Of a DNA stretch of 64,000 nt, positions 1-64,000 are shown in pieces. This DNA is from Bradyrhizobium sp. AZCC 1721 (lineage in GTDB: Bacteria; Pseudomonadota; Alphaproteobacteria; Rhizobiales; Xanthobacteraceae): positions 124,001-188,000 of the forward strand of contig NZ_JAZHSB010000001.1 of the NCBI RefSeq assembly GCF_036924715.1, given 5' to 3'. The first letter of the stretch is position 1; every line of letters starts with the position of its first letter. A model generated the notes under the pieces. That model did not search any database. It was not told the origin of the DNA and was given only the letters and a program-made list of their open reading frames with translations. The position numbers and the translations under genes were made by a program.

Positions 1-35
1 GTAATACCCCGCAACTTGTCCAGACCAGCCGATGG

Positions 36-52
36 TTAATCGCGTCTTAACC
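36..52 (+). promoter_or_regulatory. CtrA-type binding site
   Basis: The sequence TTAA, seven bases, then TTAACC matches the full CtrA consensus (TTAA-N7-TTAAC) known from Caulobacter and other alphaproteobacteria. It lies about 84 bases upstream of the aminotransferase start and so upstream of the aminotransferase-ftsK pair. Binding by CtrA is inferred from the motif only. Confidence 0.5.
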
Positions 53-135
53 TCGCCGTATCTATGGTGGTTTGATCGGTTTCCGGGGCTCGCTTAAGTC
101 CTTTGATCGCTTTTGAAAGTGCTGGCGTTTCAGAC

Positions 136-1362
136 ATGGCAATGATCGCCTCTTCCGGCGTGGCGCAGGGCGCCGGCAGTGCAACCCCTGCCGGTCAGGC
201 CGAACGCTCGCCGTTCTTGCGCACGACCGAGCTGCTGGCGCCCTACCAGCCGGCCAAGCCATTGATCACGCTGTCATTGGGCGAGCCGCAGCACCCGGTG
301 CCTGGCTTCGTCGGGCCGGTGCTGGCGAAACACATTGCCGAGTTCGGCCGCTATCCGTTAGCTAAGGGCATCGAGCCGTTCCGACGCGCCGCCGCCAGCT
401 GGCTTTCGACCCGGTTCCAGCTCCCCCGCCCGATCGACCCCGAGAGCGAAATCCTGGTGCTGAACGGCAGCCGCGAAGGGCTGTTTTTTGCGGCGATCAC
501 CGCCGCCCGCTATGTTGGCCCGCGCAAGGGCAGGCCCGCGATCCTGATGCCTAACCCGTTCTATCCGGCCTATGGCGCAGGCGCCCGGGCCGCTGGTTGC
601 GAACTGATCTACCTGCCGACCACACTCGCCAACGGATTCCTACCGGATCTCGATACGCTCGACGAGGCGACACTGGCCCGAACCGTCGCGATGTTCATTG
701 CCTCGCCCGCCAATCCGCAAGGCGCCGTCGCCTCGCGCGACTACTTCACGCGGCTGAAGACCCTCGCCGACCGCTACGGCTTCATGATCCTGAGCGACGA
801 GTGCTATTCGGAAATCTACACCAGGCAGGCGCCGGGCAGCGCCCTGGAATGCGCCGGGCCTGATTTCACCAACGTCGTTGCATTCCAGTCGCTGTCGAAG
901 CGTTCCAATCTGCCGGGCATGCGCGTCGGCTTTGCCGCCGGGGATGGAAAGTTCCTCGCTGCCTTTCACGAGTTGCGCAACGTCGCGGCACCGCAGGTGC
1001 CGGTGCCGCTGCAACACGTCGCGGTCGCCGCCTATAGCGACGAGACGCATGTCGAAGAAAACCGCAGGCTTTATCGCATCAAGTTCGATCTTGCCGATCA
1101 GATCCTGGGCAGCCGCTACGGCTATGTGCGGCCTGCCGGCGGCTTCTGCGTCTGGCTCGACGTATCCCAGCGCGGCGGCGACGAGGCGGCGGCGGTGAAG
1201 CTTTATCGGGATGCTGGCGTCCGCGTGATCCCCGGCAGCTATCTGTCGCGGCTGCAGCCCGACGGCTTCAATCCCGGCGCGGGCTACATCCGTCTCGCGC
1301 TGGTCTCAGACAGTGAATCAACGGCCGAGGCATTGCACCGGCTGGTCGAAATTCTGGATTAA
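136..1362 (+). CDS. DapC-like class I/II aminotransferase
   Basis: A 408-residue PLP-dependent fold-type I aminotransferase. The motif around SDECY (Asp221, Tyr224) and the Schiff-base lysine in SLSKRSN (Lys255) are both visible, as is the NPFYPAY motif resembling succinyldiaminopimelate transaminases (DapC, lysine and peptidoglycan precursor pathway). An in-frame upstream start at 103 exists, but ATG 136 gives a normal N terminus. It ends 13 bases before ftsK, so the two are probably co-transcribed. Substrate is inferred from resemblance; other amino-acid substrates are possible. Confidence 0.85.
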   Translation: MAMIASSGVAQGAGSATPAGQAERSPFLRTTELLAPYQPAKPLITLSLGEPQHPVPGFVGPVLAKHIAEFGRYPLAKGIEPFRRAAASWLSTRFQLPRPIDPESEILVLNGSREGLFFAAITAARYVGPRKGRPAILMPNPFYPAYGAGARAAGCELIYLPTTLANGFLPDLDTLDEATLARTVAMFIASPANPQGAVASRDYFTRLKTLADRYGFMILSDECYSEIYTRQAPGSALECAGPDFTNVVAFQSLSKRSNLPGMRVGFAAGDGKFLAAFHELRNVAAPQVPVPLQHVAVAAYSDETHVEENRRLYRIKFDLADQILGSRYGYVRPAGGFCVWLDVSQRGGDEAAAVKLYRDAGVRVIPGSYLSRLQPDGFNPGAGYIRLALVSDSESTAEALHRLVEILD

Positions 1363-1375
1363 TCGCAGGGCCCCA

Positions 1376-3824
1376 ATGAGCATGCCAGCGATCGAACGTG
1401 TCATTCCCCTGGTCGGTCATCTGCCGGTCTCGATCCGCGAGGCCCTGGCGCGGCGGCTGCGCGAGCTTGCCGGCCTCAGCCTGATCGCGCTGTCCGGCGT
1501 GGCGGCGGCGGCGCTGATGACGTGGTCGGTGCAGGACCCAAGCTTGAGCCACGCGACGTCGCGCCCGATCCGCAACGTTCTCGGCTACCCCGGCGCAATC
1601 GGCGCCGATCTGTTGATGCAGATTCTCGGCCTCGGCGCGATCATGCTGATCCTCCCCGTCGCGGTGTGGGGTTGGCGCATGCTGACCCATCGCGCCTTCG
1701 ACCGCGAAGCGCTACGCCTTGGGTGCTGGATTCTATCCACGGTGATCGCGGCAGGCTTTGCAAGCTGCTGGCCGCATGGCGGCGCGTGGGCACTGCCGAC
1801 CGGGCTTGGCGGCGTCGTCGGCGACGCGCTGGTGCGTGCCCCCGCCGTCGTGTTTGGCCCAGCCGGCTTCACCTATCGTCTCGTGCTCGGCATCATCCTG
1901 TTTGCGGCGATGGCTGCGGCCTTTCTGTTTGCCAGCGGCTGGGGCTCGCGCCCGAAAGAGGAAGAGCTGACGCCGATCGAGGACGATGACGCGCCCTTCG
2001 TTGAAGAAGAGGATCGCAGTTCGGTATCGCTCGGATGGGTGTACCATGCCCTGATGAGCGCAAAGGCTCGGCTCGGATGGCTGATGGGCGTGGCCTACCG
2101 ATCGCTGGTGTCGAGTTCGCCGCCGCCTCGCAAGTCCTCATTCGAACGTCAGGAACCGAGCCTCGGCGGTCGCTCCGCGCCGGCATTGGCCCCGCAGCAA
2201 GAGGAATTCGAGGACGAGGAAGAAGAGGAAGAGGAGGACGAGGAAGTCCCGGCCGCACGCGCTCCGCGTAAGAAGCCTGCACCGCGCGCGGCGGCGCGCA
2301 AGTCCGACAAGTTCGAACTCCCTTCAGTCTCGATGCTGACGGCGCCGAAGGCGTCGGACCGGCAACCGCTCAGCAAGGCCGAACTGGAGGCCAATTCGCG
2401 CGCGCTGGAAGGCGTGCTCGGCGATTTCGGCGTCCGCGGCGAGATCGTCAAAGCCAATCCCGGCCCGGTCGTGACGCTGTACGAACTCGAACCGGCGCCC
2501 GGCATCAAATCCTCGCGTGTCATCGGCCTTGCCGACGACATCGCCCGCTCGATGAGTGCGCTTTCGGCGCGCGTCGCCGTGGTTGCCGGCCGCAATGCCA
2601 TCGGCATCGAGCTACCGAATGCGCATCGTGAAAAAGTTTACCTGCGTGAATTGCTGACCACAAAGGACAGCAACGAGTCGACGGTGAAGTTGCCGCTCTG
2701 CCTCGGAAAAAACATCGGCGGCGAATCCATCATCATCGATCTTGCTCGCACGCCGCATATGCTGATCGCGGGCACCACCGGCTCCGGCAAATCAGTCGCC
2801 ATCAACACCATGATCCTCAGCCTGGTCTATCGCCTGAGGCCGGATCAGTGCCGCCTGATCATGGTCGATCCCAAGATGCTCGAGCTCTCCGTCTATGATG
2901 GCATCCCGCATTTGCTGACGCCGGTCGTGACCGACCCGAAGAAGGCGGTGGTGGCGCTGAAATGGGCTGTGCGCGAGATGGAGGAGCGCTACAAAAAAAA
3001 TGGCCAAGCTCGGTGTGCGCAACATCGACGGCTATAACCAGCGCCTCGTCGAAGCCAAGGCCAAGGGCGAGGAGCTGACGCGCACGGTGCACACCGGCTT
3101 CGACAAGGAAACCGGGAAGGCGATCTACGAGGAAGAAAAGCTCGAGCTCGAGCCGCTGCCCTATATCGTCATCATCGTCGACGAAATGGCCGACCTGATG
3201 ATGGTGGCCGGCAAGGACATCGAAGGCGCGGTGCAGCGCCTGGCGCAGATGGCGCGCGCCGCCGGCCTGCACGTCATTCTCGCGACGCAGCGTCCGTCGG
3301 TCGACGTCATCACCGGTACCATCAAGGCTAACTTCCCGACCCGCATCGCATTCCAGGTCACGTCGAAAATCGATAGCCGCACCATTCTCGGCGAGATGGG
3401 CGCCGAGCAACTGCTCGGCCAGGGCGACATGCTCTATATGGCCGGCGGCGGTCGCATCAGCCGCGTGCATGGACCATTCGCTTCAGACGAAGAAGTCGAG
3501 AAGGTGGTGCGTCACCTCAAGACGCAAGGCGCACCGGAATATCTGGAAGCGGTCACTGCGGAGGAACCGAGCGAAGAAGACGGCGCGGTATTCGATTCCA
3601 CCGGCATGGGCGGCGATGGTGGCGGTGACCTGTTCTCGCAGGCGGTTGCGATCGTCAAGCGCGACCGCAAGGCCTCGACGTCCTATATTCAGCGCCGGCT
3701 GCAAATCGGCTACAACCGCGCCGCTTCGCTGATGGAACGAATGGAACAGGAAGGCATCGTTGGGCAGGCGAATCACGCCGGCAAGCGCGAAATTCTGGTC
3801 GAGGAGGAAGAGGGCGGATTCTAA
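1376..3824 (+). CDS. ftsK: DNA translocase FtsK, interrupted by an apparent +1 frameshift
   Basis: FtsK is the septal DNA pump that moves chromosome termini and activates XerCD at dif. The N terminus shows about four membrane segments, followed by an acidic Glu/Asp linker with a basic patch. The motor has Walker A GTTGSGKS (residues 466-473) and Walker B LIMVDP. The first frame runs to a stop at 3037. The reading continues in another frame from ATG 3000 ([13 protein letters not shown]) through the rest of the motor and the gamma winged helix ([13 protein letters not shown]) to 3824. The break sits in a run of eight A at 2993-3000; seven A would restore a single protein of about 815 residues. 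It could be a sequencing error, a real mutation, or a slippage site. A 23-base gap and simple spacing link it to no further operon gene. Confidence 0.9.
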
Positions 3825-3825
3825 A

Positions 3826-3847
3826 GCGCCGAACGTGGATTCGGCGC
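3826..3847 (+). terminator. hairpin just after ftsK
   Basis: A perfect 8-bp stem, GCGCCGAA / TTCGGCGC with a 6-base loop, starts two bases after the ftsK stop. No T run follows, so it may be a weak or Rho-assisted terminator, or an mRNA-stabilising 3' end. Confidence 0.45.
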
Positions 3848-3942
3848 AACGATTTCACGGAAAAACGATATCTCCTTTGGTCGAAGCGCGATAAACTGGC
3901 CGGCAGCGGGATGCCTCGTCGAATAGAGATCCGAAATATCTG

Positions 3943-4749
3943 ATGACACAACAACCCACCCATCGCGGGCTGCGCTCCGGACTGGCCCTTTTGATCGCCA
4001 CATTCATCGCCGGCTTCGCGACATCGGCTCTCTCGCAGACCGTGCCGGTTCCGAAGCCCGCGCCCAAGGCCCGCGACGGCAGCATGCAGATGAGCGCACA
4101 GGAAAAAGCGCCGATGACCACCGGCGCCACCCAGGCGCCGCCGAATCCGGTGCTTCCGGACCCGCGCCGCAATGTCCCGGCCAATGTTTTTGCAACCTTT
4201 GATGCCAGCCAGAAGGCGCAGGCTGCGCGGGTGAGTTCATATCTATCGTCGCTACAGACGTTGGTGGGAAATTTCGTGCAAGTCGGCCCAGACGGCAGCA
4301 GGACCAAGGGCGATTTCTACATTCAGAAGCCGGGCAAGGTACGTTTCGAATATGACGACCCGAGTCCGATCGCGATTATCGCCGATGGTTCATCGCTGGC
4401 CGTGCGCGATCGCAAGCTCGCCACCCAGGACATCTATCCGCTGTCGCAAACGCCGCTGCGTTTCCTGCTGTCGGACAGGATCGATCTGTTGAAGGACACC
4501 AATGTCGTCAGCGTCACGGCCGATGACGTCTACATCAGCGTCACCATCGAGGAGAAGCAGGCCCTGATCGGCACCAGCCGATTGATGCTGATGGTTGGCG
4601 TCAAGGACGGCCAGCTCAAGCAATGGACGGTGACCGACCCGCAGGGTTACGACACCACGGTTGCGGTCTACAATCTGGACTCGTCCAAGAAGGTCGACCC
4701 CGGCCTGTTCAAAATCGACTTCACCAACTACTTCACTCCGGCGAACTGA
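3943..4749 (+). CDS. lolA: outer-membrane lipoprotein carrier protein LolA
   Basis: A 268-residue periplasmic chaperone that ferries lipoproteins from the LolCDE transporter to the outer membrane. It has an N-terminal hydrophobic signal segment (about residues 10-30, ending near ALSQ), a Pro-rich spacer, then a LolA-type beta barrel with the motif GDFYIQKPGKVRFEYDDP, common in alphaproteobacterial LolA. Placement after ftsK is the usual alphaproteobacterial order. The ribosome-binding site before ATG 3943 is weak. Confidence 0.9.
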   Translation: MTQQPTHRGLRSGLALLIATFIAGFATSALSQTVPVPKPAPKARDGSMQMSAQEKAPMTTGATQAPPNPVLPDPRRNVPANVFATFDASQKAQAARVSSYLSSLQTLVGNFVQVGPDGSRTKGDFYIQKPGKVRFEYDDPSPIAIIADGSSLAVRDRKLATQDIYPLSQTPLRFLLSDRIDLLKDTNVVSVTADDVYISVTIEEKQALIGTSRLMLMVGVKDGQLKQWTVTDPQGYDTTVAVYNLDSSKKVDPGLFKIDFTNYFTPAN

Positions 4750-4787
4750 GCGACGGCGTTCGTTCTCCTTCCTTCTGCGGAGCCTCA

Positions 4788-4875
4788 GGGTGGGCAAAGC
4801 CACCGGTCGCGCGAATGCGCGCCCAGCGACGAGCGCAGGGCGCTCGCGGAGTGATGACAGCTCCGCGTGCCCACC
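4788..4875. repeat. palindromic interspersed repeat (GGTGGGCA type)
   Basis: GGTGGGCAAAGC near 4788 is mirrored by CGTGCCCACC ending at 4875. The same GTGGGCA / TGCCCAC ends recur at 17034-17062, so this looks like a REP-type intergenic repeat. The rest of the lolA-xth gap shows nothing else. Confidence 0.4.
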
Positions 4876-4998
4876 ATTTTCGTCGAGATTGGGGTGCATG
4901 GTGGGCACGGCGCAGAGCACCTTTGTCCCACACTACGAAATTCCGCCTGTGGACAAAGCGCGCGACGTCATCATGAACCGTGGTAAGACGCGGCTCCC

Positions 4999-5814
4999 AT
5001 GCGTTTTTCCCTGACAACGTGGAATATCAACTCGGTGCGCCTGCGCATCGATATCGTCGCCAAATTCCTCAAATCGGCGCGACCGGATGTATTGTGCCTG
5101 CAGGAAACCAAATGTATCGACGATGCTTTTCCGCTGAAGCGGTTCAAGCGTCTCGGCTATGAGCATGTCGCGCTGAACGGGCAGAAGGGCTATCACGGCG
5201 TCGCTATCGTCTCGAAACTGCCCTTCGATACCACCGATATCAGAACCTTCTGCGAAAAGATCGATTCGCGGCATATTTCGGTAGCTTTCGGCGAGAAGGC
5301 CCAGCTTGCAAAGCCACTGGTGCTGCACAATTTCTACGTTCCGGCCGGCGGCGACATTCCCGATCCCGCGCTCAATCCGAAGTTTGATCACAAGCTGAAA
5401 TTTCTCGACGAGATGAAAGCCTGCGAACCGCTGCATCCGCGTGGTGACGACCGGCATATCCTGGTCGGCGACCTCAACGTTGCACCACATGAAAACGACG
5501 TGTGGTCGCACAAGCAGCTTCTGAAGGTCGTCTCGCACACGCCGATCGAGTGCGAAAAGCTCCTGGCCGCGCAGGCCCATGGCGAATGGTTCGACGTCGC
5601 GCGCGAACGGATCCCGCTTTCGGAAAAGGTCTATACGTGGTGGAGCTACCGCGCCGCCGACTGGACGGTGGGCGACCGTGGCCGTCGGCTCGACCACATC
5701 TGGGTCTCGCGCGCGCTGAAGGACGCCGTCAGCGATTTCAGGATTACCCGCGATGCGCGCGGCTGGGAGCGTCCATCGGACCACGTGCCTGTCACGGTGA
5801 CGCTGGAGGTGTAG
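4999..5814 (+). CDS. xth: exodeoxyribonuclease III
   Basis: A 271-residue AP endonuclease / 3'-5' exonuclease of the EEP superfamily, for base-excision repair. Visible motifs are TWNINSVRLR at the N terminus, LQETK with the metal-binding Glu, GDLNVAPHENDVW, and the C-terminal SDHVPVTV with the catalytic His. Length fits the family. It is monocistronic and followed within 10 bases by a palindromic repeat. Confidence 0.93.
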   Translation: MRFSLTTWNINSVRLRIDIVAKFLKSARPDVLCLQETKCIDDAFPLKRFKRLGYEHVALNGQKGYHGVAIVSKLPFDTTDIRTFCEKIDSRHISVAFGEKAQLAKPLVLHNFYVPAGGDIPDPALNPKFDHKLKFLDEMKACEPLHPRGDDRHILVGDLNVAPHENDVWSHKQLLKVVSHTPIECEKLLAAQAHGEWFDVARERIPLSEKVYTWWSYRAADWTVGDRGRRLDHIWVSRALKDAVSDFRITRDARGWERPSDHVPVTVTLEV

Positions 5815-5820
5815 GTTCTT

Positions 5821-5994
5821 CGTCGCCCCTGCGAACGCAGGGCCAATAACCACAGGCCTGTTGTTACGAAAGCCATCTACCAAATTACCCAAAAGAGTAG
5901 CCGCGGCGTATGGATCCCGGGTCGCGCTCGCGGAGCCTGTCATAGGGCCGGCCGAAAAGGCCGGCCCCGTTGGCTCGCTTGTCCGGAACGACGG
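5821..5994. repeat. palindromic interspersed repeat, long form
   Basis: Begins CGTCGCCCCTGCGAACGCAG and ends with the inverted GGAACGACGG. It contains a core with GCCGCGGCGTATGG and a perfect 9-bp hairpin at 5945-5967 (GGGCCGGCC / GGCCGGCCC, loop GAAAA). Related copies occur at 8837, 15917 and 52785. It lies between the convergent xth and cNMP-binding genes. Confidence 0.7.
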
Positions 5995-5997
5995 GGC

Positions 5998-6438
5998 TCA
6001 AATACTGAGTTTCGCGCCCGCCATCAGAATATCGCTGGCGAGCTGGCTGGTCCGGGTGGCGAGTTCATCGCGCAGGCGGCGCGCCGCAGCGGGGTCACTT
6101 TCGAGCACGCGCTGAAACAGGCTGCGTGACACCCGGATAACCGAGGAATGAACAAGCGCGACCGCGCTGGACGGCCGTTTCATGGCCACGATCAGCGCCA
6201 ATTCGCCGATCAGGGCCCCGGGGCCCGCAACGACTTCAGCGCCGCCGTCCTCGACGCGGAACGAACCGCGCTGAACGATGTAGCCCGCATCCGCTTCATC
6301 GCCCGCATTGAACAGATAATCGCCGGGAGAGAAATCGCGCTGCTCCGAGCCGATCGCCAGCATGCGCAGCGCCGCCGTTCCCAACAGGCGTAATGTCGGG
6401 ACCCGCTCAAGCAGGGCTACATCATCGTCGATCGACAT
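5998..6438 (-). CDS. cyclic nucleotide-binding domain protein
   Basis: A 146-residue protein made of one cNMP-binding beta-roll: FSPGDYLFNAGDEAD, YIVQRGSFRV and a PGALIGELALI motif resembling the phosphate-binding cassette. There is no C-terminal helix-turn-helix, so it is not a complete Crp/Fnr regulator; it may act as a sensor or partner subunit. The gene is 51 bases downstream of the CenR-like regulator and on the same strand, so the two may form an operon. Confidence 0.8.
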   Translation of the reverse strand: MSIDDDVALLERVPTLRLLGTAALRMLAIGSEQRDFSPGDYLFNAGDEADAGYIVQRGSFRVEDGGAEVVAGPGALIGELALIVAMKRPSSAVALVHSSVIRVSRSLFQRVLESDPAAARRLRDELATRTSQLASDILMAGAKLSI

Positions 6439-6489
6439 GAACCGTTGACCGGGATGCGCGAAAATTACGAATCGTGGCTGCGAATCGTA

Positions 6490-7176
6490 TCACGGCACCA
6501 GTTTGTAACCACCGGCTTCCGTCACCAGGATTTCCGGGTTGGCCGCATCTTTCTCGATCTTCTGCCTGAGGCGGTAGATGTGGGTTTCCAGCGTGTGCGT
6601 GGTAACGCCCGAATTGTAGCCCCAGACTTCCTGCAGCAGCGTCTCGCGCGACACCGGCAGTTGGCCGGCGCGATAAAGGAAGCGCAGGATCGCGGTTTCC
6701 TTCTCGGTCAGTCGCACCTTTCTGGCATTGGCGGCGGTCAGCATCTTGGAGCCGGGCCGGAAGCTGTAAGGACCGACGGAGAATACCGCGTCCTCGCTGG
6801 CCTCGTGCTGGCGGAGCTGCGCCCTGATTCGGGCGAGCAGGACGGCAAACCTGAACGGCTTGGCGACGTAGTCGTTGGCACCCGATTCGAGCCCCAAAAT
6901 AGTGTCGGAGTCGGTGTCGTGGCCAGTCAGCATGATAATTGGCGCCTTGAAGCCGCCCTTGCGAAGGCTGCGCACGACCTCCCTTCCATCCGTATCCGGC
7001 AGGCCGACATCCATCAGCACCAGATCGGGGGAATTGGCTTTGGCGGCGCTGGCGCCCTTGGCGCCGGTATCGACTGCGGAGGCTTCGAATTCCTCATGCA
7101 GCGACAATTGCTCCACCAACGTATCGCGCAGATCGGTGTCGTCATCCACGATCAGGATCTTGCGGGCATTGGGCAT
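6490..7176 (-). CDS. OmpR-family response regulator, CenR-like
   Basis: A 228-residue two-domain regulator. The receiver has the acidic pair VDDD, phosphoacceptor Asp in VLMDVGLPD and Lys in VAKPF. The C-terminal winged helix carries RLTEKETAILRFLYRAG and THTLETHIYRLRQKIE. The wording and length resemble CenR, the essential cell-envelope regulator of Caulobacter and rhizobia, but this is family recognition only. ATG 7176 is chosen because the upstream extension from 7266 has no family character. The neighbouring divergent L,D-transpeptidase fits an envelope role. No cognate kinase is adjacent. Confidence 0.85.
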   Translation of the reverse strand: MPNARKILIVDDDTDLRDTLVEQLSLHEEFEASAVDTGAKGASAAKANSPDLVLMDVGLPDTDGREVVRSLRKGGFKAPIIMLTGHDTDSDTILGLESGANDYVAKPFRFAVLLARIRAQLRQHEASEDAVFSVGPYSFRPGSKMLTAANARKVRLTEKETAILRFLYRAGQLPVSRETLLQEVWGYNSGVTTHTLETHIYRLRQKIEKDAANPEILVTEAGGYKLVP

Positions 7177-7446
7177 AGGATACGATCCTCTTGAGGCAGG
7201 CGGCGGACACAAGCGAGAGCGTCTCAAAGCCGGGTCTTGGTCGATAACAACCTGATTCGCAGGCAAACTTCACAAGCAAGCCGGGTTATCAGGCACTGAT
7301 TCGCATTGAGGTAGGAGATTGTTACAGTTTCACAAGCCGAACCGCAGTCTATCCCAAATTTGAGGCGCGTTTGGATGAATGTCCTGTAATGCCGCCAAAT
7401 AGAGCAATTGAGGTAGGGCAAGCAACCCCAGGGTTCGGGTATTGGC

Positions 7447-8016
7447 ATGGAAAGTAACGCCATTTCAATCACTTATCAGACATATGCGCGTGATCGGCCG
7501 TTGACGGCAATCCGGGTCCGCAGGGCTGCCGGCGACCCCTGCCGGGGCTGGCTGACGGCGGACGGTTGGACCGTGCCGGTGGCACTTGGCCGCGGCGGCA
7601 TCCTCGTCAACAAGCGGGAGGGCGACGGCGGCACGCCGCGAGGCACCTATCATGCGCTGCAATTGTGGTGGCGCGCCGACCGCCATCCCAGGCCGCGGAC
7701 CTATCTGCCGGTCCGGCCGATCCGGCCCGAAGATGCCTGGTGCGAGGACCCGCAGGACCGCCGTTATAACCAGCCAATCCGTCTGGTCCGGGATCAGGCC
7801 GGTGACCGGCTGACGCGCGAGGATCACCTCTACGACTTCATCATCGAAATCGATCACAACAGCGCGCCGCGAATTGCCGGCCGTGGCAGCGCCGTGTTCC
7901 TGCATCTGGCGCGGACCAATTTCTCGCCCACGGCGGGATGCGTCTCGATGACGAAATCCGCCATGCTGCGGCTGCTGCGGCGGATGGGACCGCAGACTAA
8001 AATCATCATCGGCTGA
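7447..8016 (+). CDS. L,D-transpeptidase (YkuD) family protein
   Basis: A 189-residue protein with the YkuD catalytic signature: His in AVFLHLAR followed by SPTAGCVSM with the nucleophilic Cys. This family makes 3-3 peptidoglycan crosslinks or attaches proteins to peptidoglycan. No clear signal peptide is visible at the N terminus, so its export route is unclear; ErfK/YkuD-like proteins of this short form are common in Bradyrhizobium. It ends 16 bases before the hydratase gene and may be co-transcribed with it. Confidence 0.82.
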   Translation: MESNAISITYQTYARDRPLTAIRVRRAAGDPCRGWLTADGWTVPVALGRGGILVNKREGDGGTPRGTYHALQLWWRADRHPRPRTYLPVRPIRPEDAWCEDPQDRRYNQPIRLVRDQAGDRLTREDHLYDFIIEIDHNSAPRIAGRGSAVFLHLARTNFSPTAGCVSMTKSAMLRLLRRMGPQTKIIIG

Positions 8017-8032
8017 TGGGGAAGCGAAAACA

Positions 8033-8818
8033 ATGCTCGACAGGAACGCAATAACGGCCGCGTCAAAGATCCTGCACGACCACTGGCGCGCCGGCACCAA
8101 ATTTTCCGGCCTCGACGAATCGCTGCGGCCGCGCGATCGCATTGAGGCCTACGCGATCCAGGCGGGAATCGAAAAATACTCGTCCGATAGCTTGTTCGGC
8201 TGGAAGATCGCGGCCACCAGCGAGGCCGGACAAAAGCACATCAACGTCGACGGCCCGATGGCTGGGCGCATTCTGGCCGAAACCGTCATCCACGACGGCG
8301 GAACGGCTTCGATGGCAGGCAACGAAATGCGCGTCGCCGAACCCGAATTCGCCTTTCGCATGCGTGTCGATCTGCCGGCGCGCTCCACGCCCTATACGAC
8401 GCAGCAGGTTCTCGATGCGGTCGACACGCTGCATCCGGCCATCGAAATTCCGGATTCGCGGTTTGAGAATTTCGTTACCGCCGGCGAAGCCCAACTCATC
8501 GCCGACAATGCCTGTGCGCATCTGTTCGTATTGGGGCCGGCGGCAACCGCCGACTGGCGTTCAATGGACCTCGTCGAGGAACGGCCGATTATCACGATGC
8601 GCGGCCACCAATTCGTTGGCCACGGCAAGAACGTGTTGGGCGATCCGCGCATTGCGCTGACCTGGCTCGCCAATGAACTGCGCCAGCTTGGCGTGATGCT
8701 GAAGGCCGGCCGCGTCGTCACTACCGGCACCTGTCATGCACCGCTGCCGATTCAGTCAGGCGATTTTTGCGCAGCTGATTTCGGTTCGCTCGGCAACGTG
8801 TCGGTGAGGTTCGGATAA
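8033..8818 (+). CDS. 2-keto-4-pentenoate hydratase / FAH-family protein
   Basis: A 261-residue fumarylacetoacetate-hydrolase-like protein. Characteristic segments are GWKIAATSEAGQ, the EPEFAFRM metal-ligand region and GTCHAPLPIQSGD near the C terminus, matching the MhpD branch. Members hydrate 2-oxopent-4-enoate in aromatic meta-cleavage or decarboxylate related oxo-acids. No aromatic pathway genes lie nearby, so the physiological substrate is unknown. Confidence 0.82.
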   Translation: MLDRNAITAASKILHDHWRAGTKFSGLDESLRPRDRIEAYAIQAGIEKYSSDSLFGWKIAATSEAGQKHINVDGPMAGRILAETVIHDGGTASMAGNEMRVAEPEFAFRMRVDLPARSTPYTTQQVLDAVDTLHPAIEIPDSRFENFVTAGEAQLIADNACAHLFVLGPAATADWRSMDLVEERPIITMRGHQFVGHGKNVLGDPRIALTWLANELRQLGVMLKAGRVVTTGTCHAPLPIQSGDFCAADFGSLGNVSVRFG

Positions 8819-8836
8819 GCGTTGCTCACAATCGAT

Positions 8837-8956
8837 GTCGTCCCTGCGAACGCAGGGACCCATAACCACCGTCGCTAGTTGGCACGGAAAGTAGCTACCC
8901 CATCACCTTACCGATAAGCCCGCGGCGTATGGGTCCCTGCGTTCGCGAGGGACGAC
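8837..8956. repeat. palindromic interspersed repeat
   Basis: GTCGTCCCTGCGAACGCAGG at the left end is mirrored by CCTGCGTTCGCGAGGGACGAC at the right, with internal CCCATAACCAC and GCGGCGTATGGGT. It belongs to the same family as 5821, 15917 and 52785 and sits between convergent genes. Confidence 0.75.
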
Positions 8957-8966
8957 GGCACAGACT

Positions 8967-9644
8967 TTATCGCGCGCCAAAAATCGCCGAGCCGATGCGC
9001 ACATGCGTCGCACCCATCTGGATCGCGACTGCAAAATCGGCGCTCATGCCCATCGACAGATTTTTCAGCCCGTTGCGCGCGGCGATCTTGGCTGTCAACG
9101 CGAAATGCGGCGCCGGCGCCTCGTTGACCGGCGGGATACACATCAAACCGGAAATGACCAGGCCGTATTTGTCGCGGCAGCTCGCGATAAAGGCATCTGC
9201 CTCGCCGGGCGCGATGCCAGCCTTCTGCGGTTCCTCGCCGGTGTTGATCTGAACGAACAATTCCGGACGTTTGTTCTGCGAATTGATTTCCTTGGCGAGC
9301 GCTTCGCAGATGCTGGGTCGGTCGACCGAGTGGATGGCATCGAACAGCGCGACGGCCTCCTTCGCCTTGTTGGATTGAAGTGGCCCGATCAGGTGCAACG
9401 CCGTTCCGGGATAGGCCGAGACCAGGGCAGGCCATTTCGCTTTGGCCTCCTGCACGCGGTTTTCGCCGAACACCCGCTGTCCGGCCTCGAGGACAGGTGA
9501 AATGGCCGTGGCGTCGAACGTCTTCGACACCGCGATCAGCGTCACCGATGCGCGCTCGCGGCGCGCCTCCTTGCAGGCGCGCGCGATCTCTTGCTCCACC
9601 TGAGCCAGGCCATTTGGTAAAGACTTGGTTAGCGGTGTCGCCAT
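8967..9644 (-). CDS. YggS/PLPBP-type pyridoxal-phosphate homeostasis protein
   Basis: A 225-residue PLP-binding TIM-barrel protein with no known catalytic activity, involved in vitamin B6 and amino/keto-acid balance. The N-terminal VTLIAVSKTF carries the PLP lysine; FGENRVQEA, HLIGPLQSNK and the C-terminal MGMSADFAVAIQMGATHVRIGSAIFG are signature segments. Length is typical. Divergent from the diguanylate cyclase. Confidence 0.93.
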   Translation of the reverse strand: MATPLTKSLPNGLAQVEQEIARACKEARRERASVTLIAVSKTFDATAISPVLEAGQRVFGENRVQEAKAKWPALVSAYPGTALHLIGPLQSNKAKEAVALFDAIHSVDRPSICEALAKEINSQNKRPELFVQINTGEEPQKAGIAPGEADAFIASCRDKYGLVISGLMCIPPVNEAPAPHFALTAKIAARNGLKNLSMGMSADFAVAIQMGATHVRIGSAIFGAR

Positions 9645-9758
9645 CTCTCTCGCGTGATGTCCCGATTTCGGTCGGATGTTTTACGGCATTTCCTCGAATT
9701 TTACCAAGTTCGAGAAAGCCTTTTTGAGCCCTTCACACTACCGTGCCGTGTGGGGGGC

Positions 9759-11453
9759 ATGATGTCTGGCGTTACTTTCAACCGCAAACGGGTCAAACTC
9801 AAGAAGCTTCTGGGAATCCGGGCACGGCTTGCGCTGCTCGCCGTGATGCTGGTGGCGCCCTTGATGCTGGAACGGGTCCGTTCGCTCGAAGACGCGCGCG
9901 CCAAGCAGATCGCGATGGCTTCGGAGGAATACGCCAACACTACGCTGCACACTGCGGAGACCCAGCGCGAGGTCGTCTCCTCGGTCGAGGCCATGCTGAA
10001 ATCGGCTGCCTATATCCGCGCCTCCAGCGGCATCGGGCGCAGTTGCGAAATCTTGCGCGCCAGCCTGCCGACCAACCTGCCCTGGATCCGCAGCATCATG
10101 ATCGTCAGCAAGGACGGCGTGGTGCAGTGCTCGACGCTGAACATGCTGGTCGGCCTCAACATCGGCGACCGTGAGTATTTCCGAAAAGCACAACAGACCC
10201 GCGACTTCGTTTTCAGCGACTATTTGTTCGCCAGGGTAAGCAATAGACCGATCCTGATGGCGGCCTATCCAGTAGCCGCAATCAATCAAGAAGAAGACGC
10301 CGTGGTGGTCGCCGGCATCAATCTCGACTGGATGTCGAAGATCATGGCCAAGCTCGGCGGACGGCCGGGGATTTCAGCGCTGCTGGTCGACGGCGCCGGC
10401 GTCGTGCTGGCCGCGCCGGCGGATGAGGCCAGCATGATTGGCAAGCCGCTCAACAACGTGCCGCTGCTGACGGCCATCGCTCACAAGGCGCTTGTTTCCG
10501 ACACCCCGATGGGCTCGCTTTCCTTCACCGCAGCCGACGGGTCGCAACGCGCGATCAGTTTCGCGCGCATTCCCGGCACGCAGTCCCGCCTGATCGTCAG
10601 CATCGACGAGGCCAAAATCACGGCGGCGATCAACCGCGATATCCGCACCGCCTACCTGCAGCTCGGACTAGTCTGCCTGTTCGTGTTGCTCGGCGCGCTG
10701 ATCGGCGCGGAAAAGCTCATCATCAACCCGATCGAAGTCATGACCGGCATGGCCAGGCGATTCGGCGAAGGCGACTGGTCGGCCCGCGTCTCGCACAGCC
10801 GCCTGCCGTCGGAATTCATGCCGCTGGCCCGCGCCTTCAACGCGATGGCGGCGCAACTCAGCCAGCGCGAACGCGAGCTCGTTGCCACCAACGACCGGCT
10901 CACCGTGATGGCCTCGATCGACATGCTCTCCGGCCTCGCCAACAGGCGCGGTTTCCAGAGCCGGCTCGATTTCGAATGGATGAAGGCGCAGCAGTATCAT
11001 AGCGAGCTGTCGCTGCTGATGATCGATGTCGATCACTTCAAGCTCTACAACGACACCTATGGCCACCCGGAAGGCGACGCCTGCCTCACCCGGATCGGCG
11101 AAGCGCTGGCCGGCATCGCCGCCGACAATCTGGGCTTTGCCGGCCGCTATGGCGGCGAGGAATTCTGCCTGCTGCTGCCGAACACCAGCACGCAGAAAGC
11201 ACTCGAGATTGGCGAAACCGTGCGCGCCACCGTTCAAGGCCTCGGCCTGCCGCACATCACCTCCAGCCACCGCACCGTCACCGTCAGCGTCGGCGTCGCC
11301 GCGACGCTTCCGAACGACGCCCAAACCCCCGGCGAGCTGATCGAGGCGGCGGATGCCGCCCTCTACGCCGCCAAACACCGCGGGCGAAATACCGTGGTCG
11401 AGCACGGCTTTGCAAAGCTGGTGGGCGAGGCGGGGATCGCGATGGCCGGGTGA
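9759..11453 (+). CDS. membrane-bound diguanylate cyclase with periplasmic sensor and HAMP domain
   Basis: About 564 residues. A transmembrane helix near residues 12-30, a periplasmic Cache-like sensor of about 270 residues, a second helix (LVCLFVLLGALIGAEKL), a HAMP linker (NPIEVMTGMARRFGEGDWSARV) and a C-terminal GGDEF domain. The active-site loop is GGEEF (residues 465-469) and the DxLxGLANRR segment is intact, so it should synthesise cyclic di-GMP. No EAL domain is present, and no obvious RxxD inhibitory site lies just before GGEEF. Two adjacent ATG codons (9759, 9762) follow a G-rich ribosome-binding site; longer in-frame starts from 9654 are unlikely. Confidence 0.88.
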   Translation: MMSGVTFNRKRVKLKKLLGIRARLALLAVMLVAPLMLERVRSLEDARAKQIAMASEEYANTTLHTAETQREVVSSVEAMLKSAAYIRASSGIGRSCEILRASLPTNLPWIRSIMIVSKDGVVQCSTLNMLVGLNIGDREYFRKAQQTRDFVFSDYLFARVSNRPILMAAYPVAAINQEEDAVVVAGINLDWMSKIMAKLGGRPGISALLVDGAGVVLAAPADEASMIGKPLNNVPLLTAIAHKALVSDTPMGSLSFTAADGSQRAISFARIPGTQSRLIVSIDEAKITAAINRDIRTAYLQLGLVCLFVLLGALIGAEKLIINPIEVMTGMARRFGEGDWSARVSHSRLPSEFMPLARAFNAMAAQLSQRERELVATNDRLTVMASIDMLSGLANRRGFQSRLDFEWMKAQQYHSELSLLMIDVDHFKLYNDTYGHPEGDACLTRIGEALAGIAADNLGFAGRYGGEEFCLLLPNTSTQKALEIGETVRATVQGLGLPHITSSHRTVTVSVGVAATLPNDAQTPGELIEAADAALYAAKHRGRNTVVEHGFAKLVGEAGIAMAG

Positions 11454-11583
11454 GCGGACGCTCCACGCCATCGGCTAAAACGCCCCATCCCACTGTCCCA
11501 ACCCGTTGACCCCGCAGCCGCTTTTATGGCCTAGTCCGCCGTCCTCTGGATGGGACCCGAATCCACAAAAAGCCTGCGATTCC

Positions 11584-14208
11584 ATGACTTCCGAACGTTA
11601 CAACGCCCGTGATTCCGAGCCGCGCTGGCAACGCCAGTGGGACGAAAAGGCGATCTTCGCCTCGAAAAACGACGATCCGCGGCCGAAATACTACGTGCTC
11701 GAGATGTTCCCCTACCCGTCCGGGCGCATCCATATCGGGCATGTCCGGAACTACACGCTGGGCGACGTGCTGGCCCGCTTCATGCGCGCCAAGGGTTTCA
11801 ACGTGCTGCACCCGATGGGCTGGGACGCCTTCGGGCTGCCGGCCGAGAATGCCGCGATCGAGCGCAAGGTCGCGCCCAAGGCCTGGACCTACGACAATAT
11901 CGCCGCGATGAAAAAGCAGTTGCGGTCGATCGGGCTGTCGCTCGACTGGTCGCGCGAGTTCGCGACCTGCGATCCCGCCTATTACAAGCATCAGCAGAAG
12001 ATGTTCTTGGACTTTCTGCGCGCGGGACTGGCCGAACGCGAGAAGCGCAAGATCAACTGGGATCCGGTCGACATGACCGTCCTCGCCAACGAGCAGGTGA
12101 TCGACGGCCGCGGCTGGCGCTCCGGCGCCGTCGTCGAGCAGCGCGAGATGAACCAGTGGGTCTTCAAGATCACGAAGTACTCGCAGGAACTGCTGGACGC
12201 GCTGGATGGGCTGGATCGCTGGCCGGACAAGGTCCGGCTGATGCAGCGCAATTGGATCGGCCGCAGCGAAGGCATGCTGGTGCGTTTCGCGCTCGATCCG
12301 GCCACAACGCCGACGGGCGAATCCGAGCTGAAAGTCTTCACCACGCGACATGACACGCTGTTCGGCGCAAAATTCATGGCGATTGCAGCGGACCATCCGC
12401 TGGCGCAGGCTGCGGCTGCGAAGAACCCGAAGCTTGCGGAATTCATTGCCGAGGTCAAACGGATCGGCACCGCGCAGGAAATCATCGATACCGCTGAGAA
12501 GCAGGGTTTTGACACCGGCATCCGCGCGGTCCATCCGTTCGATCCGAACTGGAAGCTGCCGGTTTACGTCGCCAACTTCGTGCTGATGGAATACGGCACG
12601 GGCGCGATCTTCGGCTGCCCGGCGCATGACCAGCGCGACCTCGATTTCGTCAACAAATACGGGCTCGGCAACACACCGGTGGTCTGTCCCGAAGGCCAGG
12701 ACCCGAAAACCTTTGTTATCACCGATACCGCCTATGACGGCGAGGGCCGCATGATCAATTCTCGCTTCCTCGATAGGATGACCATCGAGCAGGCGAAGGA
12801 AGAGGTGGCGAAGCGGCTCGAAGCAGAAGTTCGCGGCAATGCGCCGGTCGGCGAACGCAAGGTGAATTTCCGACTGCGCGACTGGGGCATTTCGCGGCAG
12901 CGTTATTGGGGCTGCCCGATCCCGGTGATCCACTGCCCGAAATGCGACGTGGTGCCGGTGCCGGACGATCAGCTTCCGGTGACGCTGCCGGAGGACGCTA
13001 CCTTCGACAAGCCCGGCAACGCGCTCGACCATCACCCGACCTGGAAGCACGTCACCTGCCCCAAATGCGGCGGCAAGGCGCAGCGTGAAACCGACACCAT
13101 GGACACCTTCGTGGATTCGTCCTGGTATTTTGCGCGCTTCACCGATCCCTGGAACGAGAAGGCGCCGACCACGCCCGATGTCGCCAACCGGATGATGCCG
13201 GTCGACCAGTATATCGGCGGCGTCGAGCACGCGATCCTGCATCTGCTCTATAGCCGCTTCTTCACCCGCGCGATGAAAGCGACCGGCCACATCGGCATGG
13301 ATGAGCCGTTCGCCGGCATGTTCACGCAAGGCATGGTGGTGCACGAGACCTACCAGAAAGCCGACGGCTCCTATGTGACGCCAGCCGAGGTGAAGGTCGA
13401 GACCGGCGGCAATGGCCGCCGGGCCACGCTGCTCGACAGCGGCGAAGAGGTCACGATCGGCGCGATCGAAAAGATGTCGAAGTCGAAGAAGAACACCGTC
13501 GATCCCGACGACATCATCGCGACCTATGGCGCCGACGTGGCGCGCTGGTTCATGCTGTCGGACTCGCCCCCGGATCGCGACGTGATCTGGAGCGACGAGC
13601 GCGTGCAGGGTGCATCACGCTTCGTGCAGCGGCTGTGGCGGCTGGTCAACGAGTCCGCCGAAATCGCCAAGGTGGCCCCGGCCGACCGTCCGGCCTCGTT
13701 CGGGGCGGATGCGCTTGCCTTGCGCAAGGCCGCCCATGGCGCGCTGGACAAGGTGTCGTCCGGGATCGAGCGGCTGCATTTCAATGTCTGCCTTGCTCAT
13801 ATCCGGGAATTCACCAATGCGCTGGCCGAGGTGCTGGGCCGTGAGGAGAAGCCGGCGCCGGATCTGGCCTGGTCCGTCCGGGAGGCGGCAATCATCCTGG
13901 TTCAATTGTTCTCCCCGATGATGCCGCATCTGGCCGAGGAGTGCTGGCAGGTTCTGGGGCAGTCCGGGCTGATTTCGGAGGCCAACTGGCCCCAAATCGA
14001 ACGCGATCTGCTGGTTGAAGACACTGTGACGCTGGTGGTCCAGGTCAATGGCAAGAAGCGGGGTGATGTTACCGTGCCACGGGTCGCCCAAAATCCGGAA
14101 ATTGAGGCTGCCGTTTTGGCGCTCGATGCGGTAAAACTCGCCCTCGGCGGCAAGACCGTCCGCAAGGTAATCGTAGTTCCCATGAGGATCGTGAATGTCG
14201 TTGGCTAG
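11584..14208 (+). CDS. leuS: leucyl-tRNA synthetase
   Basis: An 874-residue class Ia aminoacyl-tRNA synthetase that charges tRNA-Leu. It shows the HIGH motif (HIGHVRNY, His50), a CP1 editing domain, a zinc-type insertion (HCPKCDVVP and TCPKCGG), KMSKS (residues 630-634) and an anticodon-binding domain. Start chosen at MTSERYN (ATG 11584); the longer reading from 11506 adds an unrelated stretch. Its 3' end overlaps lptE by 14 bases. Confidence 0.97.
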
Positions 14209-14746
14209 GACCCGGATCGCCGTTCGGCTCATCGCCGTCGCCGCTCTGGCGGCGCTCACAGCGGGCTGTTTCCAGCCGATGTATGCCGAACGCACGGACG
14301 GCAAGCCCGGCTTGCGCGAAAAGCTGATGGGCGTGGAAATCCCGCCGGTCGACAAGAACAACGCCTCGCGGGAAGCCCGAATTCAGGTCGAGATCCGCAA
14401 CGCGCTGGCGTTCAAGCTCTACGGCAACGCCACCGGCATGCCGCCGACCCATCGGCTGGTGCTGCGGTTCAACACCACCCGCTCTTCGCTGATTCTCGAT
14501 CCGGCCACCGCCCTGCCGTCGAGCGAAAACTACGGCATCGACGCGCAATACAATCTCATCGACCTCGCCACCAACAAGTCGGTCATGACGGGCACGACGT
14601 TCTCCCGCGTGTCCTATGACGTCCCCGGCCAGTTGCAGCGCTTCGCCCGCGCCCGCGCCTTCCGCGACGCCGAGGACCGCGCCGCCAACGAGATCGCGGA
14701 AAACATCCAGACTCGGCTCGCGTCCTACTTCTACGCCGGCACCTGA
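14195..14746 (+). CDS. lptE: LPS-assembly lipoprotein LptE
   Basis: A 183-residue outer-membrane lipoprotein that plugs the LptD barrel for lipopolysaccharide export. A signal peptide ends in a lipobox (LTAGC, Cys about residue 25), followed by FQPMYAER, the typical alphaproteobacterial LptE start. It overlaps the end of leuS and precedes holA, the conserved leuS-lptE-holA order. Confidence 0.88.
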
Positions 14747-14753
14747 CAACGAT

Positions 14754-14851
14754 CGTCATTCCGGGGGCGCGCGAAGCGCGAACCCGGAATCTCGTTCCGA
14801 CAATCTCCAGATTCCGGGTCTAAGGCCTTCGCCCGCATCCCGGAAATGACG
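14754..14851. repeat. palindromic repeat (CGTCATTCCGGG type)
   Basis: Starts CGTCATTCCGGGG and ends CCCGGAAATGACG, with internal copies of the CCCGGAAT / ATTCCGGGT pair. It is a REP-like element filling the lptE-holA gap; this motif is widespread in Bradyrhizobium intergenic DNA. Confidence 0.7.
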
Positions 14852-14865
14852 AATGAAGGTCCGTC

Positions 14866-15894
14866 GTGGTCGCGCTCCGCGGAAAAGACATCGACGCTTT
14901 TCTCGCCCGGCCTGATGCCGGCCGCCCTATCATCCTGCTGTACGGTCCTGACGCCGGTCTCGTGCGCGAGCGCGCCGACGCGCTGATTGCATCGGCAGTC
15001 GACGATCCCAATGATCCCTTTTCGCTGGTGCGGCTCGACGGCGACGAGCTGGCGGCCGAGCCATCGCGACTGGTCGATGAGGCCATGACGATCCCGATGT
15101 TCGGCGGCCGGCGTGCCATTCGTGTGCGCGCCGGCTCCCGCAGTTTTGCCAGCGGCGTCGATACGCTGGCTGATTCGCCGATCAAGGATTGCCGCATCGT
15201 GATCGAGGCCGGCGAGTTGCGACCGGAATCGCCGCTGCGCAAGGCCTGCGAGCGCGCCAAGAGCGCAGTCGCCATCGCCTGCTATCCCGACACCGAGCGC
15301 GACCTTGCTCGATTGATCGAGGAGGAACTACGGACTTCCAATTTGCGCATCGCCTCCGATGCCCGCGCCGTGCTGATGTCGCTGCTCGGCGGCGACCGCC
15401 AGGCCTCGCGCAACGAGCTCCGCAAGCTTGCTCTCTATTCCCACGGCAGGGGCGAGATTGCGCTCGACGACGTCATGACCGTCGTCTCCGATGCGTCCGA
15501 GCTAAAGCTCGACCCGATCGTCGATGGCGCGTTCGCCGGCAAACCTGACCTGGTCGAAAGCGAATTCGCCAAGGCGATGGTCGCCGGCACCTATCCCGGC
15601 GTCATCATTTCGGCCGCCCAGCGTCAGGCTGCCTGGCTGCACAAATCGGCGCTTGCGGTTGCTGACGGAACGCCCGTCTCCACCTTGCTCGAGGGCGGCT
15701 ATCCGCGTCTGCACTTCTCGCGAAAGGGCGCCGTCGAAATCGCGCTGCGCAATTTCAGCGCGCCGCGGCTGGCCACCATCATCGATCAGCTCGGAACCGC
15801 CGCCCTCGACATGCGCAAGCAGGCTTCGCTCGCGTCAGCCATCGCGCTGCGCACGCTGCTGTCGATTGCGGCGAATGCCAAGCGGCGGGGGTGA
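14866..15894 (+). CDS. holA: DNA polymerase III subunit delta
   Basis: A 342-residue clamp-loader subunit that opens the beta clamp. Recognisable segments are the N-terminal ILLYGPDAGLVRERADAL, LVRLDGDELA and the C-terminal collar helix region. The start is GTG 14866: the two nearby upstream ATG codons (14846, 14853) are out of frame. It is the third gene of the leuS-lptE-holA group. Confidence 0.9.
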   Translation: MVALRGKDIDAFLARPDAGRPIILLYGPDAGLVRERADALIASAVDDPNDPFSLVRLDGDELAAEPSRLVDEAMTIPMFGGRRAIRVRAGSRSFASGVDTLADSPIKDCRIVIEAGELRPESPLRKACERAKSAVAIACYPDTERDLARLIEEELRTSNLRIASDARAVLMSLLGGDRQASRNELRKLALYSHGRGEIALDDVMTVVSDASELKLDPIVDGAFAGKPDLVESEFAKAMVAGTYPGVIISAAQRQAAWLHKSALAVADGTPVSTLLEGGYPRLHFSRKGAVEIALRNFSAPRLATIIDQLGTAALDMRKQASLASAIALRTLLSIAANAKRRG

Positions 15895-15916
15895 GCCATC
15901 AGGCGATAATCTCGGC

Positions 15917-16083
15917 GTCGTCCCTGCGGAAAGCAGGGACCCATAACCACAGGATCTTGTTGACTAGGAAGGCCGTCGAGCAGTTCGCCTAATAAATTCC
16001 GCCGCGGCGTATGGGTCCCGGGTCGCGCGGAGCCTGTCATCGGGCGCGCGTTCGCGCGACCCGTTGGCTTGCCCGGGACGACG
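15917..16083. repeat. palindromic interspersed repeat, long form
   Basis: GTCGTCCCTGCGGAAAGCAG at the left and GCCCGGGACGACG at the right. The GCCGCGGCGTATGGGTCCCG core and the GGAGCCTGTCAT segment are shared with the 5821 copy. Located between convergent holA and parB. Confidence 0.7.
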
Positions 16084-16091
16084 GAGATATC

Positions 16092-16976
16092 TCAACTCCC
16101 CTTCTCCAGCCTTCGCATCACTTCGTCGAGTTGTTCGAGGTTACGGTAACTGATCTGGACGGTGCCGCCGGGATCGCGGTGGTTGACGGTCACTTTGAGG
16201 CCGAGCGCGTCGCTGACGCGTTTCTCCAGCGCGATGGTGTCGGGATCCTTTGTCTTGCCGCCACCGCTGCGCGCCTTCTGCGGCTTGCGCTCTGGCACGC
16301 CCTCTTCGTGGGCAAGCGCCTCGGTCTGACGGACGTTGAGGCCTTCGGCGACGATGCGCTTGGCGGCCGCCAGCGGATCGGGCACGCTGATCAGCGCGCG
16401 GGCGTGTCCCGCCGACAATTCACCGCTCGCGATAAGGGCCTGCACCTCCGCCGGCAGCTTTGTCAGCCGCATCATGTTGGCAACGTGGCTGCGGCTCTTG
16501 CCGACTTCCTTGGCGATGTCTTCCTGGCTTCGTTTGAATTCGTCGGCCAGCGCGTGATAACCTTGCGCCTCTTCCATCGCGTTGAGGTCTTCGCGCTGCA
16601 CGTTCTCGATGATCATGATCTCGAGTGCGTCGCTGTCGCTGACATCGATGGGAACGATCGGCACCTCGTGCAAGCTGGCGAGCTGCGCCGCCCGCCAGCG
16701 CCGTTCGCCAGCGATGATCTCATAGCGGTCTTGCGCGCCTTTCACCGGCCGCACCACGATCGGCTGGATCACGCCGTGCTGCTTGACGGAGGAGGCGAGC
16801 TCGCCCAGTTCGGCATCGGAAAATGTCCGGCGCGGGTTGCGGGGATTTGGTTTTAAAAATTCGATCGGTACCTTGCGCTGGTTGCGCGGCCGTTCGACAT
16901 GCGCGGCCTCGCCGCCGACGTCCCCGATCAGACTTGCGAGACCACGACCCAGTCGCGAACGCGTTTCGTCGGCCAT
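16092..16976 (-). CDS. parB: chromosome-partitioning protein ParB
   Basis: A 294-residue CTP-dependent parS-binding clamp for chromosome segregation. Visible are LGRGLASLIGD at the N terminus, the CTP-binding GERRWRAAQLA, ENVQREDLNAMEEAQGY, the helix-turn-helix region (VGKSRSHVANMMRLTKLP) and a C-terminal dimerisation domain. ATG 16976 has a good AGGGAG ribosome-binding site; an in-frame GTG at 17000 would add eight residues. A 191-base repeat-rich gap separates it from parA, and four parS sites lie 1.6-4 kb away. Confidence 0.96.
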   Translation of the reverse strand: MADETRSRLGRGLASLIGDVGGEAAHVERPRNQRKVPIEFLKPNPRNPRRTFSDAELGELASSVKQHGVIQPIVVRPVKGAQDRYEIIAGERRWRAAQLASLHEVPIVPIDVSDSDALEIMIIENVQREDLNAMEEAQGYHALADEFKRSQEDIAKEVGKSRSHVANMMRLTKLPAEVQALIASGELSAGHARALISVPDPLAAAKRIVAEGLNVRQTEALAHEEGVPERKPQKARSGGGKTKDPDTIALEKRVSDALGLKVTVNHRDPGGTVQISYRNLEQLDEVMRRLEKGS

Positions 16977-17033
16977 CGCCGCCAACTCCCTAGGATTCAC
17001 TTGGCTACTCCACTACAGAATTCGATTGCCAGT

Positions 17034-17160
17034 AGGGTGGGCAAAGCGACGCGTGCCCACCAGCTTTCGCGACGGCGCGCGTAGGATGGGTAGAGCGAAG
17101 CGAAACCCATCTCCTTCATCGCGCGCCTTGATGGGTATCGCTGCGCTCAACCCATCCTAC
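17034..17160. repeat. palindromic repeats between parA and parB
   Basis: A perfect terminal palindrome GTAGGATGGGT (17081) / ACCCATCCTAC (17160) frames an 80-bp element, preceded by a shorter GTAGGGTGGGCAAAGCG / GTGCCCACC piece at 17034-17062. A second copy of the GTAGGATGG type is at 18740-18818. Its hairpin lies between the two par genes and could lower parB expression relative to parA; that effect is only inferred. Confidence 0.7.
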
Positions 17161-17167
17161 ATTCCCT

Positions 17168-18019
17168 CTAATGCGTCCGCAGCTCGCGCTCGCGCTGGAT
17201 CACTTCCGTCGCAAGCTTCAGATACGCTTCGCTGCCAACGCATTTGAGATCGTAGACCAGCACCGGCTTGCCGTAGGACGGCGCCTCGGAGATGCGGACG
17301 TTGCGCGGGATCATGGTGTCGTAGACCTTGGAGCCCATGAATTGCCTGACGTCGGCGACCACCTGATTCGACAGGTTGTTGCGCGAGTCGAACATCGTCA
17401 GCACGATGCCGTGGATCGACAGGTTCGGATTGAGCGTCGAGCGCACCTGCTCCACCGTCTGCAGCAATTGCGACAGACCTTCGAGCGCGAAAAACTCGCA
17501 CTGCAATGGCACCAGGATCGCGTCCGACGCTGCCATCGCGTTGACGGTGAGAAGATTGAGCGACGGCGGACAATCGATCAGCACATAGGTGTAGTCGGTG
17601 TCGGGCGCCGCGTTCTTGTTCAACGCCGCGATCGCATCGCGCAGGCGGAACGCGCGGCCCGGCGTCGTGCCGAGTTCGAGCTCGAGGCCCGACAGATCCA
17701 TCGTCGAGGACGCGATGTGCAGCCGCGGCACCGCGGTGGCAACCACCGCGTCGCGCAGCGGCGCTTCACCGATCAGCACGTCGTAGGTCGAGCAGTTGCG
17801 GTTGCGGCGATCGATGCCAAGGCCTGTCGAAGCGTTGCCCTGCGGATCGAGATCGACGATCAGCACGCGCTCGCCAATCGCCGCGAGCGCGGTGCCAAGA
17901 TTGATCGCTGTGGTAGTCTTACCGACGCCTCCCTTTTGGTTGGCGAGCGACAGGATGCGTGGATGAGGCGGCGGAGTTGGCTCCCTATCCTCTTGATATA
18001 ATTCATCTAATTCGGTCAT
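17168..18019 (-). CDS. parA: chromosome-partitioning ATPase ParA
   Basis: A 283-residue ParA/Soj ATPase. The deviant Walker A KGGVGKTTTAINL, switch I region DLDPQGNASTGLG and Walker B YVLIDCPPSL are intact. It forms the nucleoid-bound gradient that pulls ParB-parS complexes. Its start overlaps the rsmG stop by ATGA, so rsmG and parA are translationally coupled in the order rsmG-parA-parB. Confidence 0.97.
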   Translation of the reverse strand: MTELDELYQEDREPTPPPHPRILSLANQKGGVGKTTTAINLGTALAAIGERVLIVDLDPQGNASTGLGIDRRNRNCSTYDVLIGEAPLRDAVVATAVPRLHIASSTMDLSGLELELGTTPGRAFRLRDAIAALNKNAAPDTDYTYVLIDCPPSLNLLTVNAMAASDAILVPLQCEFFALEGLSQLLQTVEQVRSTLNPNLSIHGIVLTMFDSRNNLSNQVVADVRQFMGSKVYDTMIPRNVRISEAPSYGKPVLVYDLKCVGSEAYLKLATEVIQRERELRTH

Positions 18020-18714
18020 GCCCGATCGCCATGTGTGATCGCGGAGGGGTTGCGCCGCTCGATCCGATCGAGTTCGACGATCCAGCCGTGCCCGCCCGTT
18101 CGGCTGGAATGGAGTCGCGGTTCAATATTCCAATATTTGGTGGCCTCGGTCAATTCAGCCTCTACATCTTGACCCTTGAGAAACAAAGCTTTTGCGCCTT
18201 CTCTCACAAACGGCTCCGCGAAGCCGACAAGCTGATGTAATGGAGCCAGCGCCCGCGCGGTGACGCAATCGACGCGGTCACCGATTCTATCCACAATATC
18301 CCCGATTCCTGCCAAATGCACGATCGCAGCCGCAGATGTCACGCGGACCGCCTCGCGCAAAAAGGCTGCCTTTTTGGCGTTGCGCTCGACCAAATGGACG
18401 TTGGCGCCCGGCGTCTCCGCCAATACGCAAGCGAGCGCCACGCCGGGGAAGCCCCCACCGCTGCCGAGATCGACCCAGGTCTTTGCGGACGGCGCCAAGT
18501 CGAGGAGTTGCAGCGAATCGGAGATGTGGCGAGTCCACAGATTCGAAAGCGTCGACGGCGCCACGAGATTCGTTTTGGTCTGCCATTCGATGAGGAGATC
18601 GACATAGTGATTCAGCCGTGCCTCCGTTTCACGTGAAACGGGGGTGAGGGCCAGAGCGGCGGCCTTGTCTGAGGGCAGGACTGGGGAGAGGCTGGGAGCG
18701 GCGGCCTTCGCCAT
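18016..18714 (-). CDS. rsmG: 16S rRNA (guanine-N7) methyltransferase RsmG
   Basis: About 232 residues. It methylates G527 of 16S rRNA using SAM; the SAM-binding motif WVDLGSGGGFPGVALA is clear. Start chosen at MAKAAAP (ATG 18714), because the upstream extension runs through a palindromic repeat. A parS site (18625-18640) lies inside the coding sequence and encodes VSRET, so the same bases serve as protein code and segregation site. Confidence 0.93.
   Translation of the reverse strand: MAKAAAPSLSPVLPSDKAAALALTPVSRETEARLNHYVDLLIEWQTKTNLVAPSTLSNLWTRHISDSLQLLDLAPSAKTWVDLGSGGGFPGVALACVLAETPGANVHLVERNAKKAAFLREAVRVTSAAAIVHLAGIGDIVDRIGDRVDCVTARALAPLHQLVGFAEPFVREGAKALFLKGQDVEAELTEATKYWNIEPRLHSSRTGGHGWIVELDRIERRNPSAITHGDRA
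18625..18640. promoter_or_regulatory. parS: parS site 1 (inside rsmG)
   Basis: CGTTTCACGTGAAACG differs from the consensus TGTTTCACGTGAAACA only at the two outer bases and is a perfect palindrome. It lies within the rsmG coding region. Confidence 0.88.
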
Positions 18715-18739
18715 AGTGGTCTCACTGAGCGCAGCATGG

Positions 18740-18818
18740 GTAGGATGGGTGAAAGCGGAGCGACACCCATCAATCGCCGGAGCGCCAGGCGATGGGTATC
18801 GCAACGTTTCCATCCTAC
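18740..18818. repeat. palindromic repeat (GTAGGATGG type)
   Basis: GTAGGATGGGTGAAAGCGGAG at the left is mirrored by CCATCCTAC at the right. It matches the element between parA and parB and lies upstream of rsmG. Confidence 0.65.
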
Positions 18819-18823
18819 ATTCT

Positions 18824-18839
18824 TGTTTCACGTGAAACA
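18824..18839. promoter_or_regulatory. parS: parS site 2
   Basis: TGTTTCACGTGAAACA, an exact match to the parS consensus, lies between mnmG and rsmG. Confidence 0.93.
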
Positions 18840-18844
18840 GATTC

Positions 18845-20728
18845 TTAAGCGGTCGCCTTCGCGTTCTTGCGCCGCGCTTCTCGGCGCAGGTAGGCGGCTA
18901 AGATGCCAAGCGCCGCGGGCGTCAGACCGTCGAGCCGACCCGCCTGCCCCACCGTTCGAGGCCGCGCCGCTTCAAGCTTGGCGCGCGCTTCGTTGGAAAG
19001 TCCGGGCACGTCGGCATAGTCGATATCGGTCAGGACCAAACCCTCATCGCGCCGAAAGGCATCGACGTCGGCGGTCTGGCGCTTGAGATAGACATCGTAT
19101 TTGGCGTCGATCTCGAGATGCACGGCGATCGACGGATCGATGGCCAAGAGCTCCGGCCAAATGCTGCGCAGGGCAGTCCACTCAATCTCCGGGTAAGCAA
19201 GCAATTCAAACGCCGAGCGCCGATGGCCGTCCCGGTTCAATGCCAGGCCATGCTTCGCAGCTTCGCTGGGGGTGATCGCCAGCGACTTGGCGAGCGACTT
19301 CGCGGACTCCAACGCGGCCATCTTGCCGCGATGCCGCTGCGAGCGCACCTGTCCTACGCAGCCCAAGGCAATGCCTTTGTCGGTCAGACGCTGGTCGGCG
19401 TTGTCGGCTCGGAGCGTCAGGCGGTACTCGGCCCGCGAGGTGAACATCCGATATGGTTCGGTGATGCCGCGGGTCACGAGGTCGTCGATCATCACCCCAA
19501 GATAACCGTCAGCGCGATCGAGCACGATCGGATCGGCGTCACCCGCCATCAATGCAGCGTTCAGACCGGCAACGATTCCCTGGGCCGCCGCCTCTTCATA
19601 TCCCGTCGTGCCGTTGATCTGCCCGGCCAGGAAGAGACCCGGCAGGCGCTTGGTCTGCAGGGTCGGCTCCAGTTCGCGCGGATCGACGTGATCGTATTCG
19701 ATGGCATAGCCCGGCCGAACCATCTTCACCCGTTCGAGCCCGGGGATGGTCGCGAGGATCGCGAGCTGAACTTCCTCCGGCAGCGAGGTCGAGATGCCGT
19801 TGGGGTAGACGGTGGAGTCGTCGAGCCCCTCCGGCTCCAGGAAGATCTGGTGGCCATCACGATCGCCGAATCGGACAATCTTGTCCTCGATCGAGGGACA
19901 ATAGCGTGGGCCGCTGCTCTTGATCTGCCCGGAATACATCGGGGAACGATGCACATTGGCCCTGATCACCTCGTGGGTCGCCGGGGTCGTCCGGGTGATC
20001 CCGCATTGAATCTGCGGCGTCGAGATCCGATCGGTCATGACCGAGAACGGCTCAGGCGGATCGTCGCCGGGCTGCATTTCAACGGCGGCCCAGTCGATGG
20101 TCGTGCCATCGAGCCGCGGCGGCGTGCCGGTCTTCAGCCGTCCAAGCGTAAAGCCGGCGCGCTCGAACGAGGCCGACAGCCCCATCGCAGGCGCCTCCCC
20201 GACCCGGCCCGCGGGCCAGTTCTTCTCACCGAGATGGATCAGCCCGCGCAAAAAGGTCCCCGTCGTGACGACCACGGCGCCCGCCGAAAGCTGCCTTCCC
20301 TCGACCAAGCGAACTCCAGCGACCCGGCCGTTCGAGACGATCAGTTCGTCCGCTTCACCTTCGATCACGCTGAGATTGGCTGTCTCCTGGATCGCCGTCT
20401 GCATGGCCGCAGCATAAAGCTTGCGATCTGCCTGGGCGCGCGGTCCGCGGACGGCCGGACCCTTGCGGCGGTTCAACACCCGAAACTGTATACCGCCGGC
20501 GTCGGCCACCCGGCCCATCAGGCCATCGAGAGCATCGACTTCGCGGACCAGATGACCTTTGCCGAGACCGCCGATAGCGGGATTGCAGGACATTGCCCCG
20601 ATGGTCGCAAACCGATGGGTCACCAAGGCCGTCTTCGCACCCATCCGCGCAGCCGCGCTCGCGGCCTCACAACCGGCGTGGCCGCCACCAATAACAATGA
20701 CGTCGAAGGCGTCTGCTTGGAAAATCAT
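18845..20728 (-). CDS. mnmG: tRNA uridine-5-carboxymethylaminomethyl modification enzyme MnmG
   Basis: A 627-residue FAD-dependent protein that works with MnmE to modify U34 of tRNAs. Motifs: the FAD-binding [46 protein letters not shown] and [15 protein letters not shown]. Full length. The next upstream gene on the same strand is mnmE, and the gap holds two parS sites. Confidence 0.97.
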
Positions 20729-20799
20729 GCCGCGACTTCTATCGCGGAGTTGGAGAACGCGGAAGGAAGAATTGTTGGACGGGAATTTGAGGGGTCCGG

Positions 20800-20815
20800 T
20801 GTTTCACGTGAAACA
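20800..20815. promoter_or_regulatory. parS: parS site 3
   Basis: TGTTTCACGTGAAACA, an exact consensus match, between mnmE and mnmG. Confidence 0.93.
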
Positions 20816-20833
20816 TTCCAGGGCTCACGGATC

Positions 20834-20849
20834 TGTTTCACGTGAAACG
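20834..20849. promoter_or_regulatory. parS: parS site 4
   Basis: TGTTTCACGTGAAACG, one outer base off consensus, 18 bases from site 3. The close spacing could give a ParB loading hot spot. Confidence 0.9.
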
Positions 20850-20865
20850 GGATGGTAGGGAAGGC

Positions 20866-22197
20866 TCACTTACCCACACAGAACTCCCGGAAGATAACGT
20901 CCAGAATGTCCTCGACATCCACGCGCCCCAAGAGCCGCCCCAGCGAATGGGCTGCCATGCGCAATTCTTCCGCCGCCAGCTCCTCGCCCCGCCCGACTAC
21001 CTGAACACAGCGCCGCAACGAGGCCGCGGTCTCCTGCAAGAGTAGGCGCTGCCGGGTTCGGCCGATCAGGCCACCCTCGCTTCCGCCAAAGTAATTCTGC
21101 GTGAAACCAACCAGGGCCGCGATCAGCTCGGGCAAGCCATCGCCTCGGCTCGCCGAGATCTGAAAACCGCCCTGCCCTGACGCATCGGCCAATGGCCGAC
21201 CTATCTGTTCGAGATCGATCTTGTTTCGCACGCTCCAAACCGGCGCATCCCAATCGTGGTCGATCGCTGCGTCTGGCGAGTCGGAGAGCCACAGCACGAG
21301 ATCCGCATCCGCGGCCCGGGACCTAGCGCGACGGACGCCCTCCTGCTCGACTGGATCGTCCGTCTCACGAATCCCAGCGGTATCGATCACGGTCACTGGA
21401 TAGCCGTCGAGATCGAGCTGCACCTCAATAATATCACGCGTGGTGCCGGCGTGCGGCGAGACGATCGCGACCTCGCGGCGCGCCAGCTGGTTCATCAGCG
21501 TCGACTTGCCGACATTCGGCGGTCCGGCGATCGCGACGACGAGGCCATCGCGAAGCCGCTCACTCCGCCCCTGCTCCGCCAGGACTTCCTCGATCTCAGC
21601 CAACAGCACTTCGACTTTCGCCAACGCCGGCGCGATCAATTCGGCAGGCACGTCGCCCTCATCCGAAAAATCGATCCCAGCCTCGATCAGGGCCGACGCT
21701 TCGATGATCCGCGCACGCCAGTCGCGAGCTCGGTCGCCAAGCAGCCCCTTCAATTGGCGCAGCGCCTGGCGCCGCTGCCGATCGGTATCAGCATGGATGA
21801 GATCGTCGAGTCCTTCGGCTTCGGTGAGGTCGAGCTTGCCGTTCTCGAAGCCGCGCCGGGTAAATTCGCCGGGCTCGGCCGGACGCACATTTTCAAACGC
21901 AGAAAGCGCCGCGAACAACGCGTCCAGCACCGCGCGCCCGCCATGGACGTGAAATTCCGCGACGTCTTCCCCGGTCGCGCTGGCCGGACCCGGAAACCAC
22001 AACACCACGGCATCATCGATCGGCCGCTGGCCGACATCATGGAGGAGCGCCCGCGTGGCCATTCGCGGCGACGGCAATTTACCAGCCAGCGCCGTCACGA
22101 GCTTCCCGGCCTGCGGACCCGAGACGCGCACCAAGGCAATCGCGCTCGGTGGCCGGCCCGACGATAGCGCAAAAATGGTTTGGTCCCGCGGATGCAT
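20866..22197 (-). CDS. mnmE: tRNA modification GTPase MnmE
   Basis: A 443-residue GTPase partner of MnmG. N-terminal tetrahydrofolate-binding domain ([21 protein letters not shown]), helical domain, and G domain with P-loop [19 protein letters not shown] and NKID. The C-terminal FCVGK carries the conserved active-site Cys. Full length. The ribosome-binding site GGAGGT region lies just upstream of ATG 22197. Confidence 0.97.
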
Positions 22198-22500
22198 AGC
22201 CTATTTGTGCGGGAGGTCCTGAAAAGGCAACGCGATTCGATTCGGCGGCTGAGAACGCAGGCCGACGTCCGCTGACCTTATTGCAGCAAAGGTGCAGCAG
22301 CTATGCTGCAAAACTGGAAGAGGCGCCCCTGCCCTGATCTCAGTTCGAAATAAACCATATGAAATTCAATGGCTTATTTGGTTAACCAATCAATAGCGCC
22401 AGTTTTCCGATGCTGCATCGGTGCCGCAGCGATGACCGCAGCATGAAAAAGGGGGCGCCCCGCGGTGCGAGACGCCCTCCCCTAAGCCTGGCTTGGCGGC
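22198..22500. other. gap between rho and mnmE
   Basis: A 303-bp non-coding stretch. It contains the rho terminator, a 12-bp perfect palindrome TTGGTTAACCAA (22378-22389) in an AT-richer segment, and GCAGCA-rich short repeats near 22290-22310. The AT-rich palindrome region could hold the mnmE promoter. No gene was seen. Confidence 0.5.
22446..22477 (-). terminator. rho-gene terminator
   Basis: On the minus strand, GGGCGTC pairs with GGCGCCC (one G-T pair) across an 11-base loop, followed by CC and a run of five T. It starts 24 bases after the rho stop and has the form of an intrinsic terminator. Confidence 0.65.
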
Positions 22501-23766
22501 TCAGGTATTCATCGAGTCGAAGAACTCGGAATTGTTCTTGGTGTTGCGGAGCTTGTCGAGCAAGAAGTCGATTGCGTCCATGGTGCCCATCGGATTGAGG
22601 ATCCGGCGCAGCACGTACATCTTCTTCAGAAGCTGCGGATCGGTGATCAGCTCTTCCTTGCGGGTGCCGGAGCGCGAGATGTCGATCGCCGGGAAGGTCC
22701 GCTTGTCCGAGACCTTGCGGTCGAGGATCAGTTCGGAGTTACCGGTGCCCTTGAACTCTTCGAAGATGACTTCGTCCATGCGGCTGCCGGTATCGACCAG
22801 CGCGGTGGCGATGATCGTCAGCGAACCGCCCTCCTCGATGTTGCGCGCGGCGCCGAAGAATCGTTTCGGCCGCTGCAGCGCGTTGGCGTCGACACCGCCG
22901 GTCAACACCTTGCCGGATGACGGCACCACGGTGTTGTAGGCGCGGCCAAGACGCGTGATCGAGTCGAGCAGGATCACGACGTCGCGGCCGTGCTCGACCA
23001 GGCGCTTGGCTTTCTCGATCACCATTTCGGCGACCTGAACGTGACGCACCGCCGGTTCGTCGAACGTCGAAGACACCACCTCGCCCTTCACCGATCGCTG
23101 CATGTCCGTGACTTCTTCCGGACGCTCGTCGATCAGAAGCACGATCAGATAGCACTCCGGATGATTGGCCGTGATCGAGTGCGCAATGTTCTGCATCAGC
23201 ACGGTTTTGCCGGTGCGCGGCGGCGCCACGATCAGCGCGCGCTGGCCCTTGCCGATCGGGGCGACGATATCGATCACCCGTGCAGAGAGGTCTTTTCGCG
23301 TCGGGTCTTCGAGCTCGAGACGAAAGCGCTGATCCGGAAACAGCGGCGTCAAATTATCGAAATTGACCTTGTGCTTGGACTTTTCCGGATCTTCGAAATT
23401 GAGCGTGTTGACTTTCAGCAGCGCGAAATAGCGTTCGCCTTCTTTCGGGCTGCGGATGTGGCCTTCGATGGTGTCGCCGGTGCGGAGTCCGAAGCGGCGG
23501 ATCTGCGAGGGCGAGACGTAGATATCGTCGGGGCCGGGCAGGTAGTTGGCGTCGGGCGAGCGCAGAAAGCCGAAGCCGTCGGAGAGAACCTCGACGACGC
23601 CTTCGCCGATAATGTCGATTTCCTGGATCGCGAGTTGCTTGAGAATGGCGAACATCAGCTCCTGCTTGCGCATGGTGCTGGCGTTCTCGACCCCGCTCTC
23701 TTCGGCGAACGTAACGAGCTCGGCCGGCGTTTTCGATTTGAGGTCTTGGAGTTTCATTTCCCGCAT
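22501..23766 (-). CDS. rho: transcription termination factor Rho
   Basis: A 421-residue hexameric RNA helicase. RNA-binding cold-shock-like domain ([35 protein letters not shown] split across residues 45-80), P-loop APPRTGKT, Walker B region [15 protein letters not shown], and the Q-loop / R-loop segment before [17 protein letters not shown] 23766 has an AGGA eight bases upstream; the internal ATG 23757 does not. Confidence 0.97.
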
Positions 23767-24024
23767 TGGGGTGGTCCTGTGGAGTGTCTTTTAAGAAGGA
23801 TGCGAAGCTGGCTTTGGGGAAAGCCGGACACGAAAAATGGAAGGTCCGCAGGTCTAAGCAAGGAAAGCGCCGGTGAGGCTTCAAACCTGATGCGGCGGCC
23901 GGTCCAATGAAGGAGCCGGAACGCAGCCACATCCGCCTGCGTGGGGTGGGATTTCGATAATATAGAAAATCGGCCGCCGCTTCGCAAGCAGGTGAAAAAC
24001 CGACCGACCCACGAAAAGGGCGCC

Positions 24025-24471
24025 CTAGAACGGCTTCACGATCACCAGGATGACGATAAAGATCATCAGGACGGTTGGTACCTCATTGATAATACGAAAG
24101 AATTTCTGGCTTCTGGTATTCCGGTCGGCAGCAAAATCCTTAACCCAGCGAGAAAAAAAGCCGTGGACACCCGACAGGATGAGCACCAGCGTCAGTTTGG
24201 CGTGAAACCAGCCGGAAGTGTACCAATGTCCGCTCCAGGCCATATAGATGCCGGCCAGCCACGTGACGATCATCGCGGGGTTGATGATCACCTTCAGCAG
24301 GCGCCACTCCATCACTTTGAAGGTTTCGGATTGCTTCGATCCGACCTCGGTTTCGCAATGATAGACGAACAGCCGCGGCAGATAGAGCATGCCGGCCATC
24401 CACGAGATGACGGCAATCACATGCAGCGCCTTGATCCACGGGTAGGCCGTGATCGTGATCCACTCGTACAT
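24025..24471 (-). CDS. hemJ: protoporphyrinogen oxidase HemJ
   Basis: A 148-residue four-helix inner-membrane protein for oxygen-independent-of-HemY/G conversion of protoporphyrinogen IX to protoporphyrin IX. Signature segments are WIKALHVIAVISWMAGMLYLPRLFVYHCE, with conserved His residues, WLAGIYMAW and the C-terminal RIINEVPTVLMIFIVILVIVKPF, read in parts. Start chosen at MYEWITI (ATG 24471); the extension to 24564 has no family similarity. In many relatives hemE lies next to hemJ at the origin; it is absent here. Confidence 0.88.
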   Translation of the reverse strand: MYEWITITAYPWIKALHVIAVISWMAGMLYLPRLFVYHCETEVGSKQSETFKVMEWRLLKVIINPAMIVTWLAGIYMAWSGHWYTSGWFHAKLTLVLILSGVHGFFSRWVKDFAADRNTRSQKFFRIINEVPTVLMIFIVILVIVKPF

Positions 24472-24916
24472 TGCAGCCGCCCTGATCTCCGGAACGTTCC
24501 GATCTTCTGAAGCGTTGCGAAGAAGCTCCGCAAGCGTGGGACGCAAGACATATCCGCAAAGCACCGCTTCCCTAAACTAATAATTTTAGAATCTTAGGTT
24601 TGAGTCTAAGTGACGGTGATTTGGACTCATACAAAATCGTCCAGCCTCTTTGCGAGGCTTGTTCACATCCATCACCAATTCTGGCCAAACACCGGATCGT
24701 CCTGATAACACCACGTGCATCAATCGCTTGCGATGTTTTGTGGTCAGCTTATGAAGAGACAAATCCACATCTTCTCACTATCATTGCCGCGAGGCGTTGG
24801 ACTTGTCCTCGCGTGAGGCCCTGTGAAGAAACCAAGGGTTTTCCCGAAGGCGACGATCCAGGGCCCGATATCTCGGTTAAGCTCCACAGGATTCACAGGA
24901 ATACACAGGGGTTCTG
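24472..24916. other. oriC: candidate chromosomal replication origin (oriC)
   Basis: A 445-bp gap between leftward hemJ and rightward PPSR. It corresponds in gene order to Caulobacter Cori, which lies between hemE and the PPSR homologue. It holds an AT-rich block (24571-24600), DnaA-box-like 9-mers TTGTTCACA (24659-24667), AAATCCACA (24761-24769) and ATATCCGCA (24550-24558), and three CACAGG units at 9-bp period (24885-24908). It also has four GANTC sites (24589, 24602, 24624, 24890) and an inverted repeat CGCGAGG / CCTCGCG (24788-24813). No perfect TTATCCACA box was seen, so the call rests on context plus weak boxes. No protein gene is supported inside. Confidence 0.6.
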
Positions 24917-25756
24917 GTGCCCACGACCGGCAACTATTTTCATCTTCATCTGGTCTCGGACTCGACCGGCGAGACGCTGATCACGGTGGCGCGCGCGGTC
25001 GCCGCGCAATACGCCAACGTGACGGCGGTCGAGCATGTCTATCCGCTGGTGCGCAGCCAGAAGCAGCTCGACCGCGTGCTCGACGAAATCGAGGAGGCAC
25101 CGGGCATCGTGCTCTTCACATTGCTCGAAAAGGACCTAGTCGCCCGGCTGGAAGCCAAGTGCAGGGATATCAACATACCGAGCCTCTCCATCATTGGTCC
25201 GGTGATGCAGTTGTTCGAAGCCTATCTGGGCGCGGCGACGACGGGCAGGGTAGGCGCCCAGCACGTTCTGAACGCGGAATATTTCAAGCGCATCGACGCC
25301 CTGAACTACACCATGATGCATGACGACGGACAGCACGTCGAAGGCCTGGAAGAGGCGGATGTCGTTCTCGTCGGCGTATCCCGCACCTCGAAGACGCCGA
25401 CTTCGATCTATCTCGCCAACCGCGGCGTCCGTACAGCGAACGTGCCGCTGGTCCCTGGCATTCCGCTGCCGCACCAACTGGAGGCACTGAAAAAGCCGCT
25501 GGTCGTCAGCCTTCATGCGACGCCGGAGCGGCTGATCCAGGTCCGGCAAAATCGCTTGCTGAGCATGGGCGCCGATACCCCCAATGATGATTACATCGAT
25601 CGTCAGGCAGTGGCCGATGAAGTAGCCTATGCCCGAAAACTGAGCGCCAGATTCAGTTGGGCGCAGCTCGACGTGACACGGCGTTCGATCGAGGAAACCG
25701 CGGCGGCGGTGCTAAAATTGTTCACCGATCGCCAGCGGCAGCGGCTTCCGGAATGA
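24917..25756 (+). CDS. pyruvate, phosphate dikinase regulatory protein (PPSR, DUF299)
   Basis: A 279-residue bifunctional ADP-dependent kinase / phosphorylase that switches pyruvate phosphate dikinase or PEP synthase by threonine phosphorylation. The P-loop-like [15 protein letters not shown] is intact, as is the N-terminal [13 protein letters not shown]. The start is GTG 24917, only about 10 bases after the last CACAGG iteration. It heads a rightward group with maf, coaE and dnaQ. This is the first gene to the right of the proposed origin. Confidence 0.92.
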
Positions 25757-25766
25757 CGCAGCCAAG

Positions 25767-26375
25767 ATGACCATTTGGCGTGGACAACACCAGCTGATTC
25801 TCGCCTCTCAAAGCCGCGCGCGGCAAATGCTGCTTGCCAATGCCGGCATTTCCTTCGACGCCGTTCCTGCCGATATCGACGAACGATCCGTGCAGGAGAA
25901 TTCAGGCCTTTCCGCGCCTGGTGAAATCGCCGGCCTCCTGTCGCGCGAGAAGGCGTGTTTCGTATCGTCGAAAAATCCCGGCCGTTATGTCGTCGGCGCC
26001 GATCAGACGCTGGCTTTGGGAAGCCGGCTGTTCACCAAGCCGGCTAGCCGCGCACAGGCCGCAGAGCAATTGCGCCTGCTTGCCGGCCAGACGCACGAGC
26101 TGCACTCCGCCGTTGCGGTTGCCCGCGACGGCAAGCTAGTATTTTCCGATGTTTCGGTCGCGCGCCTGACCATGCGCGCTCTAAGCGGGGCGGAGATCAG
26201 AGCGTATCTGGACGAGGCCGGCGAAGCCGTGACATCCAGCGTTGGCGCCTATCAGCTCGAAGGACTGGGCATACATCTATTCGATCGCTTCGAAGGCGAT
26301 CACTTCACGATTCTCGGCCTGCCGTTGTTGCCGCTGCTTGCATTCTTGCGCCGCGAACGACTGTTGGGAATTTGA
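25767..26375 (+). CDS. maf: Maf-family nucleotide pyrophosphatase
   Basis: A 202-residue Maf protein, which hydrolyses non-canonical or modified nucleoside triphosphates. Signature [17 protein letters not shown] at the N terminus, the [11 protein letters not shown] segment with the catalytic Asp, and [11 protein letters not shown]. Ten bases after PPSR, so in the same operon. In many alphaproteobacteria aroE follows maf; here coaE follows directly. Confidence 0.92.
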
Positions 26376-26400
26376 TATCCCTATGAGAGTGACGAACCCT

Positions 26401-27000
26401 ATGCGGATTCTCGGACTCACCGGCTCGATCGGGATGGGGAAATCCACCACCGCAAAACTGTTCACCGAGGCGGGCGTGCCGGTTTACGACGCCGACGCAG
26501 CCGTTCACAAAATCTATGAAGGCGAGGCGGCGCCCGCGATCGAAGCCGCGTTTCCCGGCACGACGGTGGACGGCAAGGTCGATCGCGCCAAATTGTCCGC
26601 CAAGGTGGTGCATGACCCTGCTGCCATCAAGCAGCTCGAGCAGATCGTTCACCCAATGCTCGGCGCGTCCCGCCAGAAATTCCTCGATGAGGCCGAGCGG
26701 TCCGGCGCGCCGGTTGTCGTGATGGACATCCCGCTGTTGTTCGAAACCGGCGGCGAGAAACGCGTCGATGCGGTAGTCGTGGTCACGACCGATCCGAAAA
26801 CCCAGCGTGAACGAATTTTGGCGCGCGGCACCATGACATCAGAGGCGCTCGACGCCATTCTGGCGCGGCAATTGCCCGATGCCGAAAAGCGCAAGCGCGC
26901 GGATTTCGTGGTGGATACCTCGCATGGGCTGGACCCGGTGCGCGCGCGGATCCGCGACATTCTGGCCAAGGTTGTTAAGATGCCGCAGCGGCGGACCTGA
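26401..27000 (+). CDS. coaE: dephospho-CoA kinase
   Basis: About 199 residues, the last step of coenzyme A synthesis. P-loop [26 protein letters not shown] and [20 protein letters not shown] are typical. ATG 26401 (MRILGLTG) is chosen by family alignment; ATG 26383 in frame would add six residues and could be a remnant of a lost aroE start. It is 25 bases after maf. Confidence 0.93.
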
Positions 27001-27028
27001 TTCGTCGAAACTTCGGTCTCTCACATCC

Positions 27029-27757
27029 ATGCGCGAAATCGTTCTCGATACCGAAACCACGGGCCTCGATCCGCTGCGCGGCGATCGGCTGGTCGAAATC
27101 GGCTGCATCGAGATCTTCAACCGCATGCCGACGGGGCAGACGTTTCACCGCTACATCAATCCCGAGCGCGACATGCCGGCGGAAGCCTTTGCCGTGCACG
27201 GCCTGTCGACCGAGTTCCTCGCCAGCAAGCCGCTGTTCACCGAAGTGGTTGAGGAGTTCCTGGAATTCATCGGCGACGCACCGCTCGTCATCCACAATGC
27301 CTCATTCGACATCAGCTTCATCAATGCCGAGCTCGTCCGCATCAAGCGGCAGCCGATCTTGCGCGACCGGCTGGTCGATACGCTGCTGTTGGCGCGCCGC
27401 AAGCATCCCGGTGTATCGAACCGGCTGGACGATCTCTGCTCGCGCTATGCGATCGACAATTCCCGCCGCACCAAGCATGGCGCGCTGCTCGACGCCGAGC
27501 TCTTGGCCGAAGTCTATATCGACCTGATCGGCGCGCGGCAGTCGCAACTGATCCTGGCGTCGGAAACCCGCATCACGGTTGCCAGCGGAATTGGTGATAC
27601 GCCACGCCGGCAGCGCGAAATACCGCTGGCGCCGCGAATCACCGAGGCCGATCGCGAGGCCCATCGCGCCTTCATCGCCACGTTGGGCGACAAGCCGATC
27701 TGGAACGATTTTCTTCCGGCAGGTCTAGCGGCAAACAAGACGCCGCTCGCCCTTTAG
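27029..27757 (+). CDS. dnaQ: DNA polymerase III subunit epsilon (proofreading exonuclease)
   Basis: A 242-residue DEDDh 3'-5' exonuclease. Exo [12 protein letters not shown], Exo [16 protein letters not shown] and Exo [17 protein letters not shown] with the catalytic His-x4-Asp are all present. The C terminus contains a likely clamp or alpha-binding tail. It follows coaE by 28 bases and overlaps the convergent secB stop by four bases. Confidence 0.95.
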
Positions 27758-28242
27758 CTCGGCTTTGCGCCCGAGGTGGCCTGTGCCGCAGCCTGCCGTT
27801 CCATGTTCTGGCGGTACAGGCCGACAAAATCGACGGGATCGAGCATCAAAGGCGGGAAGCCGCCGTCGCGCACCGCGGTTGCGATGATCTCGCGCGCGAA
27901 CGGGAACAACAGCCGCGGGCATTCGATCATGACCAGCGGATGAAGCTGTTCCTGCGGCACGTTGACGATGCGGAACACGCCCGCATAGGCGAGTTCGAAA
28001 CTGAACATCACTTTGCTGGCATTTTCTGCCTTGCCCTCGATCGAGAGCGTCACTTCGAACTCGTTTTGCGCGAGATTGTTCGCCGAAACGTTGATCTGGA
28101 TGTTGATCGCCGGCTGCTGCTGTTGCGGCGCCAGCGAGGAGGGCGCGTTCGGATTCTCGAACGACAGGTCCTTGGTGTACTGGGCCAGCACGTTGAGCTG
28201 GGGAGGGGCCTGTTCGGGAGGCGCGCCGTTGCCGTTGGTCAT
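27754..28242 (-). CDS. secB: protein-export chaperone SecB
   Basis: A 162-residue tetrameric chaperone that keeps preproteins unfolded for SecA. Typical motifs: [64 protein letters not shown] in parts, and a Gln/Ala-rich tail. It converges on dnaQ with a 4-bp overlap. Confidence 0.96.
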
Positions 28243-28670
28243 GAAATCTCTCCTGAAGCGCTCGCGAGCGCGGCCCGGGTTCGTCTGAGAATGCGTTTTC
28301 CGGGCGAGTGGCTATCATAGCCGCGGCTCATTCCACAAGGACGACGGCTCGCGGGCAGACCAGCCCGGCCGTCAATTATGGCGGATATGCCTAATACCGC
28401 CCCGCCAGCCGCGCAAAATGTACCGTAAATAATTGAATGTGCGTGATTTCCGGCCATGATCGGGTTTCCCCTCGCCGCCAAAACGCGCTACAATTAGCCC
28501 GCGCCAAAACGCGCCATTGGCCGGGCGCAGTTTCATGCCTACATGCTGCAGTCTCGATCGATGATGTAATCTCTGCCGTTCTCAGGGAAATCTCGTAAGA
28601 GAGCTTCTCACCAGGGAACGCTCGACCGCCGGGCCCGTTGCCGGCGCTGGAACCAGAAAGCGAATACGAC
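28243..28670. other. divergent gap between secB and timA
   Basis: A 428-bp region with divergent promoters expected for secB and timA. It contains a direct repeat GCCAAAACGCGC at 28477-28488 and 28503-28514 (26-bp spacing) near an AATTAG segment, which may be a regulatory site. An FxsA-type gene, often found here in related genomes, is not seen. Confidence 0.4.
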
Positions 28671-29372
28671 GTGGATATTTATACCATCATCTTCCTGGCG
28701 CTGGCGGTCTTTATCTTCCTGCGCCTGCGCAGCGTCCTCGGACAGCGCACCGGGAGCGAACGTCCGCCCTATGATCGCGCCGCTCCCAACGTCGTGCAGC
28801 GTACGCAGGACAACAACGTCGTTCCCATGCCGGGTACCGTCATCGATCAGACGCCGCTGGCGCCGAATGCCGATGTTGCGCCGGCCGATCGCTGGAAAGG
28901 CATTGCCGAGCCGGGCACGCCGCTCGCCGCAGGCCTCGACGCCATCACCGCCCAGGATTCCTCATTCGATCCGCGGCACTTTCTCTCCGGCGCCCGCAGC
29001 GCCTACGAGATGATCGTGCTGGCCTTCGCCAATGGCGACCGCCGGGCGCTGAAGGATCTCCTGTCGAGCGAAGTCTATGAGAGCTTCGAGGCCGTAATCA
29101 AGGATCGCGAGAAGCACGAGCAGAAAACCGAAACGCGGTTTGTTTCGATCGACAAGGCCGAGCTGGTGAATGCGGAAGCCCGCGACCGCGCGGCGCAACT
29201 GACGGTTCGCTTCGTGTCGCAGATGATTTCGGTCACACGCGACAAGACCGGCGCCATTGTCGATGGCAACCCCGATAAGGTCGCCGATATCACCGATGTC
29301 TGGACTTTCGCCCGCGACACGAGCTCTCGCGATCCGAACTGGAAGCTGGTTGGCACTGGAAGCGCGGGCTAA
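28671..29372 (+). CDS. Tim44/TimA-family membrane adaptor
   Basis: About 233 residues. An N-terminal membrane anchor (IYTIIFLALAVFIFLRLRSVLGQRTG, read in parts) precedes a C-terminal Tim44-like domain with FLSGARSAYEMIVLAFANGD and DVWTFARD. TimA in alphaproteobacteria is a bacterial relative of the mitochondrial import motor subunit. The likely start is GTG 28671, since the hydrophobic anchor begins immediately after; a TTG at 28638 is also in frame. It overlaps mltA. Confidence 0.88.
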   Translation: MDIYTIIFLALAVFIFLRLRSVLGQRTGSERPPYDRAAPNVVQRTQDNNVVPMPGTVIDQTPLAPNADVAPADRWKGIAEPGTPLAAGLDAITAQDSSFDPRHFLSGARSAYEMIVLAFANGDRRALKDLLSSEVYESFEAVIKDREKHEQKTETRFVSIDKAELVNAEARDRAAQLTVRFVSQMISVTRDKTGAIVDGNPDKVADITDVWTFARDTSSRDPNWKLVGTGSAG

Positions 29373-30948
29373 GACGCGAAGCCTTGCGGGGCTTGCGCTG
29401 GGCGTGCTCGCTTTGGCGTGCTCGATCGCACCATCGGATGCCGCGGCAGTGCGCCATTCGCGTGCGCAAAAGCCTTCGCATCCGCTGCCTGTCCGGCAGC
29501 TGCCATACCCACTATTCGAATTCCCGTTTCAAATTAGCGGCGGCCAGTATGCGCCGGTCGCCTGGTCCGAGATCGCGGGCTGGCGCGAGGACGATCATCT
29601 CGCCGCCTACAAGGCATTTCGCACGAGCTGCAGGCCGATAGCGGCGCAGCAAAAGCCGCCCGCCGATCCAAAGGCACTCGGTATGTCGCTCCGCGATCCC
29701 TGCCGTATCGCCAAGGGTCTCGAACTATCAGATGGCGTGAAGGCGAGGGCCTTCTTCGAGGAGCACTTTCTTCCCTTGCGCATTTCGCGGCTTGGTGAAG
29801 GCGAGGGTTTTGTTACCGGCTATTACGAACCCATCGTCGACGGCTCACGGACGGAGAACGAGGTCTACAAGGTACCGGTCTATCGCCGGCCCTCGAACCT
29901 GTTCGTCCGGGGCACCACGCAGAGCTCGGCCGGCTTGCCCAACAAGGGCCAGGTGTTCCGCAAGATCGGCCGCCGCAAGCTGGTGCCCTATTACGATCGC
30001 GCCGAGATCGAGGATGGCGTAATCGCCGGCCGCGGCCTCGAAATCTGTTGGCTGAAGGACCAGACCGACCTGCTATTCTCGCAGATCCAGGGCTCGGCGC
30101 GGGTCAGCCTCGACGACGGCTCGACCGTTCGCATCAATTACGATGCGCATAATGGTTTTCCCTATACGCCGGTCGGCCGCATCCTGATCGAACGCAACAT
30201 CATCCCCAAGGATCAGATGTCGATGCAGAAGATCCGGGAATGGATGGAACAGAATCCTAACGAGGCCGACGAGCTGCGGCGGCAGAACAAGTCCTACGTC
30301 TTCTTCCGCGAGGTGCAGCTTTCCGACAAGGACGAGGCGGTTGGTGCCCAGGGTGTGCCGTTGACGCCGGGCCGGTCGATCGCGGTCGACAAATCACTGC
30401 ATGTCTATGGCACGCCGTTCTTCATCGAAGGCGAACTGCCGATCGAATCGGAGCGATCGAAGACACCGTTTCGCCGCCTGATGATTGCGCAGGACACCGG
30501 CTCCGCCATCGTCGGCCCCGCGCGCGCCGATCTCTACTTCGGCGCCGGCCTCGACGCCGGCAAGGTGTCCGGCCGCCTCCGCCACAGTGCCCGCTTCGTG
30601 ATCCTGGTGCCGAAGAGCCTTGATCCGGTGGCGCGTGGCCGCAAGATGCCGGTGCCCGACGAGCGGCCATCGGAGACGATCGCAAAACTGTTCCCGCAAA
30701 CCGATCCATCGAAGGATCCGTCCAAGGATCCGAAGAATGCCGGAAAGCCGTCCGATGTAACGGCGGCGACCAACGCCAAGCCCGCGATGCAGGTGACGAC
30801 ATCGTCTGCAACCAGGCCCTCGTCGGCCCCGGCCGTCCAGGCCGCCGTAGCAGAGCCAATACCGCTTCCAGAACCGCGGCCGAAGGTTGAAGCGGTTTCG
30901 GCAAAGCCGCAGCCGCGTCACATGCGCCGATATCGCTATCGTCGATGA
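29350..30948 (+). CDS. mltA: membrane-bound lytic murein transglycosylase A
   Basis: About 532 residues. MltA cleaves peptidoglycan glycan strands to 1,6-anhydro-muropeptides. A signal-like N terminus (LAGLALGVLALACSIA) is followed by the MltA barrel (GFVTGYYEPIVDGS, RVSLDDGSTVRINYDAHNG in parts) and the 3D domain with AQDTGSAIVGPARADLYFG carrying catalytic Asp. A Pro/Lys-rich disordered tail follows. The start is uncertain: TTG 29350 gives a sensible signal peptide and overlaps timA by 23 bases. The Cys in the signal region is not a clean lipobox. Confidence 0.88.
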   Translation: MALEARAKTRSLAGLALGVLALACSIAPSDAAAVRHSRAQKPSHPLPVRQLPYPLFEFPFQISGGQYAPVAWSEIAGWREDDHLAAYKAFRTSCRPIAAQQKPPADPKALGMSLRDPCRIAKGLELSDGVKARAFFEEHFLPLRISRLGEGEGFVTGYYEPIVDGSRTENEVYKVPVYRRPSNLFVRGTTQSSAGLPNKGQVFRKIGRRKLVPYYDRAEIEDGVIAGRGLEICWLKDQTDLLFSQIQGSARVSLDDGSTVRINYDAHNGFPYTPVGRILIERNIIPKDQMSMQKIREWMEQNPNEADELRRQNKSYVFFREVQLSDKDEAVGAQGVPLTPGRSIAVDKSLHVYGTPFFIEGELPIESERSKTPFRRLMIAQDTGSAIVGPARADLYFGAGLDAGKVSGRLRHSARFVILVPKSLDPVARGRKMPVPDERPSETIAKLFPQTDPSKDPSKDPKNAGKPSDVTAATNAKPAMQVTTSSATRPSSAPAVQAAVAEPIPLPEPRPKVEAVSAKPQPRHMRRYRYRR

Positions 30949-31550
30949 AACGCCGGTCGTCGAGTTTGATTCCCGAATTGCCGGAGCCGCCGCGCCGCAA
31001 GCGCGGCCTGAGCGAAGAAGAGCGCGCGCTGTGGGAGAGCGTCGCCAAGCAGGTCAAGCCGCTGCGCAAGCGGCACCGCGCCTCGAAGCCGTCGGCTGCT
31101 CCGGCGGAAGCCGAGCACAAGATGGCTCCGAAAGCCGCCGCTTCACCGAGGCACGTTGCGCCGGCGCGAATGGTTGCGCCTTCAAAGCCGGAACCGCCGC
31201 CGCTGGCGCCGATCGGCCGTCGCGAGCGATCGCATCTGTCGCGTGGTCGCAAGGAGATCGATGCAAGGCTCGACCTGCATGGCATGACGCAGACGCGCGC
31301 GCATCGCGCGCTGTTAGGTTTCCTGCAGCGCGCCCATCATGACGGGCTGAGCTTCGTGCTTGTCATCACCGGCAAGGGCAAGATGGGTGCTGAGTCCGAG
31401 CGCGGCGTGCTGCGCCGTCAGGTGCCGCAATGGCTCGGACTACCGGAATTCCGCGCGCTGGTAGTCGGCTTCGAGGAAGCCCATATCGGCCATGGCGGCG
31501 AGGGTGCGCTGTACGTGCGCGTGCGACGTGCGCGTTCTAACCTCGCTTAG
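30945..31550 (+). CDS. Smr domain protein
   Basis: A 201-residue protein with a basic, low-complexity N-terminal half and a C-terminal Smr domain: DLHGMTQTRAHRALLGFL, then VITGKGKMG and a terminal LYVRVRR. Smr domains are small nucleases or nucleic-acid-binding modules. Start ATG overlaps the mltA stop (ATGA), so translation is coupled. Confidence 0.88.
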   Translation: MKRRSSSLIPELPEPPRRKRGLSEEERALWESVAKQVKPLRKRHRASKPSAAPAEAEHKMAPKAAASPRHVAPARMVAPSKPEPPPLAPIGRRERSHLSRGRKEIDARLDLHGMTQTRAHRALLGFLQRAHHDGLSFVLVITGKGKMGAESERGVLRRQVPQWLGLPEFRALVVGFEEAHIGHGGEGALYVRVRRARSNLA

Positions 31551-31630
31551 AGCGCTTTCAAACGAAAGCCTGCCCCGGACTTGATCCGGGGTGGACACCG
31601 GTTCGTGTCAAGAAAACGCGTCAAAACAAG
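31549..31630. repeat. interspersed repeat and possible bidirectional terminator
   Basis: Lies between convergent smr and hslU. It contains a perfect 7-bp hairpin CCCCGGA / TCCGGGG (31573-31591) and then CACCGGTTCGTGTCAAGAAA, continuing ACGCGTCAAAACAAG. Its inverse (CTTGTTTTGACGCGTTTTCT) occurs at 55560-55580, so it is a family repeat. Confidence 0.6.
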
Positions 31631-31643
31631 GGTCTGTTGATGG

Positions 31644-32945
31644 CTACAAAATAAACCGGCTCAGATCCGAGTTCTTGGCGAGATCGCCGATGTGGTTCTG
31701 CACGTATTCGGCATCGACCTTGATGGTCTCGCCATGGCGGTCCGGTGCGGAGAATGAAATCTCGTCGAGCACGCGCTCCATCACCGTCTGCAGCCGCCGC
31801 GCGCCGATATTCTCGACCGTCGAATTGACCGCGACGGCGACATCGGCCAGCGCATCGATCGCGTCGCCGGTGATGTCGAGCGTCACGCCTTCGGTCTGCA
31901 TCAGCGCGACATATTGCTTGATCAGCGATGCCTCCGGCTCGGTCAGGATGCGGCGCATGTCGTCGCGGCTCAGCGCTTCCAGTTCGACGCGGATCGGCAG
32001 GCGGCCCTGCAATTCCGGCAGCAGGTCCGAGGGCTTTGCGATGTGGAAGGCGCCGGAGGCGATGAACAGGATATGGTCGGTCTTCACCGCGCCGTGCTTG
32101 GTCGTGACGGTGGTGCCTTCGATCAGCGGCAGCAGGTCACGCTGCACGCCCTCGCGCGAGACGTCGCCGCCGACGCGGCTTTCGCGCACGCAGATCTTGT
32201 CGATCTCGTCGAGGAATACGATGCCGTTGTTCTCGACCGCGGCGATCGCCTCCAGCACGAGCTGATCGTTGTCGAGCAGCTTGTCGGATTCCTCGTTGAC
32301 GAGGATTTCATGCGAGCCCTCCACCGTCAGGCGACGGGTCTTGGTCCGCCCGCCAAGCTTGCCGAAGATGTCGCCGATCGAAATCGCGCCCATCTGCGCG
32401 CCCGGCATGCCCGGGATCTCGAACATCGGCATGCCGCCGGACGACTGCGTCTCGATCTCGATTTCCTTGTCGTTGAGCTCGCCGGCGCGCAGCTTCTTGC
32501 GGAAGGAATCGCGCGTGGCCGGGCTCGATGCCGGGCCGACCAGCGCATCGAGCACGCGTTCCTCGGCGGCGAGCTGCGCGCGGGCCTGCACGTCCTTGCG
32601 TTTGCGCTCGCGGACCTGGATAATCGCGACCTCGACGAGGTCACGGATGATCTGCTCGACGTCGCGCCCGACATAGCCGACCTCGGTGAATTTCGTGGCC
32701 TCGACCTTGAGGAAGGGTGCGCCGGCGAGCTTTGCCAGCCGCCGCGCGATCTCGGTCTTGCCGACGCCGGTCGGCCCGATCATCAGGATGTTTTTCGGCA
32801 GCACCTCTTCGCGAAGCGAGCCGGTGAGCTTCAGCCGCCGCCAGCGGTTGCGCAGCGCAATCGATACCGCGCGCTTGGCGTCGGCCTGGCCGACGATGAA
32901 GCGGTCGAGTTCGGAGACGATTTCACGGGGAGAAAAGTCGGTCAT
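31644..32945 (-). CDS. hslU: HslUV protease ATPase subunit HslU
   Basis: A 433-residue AAA+ unfoldase that feeds substrates to HslV. Walker [16 protein letters not shown], the GYVGRDV pore loop, an I domain (about residues 110-240), Walker [14 protein letters not shown] and the C-terminal DLSRFIL that docks into HslV. Start at [10 protein letters not shown] (ATG 32945); seven extra residues from 32966 are unlikely. It is the last gene of the hslV-GNAT-DUF2585-hslU run. Confidence 0.96.
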
Positions 32946-32996
32946 GGGTCCTAGGTAGGTGTCCAATGTTGCGAGAGCAAGCGGTGCACGAGACTG

Positions 32997-33602
32997 CTAA
33001 ATGATCGGCGGGCCACCCTGCCACAGCTTGATCGCCTCGAAGGGGTGAATCAGCATGATAATGTTGAGCGTCAGATTGTCGCGAATGTGGAGCGTCATCA
33101 CCAGCTCGAACAACATCGCAAGAGCGACGGTGACTGCCACGGGAAGTTTGCTCGCCAGCAGGAAGCCACCGATCATGAAGAGCATATCGGAAATCGAATT
33201 GACTATGGTGTCGCCGAAATAATCCAGCGAGATCGTGCCGGCGCGGTAGCGGTTGATGATCCAGTCGGAATTCTCGACCAGTTCCCAGCTGCCTTCGACC
33301 AGCATGGCGAGTATCAGCCGGCCCTGCCAGGCCAGGCGCGGGAACGCGAGGAAGGCCGCGCCGTAGAACAGGAAGCCGTGCAGGATATGCGATAACGAAT
33401 ACCAGTCGGCGATGTGCTGGGAGTTTTCCGAGCTCTGCACGACGCCGTGCCAGAGCTTGACGTAGCCACAGGCGCAGATCGGCAGGCGTCCCATCCCGTA
33501 CAGGATCGCAGCTTGCGCCGCGAGGATGCCGGCTGCAATTAATATCCAGTGTCGGCCCGAAAGCGTGACTGGAGCTTTCTCGATACTGTTAGTGGAGGTC
33601 AT
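32997..33602 (-). CDS. DUF2585 (UPF0314) membrane protein
   Basis: A 201-residue protein of unknown function with four to five hydrophobic segments. A conserved-looking [12 protein letters not shown] motif, a His in [13 protein letters not shown] and [13 protein letters not shown] fit the UPF0314 family of rhizobia. Its start overlaps the GNAT stop by four bases, so it is translated with the hsl operon. Function is not known. Confidence 0.85.
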
Positions 33603-34084
33603 GCGTTGCGGACCATCAATAAAGCGGGGCCATCAGGTGTATCGACCATACCGACTTTTTCAAAGCCCGCCTTCTCGTAGGCACGCACGGCTCGGGTATT
33701 GGCTGGATCGGGATCGGTCACAATGCGCGGCGCGCCGTGCCTCAACCGGTCCTCGACGAAGGCCCGGATGAGCGCCGAACCATGGCCGCGCCCGATCATG
33801 TCCGGCTCGCCGATGAAGAGGTCGATGCCGCGGGTGCCGCGCGGATGTTTGCCAAAGCCTGAATTCCACGCCGTCAGGTCGTAGCACTGCAGGTAGGCGA
33901 AATCGTTACTTCCCGCCGAGACGATGAACTGATCCATCGCCGGTTCTTCGAGATCGCCGCTGACCAGTTCATATTGTTCAGAGGGGTTGCCCCACCATTC
34001 GCGCACATGCGCTCGCGCGAGCCACTGCCGGATCAACGGCAGGTCGTCCATAGCCATCGGGCGGAAGACATATTCCGGCGCCAT
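33599..34084 (-). CDS. GNAT acetyltransferase, AAC(6')-like
   Basis: A 161-residue GNAT enzyme. The acetyl-CoA loop [15 protein letters not shown] is clear. The closing part ([22 protein letters not shown], read in parts, and [10 protein letters not shown]) closely resembles AAC(6')-Ib-type aminoglycoside acetyltransferases, as does REWWG near the N terminus. Location inside the chromosomal hsl operon suggests a resident enzyme rather than acquired resistance; its substrate is unknown. It starts 15 bases after hslV. Confidence 0.85.
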
Positions 34085-34099
34085 GACCGGCGGCTCCCC

Positions 34100-34651
34100 T
34101 CAGAGCGTTTCGATCGTGACGTTCCGGTTGGTGTAAACGCAGATGTCGGCAGCGATATCGAGCGCCCGGCGCACGATGGTTTCGGCGTCCTTGTCGGTAT
34201 CGACAAGCGCGCGGGCGGCCGCCAGGGCATAATTGCCGCCGGAGCCGATCGCCATCACGCCGGCCTCCGGCTCCAGCACGTCGCCGGTGCCGGTCAGGAC
34301 CAGCGAGACGTCCTTATCGGCGACGATCATCATCGCCTCCAGTCGGCGCAGATAGCGGTCGGTCCGCCAGTCCTTGGCCAGTTCGACCGCCGCGCGGGTC
34401 AATTGCCCCGGATATTGCTCAAGCTTGCTCTCCAGCCGCTCGAACAGGGTGAAGGCATCGGCGGTCGCCCCGGCAAAACCGCCGATCACGTCGCCCTTGC
34501 CGACCTTCCGGACCTTTTTGGCGTTGGCCTTGATGACGGTCTGGCCGATCGAGACCTGACCGTCGCCGCCGATTACCACTCTGCCGCCCTTGCGGACCGT
34601 CACAATCGTGGTGCCGTGCCAAATCGGCAGGTTGTTTTCAGATGCTTGCAT
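34100..34651 (-). CDS. hslV: HslUV protease peptidase subunit HslV
   Basis: A 183-residue proteasome-beta-like threonine peptidase. The propeptide ends at HG, exposing the catalytic Thr14 ([11 protein letters not shown]). [27 protein letters not shown] and [14 protein letters not shown] are family motifs. It is the first gene of the operon and divergent from hisB. Confidence 0.96.
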
Positions 34652-34842
34652 GGATCGCCCTCTTTCCAGTCAGATTTAGGGGTTGAGGGGAGGGGTTACA
34701 ATCGCGCCGTTTCACCCCCGAATCCGGTCACCATGGGCTGAAGTTCAGCCCTTCAAACGTCATCCCGCAGTAGCGAAGGTGACATCCGCCTGTTAAAAGG
34801 GCCGCGTTTTCGGCCCCAAGCGGCCCAAGGGAAGCAGTTTTC

Positions 34843-35436
34843 ATGCGCACAGCGTCCATCAAGCGCAAGACCAAGGAAACCGACATCGAGGTCGCGGTGA
34901 ACCTCGATGGCACGGGCGTGTCCAAGGTTTCGACCGGTATCGGCTTTTTCGACCATATGCTCGATCTCTTGGCCAGGCATTCCCGCATCGACATCACGGT
35001 CAAGGCGGATGGCGATCTGCATGTCGACCACCACCACACCACCGAGGACGTCGGCATCGCGCTGGGCCAGGCCGTCAAGCAGGCGCTCGGCACCATGGCC
35101 GGCATCACCCGCTATGCCTCGATCCACATGCCGATGGACGAAACGCTCTCGCGCGTCGTCATCGACATTTCGGGCCGGCCGGTGCTGGTGTTCAAGGTCG
35201 ACTTTCCGCGCGACAAGGTCGGTCAGTTCGATACCGAGCTGGTGCGCGAATGGTTCAACGCCTTCACCATCAACGCCGGCGTGACTTTGCACGTCGAGAC
35301 CTTATATGGCGAGAACAGCCATCATATCGCCGAATCCTGTTTCAAGGGTCTGGCGAGGGCGCTTCGTGCCGCGGTTGCGATCGATCCGCGCGCGGCGGGC
35401 GAGGTGCCTTCCACCAAGGGTCAGCTCGGCGGCTGA
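34843..35436 (+). CDS. hisB: imidazoleglycerol-phosphate dehydratase
   Basis: A 197-residue enzyme for step six of histidine synthesis. The two metal-binding HHHT-type motifs are visible: [16 protein letters not shown] and the second at [34 protein letters not shown] completes the signature. First gene of the hisB-DUF2628-hisHAFE run; length is standard for monofunctional HisB. Confidence 0.96.
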
Positions 35437-35474
35437 TTGCCTGTTCTCGTTTTCGTTCGCGGCGGAGAGATTCG

Positions 35475-36008
35475 ATGCCGGTCTACACAGTGCATGCTCC
35501 CATAGCCAATGGCGCCGATCTTCCGGCGACCGACAAATTCGTGTTTGTCCGTGACGGCTTCCATTTCTGGGCTGCGGTCGCGGGCGTGATCTGGCTTTTG
35601 TGGCATCGGCTGTGGCTGGCGCTGATCGGCTGGATTGTTCTGATGACAGCCGTGCAGTTCGGGATGTCGGCGCTGGGCGCCAGCCGCGGGACGATCTTCG
35701 CTGTTGATGTCCTGCTCGCCATCCTGATGGGCCTCGAAGCGGCCAGCCTGCGGCGCTGGACGCTGTCACGGCGCAATTGGCGCCAGCTCGATATCGTGGT
35801 GGCCGACGACGAGGAAGCTGCCGAACACCGCTTCTTCGAACGCTGGACCGGCCGGCAGCGCGGGCTGATCAACGACCAACGGTCGGTCGATCGCGGCGCA
35901 CCGCCGCCGACCCGCAACATTCCGGGCCAGTCGTTCTCCAAACCACCGCCGCCCTTGCCGCAAGGCGGAATCATCGGCTTGTTTCCGGAGCCGGGAGGGC
36001 CACGATGA
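35475..36008 (+). CDS. DUF2628 membrane protein within the his operon
   Basis: A 177-residue protein. The N-terminal MPVYTVHAP and [19 protein letters not shown] match DUF2628, with two to three hydrophobic segments (about residues 30-90) and a charged, Pro-rich C-terminal tail. Its stop overlaps hisH by ATGA, so it is coupled to histidine genes. Biochemical role unknown; a membrane link to the HisHF synthase is only speculation. Confidence 0.82.
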
Positions 36009-36655
36009 CCGTTGCGATCGTCGATTACGGCTCGGGCAATCTTCACTCGGCGGCAAAGGCCTTTGAGCGCGCCTCGCGTAGCATGGAAGATCCGCAGAAG
36101 GTCATGGTGACGCGCGATCCGGAGGCCGTGTACCGCGCCGACCGCATCGTGCTGCCCGGCGTCGGCGCCTTCGCCGATTGCCGCCGCGGCCTCGATGCGG
36201 TGGACGGCATGCTTGACGCGATGACGGAAGCCGTGCGCGTCAAGGCGCGGCCTTTCTTCGGCATCTGCGTCGGCATGCAGTTGATGGCGACGCGCGGCAA
36301 GGAGCACGTCACGACCGAGGGCTTCAACTGGATTGAAGGCGACGTCGAGAAGATCTCGCCCCGCGAGGAAAATCTGAAAATCCCGCACATGGGCTGGAAT
36401 ACGCTTGACCTGGTCCGCGAGCATCCGGTGCTGGAGCGGCTGCCGCTCGGGCCGAAGGGCCGCCATGCCTATTTCGTGCACTCCTATCACCTCAACGCCT
36501 CCAATGAGGCCGATGTGCTGGCGCGTGCCGACTACGGCGGGCCGGTGACCGCGATCGTAGGCCGAGACACCGCCATCGGCACGCAGTTTCACCCCGAGAA
36601 GAGCCAGCGTTTCGGCCTGGCCCTGATCTCGAACTTTTTGAAGTGGAAGCCGTGA
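36005..36655 (+). CDS. hisH: imidazole glycerol phosphate synthase, glutaminase subunit
   Basis: A 216-residue class I glutamine amidotransferase. The nucleophile is Cys in [12 protein letters not shown], and the catalytic His-Glu pair lies in QFHPEKSQ. It supplies ammonia to HisF. It overlaps the DUF2628 gene and hisA. Confidence 0.95.
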
Positions 36656-37392
36656 TCCTCTTTCCTGCCGTCGACCTTAAAAACGGCCAATGCGTGCGCC
36701 TCGAGCAGGGCGACATGGCGCGCGCGACCGTGTTCAACCTCGATCCTGCGGCGCAGGCGTGCGCTTTTGCCGAGCAAGGGTTTGAATATCTCCACGTCGT
36801 CGATCTCGACGGTGCCTTTGCCGGCAAGCCGATGAACGCGCGGGCGGTTGAGGCGATGCTCAAAGCGGTCACCATGCCGGTGCAACTCGGCGGCGGCATC
36901 CGCGATCTCAAGACTGTGGAAGCCTGGCTCGACAAGGGCATCGCCCGGGTCATCATCGGCACCGCGGCGGTGCGCGATCCGGAGTTGGTGAAGGGTGCGG
37001 CGAAAAAATTCCCCGGCCGCGTCGCGGTCGGACTCGATGCGCGCGACGGCAAGGTTGCGGTGGAAGGCTGGGCCGAGACCTCGCAGGTGACCGCGCTCGA
37101 AATCGCGCAACGGTTCGAGGATGCCGGTGTCGCTGCCATCATTTTCACCGACATCGCGCGCGACGGCCTGTTGAGGGGCCTCAACCTCGATGCCACGATA
37201 GCGCTCGCAGAGCGTATTTCCATTCCCGTGATCGCATCCGGCGGGTTTGCCTCCATCGAGGACGTCAAGGCGCTGCTCGAGCCGCGCGCCAAAAAGCTCG
37301 CCGGCGCCATTGCCGGCCGCGCGCTCTATGATGGGCGGCTGGATCCCGCCGCCGCTTTGACGCTGATCCGCAGCGCGCGCGCCGCGGCCTAG
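36652..37392 (+). CDS. hisA: phosphoribosylformimino-AICAR ribotide isomerase
   Basis: A 246-residue (beta/alpha)8 isomerase of histidine synthesis. [14 protein letters not shown] holds the catalytic Asp; QLGGGIRDL and [12 protein letters not shown] are phosphate-binding loops. GTG 36652 gives the usual MILFPAVDL start and a GTGA overlap with the hisH stop; another GTG at 36643 is possible. Confidence 0.94.
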
Positions 37393-37403
37393 GAGTTTTT
37401 GCG

Positions 37404-38180
37404 ATGTTCAAGGTCCGCGTCATTCCCTGTCTCGACGTCAAGGACGGCCGCGTGGTCAAGGGCGTCAATTTCGTCGACCTGCGCGACGCCGGTGATCCTG
37501 TCGAGGCGGCGATCGCATATGACGCGGCCGGCGCCGATGAATTGTGCTTCCTCGACATCACTGCCACCCACGAAAACCGTGGCATCATGCTCGATGTGGT
37601 GCGGCGCACGGCGGAAGCCTGCTTCATGCCGCTGACGGTCGGCGGCGGCGTCCGTACCATCGAGGACATCAAGACGCTGCTGCGTTCCGGCGCCGACAAG
37701 GTCTCGATCAACACGGCAGCCGTCTCCAACCGTGAGTTCGTCAAGCAGGCGGCGGAAAAATTCGGCGAGCAGTGCATCGTGGTCGCGATCGACGCCAAGC
37801 GGGTCAAGCGCGGCGGCGGCTCGGACCGCTGGGAGATTTTTACCCATGGCGGGCGCAACTCCACCGGGATCGACGCCATCGAATACGCGCAGGAAGTGGT
37901 CTCGCTCGGCGCCGGCGAGATCCTGTTGACCTCGATGGATCGCGACGGCACCCGCCAAGGCTTCGACCTGCCGCTGACGCAGGCCATCGCCGACAGTGTC
38001 CCTGTACCGGTCATCGCCTCTGGCGGCGTTGGCAATCTCGACCACCTCGTCGACGGCATCCGCCAGGGCCATGCCACCGCGGTGCTGGCCGCCTCGATAT
38101 TCCACTTCGGCGAATTTACCATACGCCAAGCCAAGGAGCATATGGTGCGCGCCGGGCTGCCGATGCGGCTTGATCCCTGA
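37404..38180 (+). CDS. hisF: imidazole glycerol phosphate synthase, cyclase subunit
   Basis: A 258-residue barrel enzyme. The catalytic Asp residues sit in [17 protein letters not shown] and in [26 protein letters not shown] and [11 protein letters not shown] are phosphate loops. It makes imidazole glycerol phosphate and AICAR with HisH. It starts 11 bases after hisA. Confidence 0.96.
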
Positions 38181-38263
38181 CGACTCCCTGTCACAAAAGT
38201 GCTAAGTCCTTGCTTGGGACGGCGTCCTGGCCTTTGGTCGGTCGCGAGTGTTGAGTTCGGTTG

Positions 38264-38587
38264 ATGTCGCGTTTTACGATCCATGATCTGGCCGCCACCA
38301 TCGATGCACGGGCCGCATCGGGAGGAGAGGCGTCCTACACCCGCAAATTGCTCGACAGGGGCGCCGAGCACTGCGCCAAGAAGCTGGGCGAGGAAGCGGT
38401 GGAGACCGTGATCGCGGCGGTCGAGAACGACCGCAGCCACCTGATTGCCGAAAGCGCCGACCTGCTGTTTCATCTGCTGGTGTTGTTGAAGTCGCGGGGC
38501 GTGAAGCTGGAGGACGTCGAAGCCGCACTGGCGCAGCGGACCTCGAGGTCCGGGCTCGAGGAGAAGGCGTCGCGCAAGCGCGACTAG
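38264..38587 (+). CDS. hisE: phosphoribosyl-ATP pyrophosphatase
   Basis: A 107-residue all-alpha enzyme for the second histidine step. The motif [18 protein letters not shown] binds Mg2+, followed by [16 protein letters not shown] 38264 is used rather than the adjacent TTG 38261. HisI is not in this window. coaA follows after 15 bases. Confidence 0.94.
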
Positions 38588-38602
38588 CCGAGAGGGCAGC
38601 TC

Positions 38603-39559
38603 ATGGATATCCGCACCCCGGAACAGCAATACAATCCCTACCGTATCTTCACGCGCGAGCAGTGGGCGCGGTTGCGCGACGACACGCCGATGACGCTGGA
38701 GCCGGGCGAATTCGAGCGGTTGCGCTCGATGCATGACCGCCTTGACCTGCAGGAGGTCGAGGACATCTACCTGCCGCTGTCGCGACTGTTGTCGATCTAT
38801 GTCGATGCGACCGATCGGCTCTTCCGGGCGCAGCGCCAGTTTCTCGGTATCCGCGACCGCAAGGTCCCCTACATCATCGGCGTCGCCGGCTCGGTCGCCG
38901 CCGGCAAATCGACCACCGCCCGCGTGCTGCAGGCGCTGCTGGCGCGCTGGTCGCCCCGCCCCAAGGTCGACCTGGTGACGACCGACGGGTTCCTGTTTCC
39001 CAATGCCGTGCTCGAGCGGCAGGGGCTGATGCAGAAGAAGGGCTTTCCCGAGAGCTACGATCTGCCGATGCTGCTGGCGTTTCTTTCCGACATCAAAGCC
39101 GGTCGCCGGCCGGTACGCGCGCCGGTCTACTCGCATCTGGTCTACGACATCGTGCCGAACGAGTGGATCGAGGTCGATCGCCCGGACATCCTGATCGTCG
39201 AGGGCGTCAACGTGCTGCAGACCGGCCGACTGCCGCGCGATGGCAAGGCGGTGCCGGTGGTGTCGGACTTCTTCGACTTCTCCGTCTATATCGATGCCGA
39301 GGAACCGGTGCTGCGCGAGTGGTATGTGCGGCGCTTCCTGGCGCTCAGGGATACCGCGTTCCACGACCCCAAATCGTACTTCCATCGCTACGCGGTGCTC
39401 TCCGACGAGGAGGCGACCGCGACCGCGATCGCGATCTGGGAGCGCACCAATCTCGCCAACCTCGAGGACAATATTTTGCCGACCCGGCCGCGGGCGACGC
39501 TGATCCTGAAAAAACGCGCCGATCATCTGGTCGAGACGGTGGCGCTGCGGCGGCTGTGA
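38603..39559 (+). CDS. coaA: pantothenate kinase, type I
   Basis: A 318-residue CoaA-type kinase, first committed step of CoA synthesis. P-loop [45 protein letters not shown] (read in parts) and [12 protein letters not shown] match the prokaryotic type I family. Follows hisE by 15 bases, a common alphaproteobacterial arrangement. Confidence 0.96.
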
Positions 39560-39564
39560 TTGCT

Positions 39565-39590
39565 GTCGTCCCTGCGTTCGCACGGACGAC
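39565..39590. repeat. short palindrome of the GTCGTCC family
   Basis: GTCGTCC and GGACGAC form a perfect 7-bp stem over a 12-base loop, six bases after the coaA stop. It looks like a deletion derivative of the longer interspersed repeat and may terminate coaA and the convergent kinase gene. Confidence 0.6.
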
Positions 39591-39611
39591 ATCGAGTTTT
39601 TTGTTTCGACC

Positions 39612-41846
<2,235 letters not shown>

Positions 41847-42071
41847 CGCCAATGACCCTAAGCTTGCTGCTTGAATTGAACCGGCCTGCTTCGCCGCCTC
41901 TCGCGGAAGAACGATGCGTCGCCGATGTTGCAAAGTGCTTGAGGCTCCCAGCGGCATCACGGCCGCGATGAGAACAAGGTGAATGAAAGGTTAACCGAGC
42001 ATGGTCCGGACCCGGAGGGCCGCGTTCGCGCAAAGTGGCAACCGGCTTTCCGAAAAGACCATGCTCCAAAC

Positions 42072-42539
42072 CTAGAGCGACGCCGCTTCGATGCGGTGGC
42101 GCTCGCCACGAGCGCCGACGATCAGGGCGGCGGCATCGAGCAGCGAAAAGCTCTTCGAAGACACGAAGATGCGGTGCTCGGCCGGTCCATCCCTGGAAAG
42201 GTAGATCACGGGATCGGAGCTTGAGGGATTTCGGGAGATCGCAACCAGAAGCGGCGGCGCATTGCTCGCGCAGGCGCCGGCTTCGGCCGTGTCGATATCG
42301 TCGATCACGGTGAAGTCGGCCGCTTCCGGGTTGTCGGAAATCTGGACCCGCACCGTCGCGCGGCCCGGATCGCTGGTGAAACTGACGTGCCGGTGCGCCT
42401 GCCAGGAGAGGGCGGCGATCTGTACGGAAGTGCCTGATAATTCGATGCAGGGCCGCGGACCGGCCAAAAATTCGCCGCGCGCGAACAGCGCGACAATTGC
42501 CAGCGGAATCACCGAGGCCAGAATCTTCAAACGCAACAT
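42072..42539 (-). CDS. hypothetical exported protein
   Basis: A 155-residue protein with an N-terminal hydrophobic signal (ILASVIPLAIVALFARG). The rest is a globular domain with two Cys (near CIEL and ACAS) that could pair in the periplasm. I recognise no family. Its stop is downstream of a repeat-like stretch (42042-42075) and it lies upstream of the kinase on the same strand. Confidence 0.6.
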   Translation of the reverse strand: MLRLKILASVIPLAIVALFARGEFLAGPRPCIELSGTSVQIAALSWQAHRHVSFTSDPGRATVRVQISDNPEAADFTVIDDIDTAEAGACASNAPPLLVAISRNPSSSDPVIYLSRDGPAEHRIFVSSKSFSLLDAAALIVGARGERHRIEAASL

Positions 42540-42877
42540 GACACGCTACTCGCTCACCATAAGTCCGCGACATGGGAACTATGGTTGGCAGAGGGTAAAG
42601 GAAACTAGTTACCGCCGCGTTGACGCGGGTTGTTTTTGCGTGGCTCAGCATCTTTGGTGCGAGTGAGGCGAAGCGGGCTGGCGGGCGAACGACGTGGTGG
42701 GATGTCACACCCCGCGAAGGCGCGGTACTCAGTACGCTGCGGCCCATCCACGTCATTGCGAGCGGAGCGAAGCAATCCATCTCTGCGCGCATGTGGTGAC
42801 GATGGATTGCTTCGCTCCGCTCGCAAGGACGGGAAGATAGCGACACACACACCACTGTCGTCCCCCGCGAAGGCGGG
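42540..42877. other. repeat-rich gap before the IS element
   Basis: Non-coding. It holds a partial repeat (CCCCGCGAAGGCG, GTACGCTGCGGCCCATCC at 42708-42750), the 30-bp inverted repeat at 42751-42831, and the left part of the palindrome split by the IS110 element (42857-42877). Open frames here read through repeats and are not supported as genes. Confidence 0.6.
42751..42831. repeat. 81-bp inverted repeat
   Basis: A 30-bp arm at 42751-42780 (CGTCATTGCGAGCGGAGCGA onward) is mirrored at 42802-42831 with one mismatch, over a 21-base centre. This CGTCATTGCGAGC element is a common alphaproteobacterial intergenic repeat. Confidence 0.8.
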
Positions 42878-43020
42878 ATCTACCGTGATGTTCGTCAAGA
42901 GGTCGATCATGGGCGAGAGTGCGGCATCGTGCTCGCCGGTCAAGGCGACCGCTGCGCGGCGGCGATGCCGGCCTTGACCGGCTGCGCTCGCTGCCGCGTT
43001 GGCTTGCCATGATCGAAGGC

Positions 43021-43998
43021 TCATGCCGCAGGCCTGGCTGCGTGTCTCCAATCTGATCGGTCACGGATCATGGCGTTGAGCGTCACCAGCATTTTGCGCA
43101 TGACGGCGGTGAGCGCGACCTTGCCCAGGCGATGATTGTCATCGACCAGATGTCGGTAGAAGGCCTTCATGACCGGATTGTGCTGGATCGCGCTGCGGGC
43201 GCCGTTGAAGAGCACTTTGCGCACGCTGGAGCGGCCATGACCAATGGACGCATGCCCGTGCTGCTTGCCGCTGTCGCGCGTGTGCGGGGCAAGGCCGCAA
43301 AGGGCCGCGATTTTCTTGCCTGACAGATGTCCGAGTTCCGGCAGGTCCGCGATCAATGTTTCCGCGATGGCGGGGCCGACACCGCAGAAGGTTTGCAGCC
43401 GCCGGCTGGTCTCGGCATGCGCGGAGCTTGCGATGCGTTCGGCGATGGCCTTGTCGACCGTAGCGAGTGAACGCTCAAGGGCGGCAATGACCGCCCGCAG
43501 GCTCTTGCGCACAATGGCGCTGTCTGCCACGTCGCAGCGGCAGGTCTCGGCATGCAGCAGAGCCTGTAACTGCCGGCGCCGCGATGCGAGTTCACGTAAG
43601 ACCTCATCGGCCTCTGGAACCGACTCGATGTCGCGGCGAGCGAGCTCCTCGGCGGCAAAGTCGGCCAACAATTTGGCGTCGATGCGGTCCGTCTTGGCCT
43701 TGATGCCACGCCGCCTGCGATAGGCGACGACTTCGTTCGGGTGCACCTGCTTGAAGGCGACCTTCGCGCGGCGGAGACACCGTCGCAGAAGCCGCTCATA
43801 GCCGCCCGTCGGCTCGAACGCGACCAGGCCGATCGAGCCGGCCCCGATCTGCATAAACCAAGCGTCAATCGCTCGCTCACTGTTCGCGATCCGCTTGACC
43901 CGACTGTCACCCGCGATCGCAATGTCGATCCACTCCTTGGCAACGTCCACCCCGATCACCATCTTGTCCATGTGGCTGTTCTCCGACAGAATATGCAT
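43021..43998 (-). CDS. IS110-family transposase (DEDD recombinase)
   Basis: Up to 325 residues, apparently intact. The N-terminal RuvC-like DEDD domain shows VIGVDVAKEWIDIA, AFEPTGGYE and KTDRIDAKLLADFA. The C-terminal Transposase_20 domain shows FCGVGPAIAETLIADLPELG and IGHGRSSVRKVLF with the serine proposed to be catalytic. The likely start is MDKMVIGVD (43971) or MVIGVD (43962); the longest start is 43998. It should act with the bridge RNA encoded just upstream. Confidence 0.92.
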   Translation of the reverse strand: MHILSENSHMDKMVIGVDVAKEWIDIAIAGDSRVKRIANSERAIDAWFMQIGAGSIGLVAFEPTGGYERLLRRCLRRAKVAFKQVHPNEVVAYRRRRGIKAKTDRIDAKLLADFAAEELARRDIESVPEADEVLRELASRRRQLQALLHAETCRCDVADSAIVRKSLRAVIAALERSLATVDKAIAERIASSAHAETSRRLQTFCGVGPAIAETLIADLPELGHLSGKKIAALCGLAPHTRDSGKQHGHASIGHGRSSVRKVLFNGARSAIQHNPVMKAFYRHLVDDNHRLGKVALTAVMRKMLVTLNAMIRDRSDWRHAARPAA

Positions 43999-44163
43999 CT
44001 GGTCGGCACGCCGGATTGCAATGCGGGCTCAGGCCCTCTCTACCGTGCGCGTGTCAGACCGTAACGCCGGCGGTCCTAAGATTCCCACGGTCTTGCAGGA
44101 CCTGACCAGTACTCGAGGGGCCGCCGGCGCCCCATCCAACAGGATGGCGACGCCATCATGCAA
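43999..44163 (-). ncRNA. candidate IS110 bridge RNA
   Basis: The 165-bp non-coding 5' region of the element, in transposase sense. A 5' hairpin (44132-44147, CCATCC / GGATGG) is followed by segments matching the target: GUACUGG (44112-44106) equals the target left of the core, and GUGGGA (44088-44083) can pair with TCCCGC right of it (one G-U). A hairpin GUC-CUGCAA-GAC lies between. Next come CACGGUAGA (44047-44039), identical to the element's right end plus core, and UGCAAUC (44020-44014), complementary to its left end plus core, with hairpin GGGC-CUGA-GCCC between. Order and polarity match the IS621 target- and donor-binding loops. Transcript ends are not determined. Confidence 0.78.
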
Positions 44164-44164
44164 T

Positions 44165-44324
44165 CCAGTACGCTGCGGCTTATCGGTTCTATCACCGGCG
44201 TCTCTGGGTCGCCCGGTCAAGCCGGGCGATGACGACTGAGTATGAGGAGCCGATCTCGCGACGCGTTGCGCCCGACCTGCTCTCAACTGTCGAGATCATC
44301 ACGCAGGCTGTGCCCGGCCGCGCG
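44165..44324. repeat. right part of the split palindromic repeat, and flank
   Basis: Holds CCAGTACGCTGCGGC, CACCGGCGTCTCTGGG, and a perfect hairpin CGCCCGG / CCGGGCG (44210-44228, loop TCAAG) ending GATGACGAC at 44234. After that about 90 bases show nothing recognisable before the small ORF. Confidence 0.65.
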
Positions 44325-44459
44325 TTACTGTTCGGCTGCGGTGACGACCACCGGCCAGATGAAGGCGGCGATGACAGCGAAGACGAACAGCTCAGCACGA
44401 CGACCGGTCTCAGGTAACTTGCCGGGCTGCGCATCATCTTTCGTTGACGTGTCGACCAT
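44325..44459 (-). CDS. 44-residue small membrane protein, NapE/TorE-like start
   Basis: Translates as a polar N terminus (MVDTSTKDDAQPGKLPETG), then RRAELFVFAVIAAFIWPVVV, a single hydrophobic helix, and a short tail ending AAEQ. RRxELFxF...WP resembles the NapE/TorE small-protein family, but the usual GxYGFxVW end is missing, so it may be a truncated or diverged member. An AGG lies about nine bases before the ATG. No nap genes are nearby. Confidence 0.45.
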   Translation of the reverse strand: MVDTSTKDDAQPGKLPETGRRAELFVFAVIAAFIWPVVVTAAEQ

Positions 44460-44715
44460 GTACCGACCTGCCGTCTCGGAAATCGAACAACCAGCGAGCC
44501 GGCCACACGTTCCCCTTGTGCTAGGCTATTCTGCCGCCATCGGACGAAGGCGACGCCATTCCGCCCCACTTCTAGATGCGCCACCGGGCCCGCTGGCAGC
44601 ATGATTGCGTGCCAGGGGTCACTCATTGATCAGGATCAAAAGAAGAATGATAAATGAAGGAATTATTTTATGCTCTTTCGGCATTCCGCGCGCCGAGCAG
44701 GGATGGCGCGATGCA

Positions 44716-46254
44716 CTACGCCGCCCTTCGCAAATCCTCCGCCAGCGCGCGATACGATAGCGCCTCCGCCAGATGCAGCCGGCCGATCTTTTCCGCACGA
44801 TCGAGATCGGCAAGCGTGCGCGCGACGCGCAGCACGCGGTGATAGCCGCGTGCAGTCAGCTTCATGGTTTCGGCGGCGTCGCGTAGAAGTTTTTGCCCCT
44901 GTGCATCCGGCTGCGCAATTGCTTCCAGCAGCGAAGCCGGCGCTTCGGCATTGGTGCGGATGTGCGGCATGCCGGCCGCGGCGTAGCGCGCGAGCTGGAT
45001 ACTGCGGGCAGCGGCGACACGCGCGGCGACTTCGGCAGAGCCTTCGCTTGGCGGAGGAAGTATCAGATCGGCGGCGGTGACCGCCGGTACCTCAATGCGC
45101 AGGTCGATGCGATCCATCAGCGGGCCGGAGATGCGCATCTGGTAATCCGCGGTGCAGCGGTCGACCGGTGCGCGCCTGCAGGAATAGCCGGGATCATAGG
45201 CCTGGCCACAGCGGCAGGGATTCATCGCCGCGACCAGCATGAAGCGCGCCGGGTAGGTGACACGGTGGTTGGCGCGGGACACCGAGACCTCGCCGTTCTC
45301 CAGCGGCTGGCGCAGCGAGTCGAGCACGCGCGGATCGAATTCGGGCAGTTCGTCGAGGAACAGCACGCCCTGATGCGCCAGCGAAATCTCGCCGGGTCTG
45401 GCGCGCAGGCCGCCGCCGGTCAGCGCAGCCATGCTGGCGGAATGATGCGGTGCGCGGAACGGCCGCCGCGCGGTCAGCGCGCCGTCGCGGATTTCGCCGG
45501 CGACGGAGGCGATCATCGACACTTCCAAAAGCTCGGATGGCGACAGCGGCGGCAGGATCGAAGGCAGCCGCGCCGCCAGCATCGACTTGCCCGCACCGGG
45601 CGAGCCGATCATCAGCAAATGATGTCCGCCGGCCGCCGCGATCTCCAGCGCACGCTTGGCGCTCTCCTGACCCTTGATATCGCGCAAGTCCAGATGCGTC
45701 GCTTCCGGCTCGTGCACTTTCGGCTGCGGCCGCGACAGCACCTGCGTGCCTTTAAAATGGTTGGCGATCTGGATCAGCGATTTGGCCGCGATGATCTGGA
45801 TGTCCGGGCTCGCCCAGGCCGCTTCCGAGCCGCACGCCGCGGGACAGATCAGCCCTTCCTCGCGCGCGTTCGCGCCGATCGCCGCCGGCAACACGCCCGC
45901 AACGGGCGCGATCGAGCCGTCGAGCCCGAGTTCGCCGAGTACGGTAAAGCCGTTGAGCGCATCCGGCGGGATCGCGCCGATCGCCGCCATCAGGCCGAGC
46001 GCGATCGGCAGATCGTAATGGCTGCCTTCCTTCGGCAGATCGGCCGGCGCGAGATTGACGATGATCCGCCGCGCCGGCAGGGCCAGCCCCGAGGCGATCA
46101 GCGCCGAGCGCACCCGCTCACGCGCCTCCGACACCGCCTTGTCGGGCAGACCCACAATGGCAAAGGCCGGCAGCCCAGGCGCGACCTGCACCTGCACGTC
46201 GACCGCGCGGGCCTCGATCCCCTCAAAAGCTACGGTAGATACCCGCGCAACCAT
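44716..46254 (-). CDS. comM: YifB/ComM-family Mg-chelatase-like AAA+ ATPase
   Basis: A 512-residue protein. N-terminal ChlI-like fold (GLPDKAVSEARERVRSALIASGL), Walker A GSPGAGKSMLAARLPSILPPL, Walker B GVLFLDELPEFDPRVLDSLRQPLE (in parts), a Cys cluster CRCGQAYDPGYSC, and a C-terminal helical domain ending LAEALSYRAL. ComM helicases promote branch migration during natural transformation; in non-competent bacteria the role is less clear. Confidence 0.92.
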   Translation of the reverse strand: MVARVSTVAFEGIEARAVDVQVQVAPGLPAFAIVGLPDKAVSEARERVRSALIASGLALPARRIIVNLAPADLPKEGSHYDLPIALGLMAAIGAIPPDALNGFTVLGELGLDGSIAPVAGVLPAAIGANAREEGLICPAACGSEAAWASPDIQIIAAKSLIQIANHFKGTQVLSRPQPKVHEPEATHLDLRDIKGQESAKRALEIAAAGGHHLLMIGSPGAGKSMLAARLPSILPPLSPSELLEVSMIASVAGEIRDGALTARRPFRAPHHSASMAALTGGGLRARPGEISLAHQGVLFLDELPEFDPRVLDSLRQPLENGEVSVSRANHRVTYPARFMLVAAMNPCRCGQAYDPGYSCRRAPVDRCTADYQMRISGPLMDRIDLRIEVPAVTAADLILPPPSEGSAEVAARVAAARSIQLARYAAAGMPHIRTNAEAPASLLEAIAQPDAQGQKLLRDAAETMKLTARGYHRVLRVARTLADLDRAEKIGRLHLAEALSYRALAEDLRRAA

Positions 46255-46773
46255 GCTGCCCCCCGCGACGCAATCGAAGGTAGCGGGGAACCGGGGAGCA
46301 AGTCAAGAACATTAAGAGAACATTGTGCGCCTAGGGCCAGTCAACGCACATCCTGCATCGACATACCGGTGCTCAACCGATCGTCGACATTTCGACCCGC
46401 GCTAGCGCTCCGTTCGCATGTACGGGCTGTGCTCAGAAACAAGCTTCAGCGCCGGATCATCAGCGAGAACGCGCACCGCCTCTGTCTTTGCAGGGCTCTC
46501 ATTCTCGGGGGTACCCCGGACGCTCCACACAGCGAGCCAGACGACGAGCATTCCGGCTCCGATAGCTACCATATCCTTGGTCACTTGCCGGGCCTCCAAA
46601 CTGGCTGCCAAGCGCTGAAGGAAGACCAATTTCGGCGAAGCGGGATGGTTCCTAAGGTGGGCCTTTCGATGAAGGCCCTCGACGACGCATCTCACCCGCA
46701 CGCATGCAGGTGTGCGGCAGCACCTGGATGATCCGGGGCCGACCACCGGCCGACCCCAAATCAAGCGTTCTTC
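46255..46773. other. 519-bp gap between comM and MBL hydrolase
   Basis: Mostly non-coding by eye. One small membrane-protein candidate is at 46402-46572. The remainder shows no repeat of the families found elsewhere and no clear hairpin terminator. Confidence 0.4.
46402..46572 (-). CDS. small single-pass membrane protein candidate
   Basis: 56 residues: an N-terminal hydrophobic helix (MVAIGAGMLVVWLAVWSV) followed by a charged tail ending HSPYMRTER. An AAGGA lies very close to the ATG, which weakens the start. No family recognised; it could be a chance frame in a GC-rich gap. Confidence 0.35.
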   Translation of the reverse strand: MVAIGAGMLVVWLAVWSVRGTPENESPAKTEAVRVLADDPALKLVSEHSPYMRTER

Positions 46774-47745
46774 TCAGAGCTGCATGTTCATCGGTTCGGG
46801 ATAATACCTGAAACCGTCGCCGTTCTTGGCGACGTGGCCGTAGCCGGGCCAGGCGAAGTGATAGGACATGACCGGGATCTTCTGGGCGGCGAGCATGTCC
46901 AGCATCTTCACCCGCGAGGCGGCCGCCTGCTTTGGGTCGCTGTCGTAGGAGAATTCCATCCGCGGTTTCTCCAACAGCAGCACCGCGTGATGCGAGAGGT
47001 CGCCGAGGAAGCAGAAGGATTTGCCTTTCGAACTGACCATGAAGATGGTGTGGCCGACGGTGTGGCCGGGCGCTGCGAGCGCGGTGACGCCGGGCAGGAA
47101 TTCCTGGTTGTCCTTGATGAAGACGATGCGGTCGCGCACCGGCATCAGGTTCTTGCGGGCGTGGATGATAAAATCCTTCAACGGACTACCGAGCTTGCCT
47201 TCATCGGTCCAGAAATCGAAATCGCTCTGGGCGATGTAGACCTGCGCGTTCGGGAATAGCGGCTTGTCGTCGGCGCCGACCAGGCCGCCGATGTGATCGA
47301 TATGGGCGTGCGAGCACACCACGGCGTCGATATCGCTCGGCTTGATGCCGGCTGCCATCATGTTCTTCTGCTGCTGGCCGGTGGTCGGGCCGAACGCCTT
47401 TGACGTGCCCATGCCGGTATCGAACAGGATCAGCTTGTCGCCGGTATTCACGATCGGCGAGTTCTGTTCGAGCACGACGTGGTCCGGATTGAGGAAGTTG
47501 TCGGACAGCATCTTCTTCACTTCCTCCTTCGGCACGCCGGTAAATGTGCCGGAGGGATCGCCGAGCGGCAGCGGGCCGTCGGAGACGACGGTCACTTCGG
47601 CGTCGCCGAGCATGAAGCGGTGCCAGTAGGGCGTCTGCGTGCCGAGTTTTGGCGCCTTGGCCAGCGCGCCGCCGCCGAGCATCGTTGTCGCGCCGAACCC
47701 GGCGCCGAGCGCAAGCAAAGACCGTCGCGAAAGATTCGTCGTCAT
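46774..47745 (-). CDS. Tat-exported MBL-fold metallo-hydrolase
   Basis: A 323-residue protein with a twin-arginine signal (LSRRSLLALGAGFGATTMLGG, cleaved near ALAKA). The metallo-beta-lactamase metal site CSHAHIDHIGG (HxHxDH) is intact, with further His in APGHTVGHT and GDLSHHAV. Overall similarity is to exported lactonase-like MBL proteins; the substrate is not evident. The gene is monocistronic. Confidence 0.88.
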   Translation of the reverse strand: MTTNLSRRSLLALGAGFGATTMLGGGALAKAPKLGTQTPYWHRFMLGDAEVTVVSDGPLPLGDPSGTFTGVPKEEVKKMLSDNFLNPDHVVLEQNSPIVNTGDKLILFDTGMGTSKAFGPTTGQQQKNMMAAGIKPSDIDAVVCSHAHIDHIGGLVGADDKPLFPNAQVYIAQSDFDFWTDEGKLGSPLKDFIIHARKNLMPVRDRIVFIKDNQEFLPGVTALAAPGHTVGHTIFMVSSKGKSFCFLGDLSHHAVLLLEKPRMEFSYDSDPKQAAASRVKMLDMLAAQKIPVMSYHFAWPGYGHVAKNGDGFRYYPEPMNMQL

Positions 47746-47936
47746 GCCTCTTCCTCCACAAATTTAATTGATTGCAGTACGTGCCCGGACGAACTCATCC
47801 GTGCCTGCAGGCTGCTCCCGCTTCCCGAAATTGGCAAGTGGGATGAGGAGGCACGACAGGGATGCGAAAATGACGATGACACCGCGGCGCGTCGCGGCGA
47901 TAGTGCAGGACAGATTTCGAAGGTCGGCATCGACAG

Positions 47937-48755
47937 CTACCAATCGTAGTCGTCGTACATCCACTCCCTTGGGTATCGAGGCCGCGATCTCGCTTGCGGC
48001 GGCGACCGCTCTGGTTTGCGCAAGGTCGGAGCCGGCTGGGTCGGACGCGCTGACGTCTTGGGCGGGGTCTGCTCGGAAACCTTCGCGAGATCGCGCTTCA
48101 TCTCTTCCTGGCTCGTCTTCAACTCGCCAATGGCTTTTGCATTGTCGCTGGCCATTTCTTGCTGGTTCGCCTTGAGCTGTTCGATGGTTCGCTCCAGGTT
48201 CGCGAGGTCGCGCGCGATCGTTTGCAGCAACTGTGTCTGTTCGGGGGGCATGGCGGCCGTTGGCGGCGGGGCGTCTTGCGGCGGTGCGGCCTGAGCCAAG
48301 GTCGGTGCTTGCGGTGGCGATACTTGCGGTGGTGGTGCGGTTTCAGCCGCGGCTACGTGAACGGTTGATGGATCGGGCTGCGCGGGAGATGGCGGATCTT
48401 CCGGCGGCGACGATGGCGTTGAAACGGGCTGCGGCGCCCACCAGGCGATAACCGGCTTGGCCCCGTCGCCATAGGACGATTGCAAAACGAGGGCAGCGAC
48501 AACGATGCACGCTGCCAGAGGCAAAGCAACGAGGGTCCGGAGCGCCGGCCTTTTTTCCGGTGATGGCGCGCCAGGTCGCGGCGGGTCGGGTCGGGCCGGA
48601 GCCGATGCATCGCGTTCCATCTTTGCAAGCTGTTCAGTCAAGCGCGTGAGCTGCTCATCCGCGCGCTTGATCTGTTCGTGGGCGTGCGAGAGCCGCTCGT
48701 CGGCGCTCACGACCTGGGGATCGCGCCTTTCAGTTTCTTTCGGAGTGGAGTTCAT
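47937..48755 (-). CDS. membrane protein with Pro-rich linker and coiled coil, function unknown
   Basis: 272 residues. A charged N-terminal coiled coil (SHAHEQIKRADEQLTRLTEQ), one transmembrane helix (LVALPLAACIVVAALVLQS), a long Pro/Ala-rich linker, a second coiled coil (LLQTIARDLANLERTIEQLK) and a basic tail ending YPREWMYDDYDW. Proteins of this build recur in Bradyrhizobium; no function is known. ATG 48755 has AGAGGA about ten bases upstream, so the longer reading from 48887 is rejected. Confidence 0.72.
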   Translation of the reverse strand: MNSTPKETERRDPQVVSADERLSHAHEQIKRADEQLTRLTEQLAKMERDASAPARPDPPRPGAPSPEKRPALRTLVALPLAACIVVAALVLQSSYGDGAKPVIAWWAPQPVSTPSSPPEDPPSPAQPDPSTVHVAAAETAPPPQVSPPQAPTLAQAAPPQDAPPPTAAMPPEQTQLLQTIARDLANLERTIEQLKANQQEMASDNAKAIGELKTSQEEMKRDLAKVSEQTPPKTSARPTQPAPTLRKPERSPPQARSRPRYPREWMYDDYDW

Positions 48756-48998
48756 TGGCGTTTTCCTCTTCGTCCAATGTCGTCCGAAGGTGGCCGGTCG
48801 GCCATCCGGCAGCGCTTCGTGCAGTCTTGCCCACAGCATGGCCGCATGATGGTAGAATATGGGATCACACGGCGATAGCGCATTCAATCCGGCAGGCTAC
48901 GGCCGACGACGCAGAACGACGCGGCTCTCCTCGCCGGTTCCAATCGGCCAGCGCACGCAATTCATCCGGCCTAAGTCGCGTATGAGCGCGCAGCGAAA

Positions 48999-49946
48999 TT
49001 ATTTCCCGGCGCGCTTCTTCTCGATGGTATCCCAGATCTTTGCCGCCACGTCCGGGCCGTTGAGACGCTGGATGGCGCGGATGCCGGTCGGGCAGGTCAC
49101 GTTGATCTCGGTGAGGTTGCCGTCGATCACGTCGATGCCGACGAACAGCAGGCCGCGTTCGCGCAAGTCCGGGCCCAGCGTGTCGCAAATCTCGCGCTCG
49201 CGCGGGGTAAGGTCGGTCGCCTGGGCGGCACCGCCGCGCACCATGTTGGAGCGGAGGTCGTCGGGGGCCGGCACGCGGTTGACGGCGCCGGCGAACTCAC
49301 CGTCGACCAGGATGATGCGCTTGTCGCCGTGCTTCACCTCGGGGAGGAAGCGCTGGATCACCCAAGGCTCCCTGAAGGTGACGGAAAACATGTCGAACAG
49401 CGAGCCGAAATTCATGTCCTGCGGCATCACGCGAAACACCGCCGCGCCGCCATGGCCGTGCAGCGGCTTCATGACGACCGCGCCATGCTCATCGCGGAAC
49501 GAATTGATTTCGTCGAGGTCGCGCGAGATCAGCGTCGGCGGCATTAGCTGCGGAAAGTTCAGCACGAACATCTTTTCCGGCGCGTTGCGCACGCTGGCGG
49601 GATCGTTGACGACCAGCGTCCTGGGATGGATTCGTTCCAGCAAATGCGTCGAGGTGATGTAGGCGATATCGAACGGCGGCTCCTGCCGCAACAGGATGAC
49701 GTCGAAGGCTTCGAGCGGCTCGCGCTTCGGCTCTCCCAACGTAAAGTGATCGCCGACCTCGTCGCGCACCGTGAGGCGCTGCACCGGCGCCACCAGCTCC
49801 TCGCCGCGCAGCGAGAGCTGGTCCGGCGTGAAATAGGAAAGGCTGTGCCCGCGCTTTTGCGCTTCCAGCATCAGGGCAAAGGTCGAATCGCCGCGGATGT
49901 TGATACGCGCGATGGGGTCCATCTGGACGGCGATATTCAGTTTCAT
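48999..49946 (-). CDS. gshB: glutathione synthetase
   Basis: A 315-residue ATP-grasp ligase joining gamma-glutamylcysteine and glycine. [12 protein letters not shown] at the N terminus, [34 protein letters not shown] and [24 protein letters not shown] (in parts) are GshB signatures. Last gene of the leftward rsmI-yraN-gshB group. Confidence 0.96.
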
Positions 49947-49979
49947 GAGTTGAGGGTCCGCAGGTCAGGAGGGATTGGT

Positions 49980-50393
49980 TCAGGTGCTGGCGTCGAATGC
50001 CGCTAACAGATGGCGTGGCAGACGCCTGGGCGCAATCAGGACGGCGTCAAAACGGAGCTCGAATTCGGCATGCTCGGGATGCGCCATCAGCCAGGCTTGG
50101 GCGGCGTCGATGATGCGGGCCTGCTGGCGCGGCGTGACGGCATAGGCGGCGTCATCGAGGCTGGCGCGCGCCTTGACCTCGATGAAGGCAATCAAACCGC
50201 GCTTCCTCGCCACCAGGTCGATCTCGCCATAGGGGGTGCGGAAGCGTTTGGCCAGGATGCGGTAGCCTTTTGCCATCAGATAGGCCGCGGCGCGGCTTTC
50301 GGCGGAAAGCCCGGTGCGAAATGCCGCAACCCGCTCGGGCGCAGCGAGTTTCGTGGTCGCGTCAGGCGGCGTGGTGCCGTCAGTCTTCGCCAT
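49980..50393 (-). CDS. YraN-family (UPF0102) nuclease-like protein
   Basis: 137 residues. The endonuclease-like core has [42 protein letters not shown] (in parts), with the Asp and ExK residues of the restriction-nuclease fold. Start at MAKTDG (ATG 50393), which overlaps the rsmI end by 14 bases. The rsmI-yraN pairing is widely conserved; cellular role remains unclear. Confidence 0.9.
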
Positions 50394-51333
50394 CGTCGCC
50401 CCTGACTTCTTTGGCGAGCTCCAGCGCGCGGGCATAGACTTCGCGGCGCGGGCGGCCCGAAAGCTCGACCGCATGCGCGACGCTGTCCTTGACGCTTTCG
50501 CGCGCCAGCGACGATCGCAGCAGGTCGTCGAGGTCGTGCTGGGTCATGACATCGGCGTTCTTGCGCGGCGGGCCGACCACGAGCACGAACTCGCCACGGG
50601 TTTCCAGCGTGGCGGCCGTCCTTGCCAGCTCGGCGATGGGGGCGCGCTTGATGTCTTCGTGCAGCTTTGTGAGTTCGCGGCAGATCGCGGTGTCGCGCCC
50701 GGCCATGATCTCGGCGAGGTCGGCGAGCGTTTCCTGCACGCGGTTGCCGGATTCGAACATCACCAGCGTGGCATCGATCCTTGCCAATTCGGCCAGCCGG
50801 GTCCGCCGCGAGACTTGCCGAGCCGGCAAAAATCCCTCGAAGTAAAACCGGTCGGTCGGGAGTGCTGCGACCGAAAGCGCCGTCAGCACCGAGGACGCAC
50901 CGGGCACCGCGATCACGGCATGGCCGGCGGCAGAGACCTCGCGCACCAGCTTGAAGCCGGGATCGGAGATCAGGGGCGTGCCGGCGTCCGACACCAGGGC
51001 GATGGAAGCGCCCTGCGCCAGCCGCTCCAGGATTTTCGGCCGCGCCATCGCCGCGTTGTGCTCATGATACGGCTTGAGTTCCGCCGAGATCGCATAGCGC
51101 TCGATCAGGCGGCGGGTGATGCGGGTGTCCTCGCAGGCGATGATGTCGACGCCGGCCAAGGTCTCCAGCGCGCGCAAAGTGATGTCGCCGAGATTGCCGA
51201 TCGGGGTTGCCACCAGATAGAGGCCAGGAACCGGCTTCGGGGCATTAAGAAGGTGGCCGCCAATCAAAAATGTTCTGTTGGCCGAACCCGGTTCGGTATC
51301 GGAGCCGTAGCTTGAACTGGGTTTGGCGCGCAT
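50380..51333 (-). CDS. rsmI: 16S rRNA (cytidine-2'-O)-methyltransferase RsmI
   Basis: A 317-residue SAM-dependent enzyme that methylates C1402 of 16S r[52 protein letters not shown] and [10 protein letters not shown] are typical. The first 30 residues are longer than the usual start and may not all be translated. Divergent from the LpoA-like gene. Confidence 0.95.
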
Positions 51334-51564
51334 GACGGCAATCTAAAGGGGTCTTGGGGCAAGCGCCATATCTGGCGGGATGGCGGCAAGGGCGGAGAGT
51401 TCCCCGCGGGAAGACAATGCGCGGCGAGGTGTTAATCCTTTTGTTTTGGTTAACTAATCCTCGACAATATGCAGAATCCCAATTGGGTTCAGTAGCGGTT
51501 CAGGTGCCTCGGCCCAGAAGGCCGGAATCCTGGCCGACGGCGGTCGGTCAAGAGAAGAGACAGA

Positions 51565-52779
51565 ATGGAAGGCCCGTTCAATCGCAAGCTTGGATCCCCG
51601 GACTCGCGGCCGTCGGGCCCGACCCGGCGGACGGCAGTCGGTCTTATCCTCGGCGCGCCCCTGCTCGGCGCCTGCTCCGGTGGTGGACAGATTTCCAATC
51701 CGTTTGGCCCGTCCGCGCCCGAGGGGCCGCCAGGCCCGCAGCAGCAGCCGCTCGCCGTCGGCACCGGGCAGGTCAAGGTCGGCCTGATCCTGCCGCTTTC
51801 GGCCGCCGGCAATGCCGGTGTCGCCGCGCAATCGATGAAGAACGCGGCGGAGATGGCGCTGGCGGAATTCCAGAATCCGAACATTCAGCTTCTGATCAAG
51901 GACGACGGCGGCAGTCCGCAGGGCGCCCAGCAGGTCACCCAGGAGGCGCTCGGCGAGGGCGTGGAAATCGTTCTGGGCCCGCTGTTTGCGGCCTCGGTGC
52001 CGGCGACCGCGCAACTGACGCGCGCGCGGAGCATTCCAGTGATCGCGTTCTCGACCGATTCCAGCGTCGCCGGACGCGGGGTTTATCTGCTGAGCTTCCT
52101 GCCCGAATCAGACGTCAACCGGATCGTCGATTATTCGGCCAGCATCGGAAAGCGATCGTTTGCGGCGCTGTTGCCCGACAACGCCTATGGCAATGTGGTG
52201 GAAGCGGCGTTCAAGCAGGCGGTCGGCCGCAAAGGCCGCATCGTCGCCTTCGAAAAATACACCGCCGATCGTGCCGGCGCGGCGCGGACGGTGGCGCAGT
52301 CGCTCGGCTCGGCGGACGCGCTGTTCATCGCCGACGACGGTGAATCGGTCGTGGCAGCGGCGGATGCCTTGACCTCGGCGGGCGCGAACTTGCGCAACAT
52401 CCAGTTGCTCGGCACCGGGCTCTGGGACAATCCGCGCATCTATGCGAGCGCGACGCTGCAGGGCGGGCTTTATGCTGCGCCGGATCCGTCGGGCTTCCGC
52501 GCCTTCTCCGGCCGCTACCGCGCCAAATACGGCACGGACCCCGTGCGCACCGCAACGCTCGCCTATGATGCCGTCGCGCTGGTTGCTGCGCTGTCGAAAC
52601 AGCAGGGCGGCCAGCGCTTTGCGCCGGAGACGCTGACCAACCCGTCGGGCTTTGCCGGCATCGACGGGCTGTTTCGATTCCGTTCCGACGGCACCAACGA
52701 GCGCGGGCTTGCGGTGATGAAGGTCGCAAGCGGCGGCAGCACGCCGGTTGCCGGATCGCCGAAGAGTTTTGGGGCGTGA
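51565..52779 (+). CDS. LpoA-like penicillin-binding-protein activator lipoprotein
   Basis: 404 residues. A Tat- or Sec-like N terminus with RRTAVGLILGAPLLGAC; Cys37 is the lipobox Cys. The mature part is a type I periplasmic-binding fold (VGLILPLSAAGNAGVAAQSMKNAAEMAL) like LppC/LpoA activators of PBP1A or branched-chain amino-acid receptors. As no ABC transporter is adjacent and rsmI is divergent (the usual lpoA context), the LpoA reading is favoured. Confidence 0.82.
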   Translation: MEGPFNRKLGSPDSRPSGPTRRTAVGLILGAPLLGACSGGGQISNPFGPSAPEGPPGPQQQPLAVGTGQVKVGLILPLSAAGNAGVAAQSMKNAAEMALAEFQNPNIQLLIKDDGGSPQGAQQVTQEALGEGVEIVLGPLFAASVPATAQLTRARSIPVIAFSTDSSVAGRGVYLLSFLPESDVNRIVDYSASIGKRSFAALLPDNAYGNVVEAAFKQAVGRKGRIVAFEKYTADRAGAARTVAQSLGSADALFIADDGESVVAAADALTSAGANLRNIQLLGTGLWDNPRIYASATLQGGLYAAPDPSGFRAFSGRYRAKYGTDPVRTATLAYDAVALVAALSKQQGGQRFAPETLTNPSGFAGIDGLFRFRSDGTNERGLAVMKVASGGSTPVAGSPKSFGA

Positions 52780-52784
52780 TCCTT

Positions 52785-52904
52785 CGTCGCCCCTGCGAAC
52801 GCAGGGGCCCAGAGCCACCATCTTTGGTTTTGAGAGAAGCCGTCGCCTTGTGCCCTTTACGCGGGTTGCGGCGTATGGGTTCCTGCGGTTCGCAGGAACG
52901 ACGG
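52785..52904. repeat. palindromic interspersed repeat
   Basis: CGTCGCCCCTGCGAACGCAG at the left and CGCAGGAACGACGG at the right, with GCGGCGTATGGGTTCCTGCG inside. Same family as 5821, 8837 and 15917; between convergent genes. Confidence 0.72.
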
Positions 52905-52907
52905 CTG

Positions 52908-54077
52908 TTACGCGGCGAGATCCGCCACCACCGCGTCGAGCACCGGAAAACCTTCCTTCGTCACGCGCAATCTTCCATCGGAGTCGACGGATATCGCGCC
53001 TTCCGCGCGCAGGATAGCGATGCGGCTCGGATCAAGCGCGCGGCCGGATAGCGCCGCATAACGCCTGGGATCGATGCCTTCGGCGAGCCGCAAGCCCATC
53101 AGCAAGAATTCGTCGGCGCGCTCTTCGCTGTTGAGGTGGTCGTCGGTGACGACGCCGTGGCCGTTGGCCTCGACGCGCATCAGCCAGGCCTCCGGGCGCT
53201 TCTCGGTCGCGGTGGCGTGTCGCGCGCCGTCGATGTCGAGGCGGCCATGCGCGCCGGGACCGATGCCGGCATATTCCTCGCCGCGCCAATAGACGAGATT
53301 GTGCTGGCACTCCGCGCCTTCGCGGGCGTGATTGGAAATCTCGTAGGCCGGCAAGCCATGATGCGCGCAGACTTCCTGCGTCACGTCGTACAGCGCACGC
53401 GCCACCGCCTCGTTCGGTGTCTTGAGTTTGCCCGCCGCATGCAGGCCGAAGAACGGCGTGCCTTCCTCGATGGTGAGCTGGTAGAGCGAGAGATGCTCGG
53501 CGGCTTCGGAAATCGCGAGCTTCAGTTCATCCGCCCACATAAGCGGCGTCTGATCGGGGCGGGCGTAGATCAGGTCGAATGAATAGCGATCGAACGCGGC
53601 GCGCGCGATCGCGACCGCATCGAGCGCCTCGCGCGCGGTATGCAGCCGTCCGAGCGCTTTCAGCGAGGCGTCGTCGAGCGCCTGCACGCCGAGCGAGACG
53701 CGGTTGACGCCGGCTGAGCGATAGCCGCGAAACCGCGTCGCTTCTACGCTGGTCGGATTGGCTTCGAGCGTGACCTCGACATTGCCGGCGACGCGCCAAT
53801 GCTTTCCGATCGCATCCAAAATCGCGCCGACGGTCTGCGGCTGCATCAAGGAAGGCGTGCCGCCGCCGAGAAAGATCGATGTGACGGTTCGCCCCGGTGC
53901 GCGCGCCGCCGTGGTTTCGATCTCGCGCGCAAACGCGCGCGCAAAACGTTTCTCGTCGATCGGTGCGTGGCGGACGTGGCTGTTGAAATCGCAATAGGGG
54001 CATTTCGACAGGCAGAACGGCCAGTGCACGTAGACGCCGAAGGCATCTTTGGGGCGGGGTCGCTCGCGACTAGCCAA
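52908..54077 (-). CDS. hemW: radical SAM heme chaperone HemW
   Basis: About 389 residues. The 4Fe-4S motif [14 protein letters not shown] (CxxxCxxC), the [11 protein letters not shown] loop and ANPTS are clear. HemW (formerly called HemN-like) delivers heme to membrane enzymes rather than oxidising coproporphyrinogen. The likely start is TTG 54077, overlapping the rdgB stop; there is no ATG near the conserved start, and the reading from 54134 lies inside rdgB. Third gene of rph-rdgB-hemW. Confidence 0.9.
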
Positions 54078-54699
54078 GGCAGATCTCCGCCAGTTTGACG
54101 AAGGCTCGTGCCCGGTGCGACAGGCCAAGCCCAAGCGGCGGCAGGCCGTGCTTTTCGATGGAAGTCATCTCGCCAAAGGTCCGCGTGTGCCCGTCGGGCA
54201 GGAATACCGGATCATAGCCAAAACCGGCGGTGCCGCGCGGCGGCCAGACCAGGGTTCCGTCGGCGCGGGCCTCGACCTCTTCGAGATGGCCATCGGGCCA
54301 GGCGACGCACAGGGCCGAGACAAAATGCGCACTTCGCTTGTCGGGCGCGGTGGCGCCGCGCTCCTGCAACAGGCGCTCGACCCTGGTCATCGCCGCCATG
54401 AAATCCTTGCCATTGCCGGCCCAGCGCGCCGAATAGATTCCGGGCGCGCCGTCGAGCGCATCAACTACGAGACCGGAATCATCGGCAAAGGCCGGCAATT
54501 GCGCGGCTTTCGCCGCCGCGATCGCCTTGATCGCGGCATTGGCCCGAAACGTCTGGCCGGTTTCCTCGGGCTCGCCGAGACCCAGCTCGCCCGCGGAAAC
54601 CGCCTCGACGCCGTGCGGCGCGAGCAATTCCTGCATCTCGGCGAGCTTGCCGGGATTGTGGGTCGCGATCACGAGCCGGCCGGTGATTCGACGGTGCAT
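54070..54699 (-). CDS. rdgB: XTP/dITP pyrophosphatase RdgB
   Basis: A 209-residue house-cleaning enzyme removing ITP and [49 protein letters not shown] (in parts) and [15 protein letters not shown] are signature motifs. Eleven bases after rph on the same strand. Confidence 0.95.
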
Positions 54700-54710
54700 G
54701 TGCGATCAGA

Positions 54711-55424
54711 CTACGCCACAGCCAGCTTCTGCAAGTCCACCAGACGCGCGACACCCTTGCGCGCCAGTTCCATCAGCGCCAGGAACTCGTCTTGTGAAAA
54801 CGGCGTCTTCTCAGCGGTGCCCTGCACCTCGATGATGCGGCCGTCGCCGGTCATGACGAAATTGGCATCGGTCTCGGCCTCGGAATCCTCGGCATAGTCG
54901 AGGTCGAGCACCGGCGTGCCCTGATAGATGCCGCAGGAGATCGCGGCGACATTGTCGCGCAGCACGTTGGCTTTCAGCATGTTGCGGTTCTTCATCCAGC
55001 CGATGCAGTCGGCCAGCGCCACCCAGGCGCCGGTGATCGAGGCCGTGCGCGTGCCGCCATCGGCCTGGATCACGTCGCAATCGACCGTAATCTGGCGCTC
55101 GCCGAGCGCTTCGAGGTCGACGGCTGCGCGCAAGGAGCGGCCGATCAGCCGCTGGATCTCGACGGTACGCCCGCCCTGCTTGCCGGCGGCGGCCTCGCGG
55201 CGGGTACGCTCCAATGTGGCGCGCGGCAGCATGCCGTATTCGGCGGTTACCCAGCCGCGGCCCTGGCCCTTCAACCAGGGCGGCAGCCGTTCTTCCAGGG
55301 TGGCTGTGACCAGCACATGGGTGTCGCCGAACTTCACCATGCAGGAACCTTCGGCATATTTGACCACGCCGCGTTCCAGCGACACGGGGCGCAACTGATC
55401 GGGCGCACGGCGGCTCGGCCGCAT
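54711..55424 (-). CDS. rph: ribonuclease PH
   Basis: A 237-residue phosphorolytic exonuclease that trims tRNA 3' ends. [19 protein letters not shown] start, [34 protein letters not shown] and [19 protein letters not shown] are typical. ATG 55424 fits the family length; five extra residues from 55439 are unlikely. Divergent from hrcA, the usual alphaproteobacterial layout. Confidence 0.96.
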
Positions 55425-55516
55425 GGGGAATCCTTCCAAAAATCGAGCGAAAATTCGTTCGCGGTGCTTGTAGGAGGGGGAGCGGGCAGCGGCAAGGGTT
55501 TTTGCCTTGTTTCGGG

Positions 55517-55557
55517 GTAGAGGTTCGGTTCTGAATCAATCAGAACCGAACCTCTAT
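55517..55557. repeat. 17-bp perfect inverted repeat between rph and hrcA
   Basis: AGAGGTTCGGTTCTGA (55519-55534) pairs fully with TCAGAACCGAACCTCT (55540-55555) across ATCAA, extended by one T-A pair. A TTGTTTTGACGCGTTTTCT segment follows, the inverse of the repeat at 31600-31630, so this is an interspersed element. It lies in the divergent promoter gap and could affect either gene. Confidence 0.75.
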
Positions 55558-55705
55558 CTTCTTGTTTTGACGCGTTTTCTTCACGCGAACCGGCGGCCGC
55601 CCCCGGATCCAGTCCGAGGGCATGCTTCGCTCGAAAACGCTATGTGAAGCGGACGCTTGTCATCGGCGCGCCGGATCGACAAATTAGGGTATCAGGGAGT
55701 TAACA

Positions 55706-56794
55706 GTGGCCCACCACGATCCGATTGGCCTGATCGCGCCGCATGCGGGGCTCGCCCAGCTCAACGAGCGCTCGCGCGACATTTTTCGTCAAATCGTCGA
55801 GAGCTATCTCGCGACCGGCGAACCCGTCGGTTCGCGCAACATCTCCCGCTTGATCGCAGTGCCGCTGTCGCCGGCTTCCGTCCGCAATGTGATGTCGGAC
55901 CTCGAAGCGCTCGGCCTGATCTATGCGCCGCATACCTCGGCCGGCCGCCTGCCGACCGAACTCGGCCTGCGCTTCTTCGTCGACGCCCTGATGCAGGTCG
56001 GCGACCTCACCGAACCCGAACGGGAATCGATCCAGAACCAGCTTGCCTCCGTCGGTCGGGCGCAGTCGGTCGAGGCGGCGCTCGGCGAGGCGCTGACGCG
56101 GCTGTCGGGCCTGACCCGCGCGGCCGCCGTGGTGCTGACCGCAAAATCCAATTCGCGGCTGAAACACATCGAATTCGTGCGGCTGGAGCCGGAGCGCGCG
56201 CTGGTGGTGCTGGTCGGCGAAGACGGCCAGGTCGAAAACCGCGTGCTGACGCTGCCGCCCGGCGTGCCTTCCTCGGCGCTGACGGAGGCGAGCAATTTTC
56301 TCAATGCGCGGATTCGCGGCCGTACGCTCGCTGAAGCGCGCCTCGAACTCGAAACCGCGATGGCGCAGAGCCGCATCGAGCTCGACCAACTGACGCAGAA
56401 GGTGATCGAGGCGGGGATTGCGAGCTGGTCGGGCGGCGAAAACGAAGACCGGCAATTGATCGTGCGCGGGCATGCCAACCTGCTGGAAGATTTGCACGCG
56501 CTCGAAGATCTCGAACGCGTCAAGTCGCTGTTCGACGATCTCGAGACCAAGCGCGGCGTGATCGACCTGTTGGGCCGGGCCGAGCGCGCCGAAGGCGTGC
56601 GGATCTTCATCGGATCGGAGAACAAGCTGTTCTCGCTGTCCGGTTCCTCGACCATCATCGCACCCTATAGCGACGCTTCGCACCGCATCGTCGGGGTTCT
56701 CGGCGTGATCGGGCCGACTCGGCTGAACTATGCGCGGGTGATTCCGACGGTGGATTACGCCGCCCGCATTGTCAGCCGGATGCTGGGCGGCTGA
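55706..56794 (+). CDS. hrcA: heat-inducible transcription repressor HrcA
   Basis: A 362-residue repressor that binds CIRCE operators of groE and other chaperone operons. N-terminal winged helix ([29 protein letters not shown], in parts; [26 protein letters not shown]), GAF-like core and C-terminal [17 protein letters not shown]. The start is GTG 55706. No CIRCE element is visible in this window, so its targets are elsewhere. grpE follows at 118 bp. Confidence 0.95.
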
Positions 56795-56912
56795 TCCGCC
56801 ACGAATCGACCTTAATCAGGGCTGGTTGCGCTTGATTTTCGGCCCCTAAAGCACGATATCCCCGGCAGCAAATCCCCATCCAACCAGAACCGTTTTTTGA
56901 GAAGGCAGTCTT

Positions 56913-57533
56913 ATGACCGATCCCAACCGGCCGAGTGACGACGGGGCACAACCCGCCAACCAGACCGGCGAGCCCGTGGTCTCAAAACCCTACATCATGC
57001 CCGACGATCCCGAGGATGGATCGGTCGAGGCGTTGACGAAGGAAGCGGCGGGAGCGCGCGACAAGATGCTGCGCACGCTGGCTGAGATGGAAAACCTGCG
57101 CAAGCGCACCGCCAAGGAAGTCGCCGACGCGCGCGCCTACGGCATCACCGGCTTCGCCCGCGACATTCTCGAAATCGCCGACAATCTGCAGCGCGCGCTC
57201 GATGCCATGCCGGCCGAGACCAAGGCCACCGCCGATCCGGCGCTGAAGGCGTTCATCGAAGGCGTCGAGTTGACCGAGCGCTCGCTGCTGAACACGCTGG
57301 AGAAGAACGGCGTCAAGAAGTTCGATCCATCGGGCGAGAAGTTCGATCCCAATTTCCAGCAGGCGATGTACGAAGTGCCCGATCCGTCCGTTCCCGCAGG
57401 GACGGTGGTTCAGGTCGTGCAGGCCGGCTTCATGATCGGCGAACGCATACTGCGCCCGGCGCTGGTCGGCGTGTCGAAGGGCGGCGCCAAGGCGGCACCG
57501 GCCGCCAACAATGAGCCGAACAGCGCGGCGTAA
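56913..57533 (+). CDS. grpE: nucleotide exchange factor GrpE
   Basis: A 206-residue DnaK co-chaperone. A disordered acidic N terminus, a long helix ([26 protein letters not shown], in parts), and the beta domain with [45 protein letters not shown] (in parts). It is preceded by GAAGGC near a good spacing to ATG. Downstream of hrcA. Confidence 0.96.
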
Positions 57534-57672
57534 ATAGGCGCGCAAGTCGTTTCGAACCATGAAGGCCCCGCTGCGGAAGCTCGGCCTTCATCCTTCGAGA
57601 CGCGCGCAGGCCGCTCCGCAGGGATGAGCGGTCTACGGAGTATCACCGAAGGCGGTTGACGCGGGCCTATGC

Positions 57673-58107
57673 TTACAGCGGCCTCTCGTCCGCCCTTGGC
57701 CGGTAGGTCCCAAAACTCCAGAGATTGCCTTCCGGGTCGCGGCAGGCGAAATCGCGGCTACCATAGTCGGTGTCGCGCAGGTCCATTTCAATGATGGCGC
57801 CGGAGGCTTTGACCTTCGCATGTAGGGCGTCGGGATCGTCGACCGCGACATACAGCGCGTCCGTGCGACGGCCGCCGATATCGCCGACGAGCTTGCCGTA
57901 TTCGTCCTCCCTGCTCTGGCCGAGCATCAGGATCGAGGGTCCAAAGGCAAGCTCGGCGTGATGGATGGTGCCGCCGTTCCGGTAGACGGCGCGTTCGGTG
58001 AAACCAACAACCTCCTTGAGCCAGCGGATCATCGCTTCGGCATCCCGGCAGCGCATCGTCGGATAAAGGCGCGGCGTTTCGCTTTTGCTTGGACTGGTCA
58101 CCGGCAA
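57673..58107 (-). CDS. VOC (glyoxalase/bleomycin-resistance fold) protein
   Basis: A 144-residue VOC protein with paired beta-alpha-beta modules: LYPTMRCRDAEAMIRWLKEVVGF, ILMLGQSRED, VDDPDALHAKVKASGA and ACRDPEGNLWSFGTYRP. Resembles PhnB/glyoxalase-like proteins. Metal ligands are not fully conserved by eye and no substrate can be given. Probably transcribed with the AraC gene 74 bases upstream on the same strand. Confidence 0.85.
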   Translation of the reverse strand: MPVTSPSKSETPRLYPTMRCRDAEAMIRWLKEVVGFTERAVYRNGGTIHHAELAFGPSILMLGQSREDEYGKLVGDIGGRRTDALYVAVDDPDALHAKVKASGAIIEMDLRDTDYGSRDFACRDPEGNLWSFGTYRPRADERPL

Positions 58108-58180
58108 CTCCTCGCATTGCGTTACCTCACTAGTATCGCGAGGCGAGGACGGTCGGCTTGAAGATTTGTTACCTGACCGG

Positions 58181-59041
58181 CTACGCGTCCAGTGCGTCCA
58201 GTGCGTCCAGCGGGCGCAGCAGGCGGCTGTCAGTCAGCGCCAGCCGGTGGGCCCAGGCCGTTGGCGATTCGCCGGCAAGGGTTGAAAATTCGCGGGCGAG
58301 ATGCGCCTGGTCGGCATAGCCGCTTTCGGCCGCAATCCCTGCCCAGCCGCTTCCCGCTCCCGTCCGCGCCAGTCGGCAGGCTTCGTGAAAGCGCATCATG
58401 CGGGCGACCGGCTTCGGCGCCAGACCAATTTCCGCTCGGAAGCGATCGACCAAGTGCTTGCGGCTCCAGCCGATCTCTCTTGCAAGCGCAGTGATGCGCA
58501 CGCTGCCCGCGCTGCGTGCGAGCCGTCCATAGGCGAATGCGATCTCGGGCGAAGGCCGATGGCTGGCGCGCCCTGCAACAAAATCCTCGACCAGATCGAA
58601 GCGATCCTGCCAGCAGGATATCGCGCCAAGCCGCTCGCGCAGGTACGGTCCCTCAGGCCCCAGTACGTCACCGATGTCGACCATGCGCGCGGTGAGATCG
58701 GCGACGGCCCCGCCAAAGAAGCGATAGGCGCCAAGCGGCGTGAAATCCACCTGCACGCCTTCGGCGCCGCCATCGGATTCGATATGAACCGGACCGGCAT
58801 AAAGCCCGGCGGCGAAACTCGGCTGCCGATCATCAGCGTCAGGATCGCGTCCGAGAGCGATCAGGAACGGTGTGCCGAAGCTGATGATCAGCGGGACTAC
58901 CAGACCTGCGGTTTCGCGCTGGAAGAACCGGCCGGGCGCGGTTTCGCGATAGCCCGTCATGCCGGCGATCAGGCCTGTCATACGCTGCGATGGCGCACGA
59001 CGAATCATCTCGAACGCGAGTGGAGCCGCTGGACCTGACAT
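58181..59041 (-). CDS. AraC-family transcriptional regulator
   Basis: 286 residues. C-terminal double helix-turn-helix (ITALAREIGWSRKHLVDRFRAEIGL, in parts; WAGIAAESGYADQAHLAREFSTLAGESPTAW, in parts) and an N-terminal effector domain. It ends in LDALDALDA from a 9-bp tandem triplication (58185-58210). Start MSGPAAP (ATG 59041) is chosen; the open frame continues to 59716 only as a shadow of the neighbouring hydrolase. It likely controls the VOC gene or the hydrolase; that is inferred from position. Confidence 0.87.
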   Translation of the reverse strand: MSGPAAPLAFEMIRRAPSQRMTGLIAGMTGYRETAPGRFFQRETAGLVVPLIISFGTPFLIALGRDPDADDRQPSFAAGLYAGPVHIESDGGAEGVQVDFTPLGAYRFFGGAVADLTARMVDIGDVLGPEGPYLRERLGAISCWQDRFDLVEDFVAGRASHRPSPEIAFAYGRLARSAGSVRITALAREIGWSRKHLVDRFRAEIGLAPKPVARMMRFHEACRLARTGAGSGWAGIAAESGYADQAHLAREFSTLAGESPTAWAHRLALTDSRLLRPLDALDALDA

Positions 59042-59073
59042 CCCAAACCCCCGAAGCGGGCAAGACGAACGCA

Positions 59074-59787
59074 CTAGGCCGCGATATCGCCCGACTGGAT
59101 GCGCTTGACGCCGGCCTTGGTCATGTCGGCCCAGGCTTTTGCGAGCGAGCCCTGGGTGTCGATGCCGCGGCAGGCGTCCTCGATCACGTAAGTCTCGAAG
59201 CCCGCCTTGCACGCATCCAGCGCGCTCCATGCCACGCAGAAATCGGTCGCGAGGCCAGCGAGGAAAACCCGCTTCACCTTGCGCGCCTTCAGGTACGCCG
59301 CGAGCCCCGTCGTGGTCTTGCCGTCGGCCTCGGTGAAGGCCGAATAGCTGTCGATGTCCTTGCGAAAACCCTTGCGGATAACGAGGCCGGCATGCGGGAT
59401 CGCGAGGTCCTTTGACAGCGACGCACCCTCGGTCCCCTGTACGCAGTGATCCGGCCACAGCACCTGCTTGCCGTAGGGGAGATCGATGGTTTCGAACGGC
59501 TTCTTGCCGGAATGGGTGGAGGCGAACGAGACGTGGCCCGCGGTGTGCCAGTCCTGCGTCATCACCACATTGGCAAAGCCCTTGGCGATGCGGTTGATGA
59601 CGGGCACCACTTGATCGCCGTCTTTCACGGCAAGGCTGCCGCCTGGCAGGAAGCAGTTTTGCACGTCGATGACGAGGAGCGCGGAGGCGTTGTCGGGTTT
59701 CATCGGTGCAGCCCATGGCGTCGTTGGAACGAGGGCGAGGACGGATGCCGCGCCAAAGCCTGTCAGAACCAGTCTGCGAGAAAGCAT
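59074..59787 (-). CDS. Tat-exported nicotinamidase/isochorismatase-family hydrolase
   Basis: 237 residues. The N terminus SRRLVLTGFGAASVLALVPT is a twin-arginine signal. The mature part matches PncA-type amidases: Asp in LLVIDVQNCFLPGGSL, metal His in TQDWHTAGHVSFAS, Lys in VIRKGFRKDIDSYSAF and Cys in GLATDFCVAWSALDA. Cytoplasmic PncA converts nicotinamide to nicotinate; an exported version suggests scavenging in the periplasm. ATG 59787 has AGGGAG seven to eight bases upstream. Confidence 0.9.
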   Translation of the reverse strand: MLSRRLVLTGFGAASVLALVPTTPWAAPMKPDNASALLVIDVQNCFLPGGSLAVKDGDQVVPVINRIAKGFANVVMTQDWHTAGHVSFASTHSGKKPFETIDLPYGKQVLWPDHCVQGTEGASLSKDLAIPHAGLVIRKGFRKDIDSYSAFTEADGKTTTGLAAYLKARKVKRVFLAGLATDFCVAWSALDACKAGFETYVIEDACRGIDTQGSLAKAWADMTKAGVKRIQSGDIAA

Positions 59788-59905
59788 AGCGCGTCTCCCT
59801 GCCATGAACCCGGCAGGGGGAAGGCTAGTTCCATTGGTGTACGAACGAAAGCCCGAAATTTCAGCGCGTCCTGAATATCAGGGCGCGCTTTTTTCGAATT
59901 CGCGA

Positions 59906-60844
59906 TCAGGCTCGCGGCCGGATTCCGTCGCGCACGGCGCGGAAGCGTGGAAAGGCCTTGGTCCAATCATCGCGCGGCGAAGAGCCGATGATGCGCATCG
60001 AGGTCTGGGCGCCGAACCGCAGCCATTGCACGATCGTCACCGGCGTATTGTCCTTGCCGCTGATGGCGTCGATCCGGGTCTCGTAGCCGGGCTGGCCATC
60101 GATGCGGACCGGCTCCGACATCGTGATCCTGCCATCGCGGACGCCGGGAATGGTGGTCGCGATCTGCTGGGCAAAGCGGCCGCGGTCGTCAGGCGACGCC
60201 GCCGTCGAGCCGATCAGGCCGATGATCATGAACGGCGCGACCTCGAAGCCCTTCTTTTCGTCGCTGTCGGAGAGAATGAGGGCGGCGCCCGGCGCCAGCG
60301 TACGGACGTTCTTGAAGCTCGAGAGTTCGCCGATCTTGAACGGCATCATCCCGAGCTGTTCCTCGACAGGAACCTCAACGCGGATCACGGCAGATGCGAA
60401 CATCTGGCGCACGGCATCGTCGGTATAGATCTTCGAGGCGTTCTCCGGCACCTGCACGGCGACGTAGCCGGAGAAGGTAGGGCCGGGCAGGATCATGGAA
60501 TAACGGCGCACGCTGGTGGCGCCGTCCTTGGCGTTTTCGACGGTGTAGTAGGCGAGCCCCGCTTTGGTCTCGATGCTTTCCGGCTTGATGCCGCCAGTGC
60601 CGCCGGGATTGGCCTTGAAGGCATTGGCGACCTCGCCATAAGCCTCGGCGGGCAGGTCGGCGACCAGCACCTTGACGCCCTGGTCTTCGGTCTCGAATCC
60701 CGTGAACGCCCTGGCCTTGTTGAGGCCGACCAGCGGCGTCATGCCGACCCTGGCGCCCGGCGGGAAAACCGGGTCCGCGGCGAACGCGGAGGAGGTGGCG
60801 GCAACGAGGAGGGCAACCGCAGCAAAATATCTAAGTGGCTTCAT
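59906..60844 (-). CDS. exported protein of unknown function
   Basis: 312 residues with a clear Sec signal (MKPLRYFAAVALLVAATSSAFAAD). The mature protein has repeated beta-rich segments (ARVGMTPLVGLNKARAFTGFE, PGYETRIDAISG) and no transmembrane helix. I recognise no catalytic motif or named family. The start is supported by the signal peptide. Monocistronic and divergent from dnaK. Confidence 0.75.
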   Translation of the reverse strand: MKPLRYFAAVALLVAATSSAFAADPVFPPGARVGMTPLVGLNKARAFTGFETEDQGVKVLVADLPAEAYGEVANAFKANPGGTGGIKPESIETKAGLAYYTVENAKDGATSVRRYSMILPGPTFSGYVAVQVPENASKIYTDDAVRQMFASAVIRVEVPVEEQLGMMPFKIGELSSFKNVRTLAPGAALILSDSDEKKGFEVAPFMIIGLIGSTAASPDDRGRFAQQIATTIPGVRDGRITMSEPVRIDGQPGYETRIDAISGKDNTPVTIVQWLRFGAQTSMRIIGSSPRDDWTKAFPRFRAVRDGIRPRA

Positions 60845-61386
60845 GGAGGGTCTACCGGGTTTGCATGGAGGCCGTTCAAAGATCGGACGGTGGTGGAATC
60901 TGGGCCTCGGGGCGCGACTGGGTCGTTCCGTTCGGCCCGCTTTTAGCGGTTTTGGTGTCCCTGCAACAGGGCAGGACGGGCGTCCGTTCCCCCGCCTCGC
61001 TCCTATTTCGCGGCATTCTGCCCGGCCTCCGAGCTCTTTTTTTGGGCGCTTCCAGCGGCCAAATACCGCGTCCCCTCAACCGGCGGCCGGTCCACGCCGT
61101 GAGGATGCTGCCGTATCGCTGTGCAACGCTTCGGGGTGTGAGCGATAAAGGAGTTGCCGATTTCTTAACGCCGGTCACGGCACGGGGGCCCGGCCCCAGG
61201 CGGCACAATCTTTCAAACGCCAGCCTTTTCAGGCCCTAAGCTTGCGCTCGGTCCTTGCAGGCACAACCCCCCCTCCTATATGAGGCTCACCGTCGCAATA
61301 TCGCGAGTATTTGAACGTTGGGGGTTCGGTTAGGTGCGCCGTCCAGGGCCCAGCCAACCTGCCGCAAAAAGAAGGATATGAGGACC
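60845..61386 (+). other. 542-bp leader region upstream of dnaK
   Basis: Gene-free between two divergent genes. It holds the RpoH-type promoter near 61254 and, further up, GC-rich stretches with no clear hairpin of known families. The transcribed leader after the promoter is about 100 bases. No CIRCE element was found. Confidence 0.55.
61254..61281 (+). promoter_or_regulatory. RpoH (sigma-32) type promoter for dnaK
   Basis: CTTG (61254-61257), 17 bases, then CCTATAT (61275-61281). This fits the alphaproteobacterial heat-shock promoter form CTTG-N16/17-CCTATNT and lies about 105 bases before the dnaK start. Confidence 0.65.
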
Positions 61387-63288
<1,902 letters not shown>

Positions 63289-63431
63289 GCGGGCTTTCGA
63301 TCATGACCCTCATCCAAAAGAGCGCACGGCTCGCGTTCGATGGGTGGGGGTCATTTTTCTTTAAGCCGATGGCGGCATCTTCGATTGAAGGTGCTTTCGG
63401 CATGAAGGCGAATTTCGGGCGGGTTTGACTG

Positions 63432-64000
63432 ATGTCCACCAAGCGCTGCTATTACGAAACCCTGGAAGTCGAGCGGAACGCGGACGAATCCAAGCTCAAG
63501 TCGGCCTTCCGCAAGCTCGCGATGAAATGGCATCCGGACAGGAATCCAGGTGATGCCACCAGCGAAATGAAATTCAAGGAAATCAACGAGGCCTATGAAG
63601 TCCTGAAAGACGGCGACAAGCGCGCCGCCTATGACCGCTACGGCCATGCCGCGTTCGAGCAGGGCATGGGCGGCGGTGGTCCTGGCTTCGGCGCCGGCTT
63701 CGCCTCGTCGTTTTCAGATATTTTCGAGGACCTGTTCGGCATGGCCGGGCAGCGCGGGCGCGGCGGCGGACGCGAGCGCGGCGCCGATCTGCGCTACAAC
63801 ATGGAAATCACGCTGGAGGAAGCCTACCTCGGCAAGACCGCGCAGATCGAAATTCCGGTCTCGGTCACCTGCGAGCCCTGTTCGGGCACCGGCGCCAAGG
63901 CCGGCACCAAGCCGAAGACCTGCGCGATGTGCGGCGGCGCCGGCCGCGTCCGTCAGGCTCAGGGCTTCTTCACGCTGGAGCGGACCTGCCCCGGCTGTCA
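63432..64000 (+). CDS. dnaJ: molecular chaperone DnaJ (truncated by the window end)
   Basis: The first 189 residues of an Hsp40. J domain with HPD ([11 protein letters not shown]), Gly/Phe region ([24 protein letters not shown], in parts), then the zinc region starting [12 protein letters not shown] and [10 protein letters not shown], cut in the third motif at CPGC. The gene continues beyond 64000. Confidence 0.97.

What the first reader, a model, noticed from the sequence alone, without database searches (positions are those of the whole stretch)
43999..44165. IS110 element with a readable bridge RNA: all four guide segments match its own ends and insertion site
In transposase sense, the 5' non-coding region holds, in order, a 5' hairpin, a target left-guide GUACUGG (44112-44106, same as the target left of the core), a target right-guide GUGGGA (44088-44083, pairs with TCCCGC in the other flank with one G-U), a donor left-guide CACGGUAGA (44047-44039, nine of nine with the element end plus core), and a donor right-guide UGCAAUC (44020-44014, complementary to the other end plus core). 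Short hairpins separate the guides of each pair (GUC-CUGCAA-GAC and GGGC-CUGA-GCCC). That is the IS621 bridge-RNA layout. A 9-base and a 7-base donor match plus a 7-base target match in the right order is unlikely by chance. The core appears to be GA (or GAT) on the transposase strand, unlike CT in IS621.
Basis: partly seen in the sequence, partly recalled or inferred. Interest (0 to 1): 0.93.

Follow-up and report, generated by a model that had tools for sequence, protein, structure and literature searches.

The report
RNA-guided jumping gene targeting genome repeats
This is a small bacterial jumping gene of the IS110 family whose non-coding end carries four short guide segments that match its own ends and the places where its nine copies sit, so it is predicted to make a bridge RNA that picks its landing sites, and its ends meet those sites at the letters AT instead of the textbook CT.

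Summary
Confirmed with corrections. The element is 1,285 bp (44162..42878, minus strand) in a Bradyrhizobium-like chromosome. It encodes a DEDD/Ser IS110 recombinase and a 164-nt upstream region with the IS621 bridge-RNA layout. Nine near-identical copies all sit at GTACTGG-(A/G)T-YYC: eight in REP-like repeats, one near the end of an unrelated gene. Guides co-vary with targets and donors in ten related elements. Among REP-context sites with a matching left half, 0 of 20 with a purine after the core and then CC are filled, against 8 of 15 with a pyrimidine (post hoc). Positions described as handshake guides in IS621 are complementary here too. New lead: all 10 AT-core elements have His where IS621 has Asn84, which reads the first core base; all 18 CT-core relatives keep Asn. 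AT elements form one clade, so this is one switch and untested. Not shown: the RNA itself; unconstrained folding does not give the bridge shape. Verdict: a genuine bridge-RNA IS110 with an AT-core variant that makes core-base recognition testable.

The parts
42878..44162 (-). IS110 element, 1285 bp, counted from the first base after the left core to the last base of the right core
   Evidence: Nine copies share exactly this stretch and then diverge
44165..44171 (-). left target GTACTGG (flank, positions 1-7)
   Evidence: 9 of 9 copies
44163..44164 (-). left core AT (positions 8-9)
   Evidence: AT in 8 of 9 copies, GT in L017
44155..44160 (-). -10-like CATGAT in the left end
   Evidence: 17 bases from the RE TTGACG across the circle junction; sequence reading only
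44132..44147 (-). 5' stem-loop CCAUCC-UGUU-GGAUGG
   Evidence: constrained fold; CCUUCC/GGAAGG in G061 and G105
44065..44129 (-). target-binding module, closed by stem CGCCGGCGG/CCGCCGGCG
44106..44112 (-). left target guide GUACUGG
   Evidence: identical to the left target of all nine copies
44089..44102 (-). hairpin GGUC-CUGCAA-GACC between LTG and RTG
44081..44088 (-). right target guide GUGGGA plus core complement AU
   Evidence: anchored by AUCU, which is invariant in all 9 rows of A2; pairing scored
44079..44080 (-). target-loop handshake guide CU, complementary to donor positions 7,6 (G,A)
44001..44060 (-). donor-binding module, stems GGUC/GACC and CACGC/GCGUG
44039..44047 (-). left donor guide CACGGUAGA
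   Evidence: identical to the right end plus first core base; LD 7-mer found once in the region in 10 of 10 AT-core elements
44025..44036 (-). hairpin GGGC-CUGA-GCCC between LDG and RDG
44015..44020 (-). right donor guide UGCA plus core complement AU
   Evidence: complementary to AT-TGCA at the left end
44013..44014 (-). donor-loop handshake guide CC, complementary to target positions 7,6 (G,G)
43021..43998 (-). IS110 recombinase ORF; start more likely at 43971 (316 aa) behind GGAG 43984-43981
   Evidence: Pfam PF01548 and PF02371, NCBIfam NF033542; 316-aa relatives; the start is inferred
42893..42898 (-). -35-like TTGACG in the right end
   Evidence: TTGAC 21 bases before the core end in 23 of 24 distinct right ends that were found by a donor motif
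42880..42886 (-). left donor ACGGTAG (right end of the element)
42878..42879 (-). right core AT
   Evidence: AT in 9 of 9 copies
42872..42877 (-). right target CCCGCC (flank, positions 10-15)

Best explanation
This is an IS110-family insertion sequence whose upstream non-coding end is predicted to be transcribed from its circular form as a bridge RNA that would hold target and donor DNA side by side for its recombinase. Shown by sequence: four guides in IS621 order, nine copies at one target motif, and guides that change with target and donor in relatives. Inferred: after excision the right-end TTGACG and left-end CATGAT come together, 17 bases apart, as a promoter; the RNA folds into a 5' hairpin, a target loop and a donor loop. 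[quoted passage not shown] RTG GUGGGA-AU pairs the top strand of the core and right target; [quoted passage not shown] The recombinase then exchanges top strands behind the AT core, helped by handshake letters CU (to donor G7, A6) and CC (to target G7, G6). The target lies mostly in REP-like repeats, so insertion mostly spares genes. The enzyme likely reads the first core base with His at the position of IS621 Asn84.
For: Recombinase family and homology to IS621, catalytic residues aligned. Nine near-identical copies with one target motif; one copy (L018) lies four codons before the stop of a hydrolase-like ORF, without REP-like left context, at GTACTGG-AT-TTCC. Shuffle control for LTG, LDG and RDG. 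Cognate LTG matches 6.07 of 7 against 3.74 for non-cognate pairs (28 and 80 comparisons); RTG 4.93 of 6 against 3.07 (29 and 88); near-copies are counted, so the comparisons are not independent. Of 120 assignments of five guide sets to five targets only the true one reaches 57; next 53. RTG position 10 is Watson-Crick in 9 of 10 elements, with all four letters used. Donor position 5 is T, G or A, and LDG follows in 10 of 10. Own genome: pyrimidines at 10-12 in 9 of 9 filled and 12 of 83 empty half-matching sites, p = 3e-7, post hoc. TTGAC at one offset in 23 of 24 distinct motif-found right ends. IS621 mechanism from passages and sections 5 and 12 of PMC11208160 and passages of PMC11208158.
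Against: No RNA data. The unconstrained fold is not the bridge fold, z = -1.48, 18 of 200 shuffles as good; keeping guides unpaired costs 7.6 to 18.7 kcal/mol in seven elements, and the full three-module shape then appears in five of seven. No Rfam match. The window element is the one exception at RTG position 10 (A opposite C in 7 of 9 copies), and its RTG pairs its own target at 3 of 6 positions, against 3, 4, 4 and 5 for the four foreign targets. The G776 LTG matches its own target at only 5 of 7, no better than it matches the G195 target. The window LTG does not pair with the core at all, unlike IS621. The predefined RTG test in the own genome is weak (8 of 9 filled, 39 of 83 empty, p = 0.018; within REP context p = 0.14). 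Handshake letters are invariant in this clade, so they carry no covariation signal.
Confidence: 0.93

Rival explanations
1. The recombinase itself reads the target as a DNA-binding protein, and the guide matches are relics or chance.
For: Only a few bases are matched on the right side in the window copy.
Against: Three guide words together are rare in shuffles; guides and targets change together across ten elements; donor variants at position 5 are copied in the LDG.
Confidence: 0.03
2. The copies spread by homologous recombination or duplication of REP-flanked segments, so the common site reflects shared flanks and not repeated targeting.
For: Eight of nine copies lie in similar REP-like repeats; L014 and L016 share 461 bp of flank at 84%.
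Against: The other long flanks gave no match beyond one 125-bp piece at 76%; L018 lacks REP-like context; the copies are near-identical while the L014/L016 flanks differ by 16%.
Confidence: 0.03
3. The upstream region is mainly an untranslated leader or small RNA that regulates transposase expression, as reported for ISPpu9, rather than a guide.
For: ISPpu9, also in REPs, has two regulatory small RNAs (start of abstract in a listing, PMC8450116).
Against: Regulation alone does not explain matches to target and donor that co-vary. Both roles could coexist.
Confidence: 0.05

Closest known systems
IS621 of E. coli (IS110 group; PDB 8wt6)
   Same: DEDD plus Ser recombinase, upstream bridge RNA with LTG-RTG-LDG-RDG order, -35-like box in RE and -10-like box in LE, REP target, T at core position 9
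   Different: AT core, not CT; His and Pro where IS621 has Asn84 and Ala61; LTG does not pair with the core; RTG could pair up to six positions beyond the core, against two (five if extended) for IS621
ISCro4 (PDB 9t56)
   Same: solved IS110-family transposase, sequence relative
   Different: its RNA and core were not examined here
ISPpu9, ISPpu10, ISPa11, ISRm19 (IS110 elements in REPs; PMC1525189)
   Same: IS110 elements inserted in REP sequences
   Different: other hosts and REPs; that paper's main text does not mention Bradyrhizobium
ISEc21 and seekRNA (PMC11187229, passages)
   Same: IS110-family upstream non-coding region supplies a guide RNA with a part complementary to each target strand
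   Different: element sequence not compared here
CT-core IS110 relatives in the same family and order (for example G272, G287, G118)
   Same: same gene layout, TTGAC at the same offset
   Different: CT core, Asn84, Ala61

Membership tests
IS110 family, IS110 group | DEDD RuvC-like domain PF01548 and PF02371 domain with catalytic Ser | tested here: met
   residues aligned to IS621 D11, E60, D102, D105 and the Ser241 motif
IS110 family, IS110 group | long non-coding region upstream of the recombinase (downstream in IS1111) | tested here: met
   164 nt upstream holding all guides
IS110 family, IS110 group | no long sub-terminal inverted repeats (7-17 bp in IS1111) | not tested
   no search for sub-terminal repeats was made
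IS621-type bridge RNA | LTG, RTG, LDG, RDG in order, matching target and donor | tested here: met
   RTG weak in the window copy
IS621-type bridge RNA | core included in all four pairings | tested here: not met
   RTG and RDG pair both core bases, LDG the first, LTG neither in this element (G161 LTG pairs both)
IS621-type bridge RNA | fold with 5' hairpin and two internal loops | tested here: inconclusive
   only under constraint; free fold differs; 7 of 32 hand-assigned pairs have changes on both sides, 1 of 160 cells broken
IS621-type bridge RNA | guides co-vary with target and donor across relatives | tested here: met
IS621-type bridge RNA | promoter formed at the RE-LE junction | tested here: inconclusive
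   -35-like TTGAC at one offset in 23 of 24 distinct motif-found REs; activity untested
IS621-type bridge RNA | RNA expressed and bound by the recombinase | not testable with these tools
   needs RNA-seq and binding assays
IS621 and close orthologues | CT core | tested here: not met
   AT at both ends of the window element; AT in the 10 elements of its clade

The most novel reading that the evidence does not exclude
A natural core code: in bridge recombinases the residue at IS621 position 84 sets the first base of the core, Asn for C and His for A, and this AT-core clade switched by changing that residue together with the core letters in both RNA loops and both DNA partners.
Probability: 0.4. 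Interest if true: 0.75.

Novelty: new variant of a known kind. Interest (0 to 1): 0.55.

Why it matters
Bridge recombinases are being developed as programmable DNA-insertion tools, and the core is a part that the RNA alone does not freely set: non-CT cores worked less well with IS621 (PMC11208160, passage). A natural AT-core clade, with a conserved residue change at the contact that reads the first core base, points to one or two substitutions to test. The nine insertions also act as a natural specificity assay: the first base right of the core separates filled from empty REPs (post hoc).

Tried and rejected
A bulged RTG adenine would rescue C at position 10; it cannot be told from a tolerated A-C mismatch here. 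Strict Watson-Crick at position 10 (T only) does not separate filled from empty sites (2 of 9 against 7 of 83, p = 0.21). Core AT against GT preference: not significant (A at position 8 in 8 of 9 filled and 67 of 83 empty, p = 0.47). Residue 61 as the core determinant: weaker, because L188 has Pro61 with Asn84 and a right end reading CT; its left end could not be confirmed, so it was dropped. For the residue count, cores were recognised by end motifs (TTGCATG, ATCGTAAG or CTTGTA at the left; ACGGNAG-NT, ACAGTCG-NT or the TTGAC offset at the right), which favours these end types; rows whose core was not read at both ends were dropped (G102, G377, L030-L038, L172, L174, L176, L177, L180-L190, L193-L196, L199-L202), and further copies from one genome were not counted. 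first printed '0 of 59' because I had entered a wrong offset; its table gives the true offset, 21. That table holds the 59 loci (24 distinct right ends) in which the donor motif was found; loci without it (among them G102 and G377) were skipped; the one miss is L031. A covariance model was not built: the five-row alignment misplaces hairpins, so stems were listed by hand. Genome contigs and plasmids gave only distant relatives. Proteins fetched were only looked at.

Full report
What is there. The minus strand of 44162..42878 is a 1,285-bp IS110 element. Its recombinase ORF (43998..43021; more likely start 43971, behind GGAG) matches PF01548 and PF02371, the NCBIfam RNA-guided IS110 model above its cut-off (172.7 against 140 bits), and the solved IS621 recombinase at E = 3e-20. 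The IS621 catalytic residues D11, E60, D102, D105 and the Ser241 motif are all aligned. In the genus the element is rare: 2 of 265 genomes, the own one included, at E <= 1e-80.

Copies and target. The own genome holds nine copies. They differ only by one base in L016 and by the left core base in L017. All nine read GTACTGG-(A/G)T at the left and AT at the right end. Eight have REP-like left context. L018 lies four codons before the stop of a hydrolase-like ORF, at GTACTGG-AT-TTCC (the hydrolase label is my reading, not a search). Long flanks gave no match except L014/L016 (461 bp at 84%) and one 125-bp piece at 76%, so most insertions look independent.

Guides. LTG GUACUGG, RTG GUGGGA-AU, LDG CACGGUAGA and RDG UGCA-AU lie in IS621 order, with hairpins between the members of each pair. 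In 20,000 dinucleotide shuffles two or more of the LTG, LDG and RDG words occurred together once (RTG not tested there). With the core read as AT, the letters after RTG (CU) are complementary to donor positions 7 and 6 (G, A), and those after RDG (CC) to target positions 7 and 6 (G, G): the places of the handshake guides of IS621 (PMC11208158, passages). These letters are invariant across the clade, so they fit but do not test.

Covariation. Ten AT-core elements from ten genomes were read: G000, G161, G195, G061, G105, G314, G298, G422, G415 (left target cut by the contig end) and G776. G105 has a second copy whose left core reads GT or has lost a base; it was kept in the matrix. Among the first nine elements, cognate LTG matches average 6.07 of 7 against 3.74, and RTG 4.93 of 6 against 3.07; near-copies are counted. 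For five distinct guide sets and targets, the true assignment is the single best of 120 (57; next 53; mean 39.4). Within that matrix the window RTG does not prefer its own target (3 of 6, against 3, 4, 4, 5), and the G776 LTG fits its own target no better than that of G195 (5 of 7 each). RTG position 10 is Watson-Crick in 9 of 10 elements, using all four letters. The exception is the window element, A opposite C, although two of its nine copies (L015, L018) have T. The donor 7-mer occurs once in the upstream region in 10 of 10 elements, including the variants ACGGGAG (G195) and ACGGAAG (G776).

A natural specificity assay. The genome has 92 GTACTGGRT sites, 9 filled and 83 empty (letters). The predefined RTG score (3 or more of positions 10-13) holds in 8 of 9 filled and 39 of 83 empty sites, p = 0.018, and is not significant within REP context (7 of 8 and 26 of 43, p = 0.14). 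A post hoc rule, pyrimidines at 10-12, holds in 9 of 9 and 12 of 83, p = 3e-7. In REP context, sites with a pyrimidine at 10 followed by CC are filled in 7 of 11 with AT core and 1 of 4 with GT core; sites with a purine at 10 followed by CC are filled in 0 of 20. C at position 10 is not a pair with the RTG adenine, so either A-C is tolerated or that adenine flips out.

Structure. The free fold is not a bridge RNA. With guides kept unpaired, the 5' hairpin, target loop and donor loop form together in G000, G161, G195, G061 and G105, and not in G314 and G415; the constraint costs 7.6 to 18.7 kcal/mol. In hand-assigned stems of the five, 7 of 32 pairs change on both sides and 1 of 160 cells is broken. 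Rfam has no match. Expression is untested; a -35-like TTGAC sits 21 bases before the core end in 23 of the 24 distinct right ends in which the donor motif was found, as expected for a junction promoter like that of IS621 (PMC11208160, section 5).

Core and residue 84. In IS621, Asn84 reads the bottom-strand partner of the first core base, and the Ala61 main chain contacts the guide base there (PMC11208158, passage). Here all 10 AT-core elements have His at 84 and Pro or Arg at 61; all 18 CT-core elements read at both ends have Asn and Ala (ends; residues; one locus per genome; cores recognised by end motifs, rows with unclear ends dropped). In the tree (9 AT-core and 13 CT-core rows, with a long-branch warning for IS621 and L031) each set is one side of a branch, support 100/99. 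This is therefore one evolutionary switch, a correlation and not a test.

Known and new. Bridge-RNA IS110 elements (PMC11208160, sections 5 and 12 and passages), guide RNA in IS110/IS1111 elements (PMC11187229, passages) and REP targeting by IS110 elements (PMC1525189, passages) are known. An IS110 element of Bradyrhizobium in REPs did not turn up: 'Bradyrhizobium, IS110, repetitive extragenic palindromic' gave no paper, and 'Bradyrhizobium, IS110, insertion sequence' gave 12, seen as a listing only. 'IS110, core dinucleotide, recombinase' gave only the two IS621 papers. Most subscription papers, and ISfinder, are not covered, so AT-core members may be catalogued elsewhere.

Noticed in passing
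42982-42971 and 42946-42935: Inverted repeat GCCGGTCAAGGC/GCCTTGACCGGC in the right end, without a T run; also in G161 and, with changes, in G105, but not seen in the printed right end of G195.
   Followed up: no
L017 (G000:C1:1002980-1007709): Left core GT, right core AT: what strand exchange behind the core would leave if the target core was GT; a later mutation is not excluded.
   Followed up: partly
L029 (G161): 85% relative at the same target whose LTG (UACUGGAU) pairs with both core bases; the window element has UC there and is still present in nine copies.
   Followed up: partly
42780-42690: Further repeat copies to the right of the element, including a near-REP with GTACTGAGTACCGCG.
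   Followed up: no
L186, L189, L200: More distant IS110 relatives with Asp or Glu at the Asn84 position; cores not determined. They could test the core idea.
   Followed up: no
L084-L086, L088, L089-L091 (G102, G377): IS110 elements in other repeats, with right ends AACAGT or TACAGT and no TTGAC in the stretch printed; the core is unclear.
   Followed up: partly
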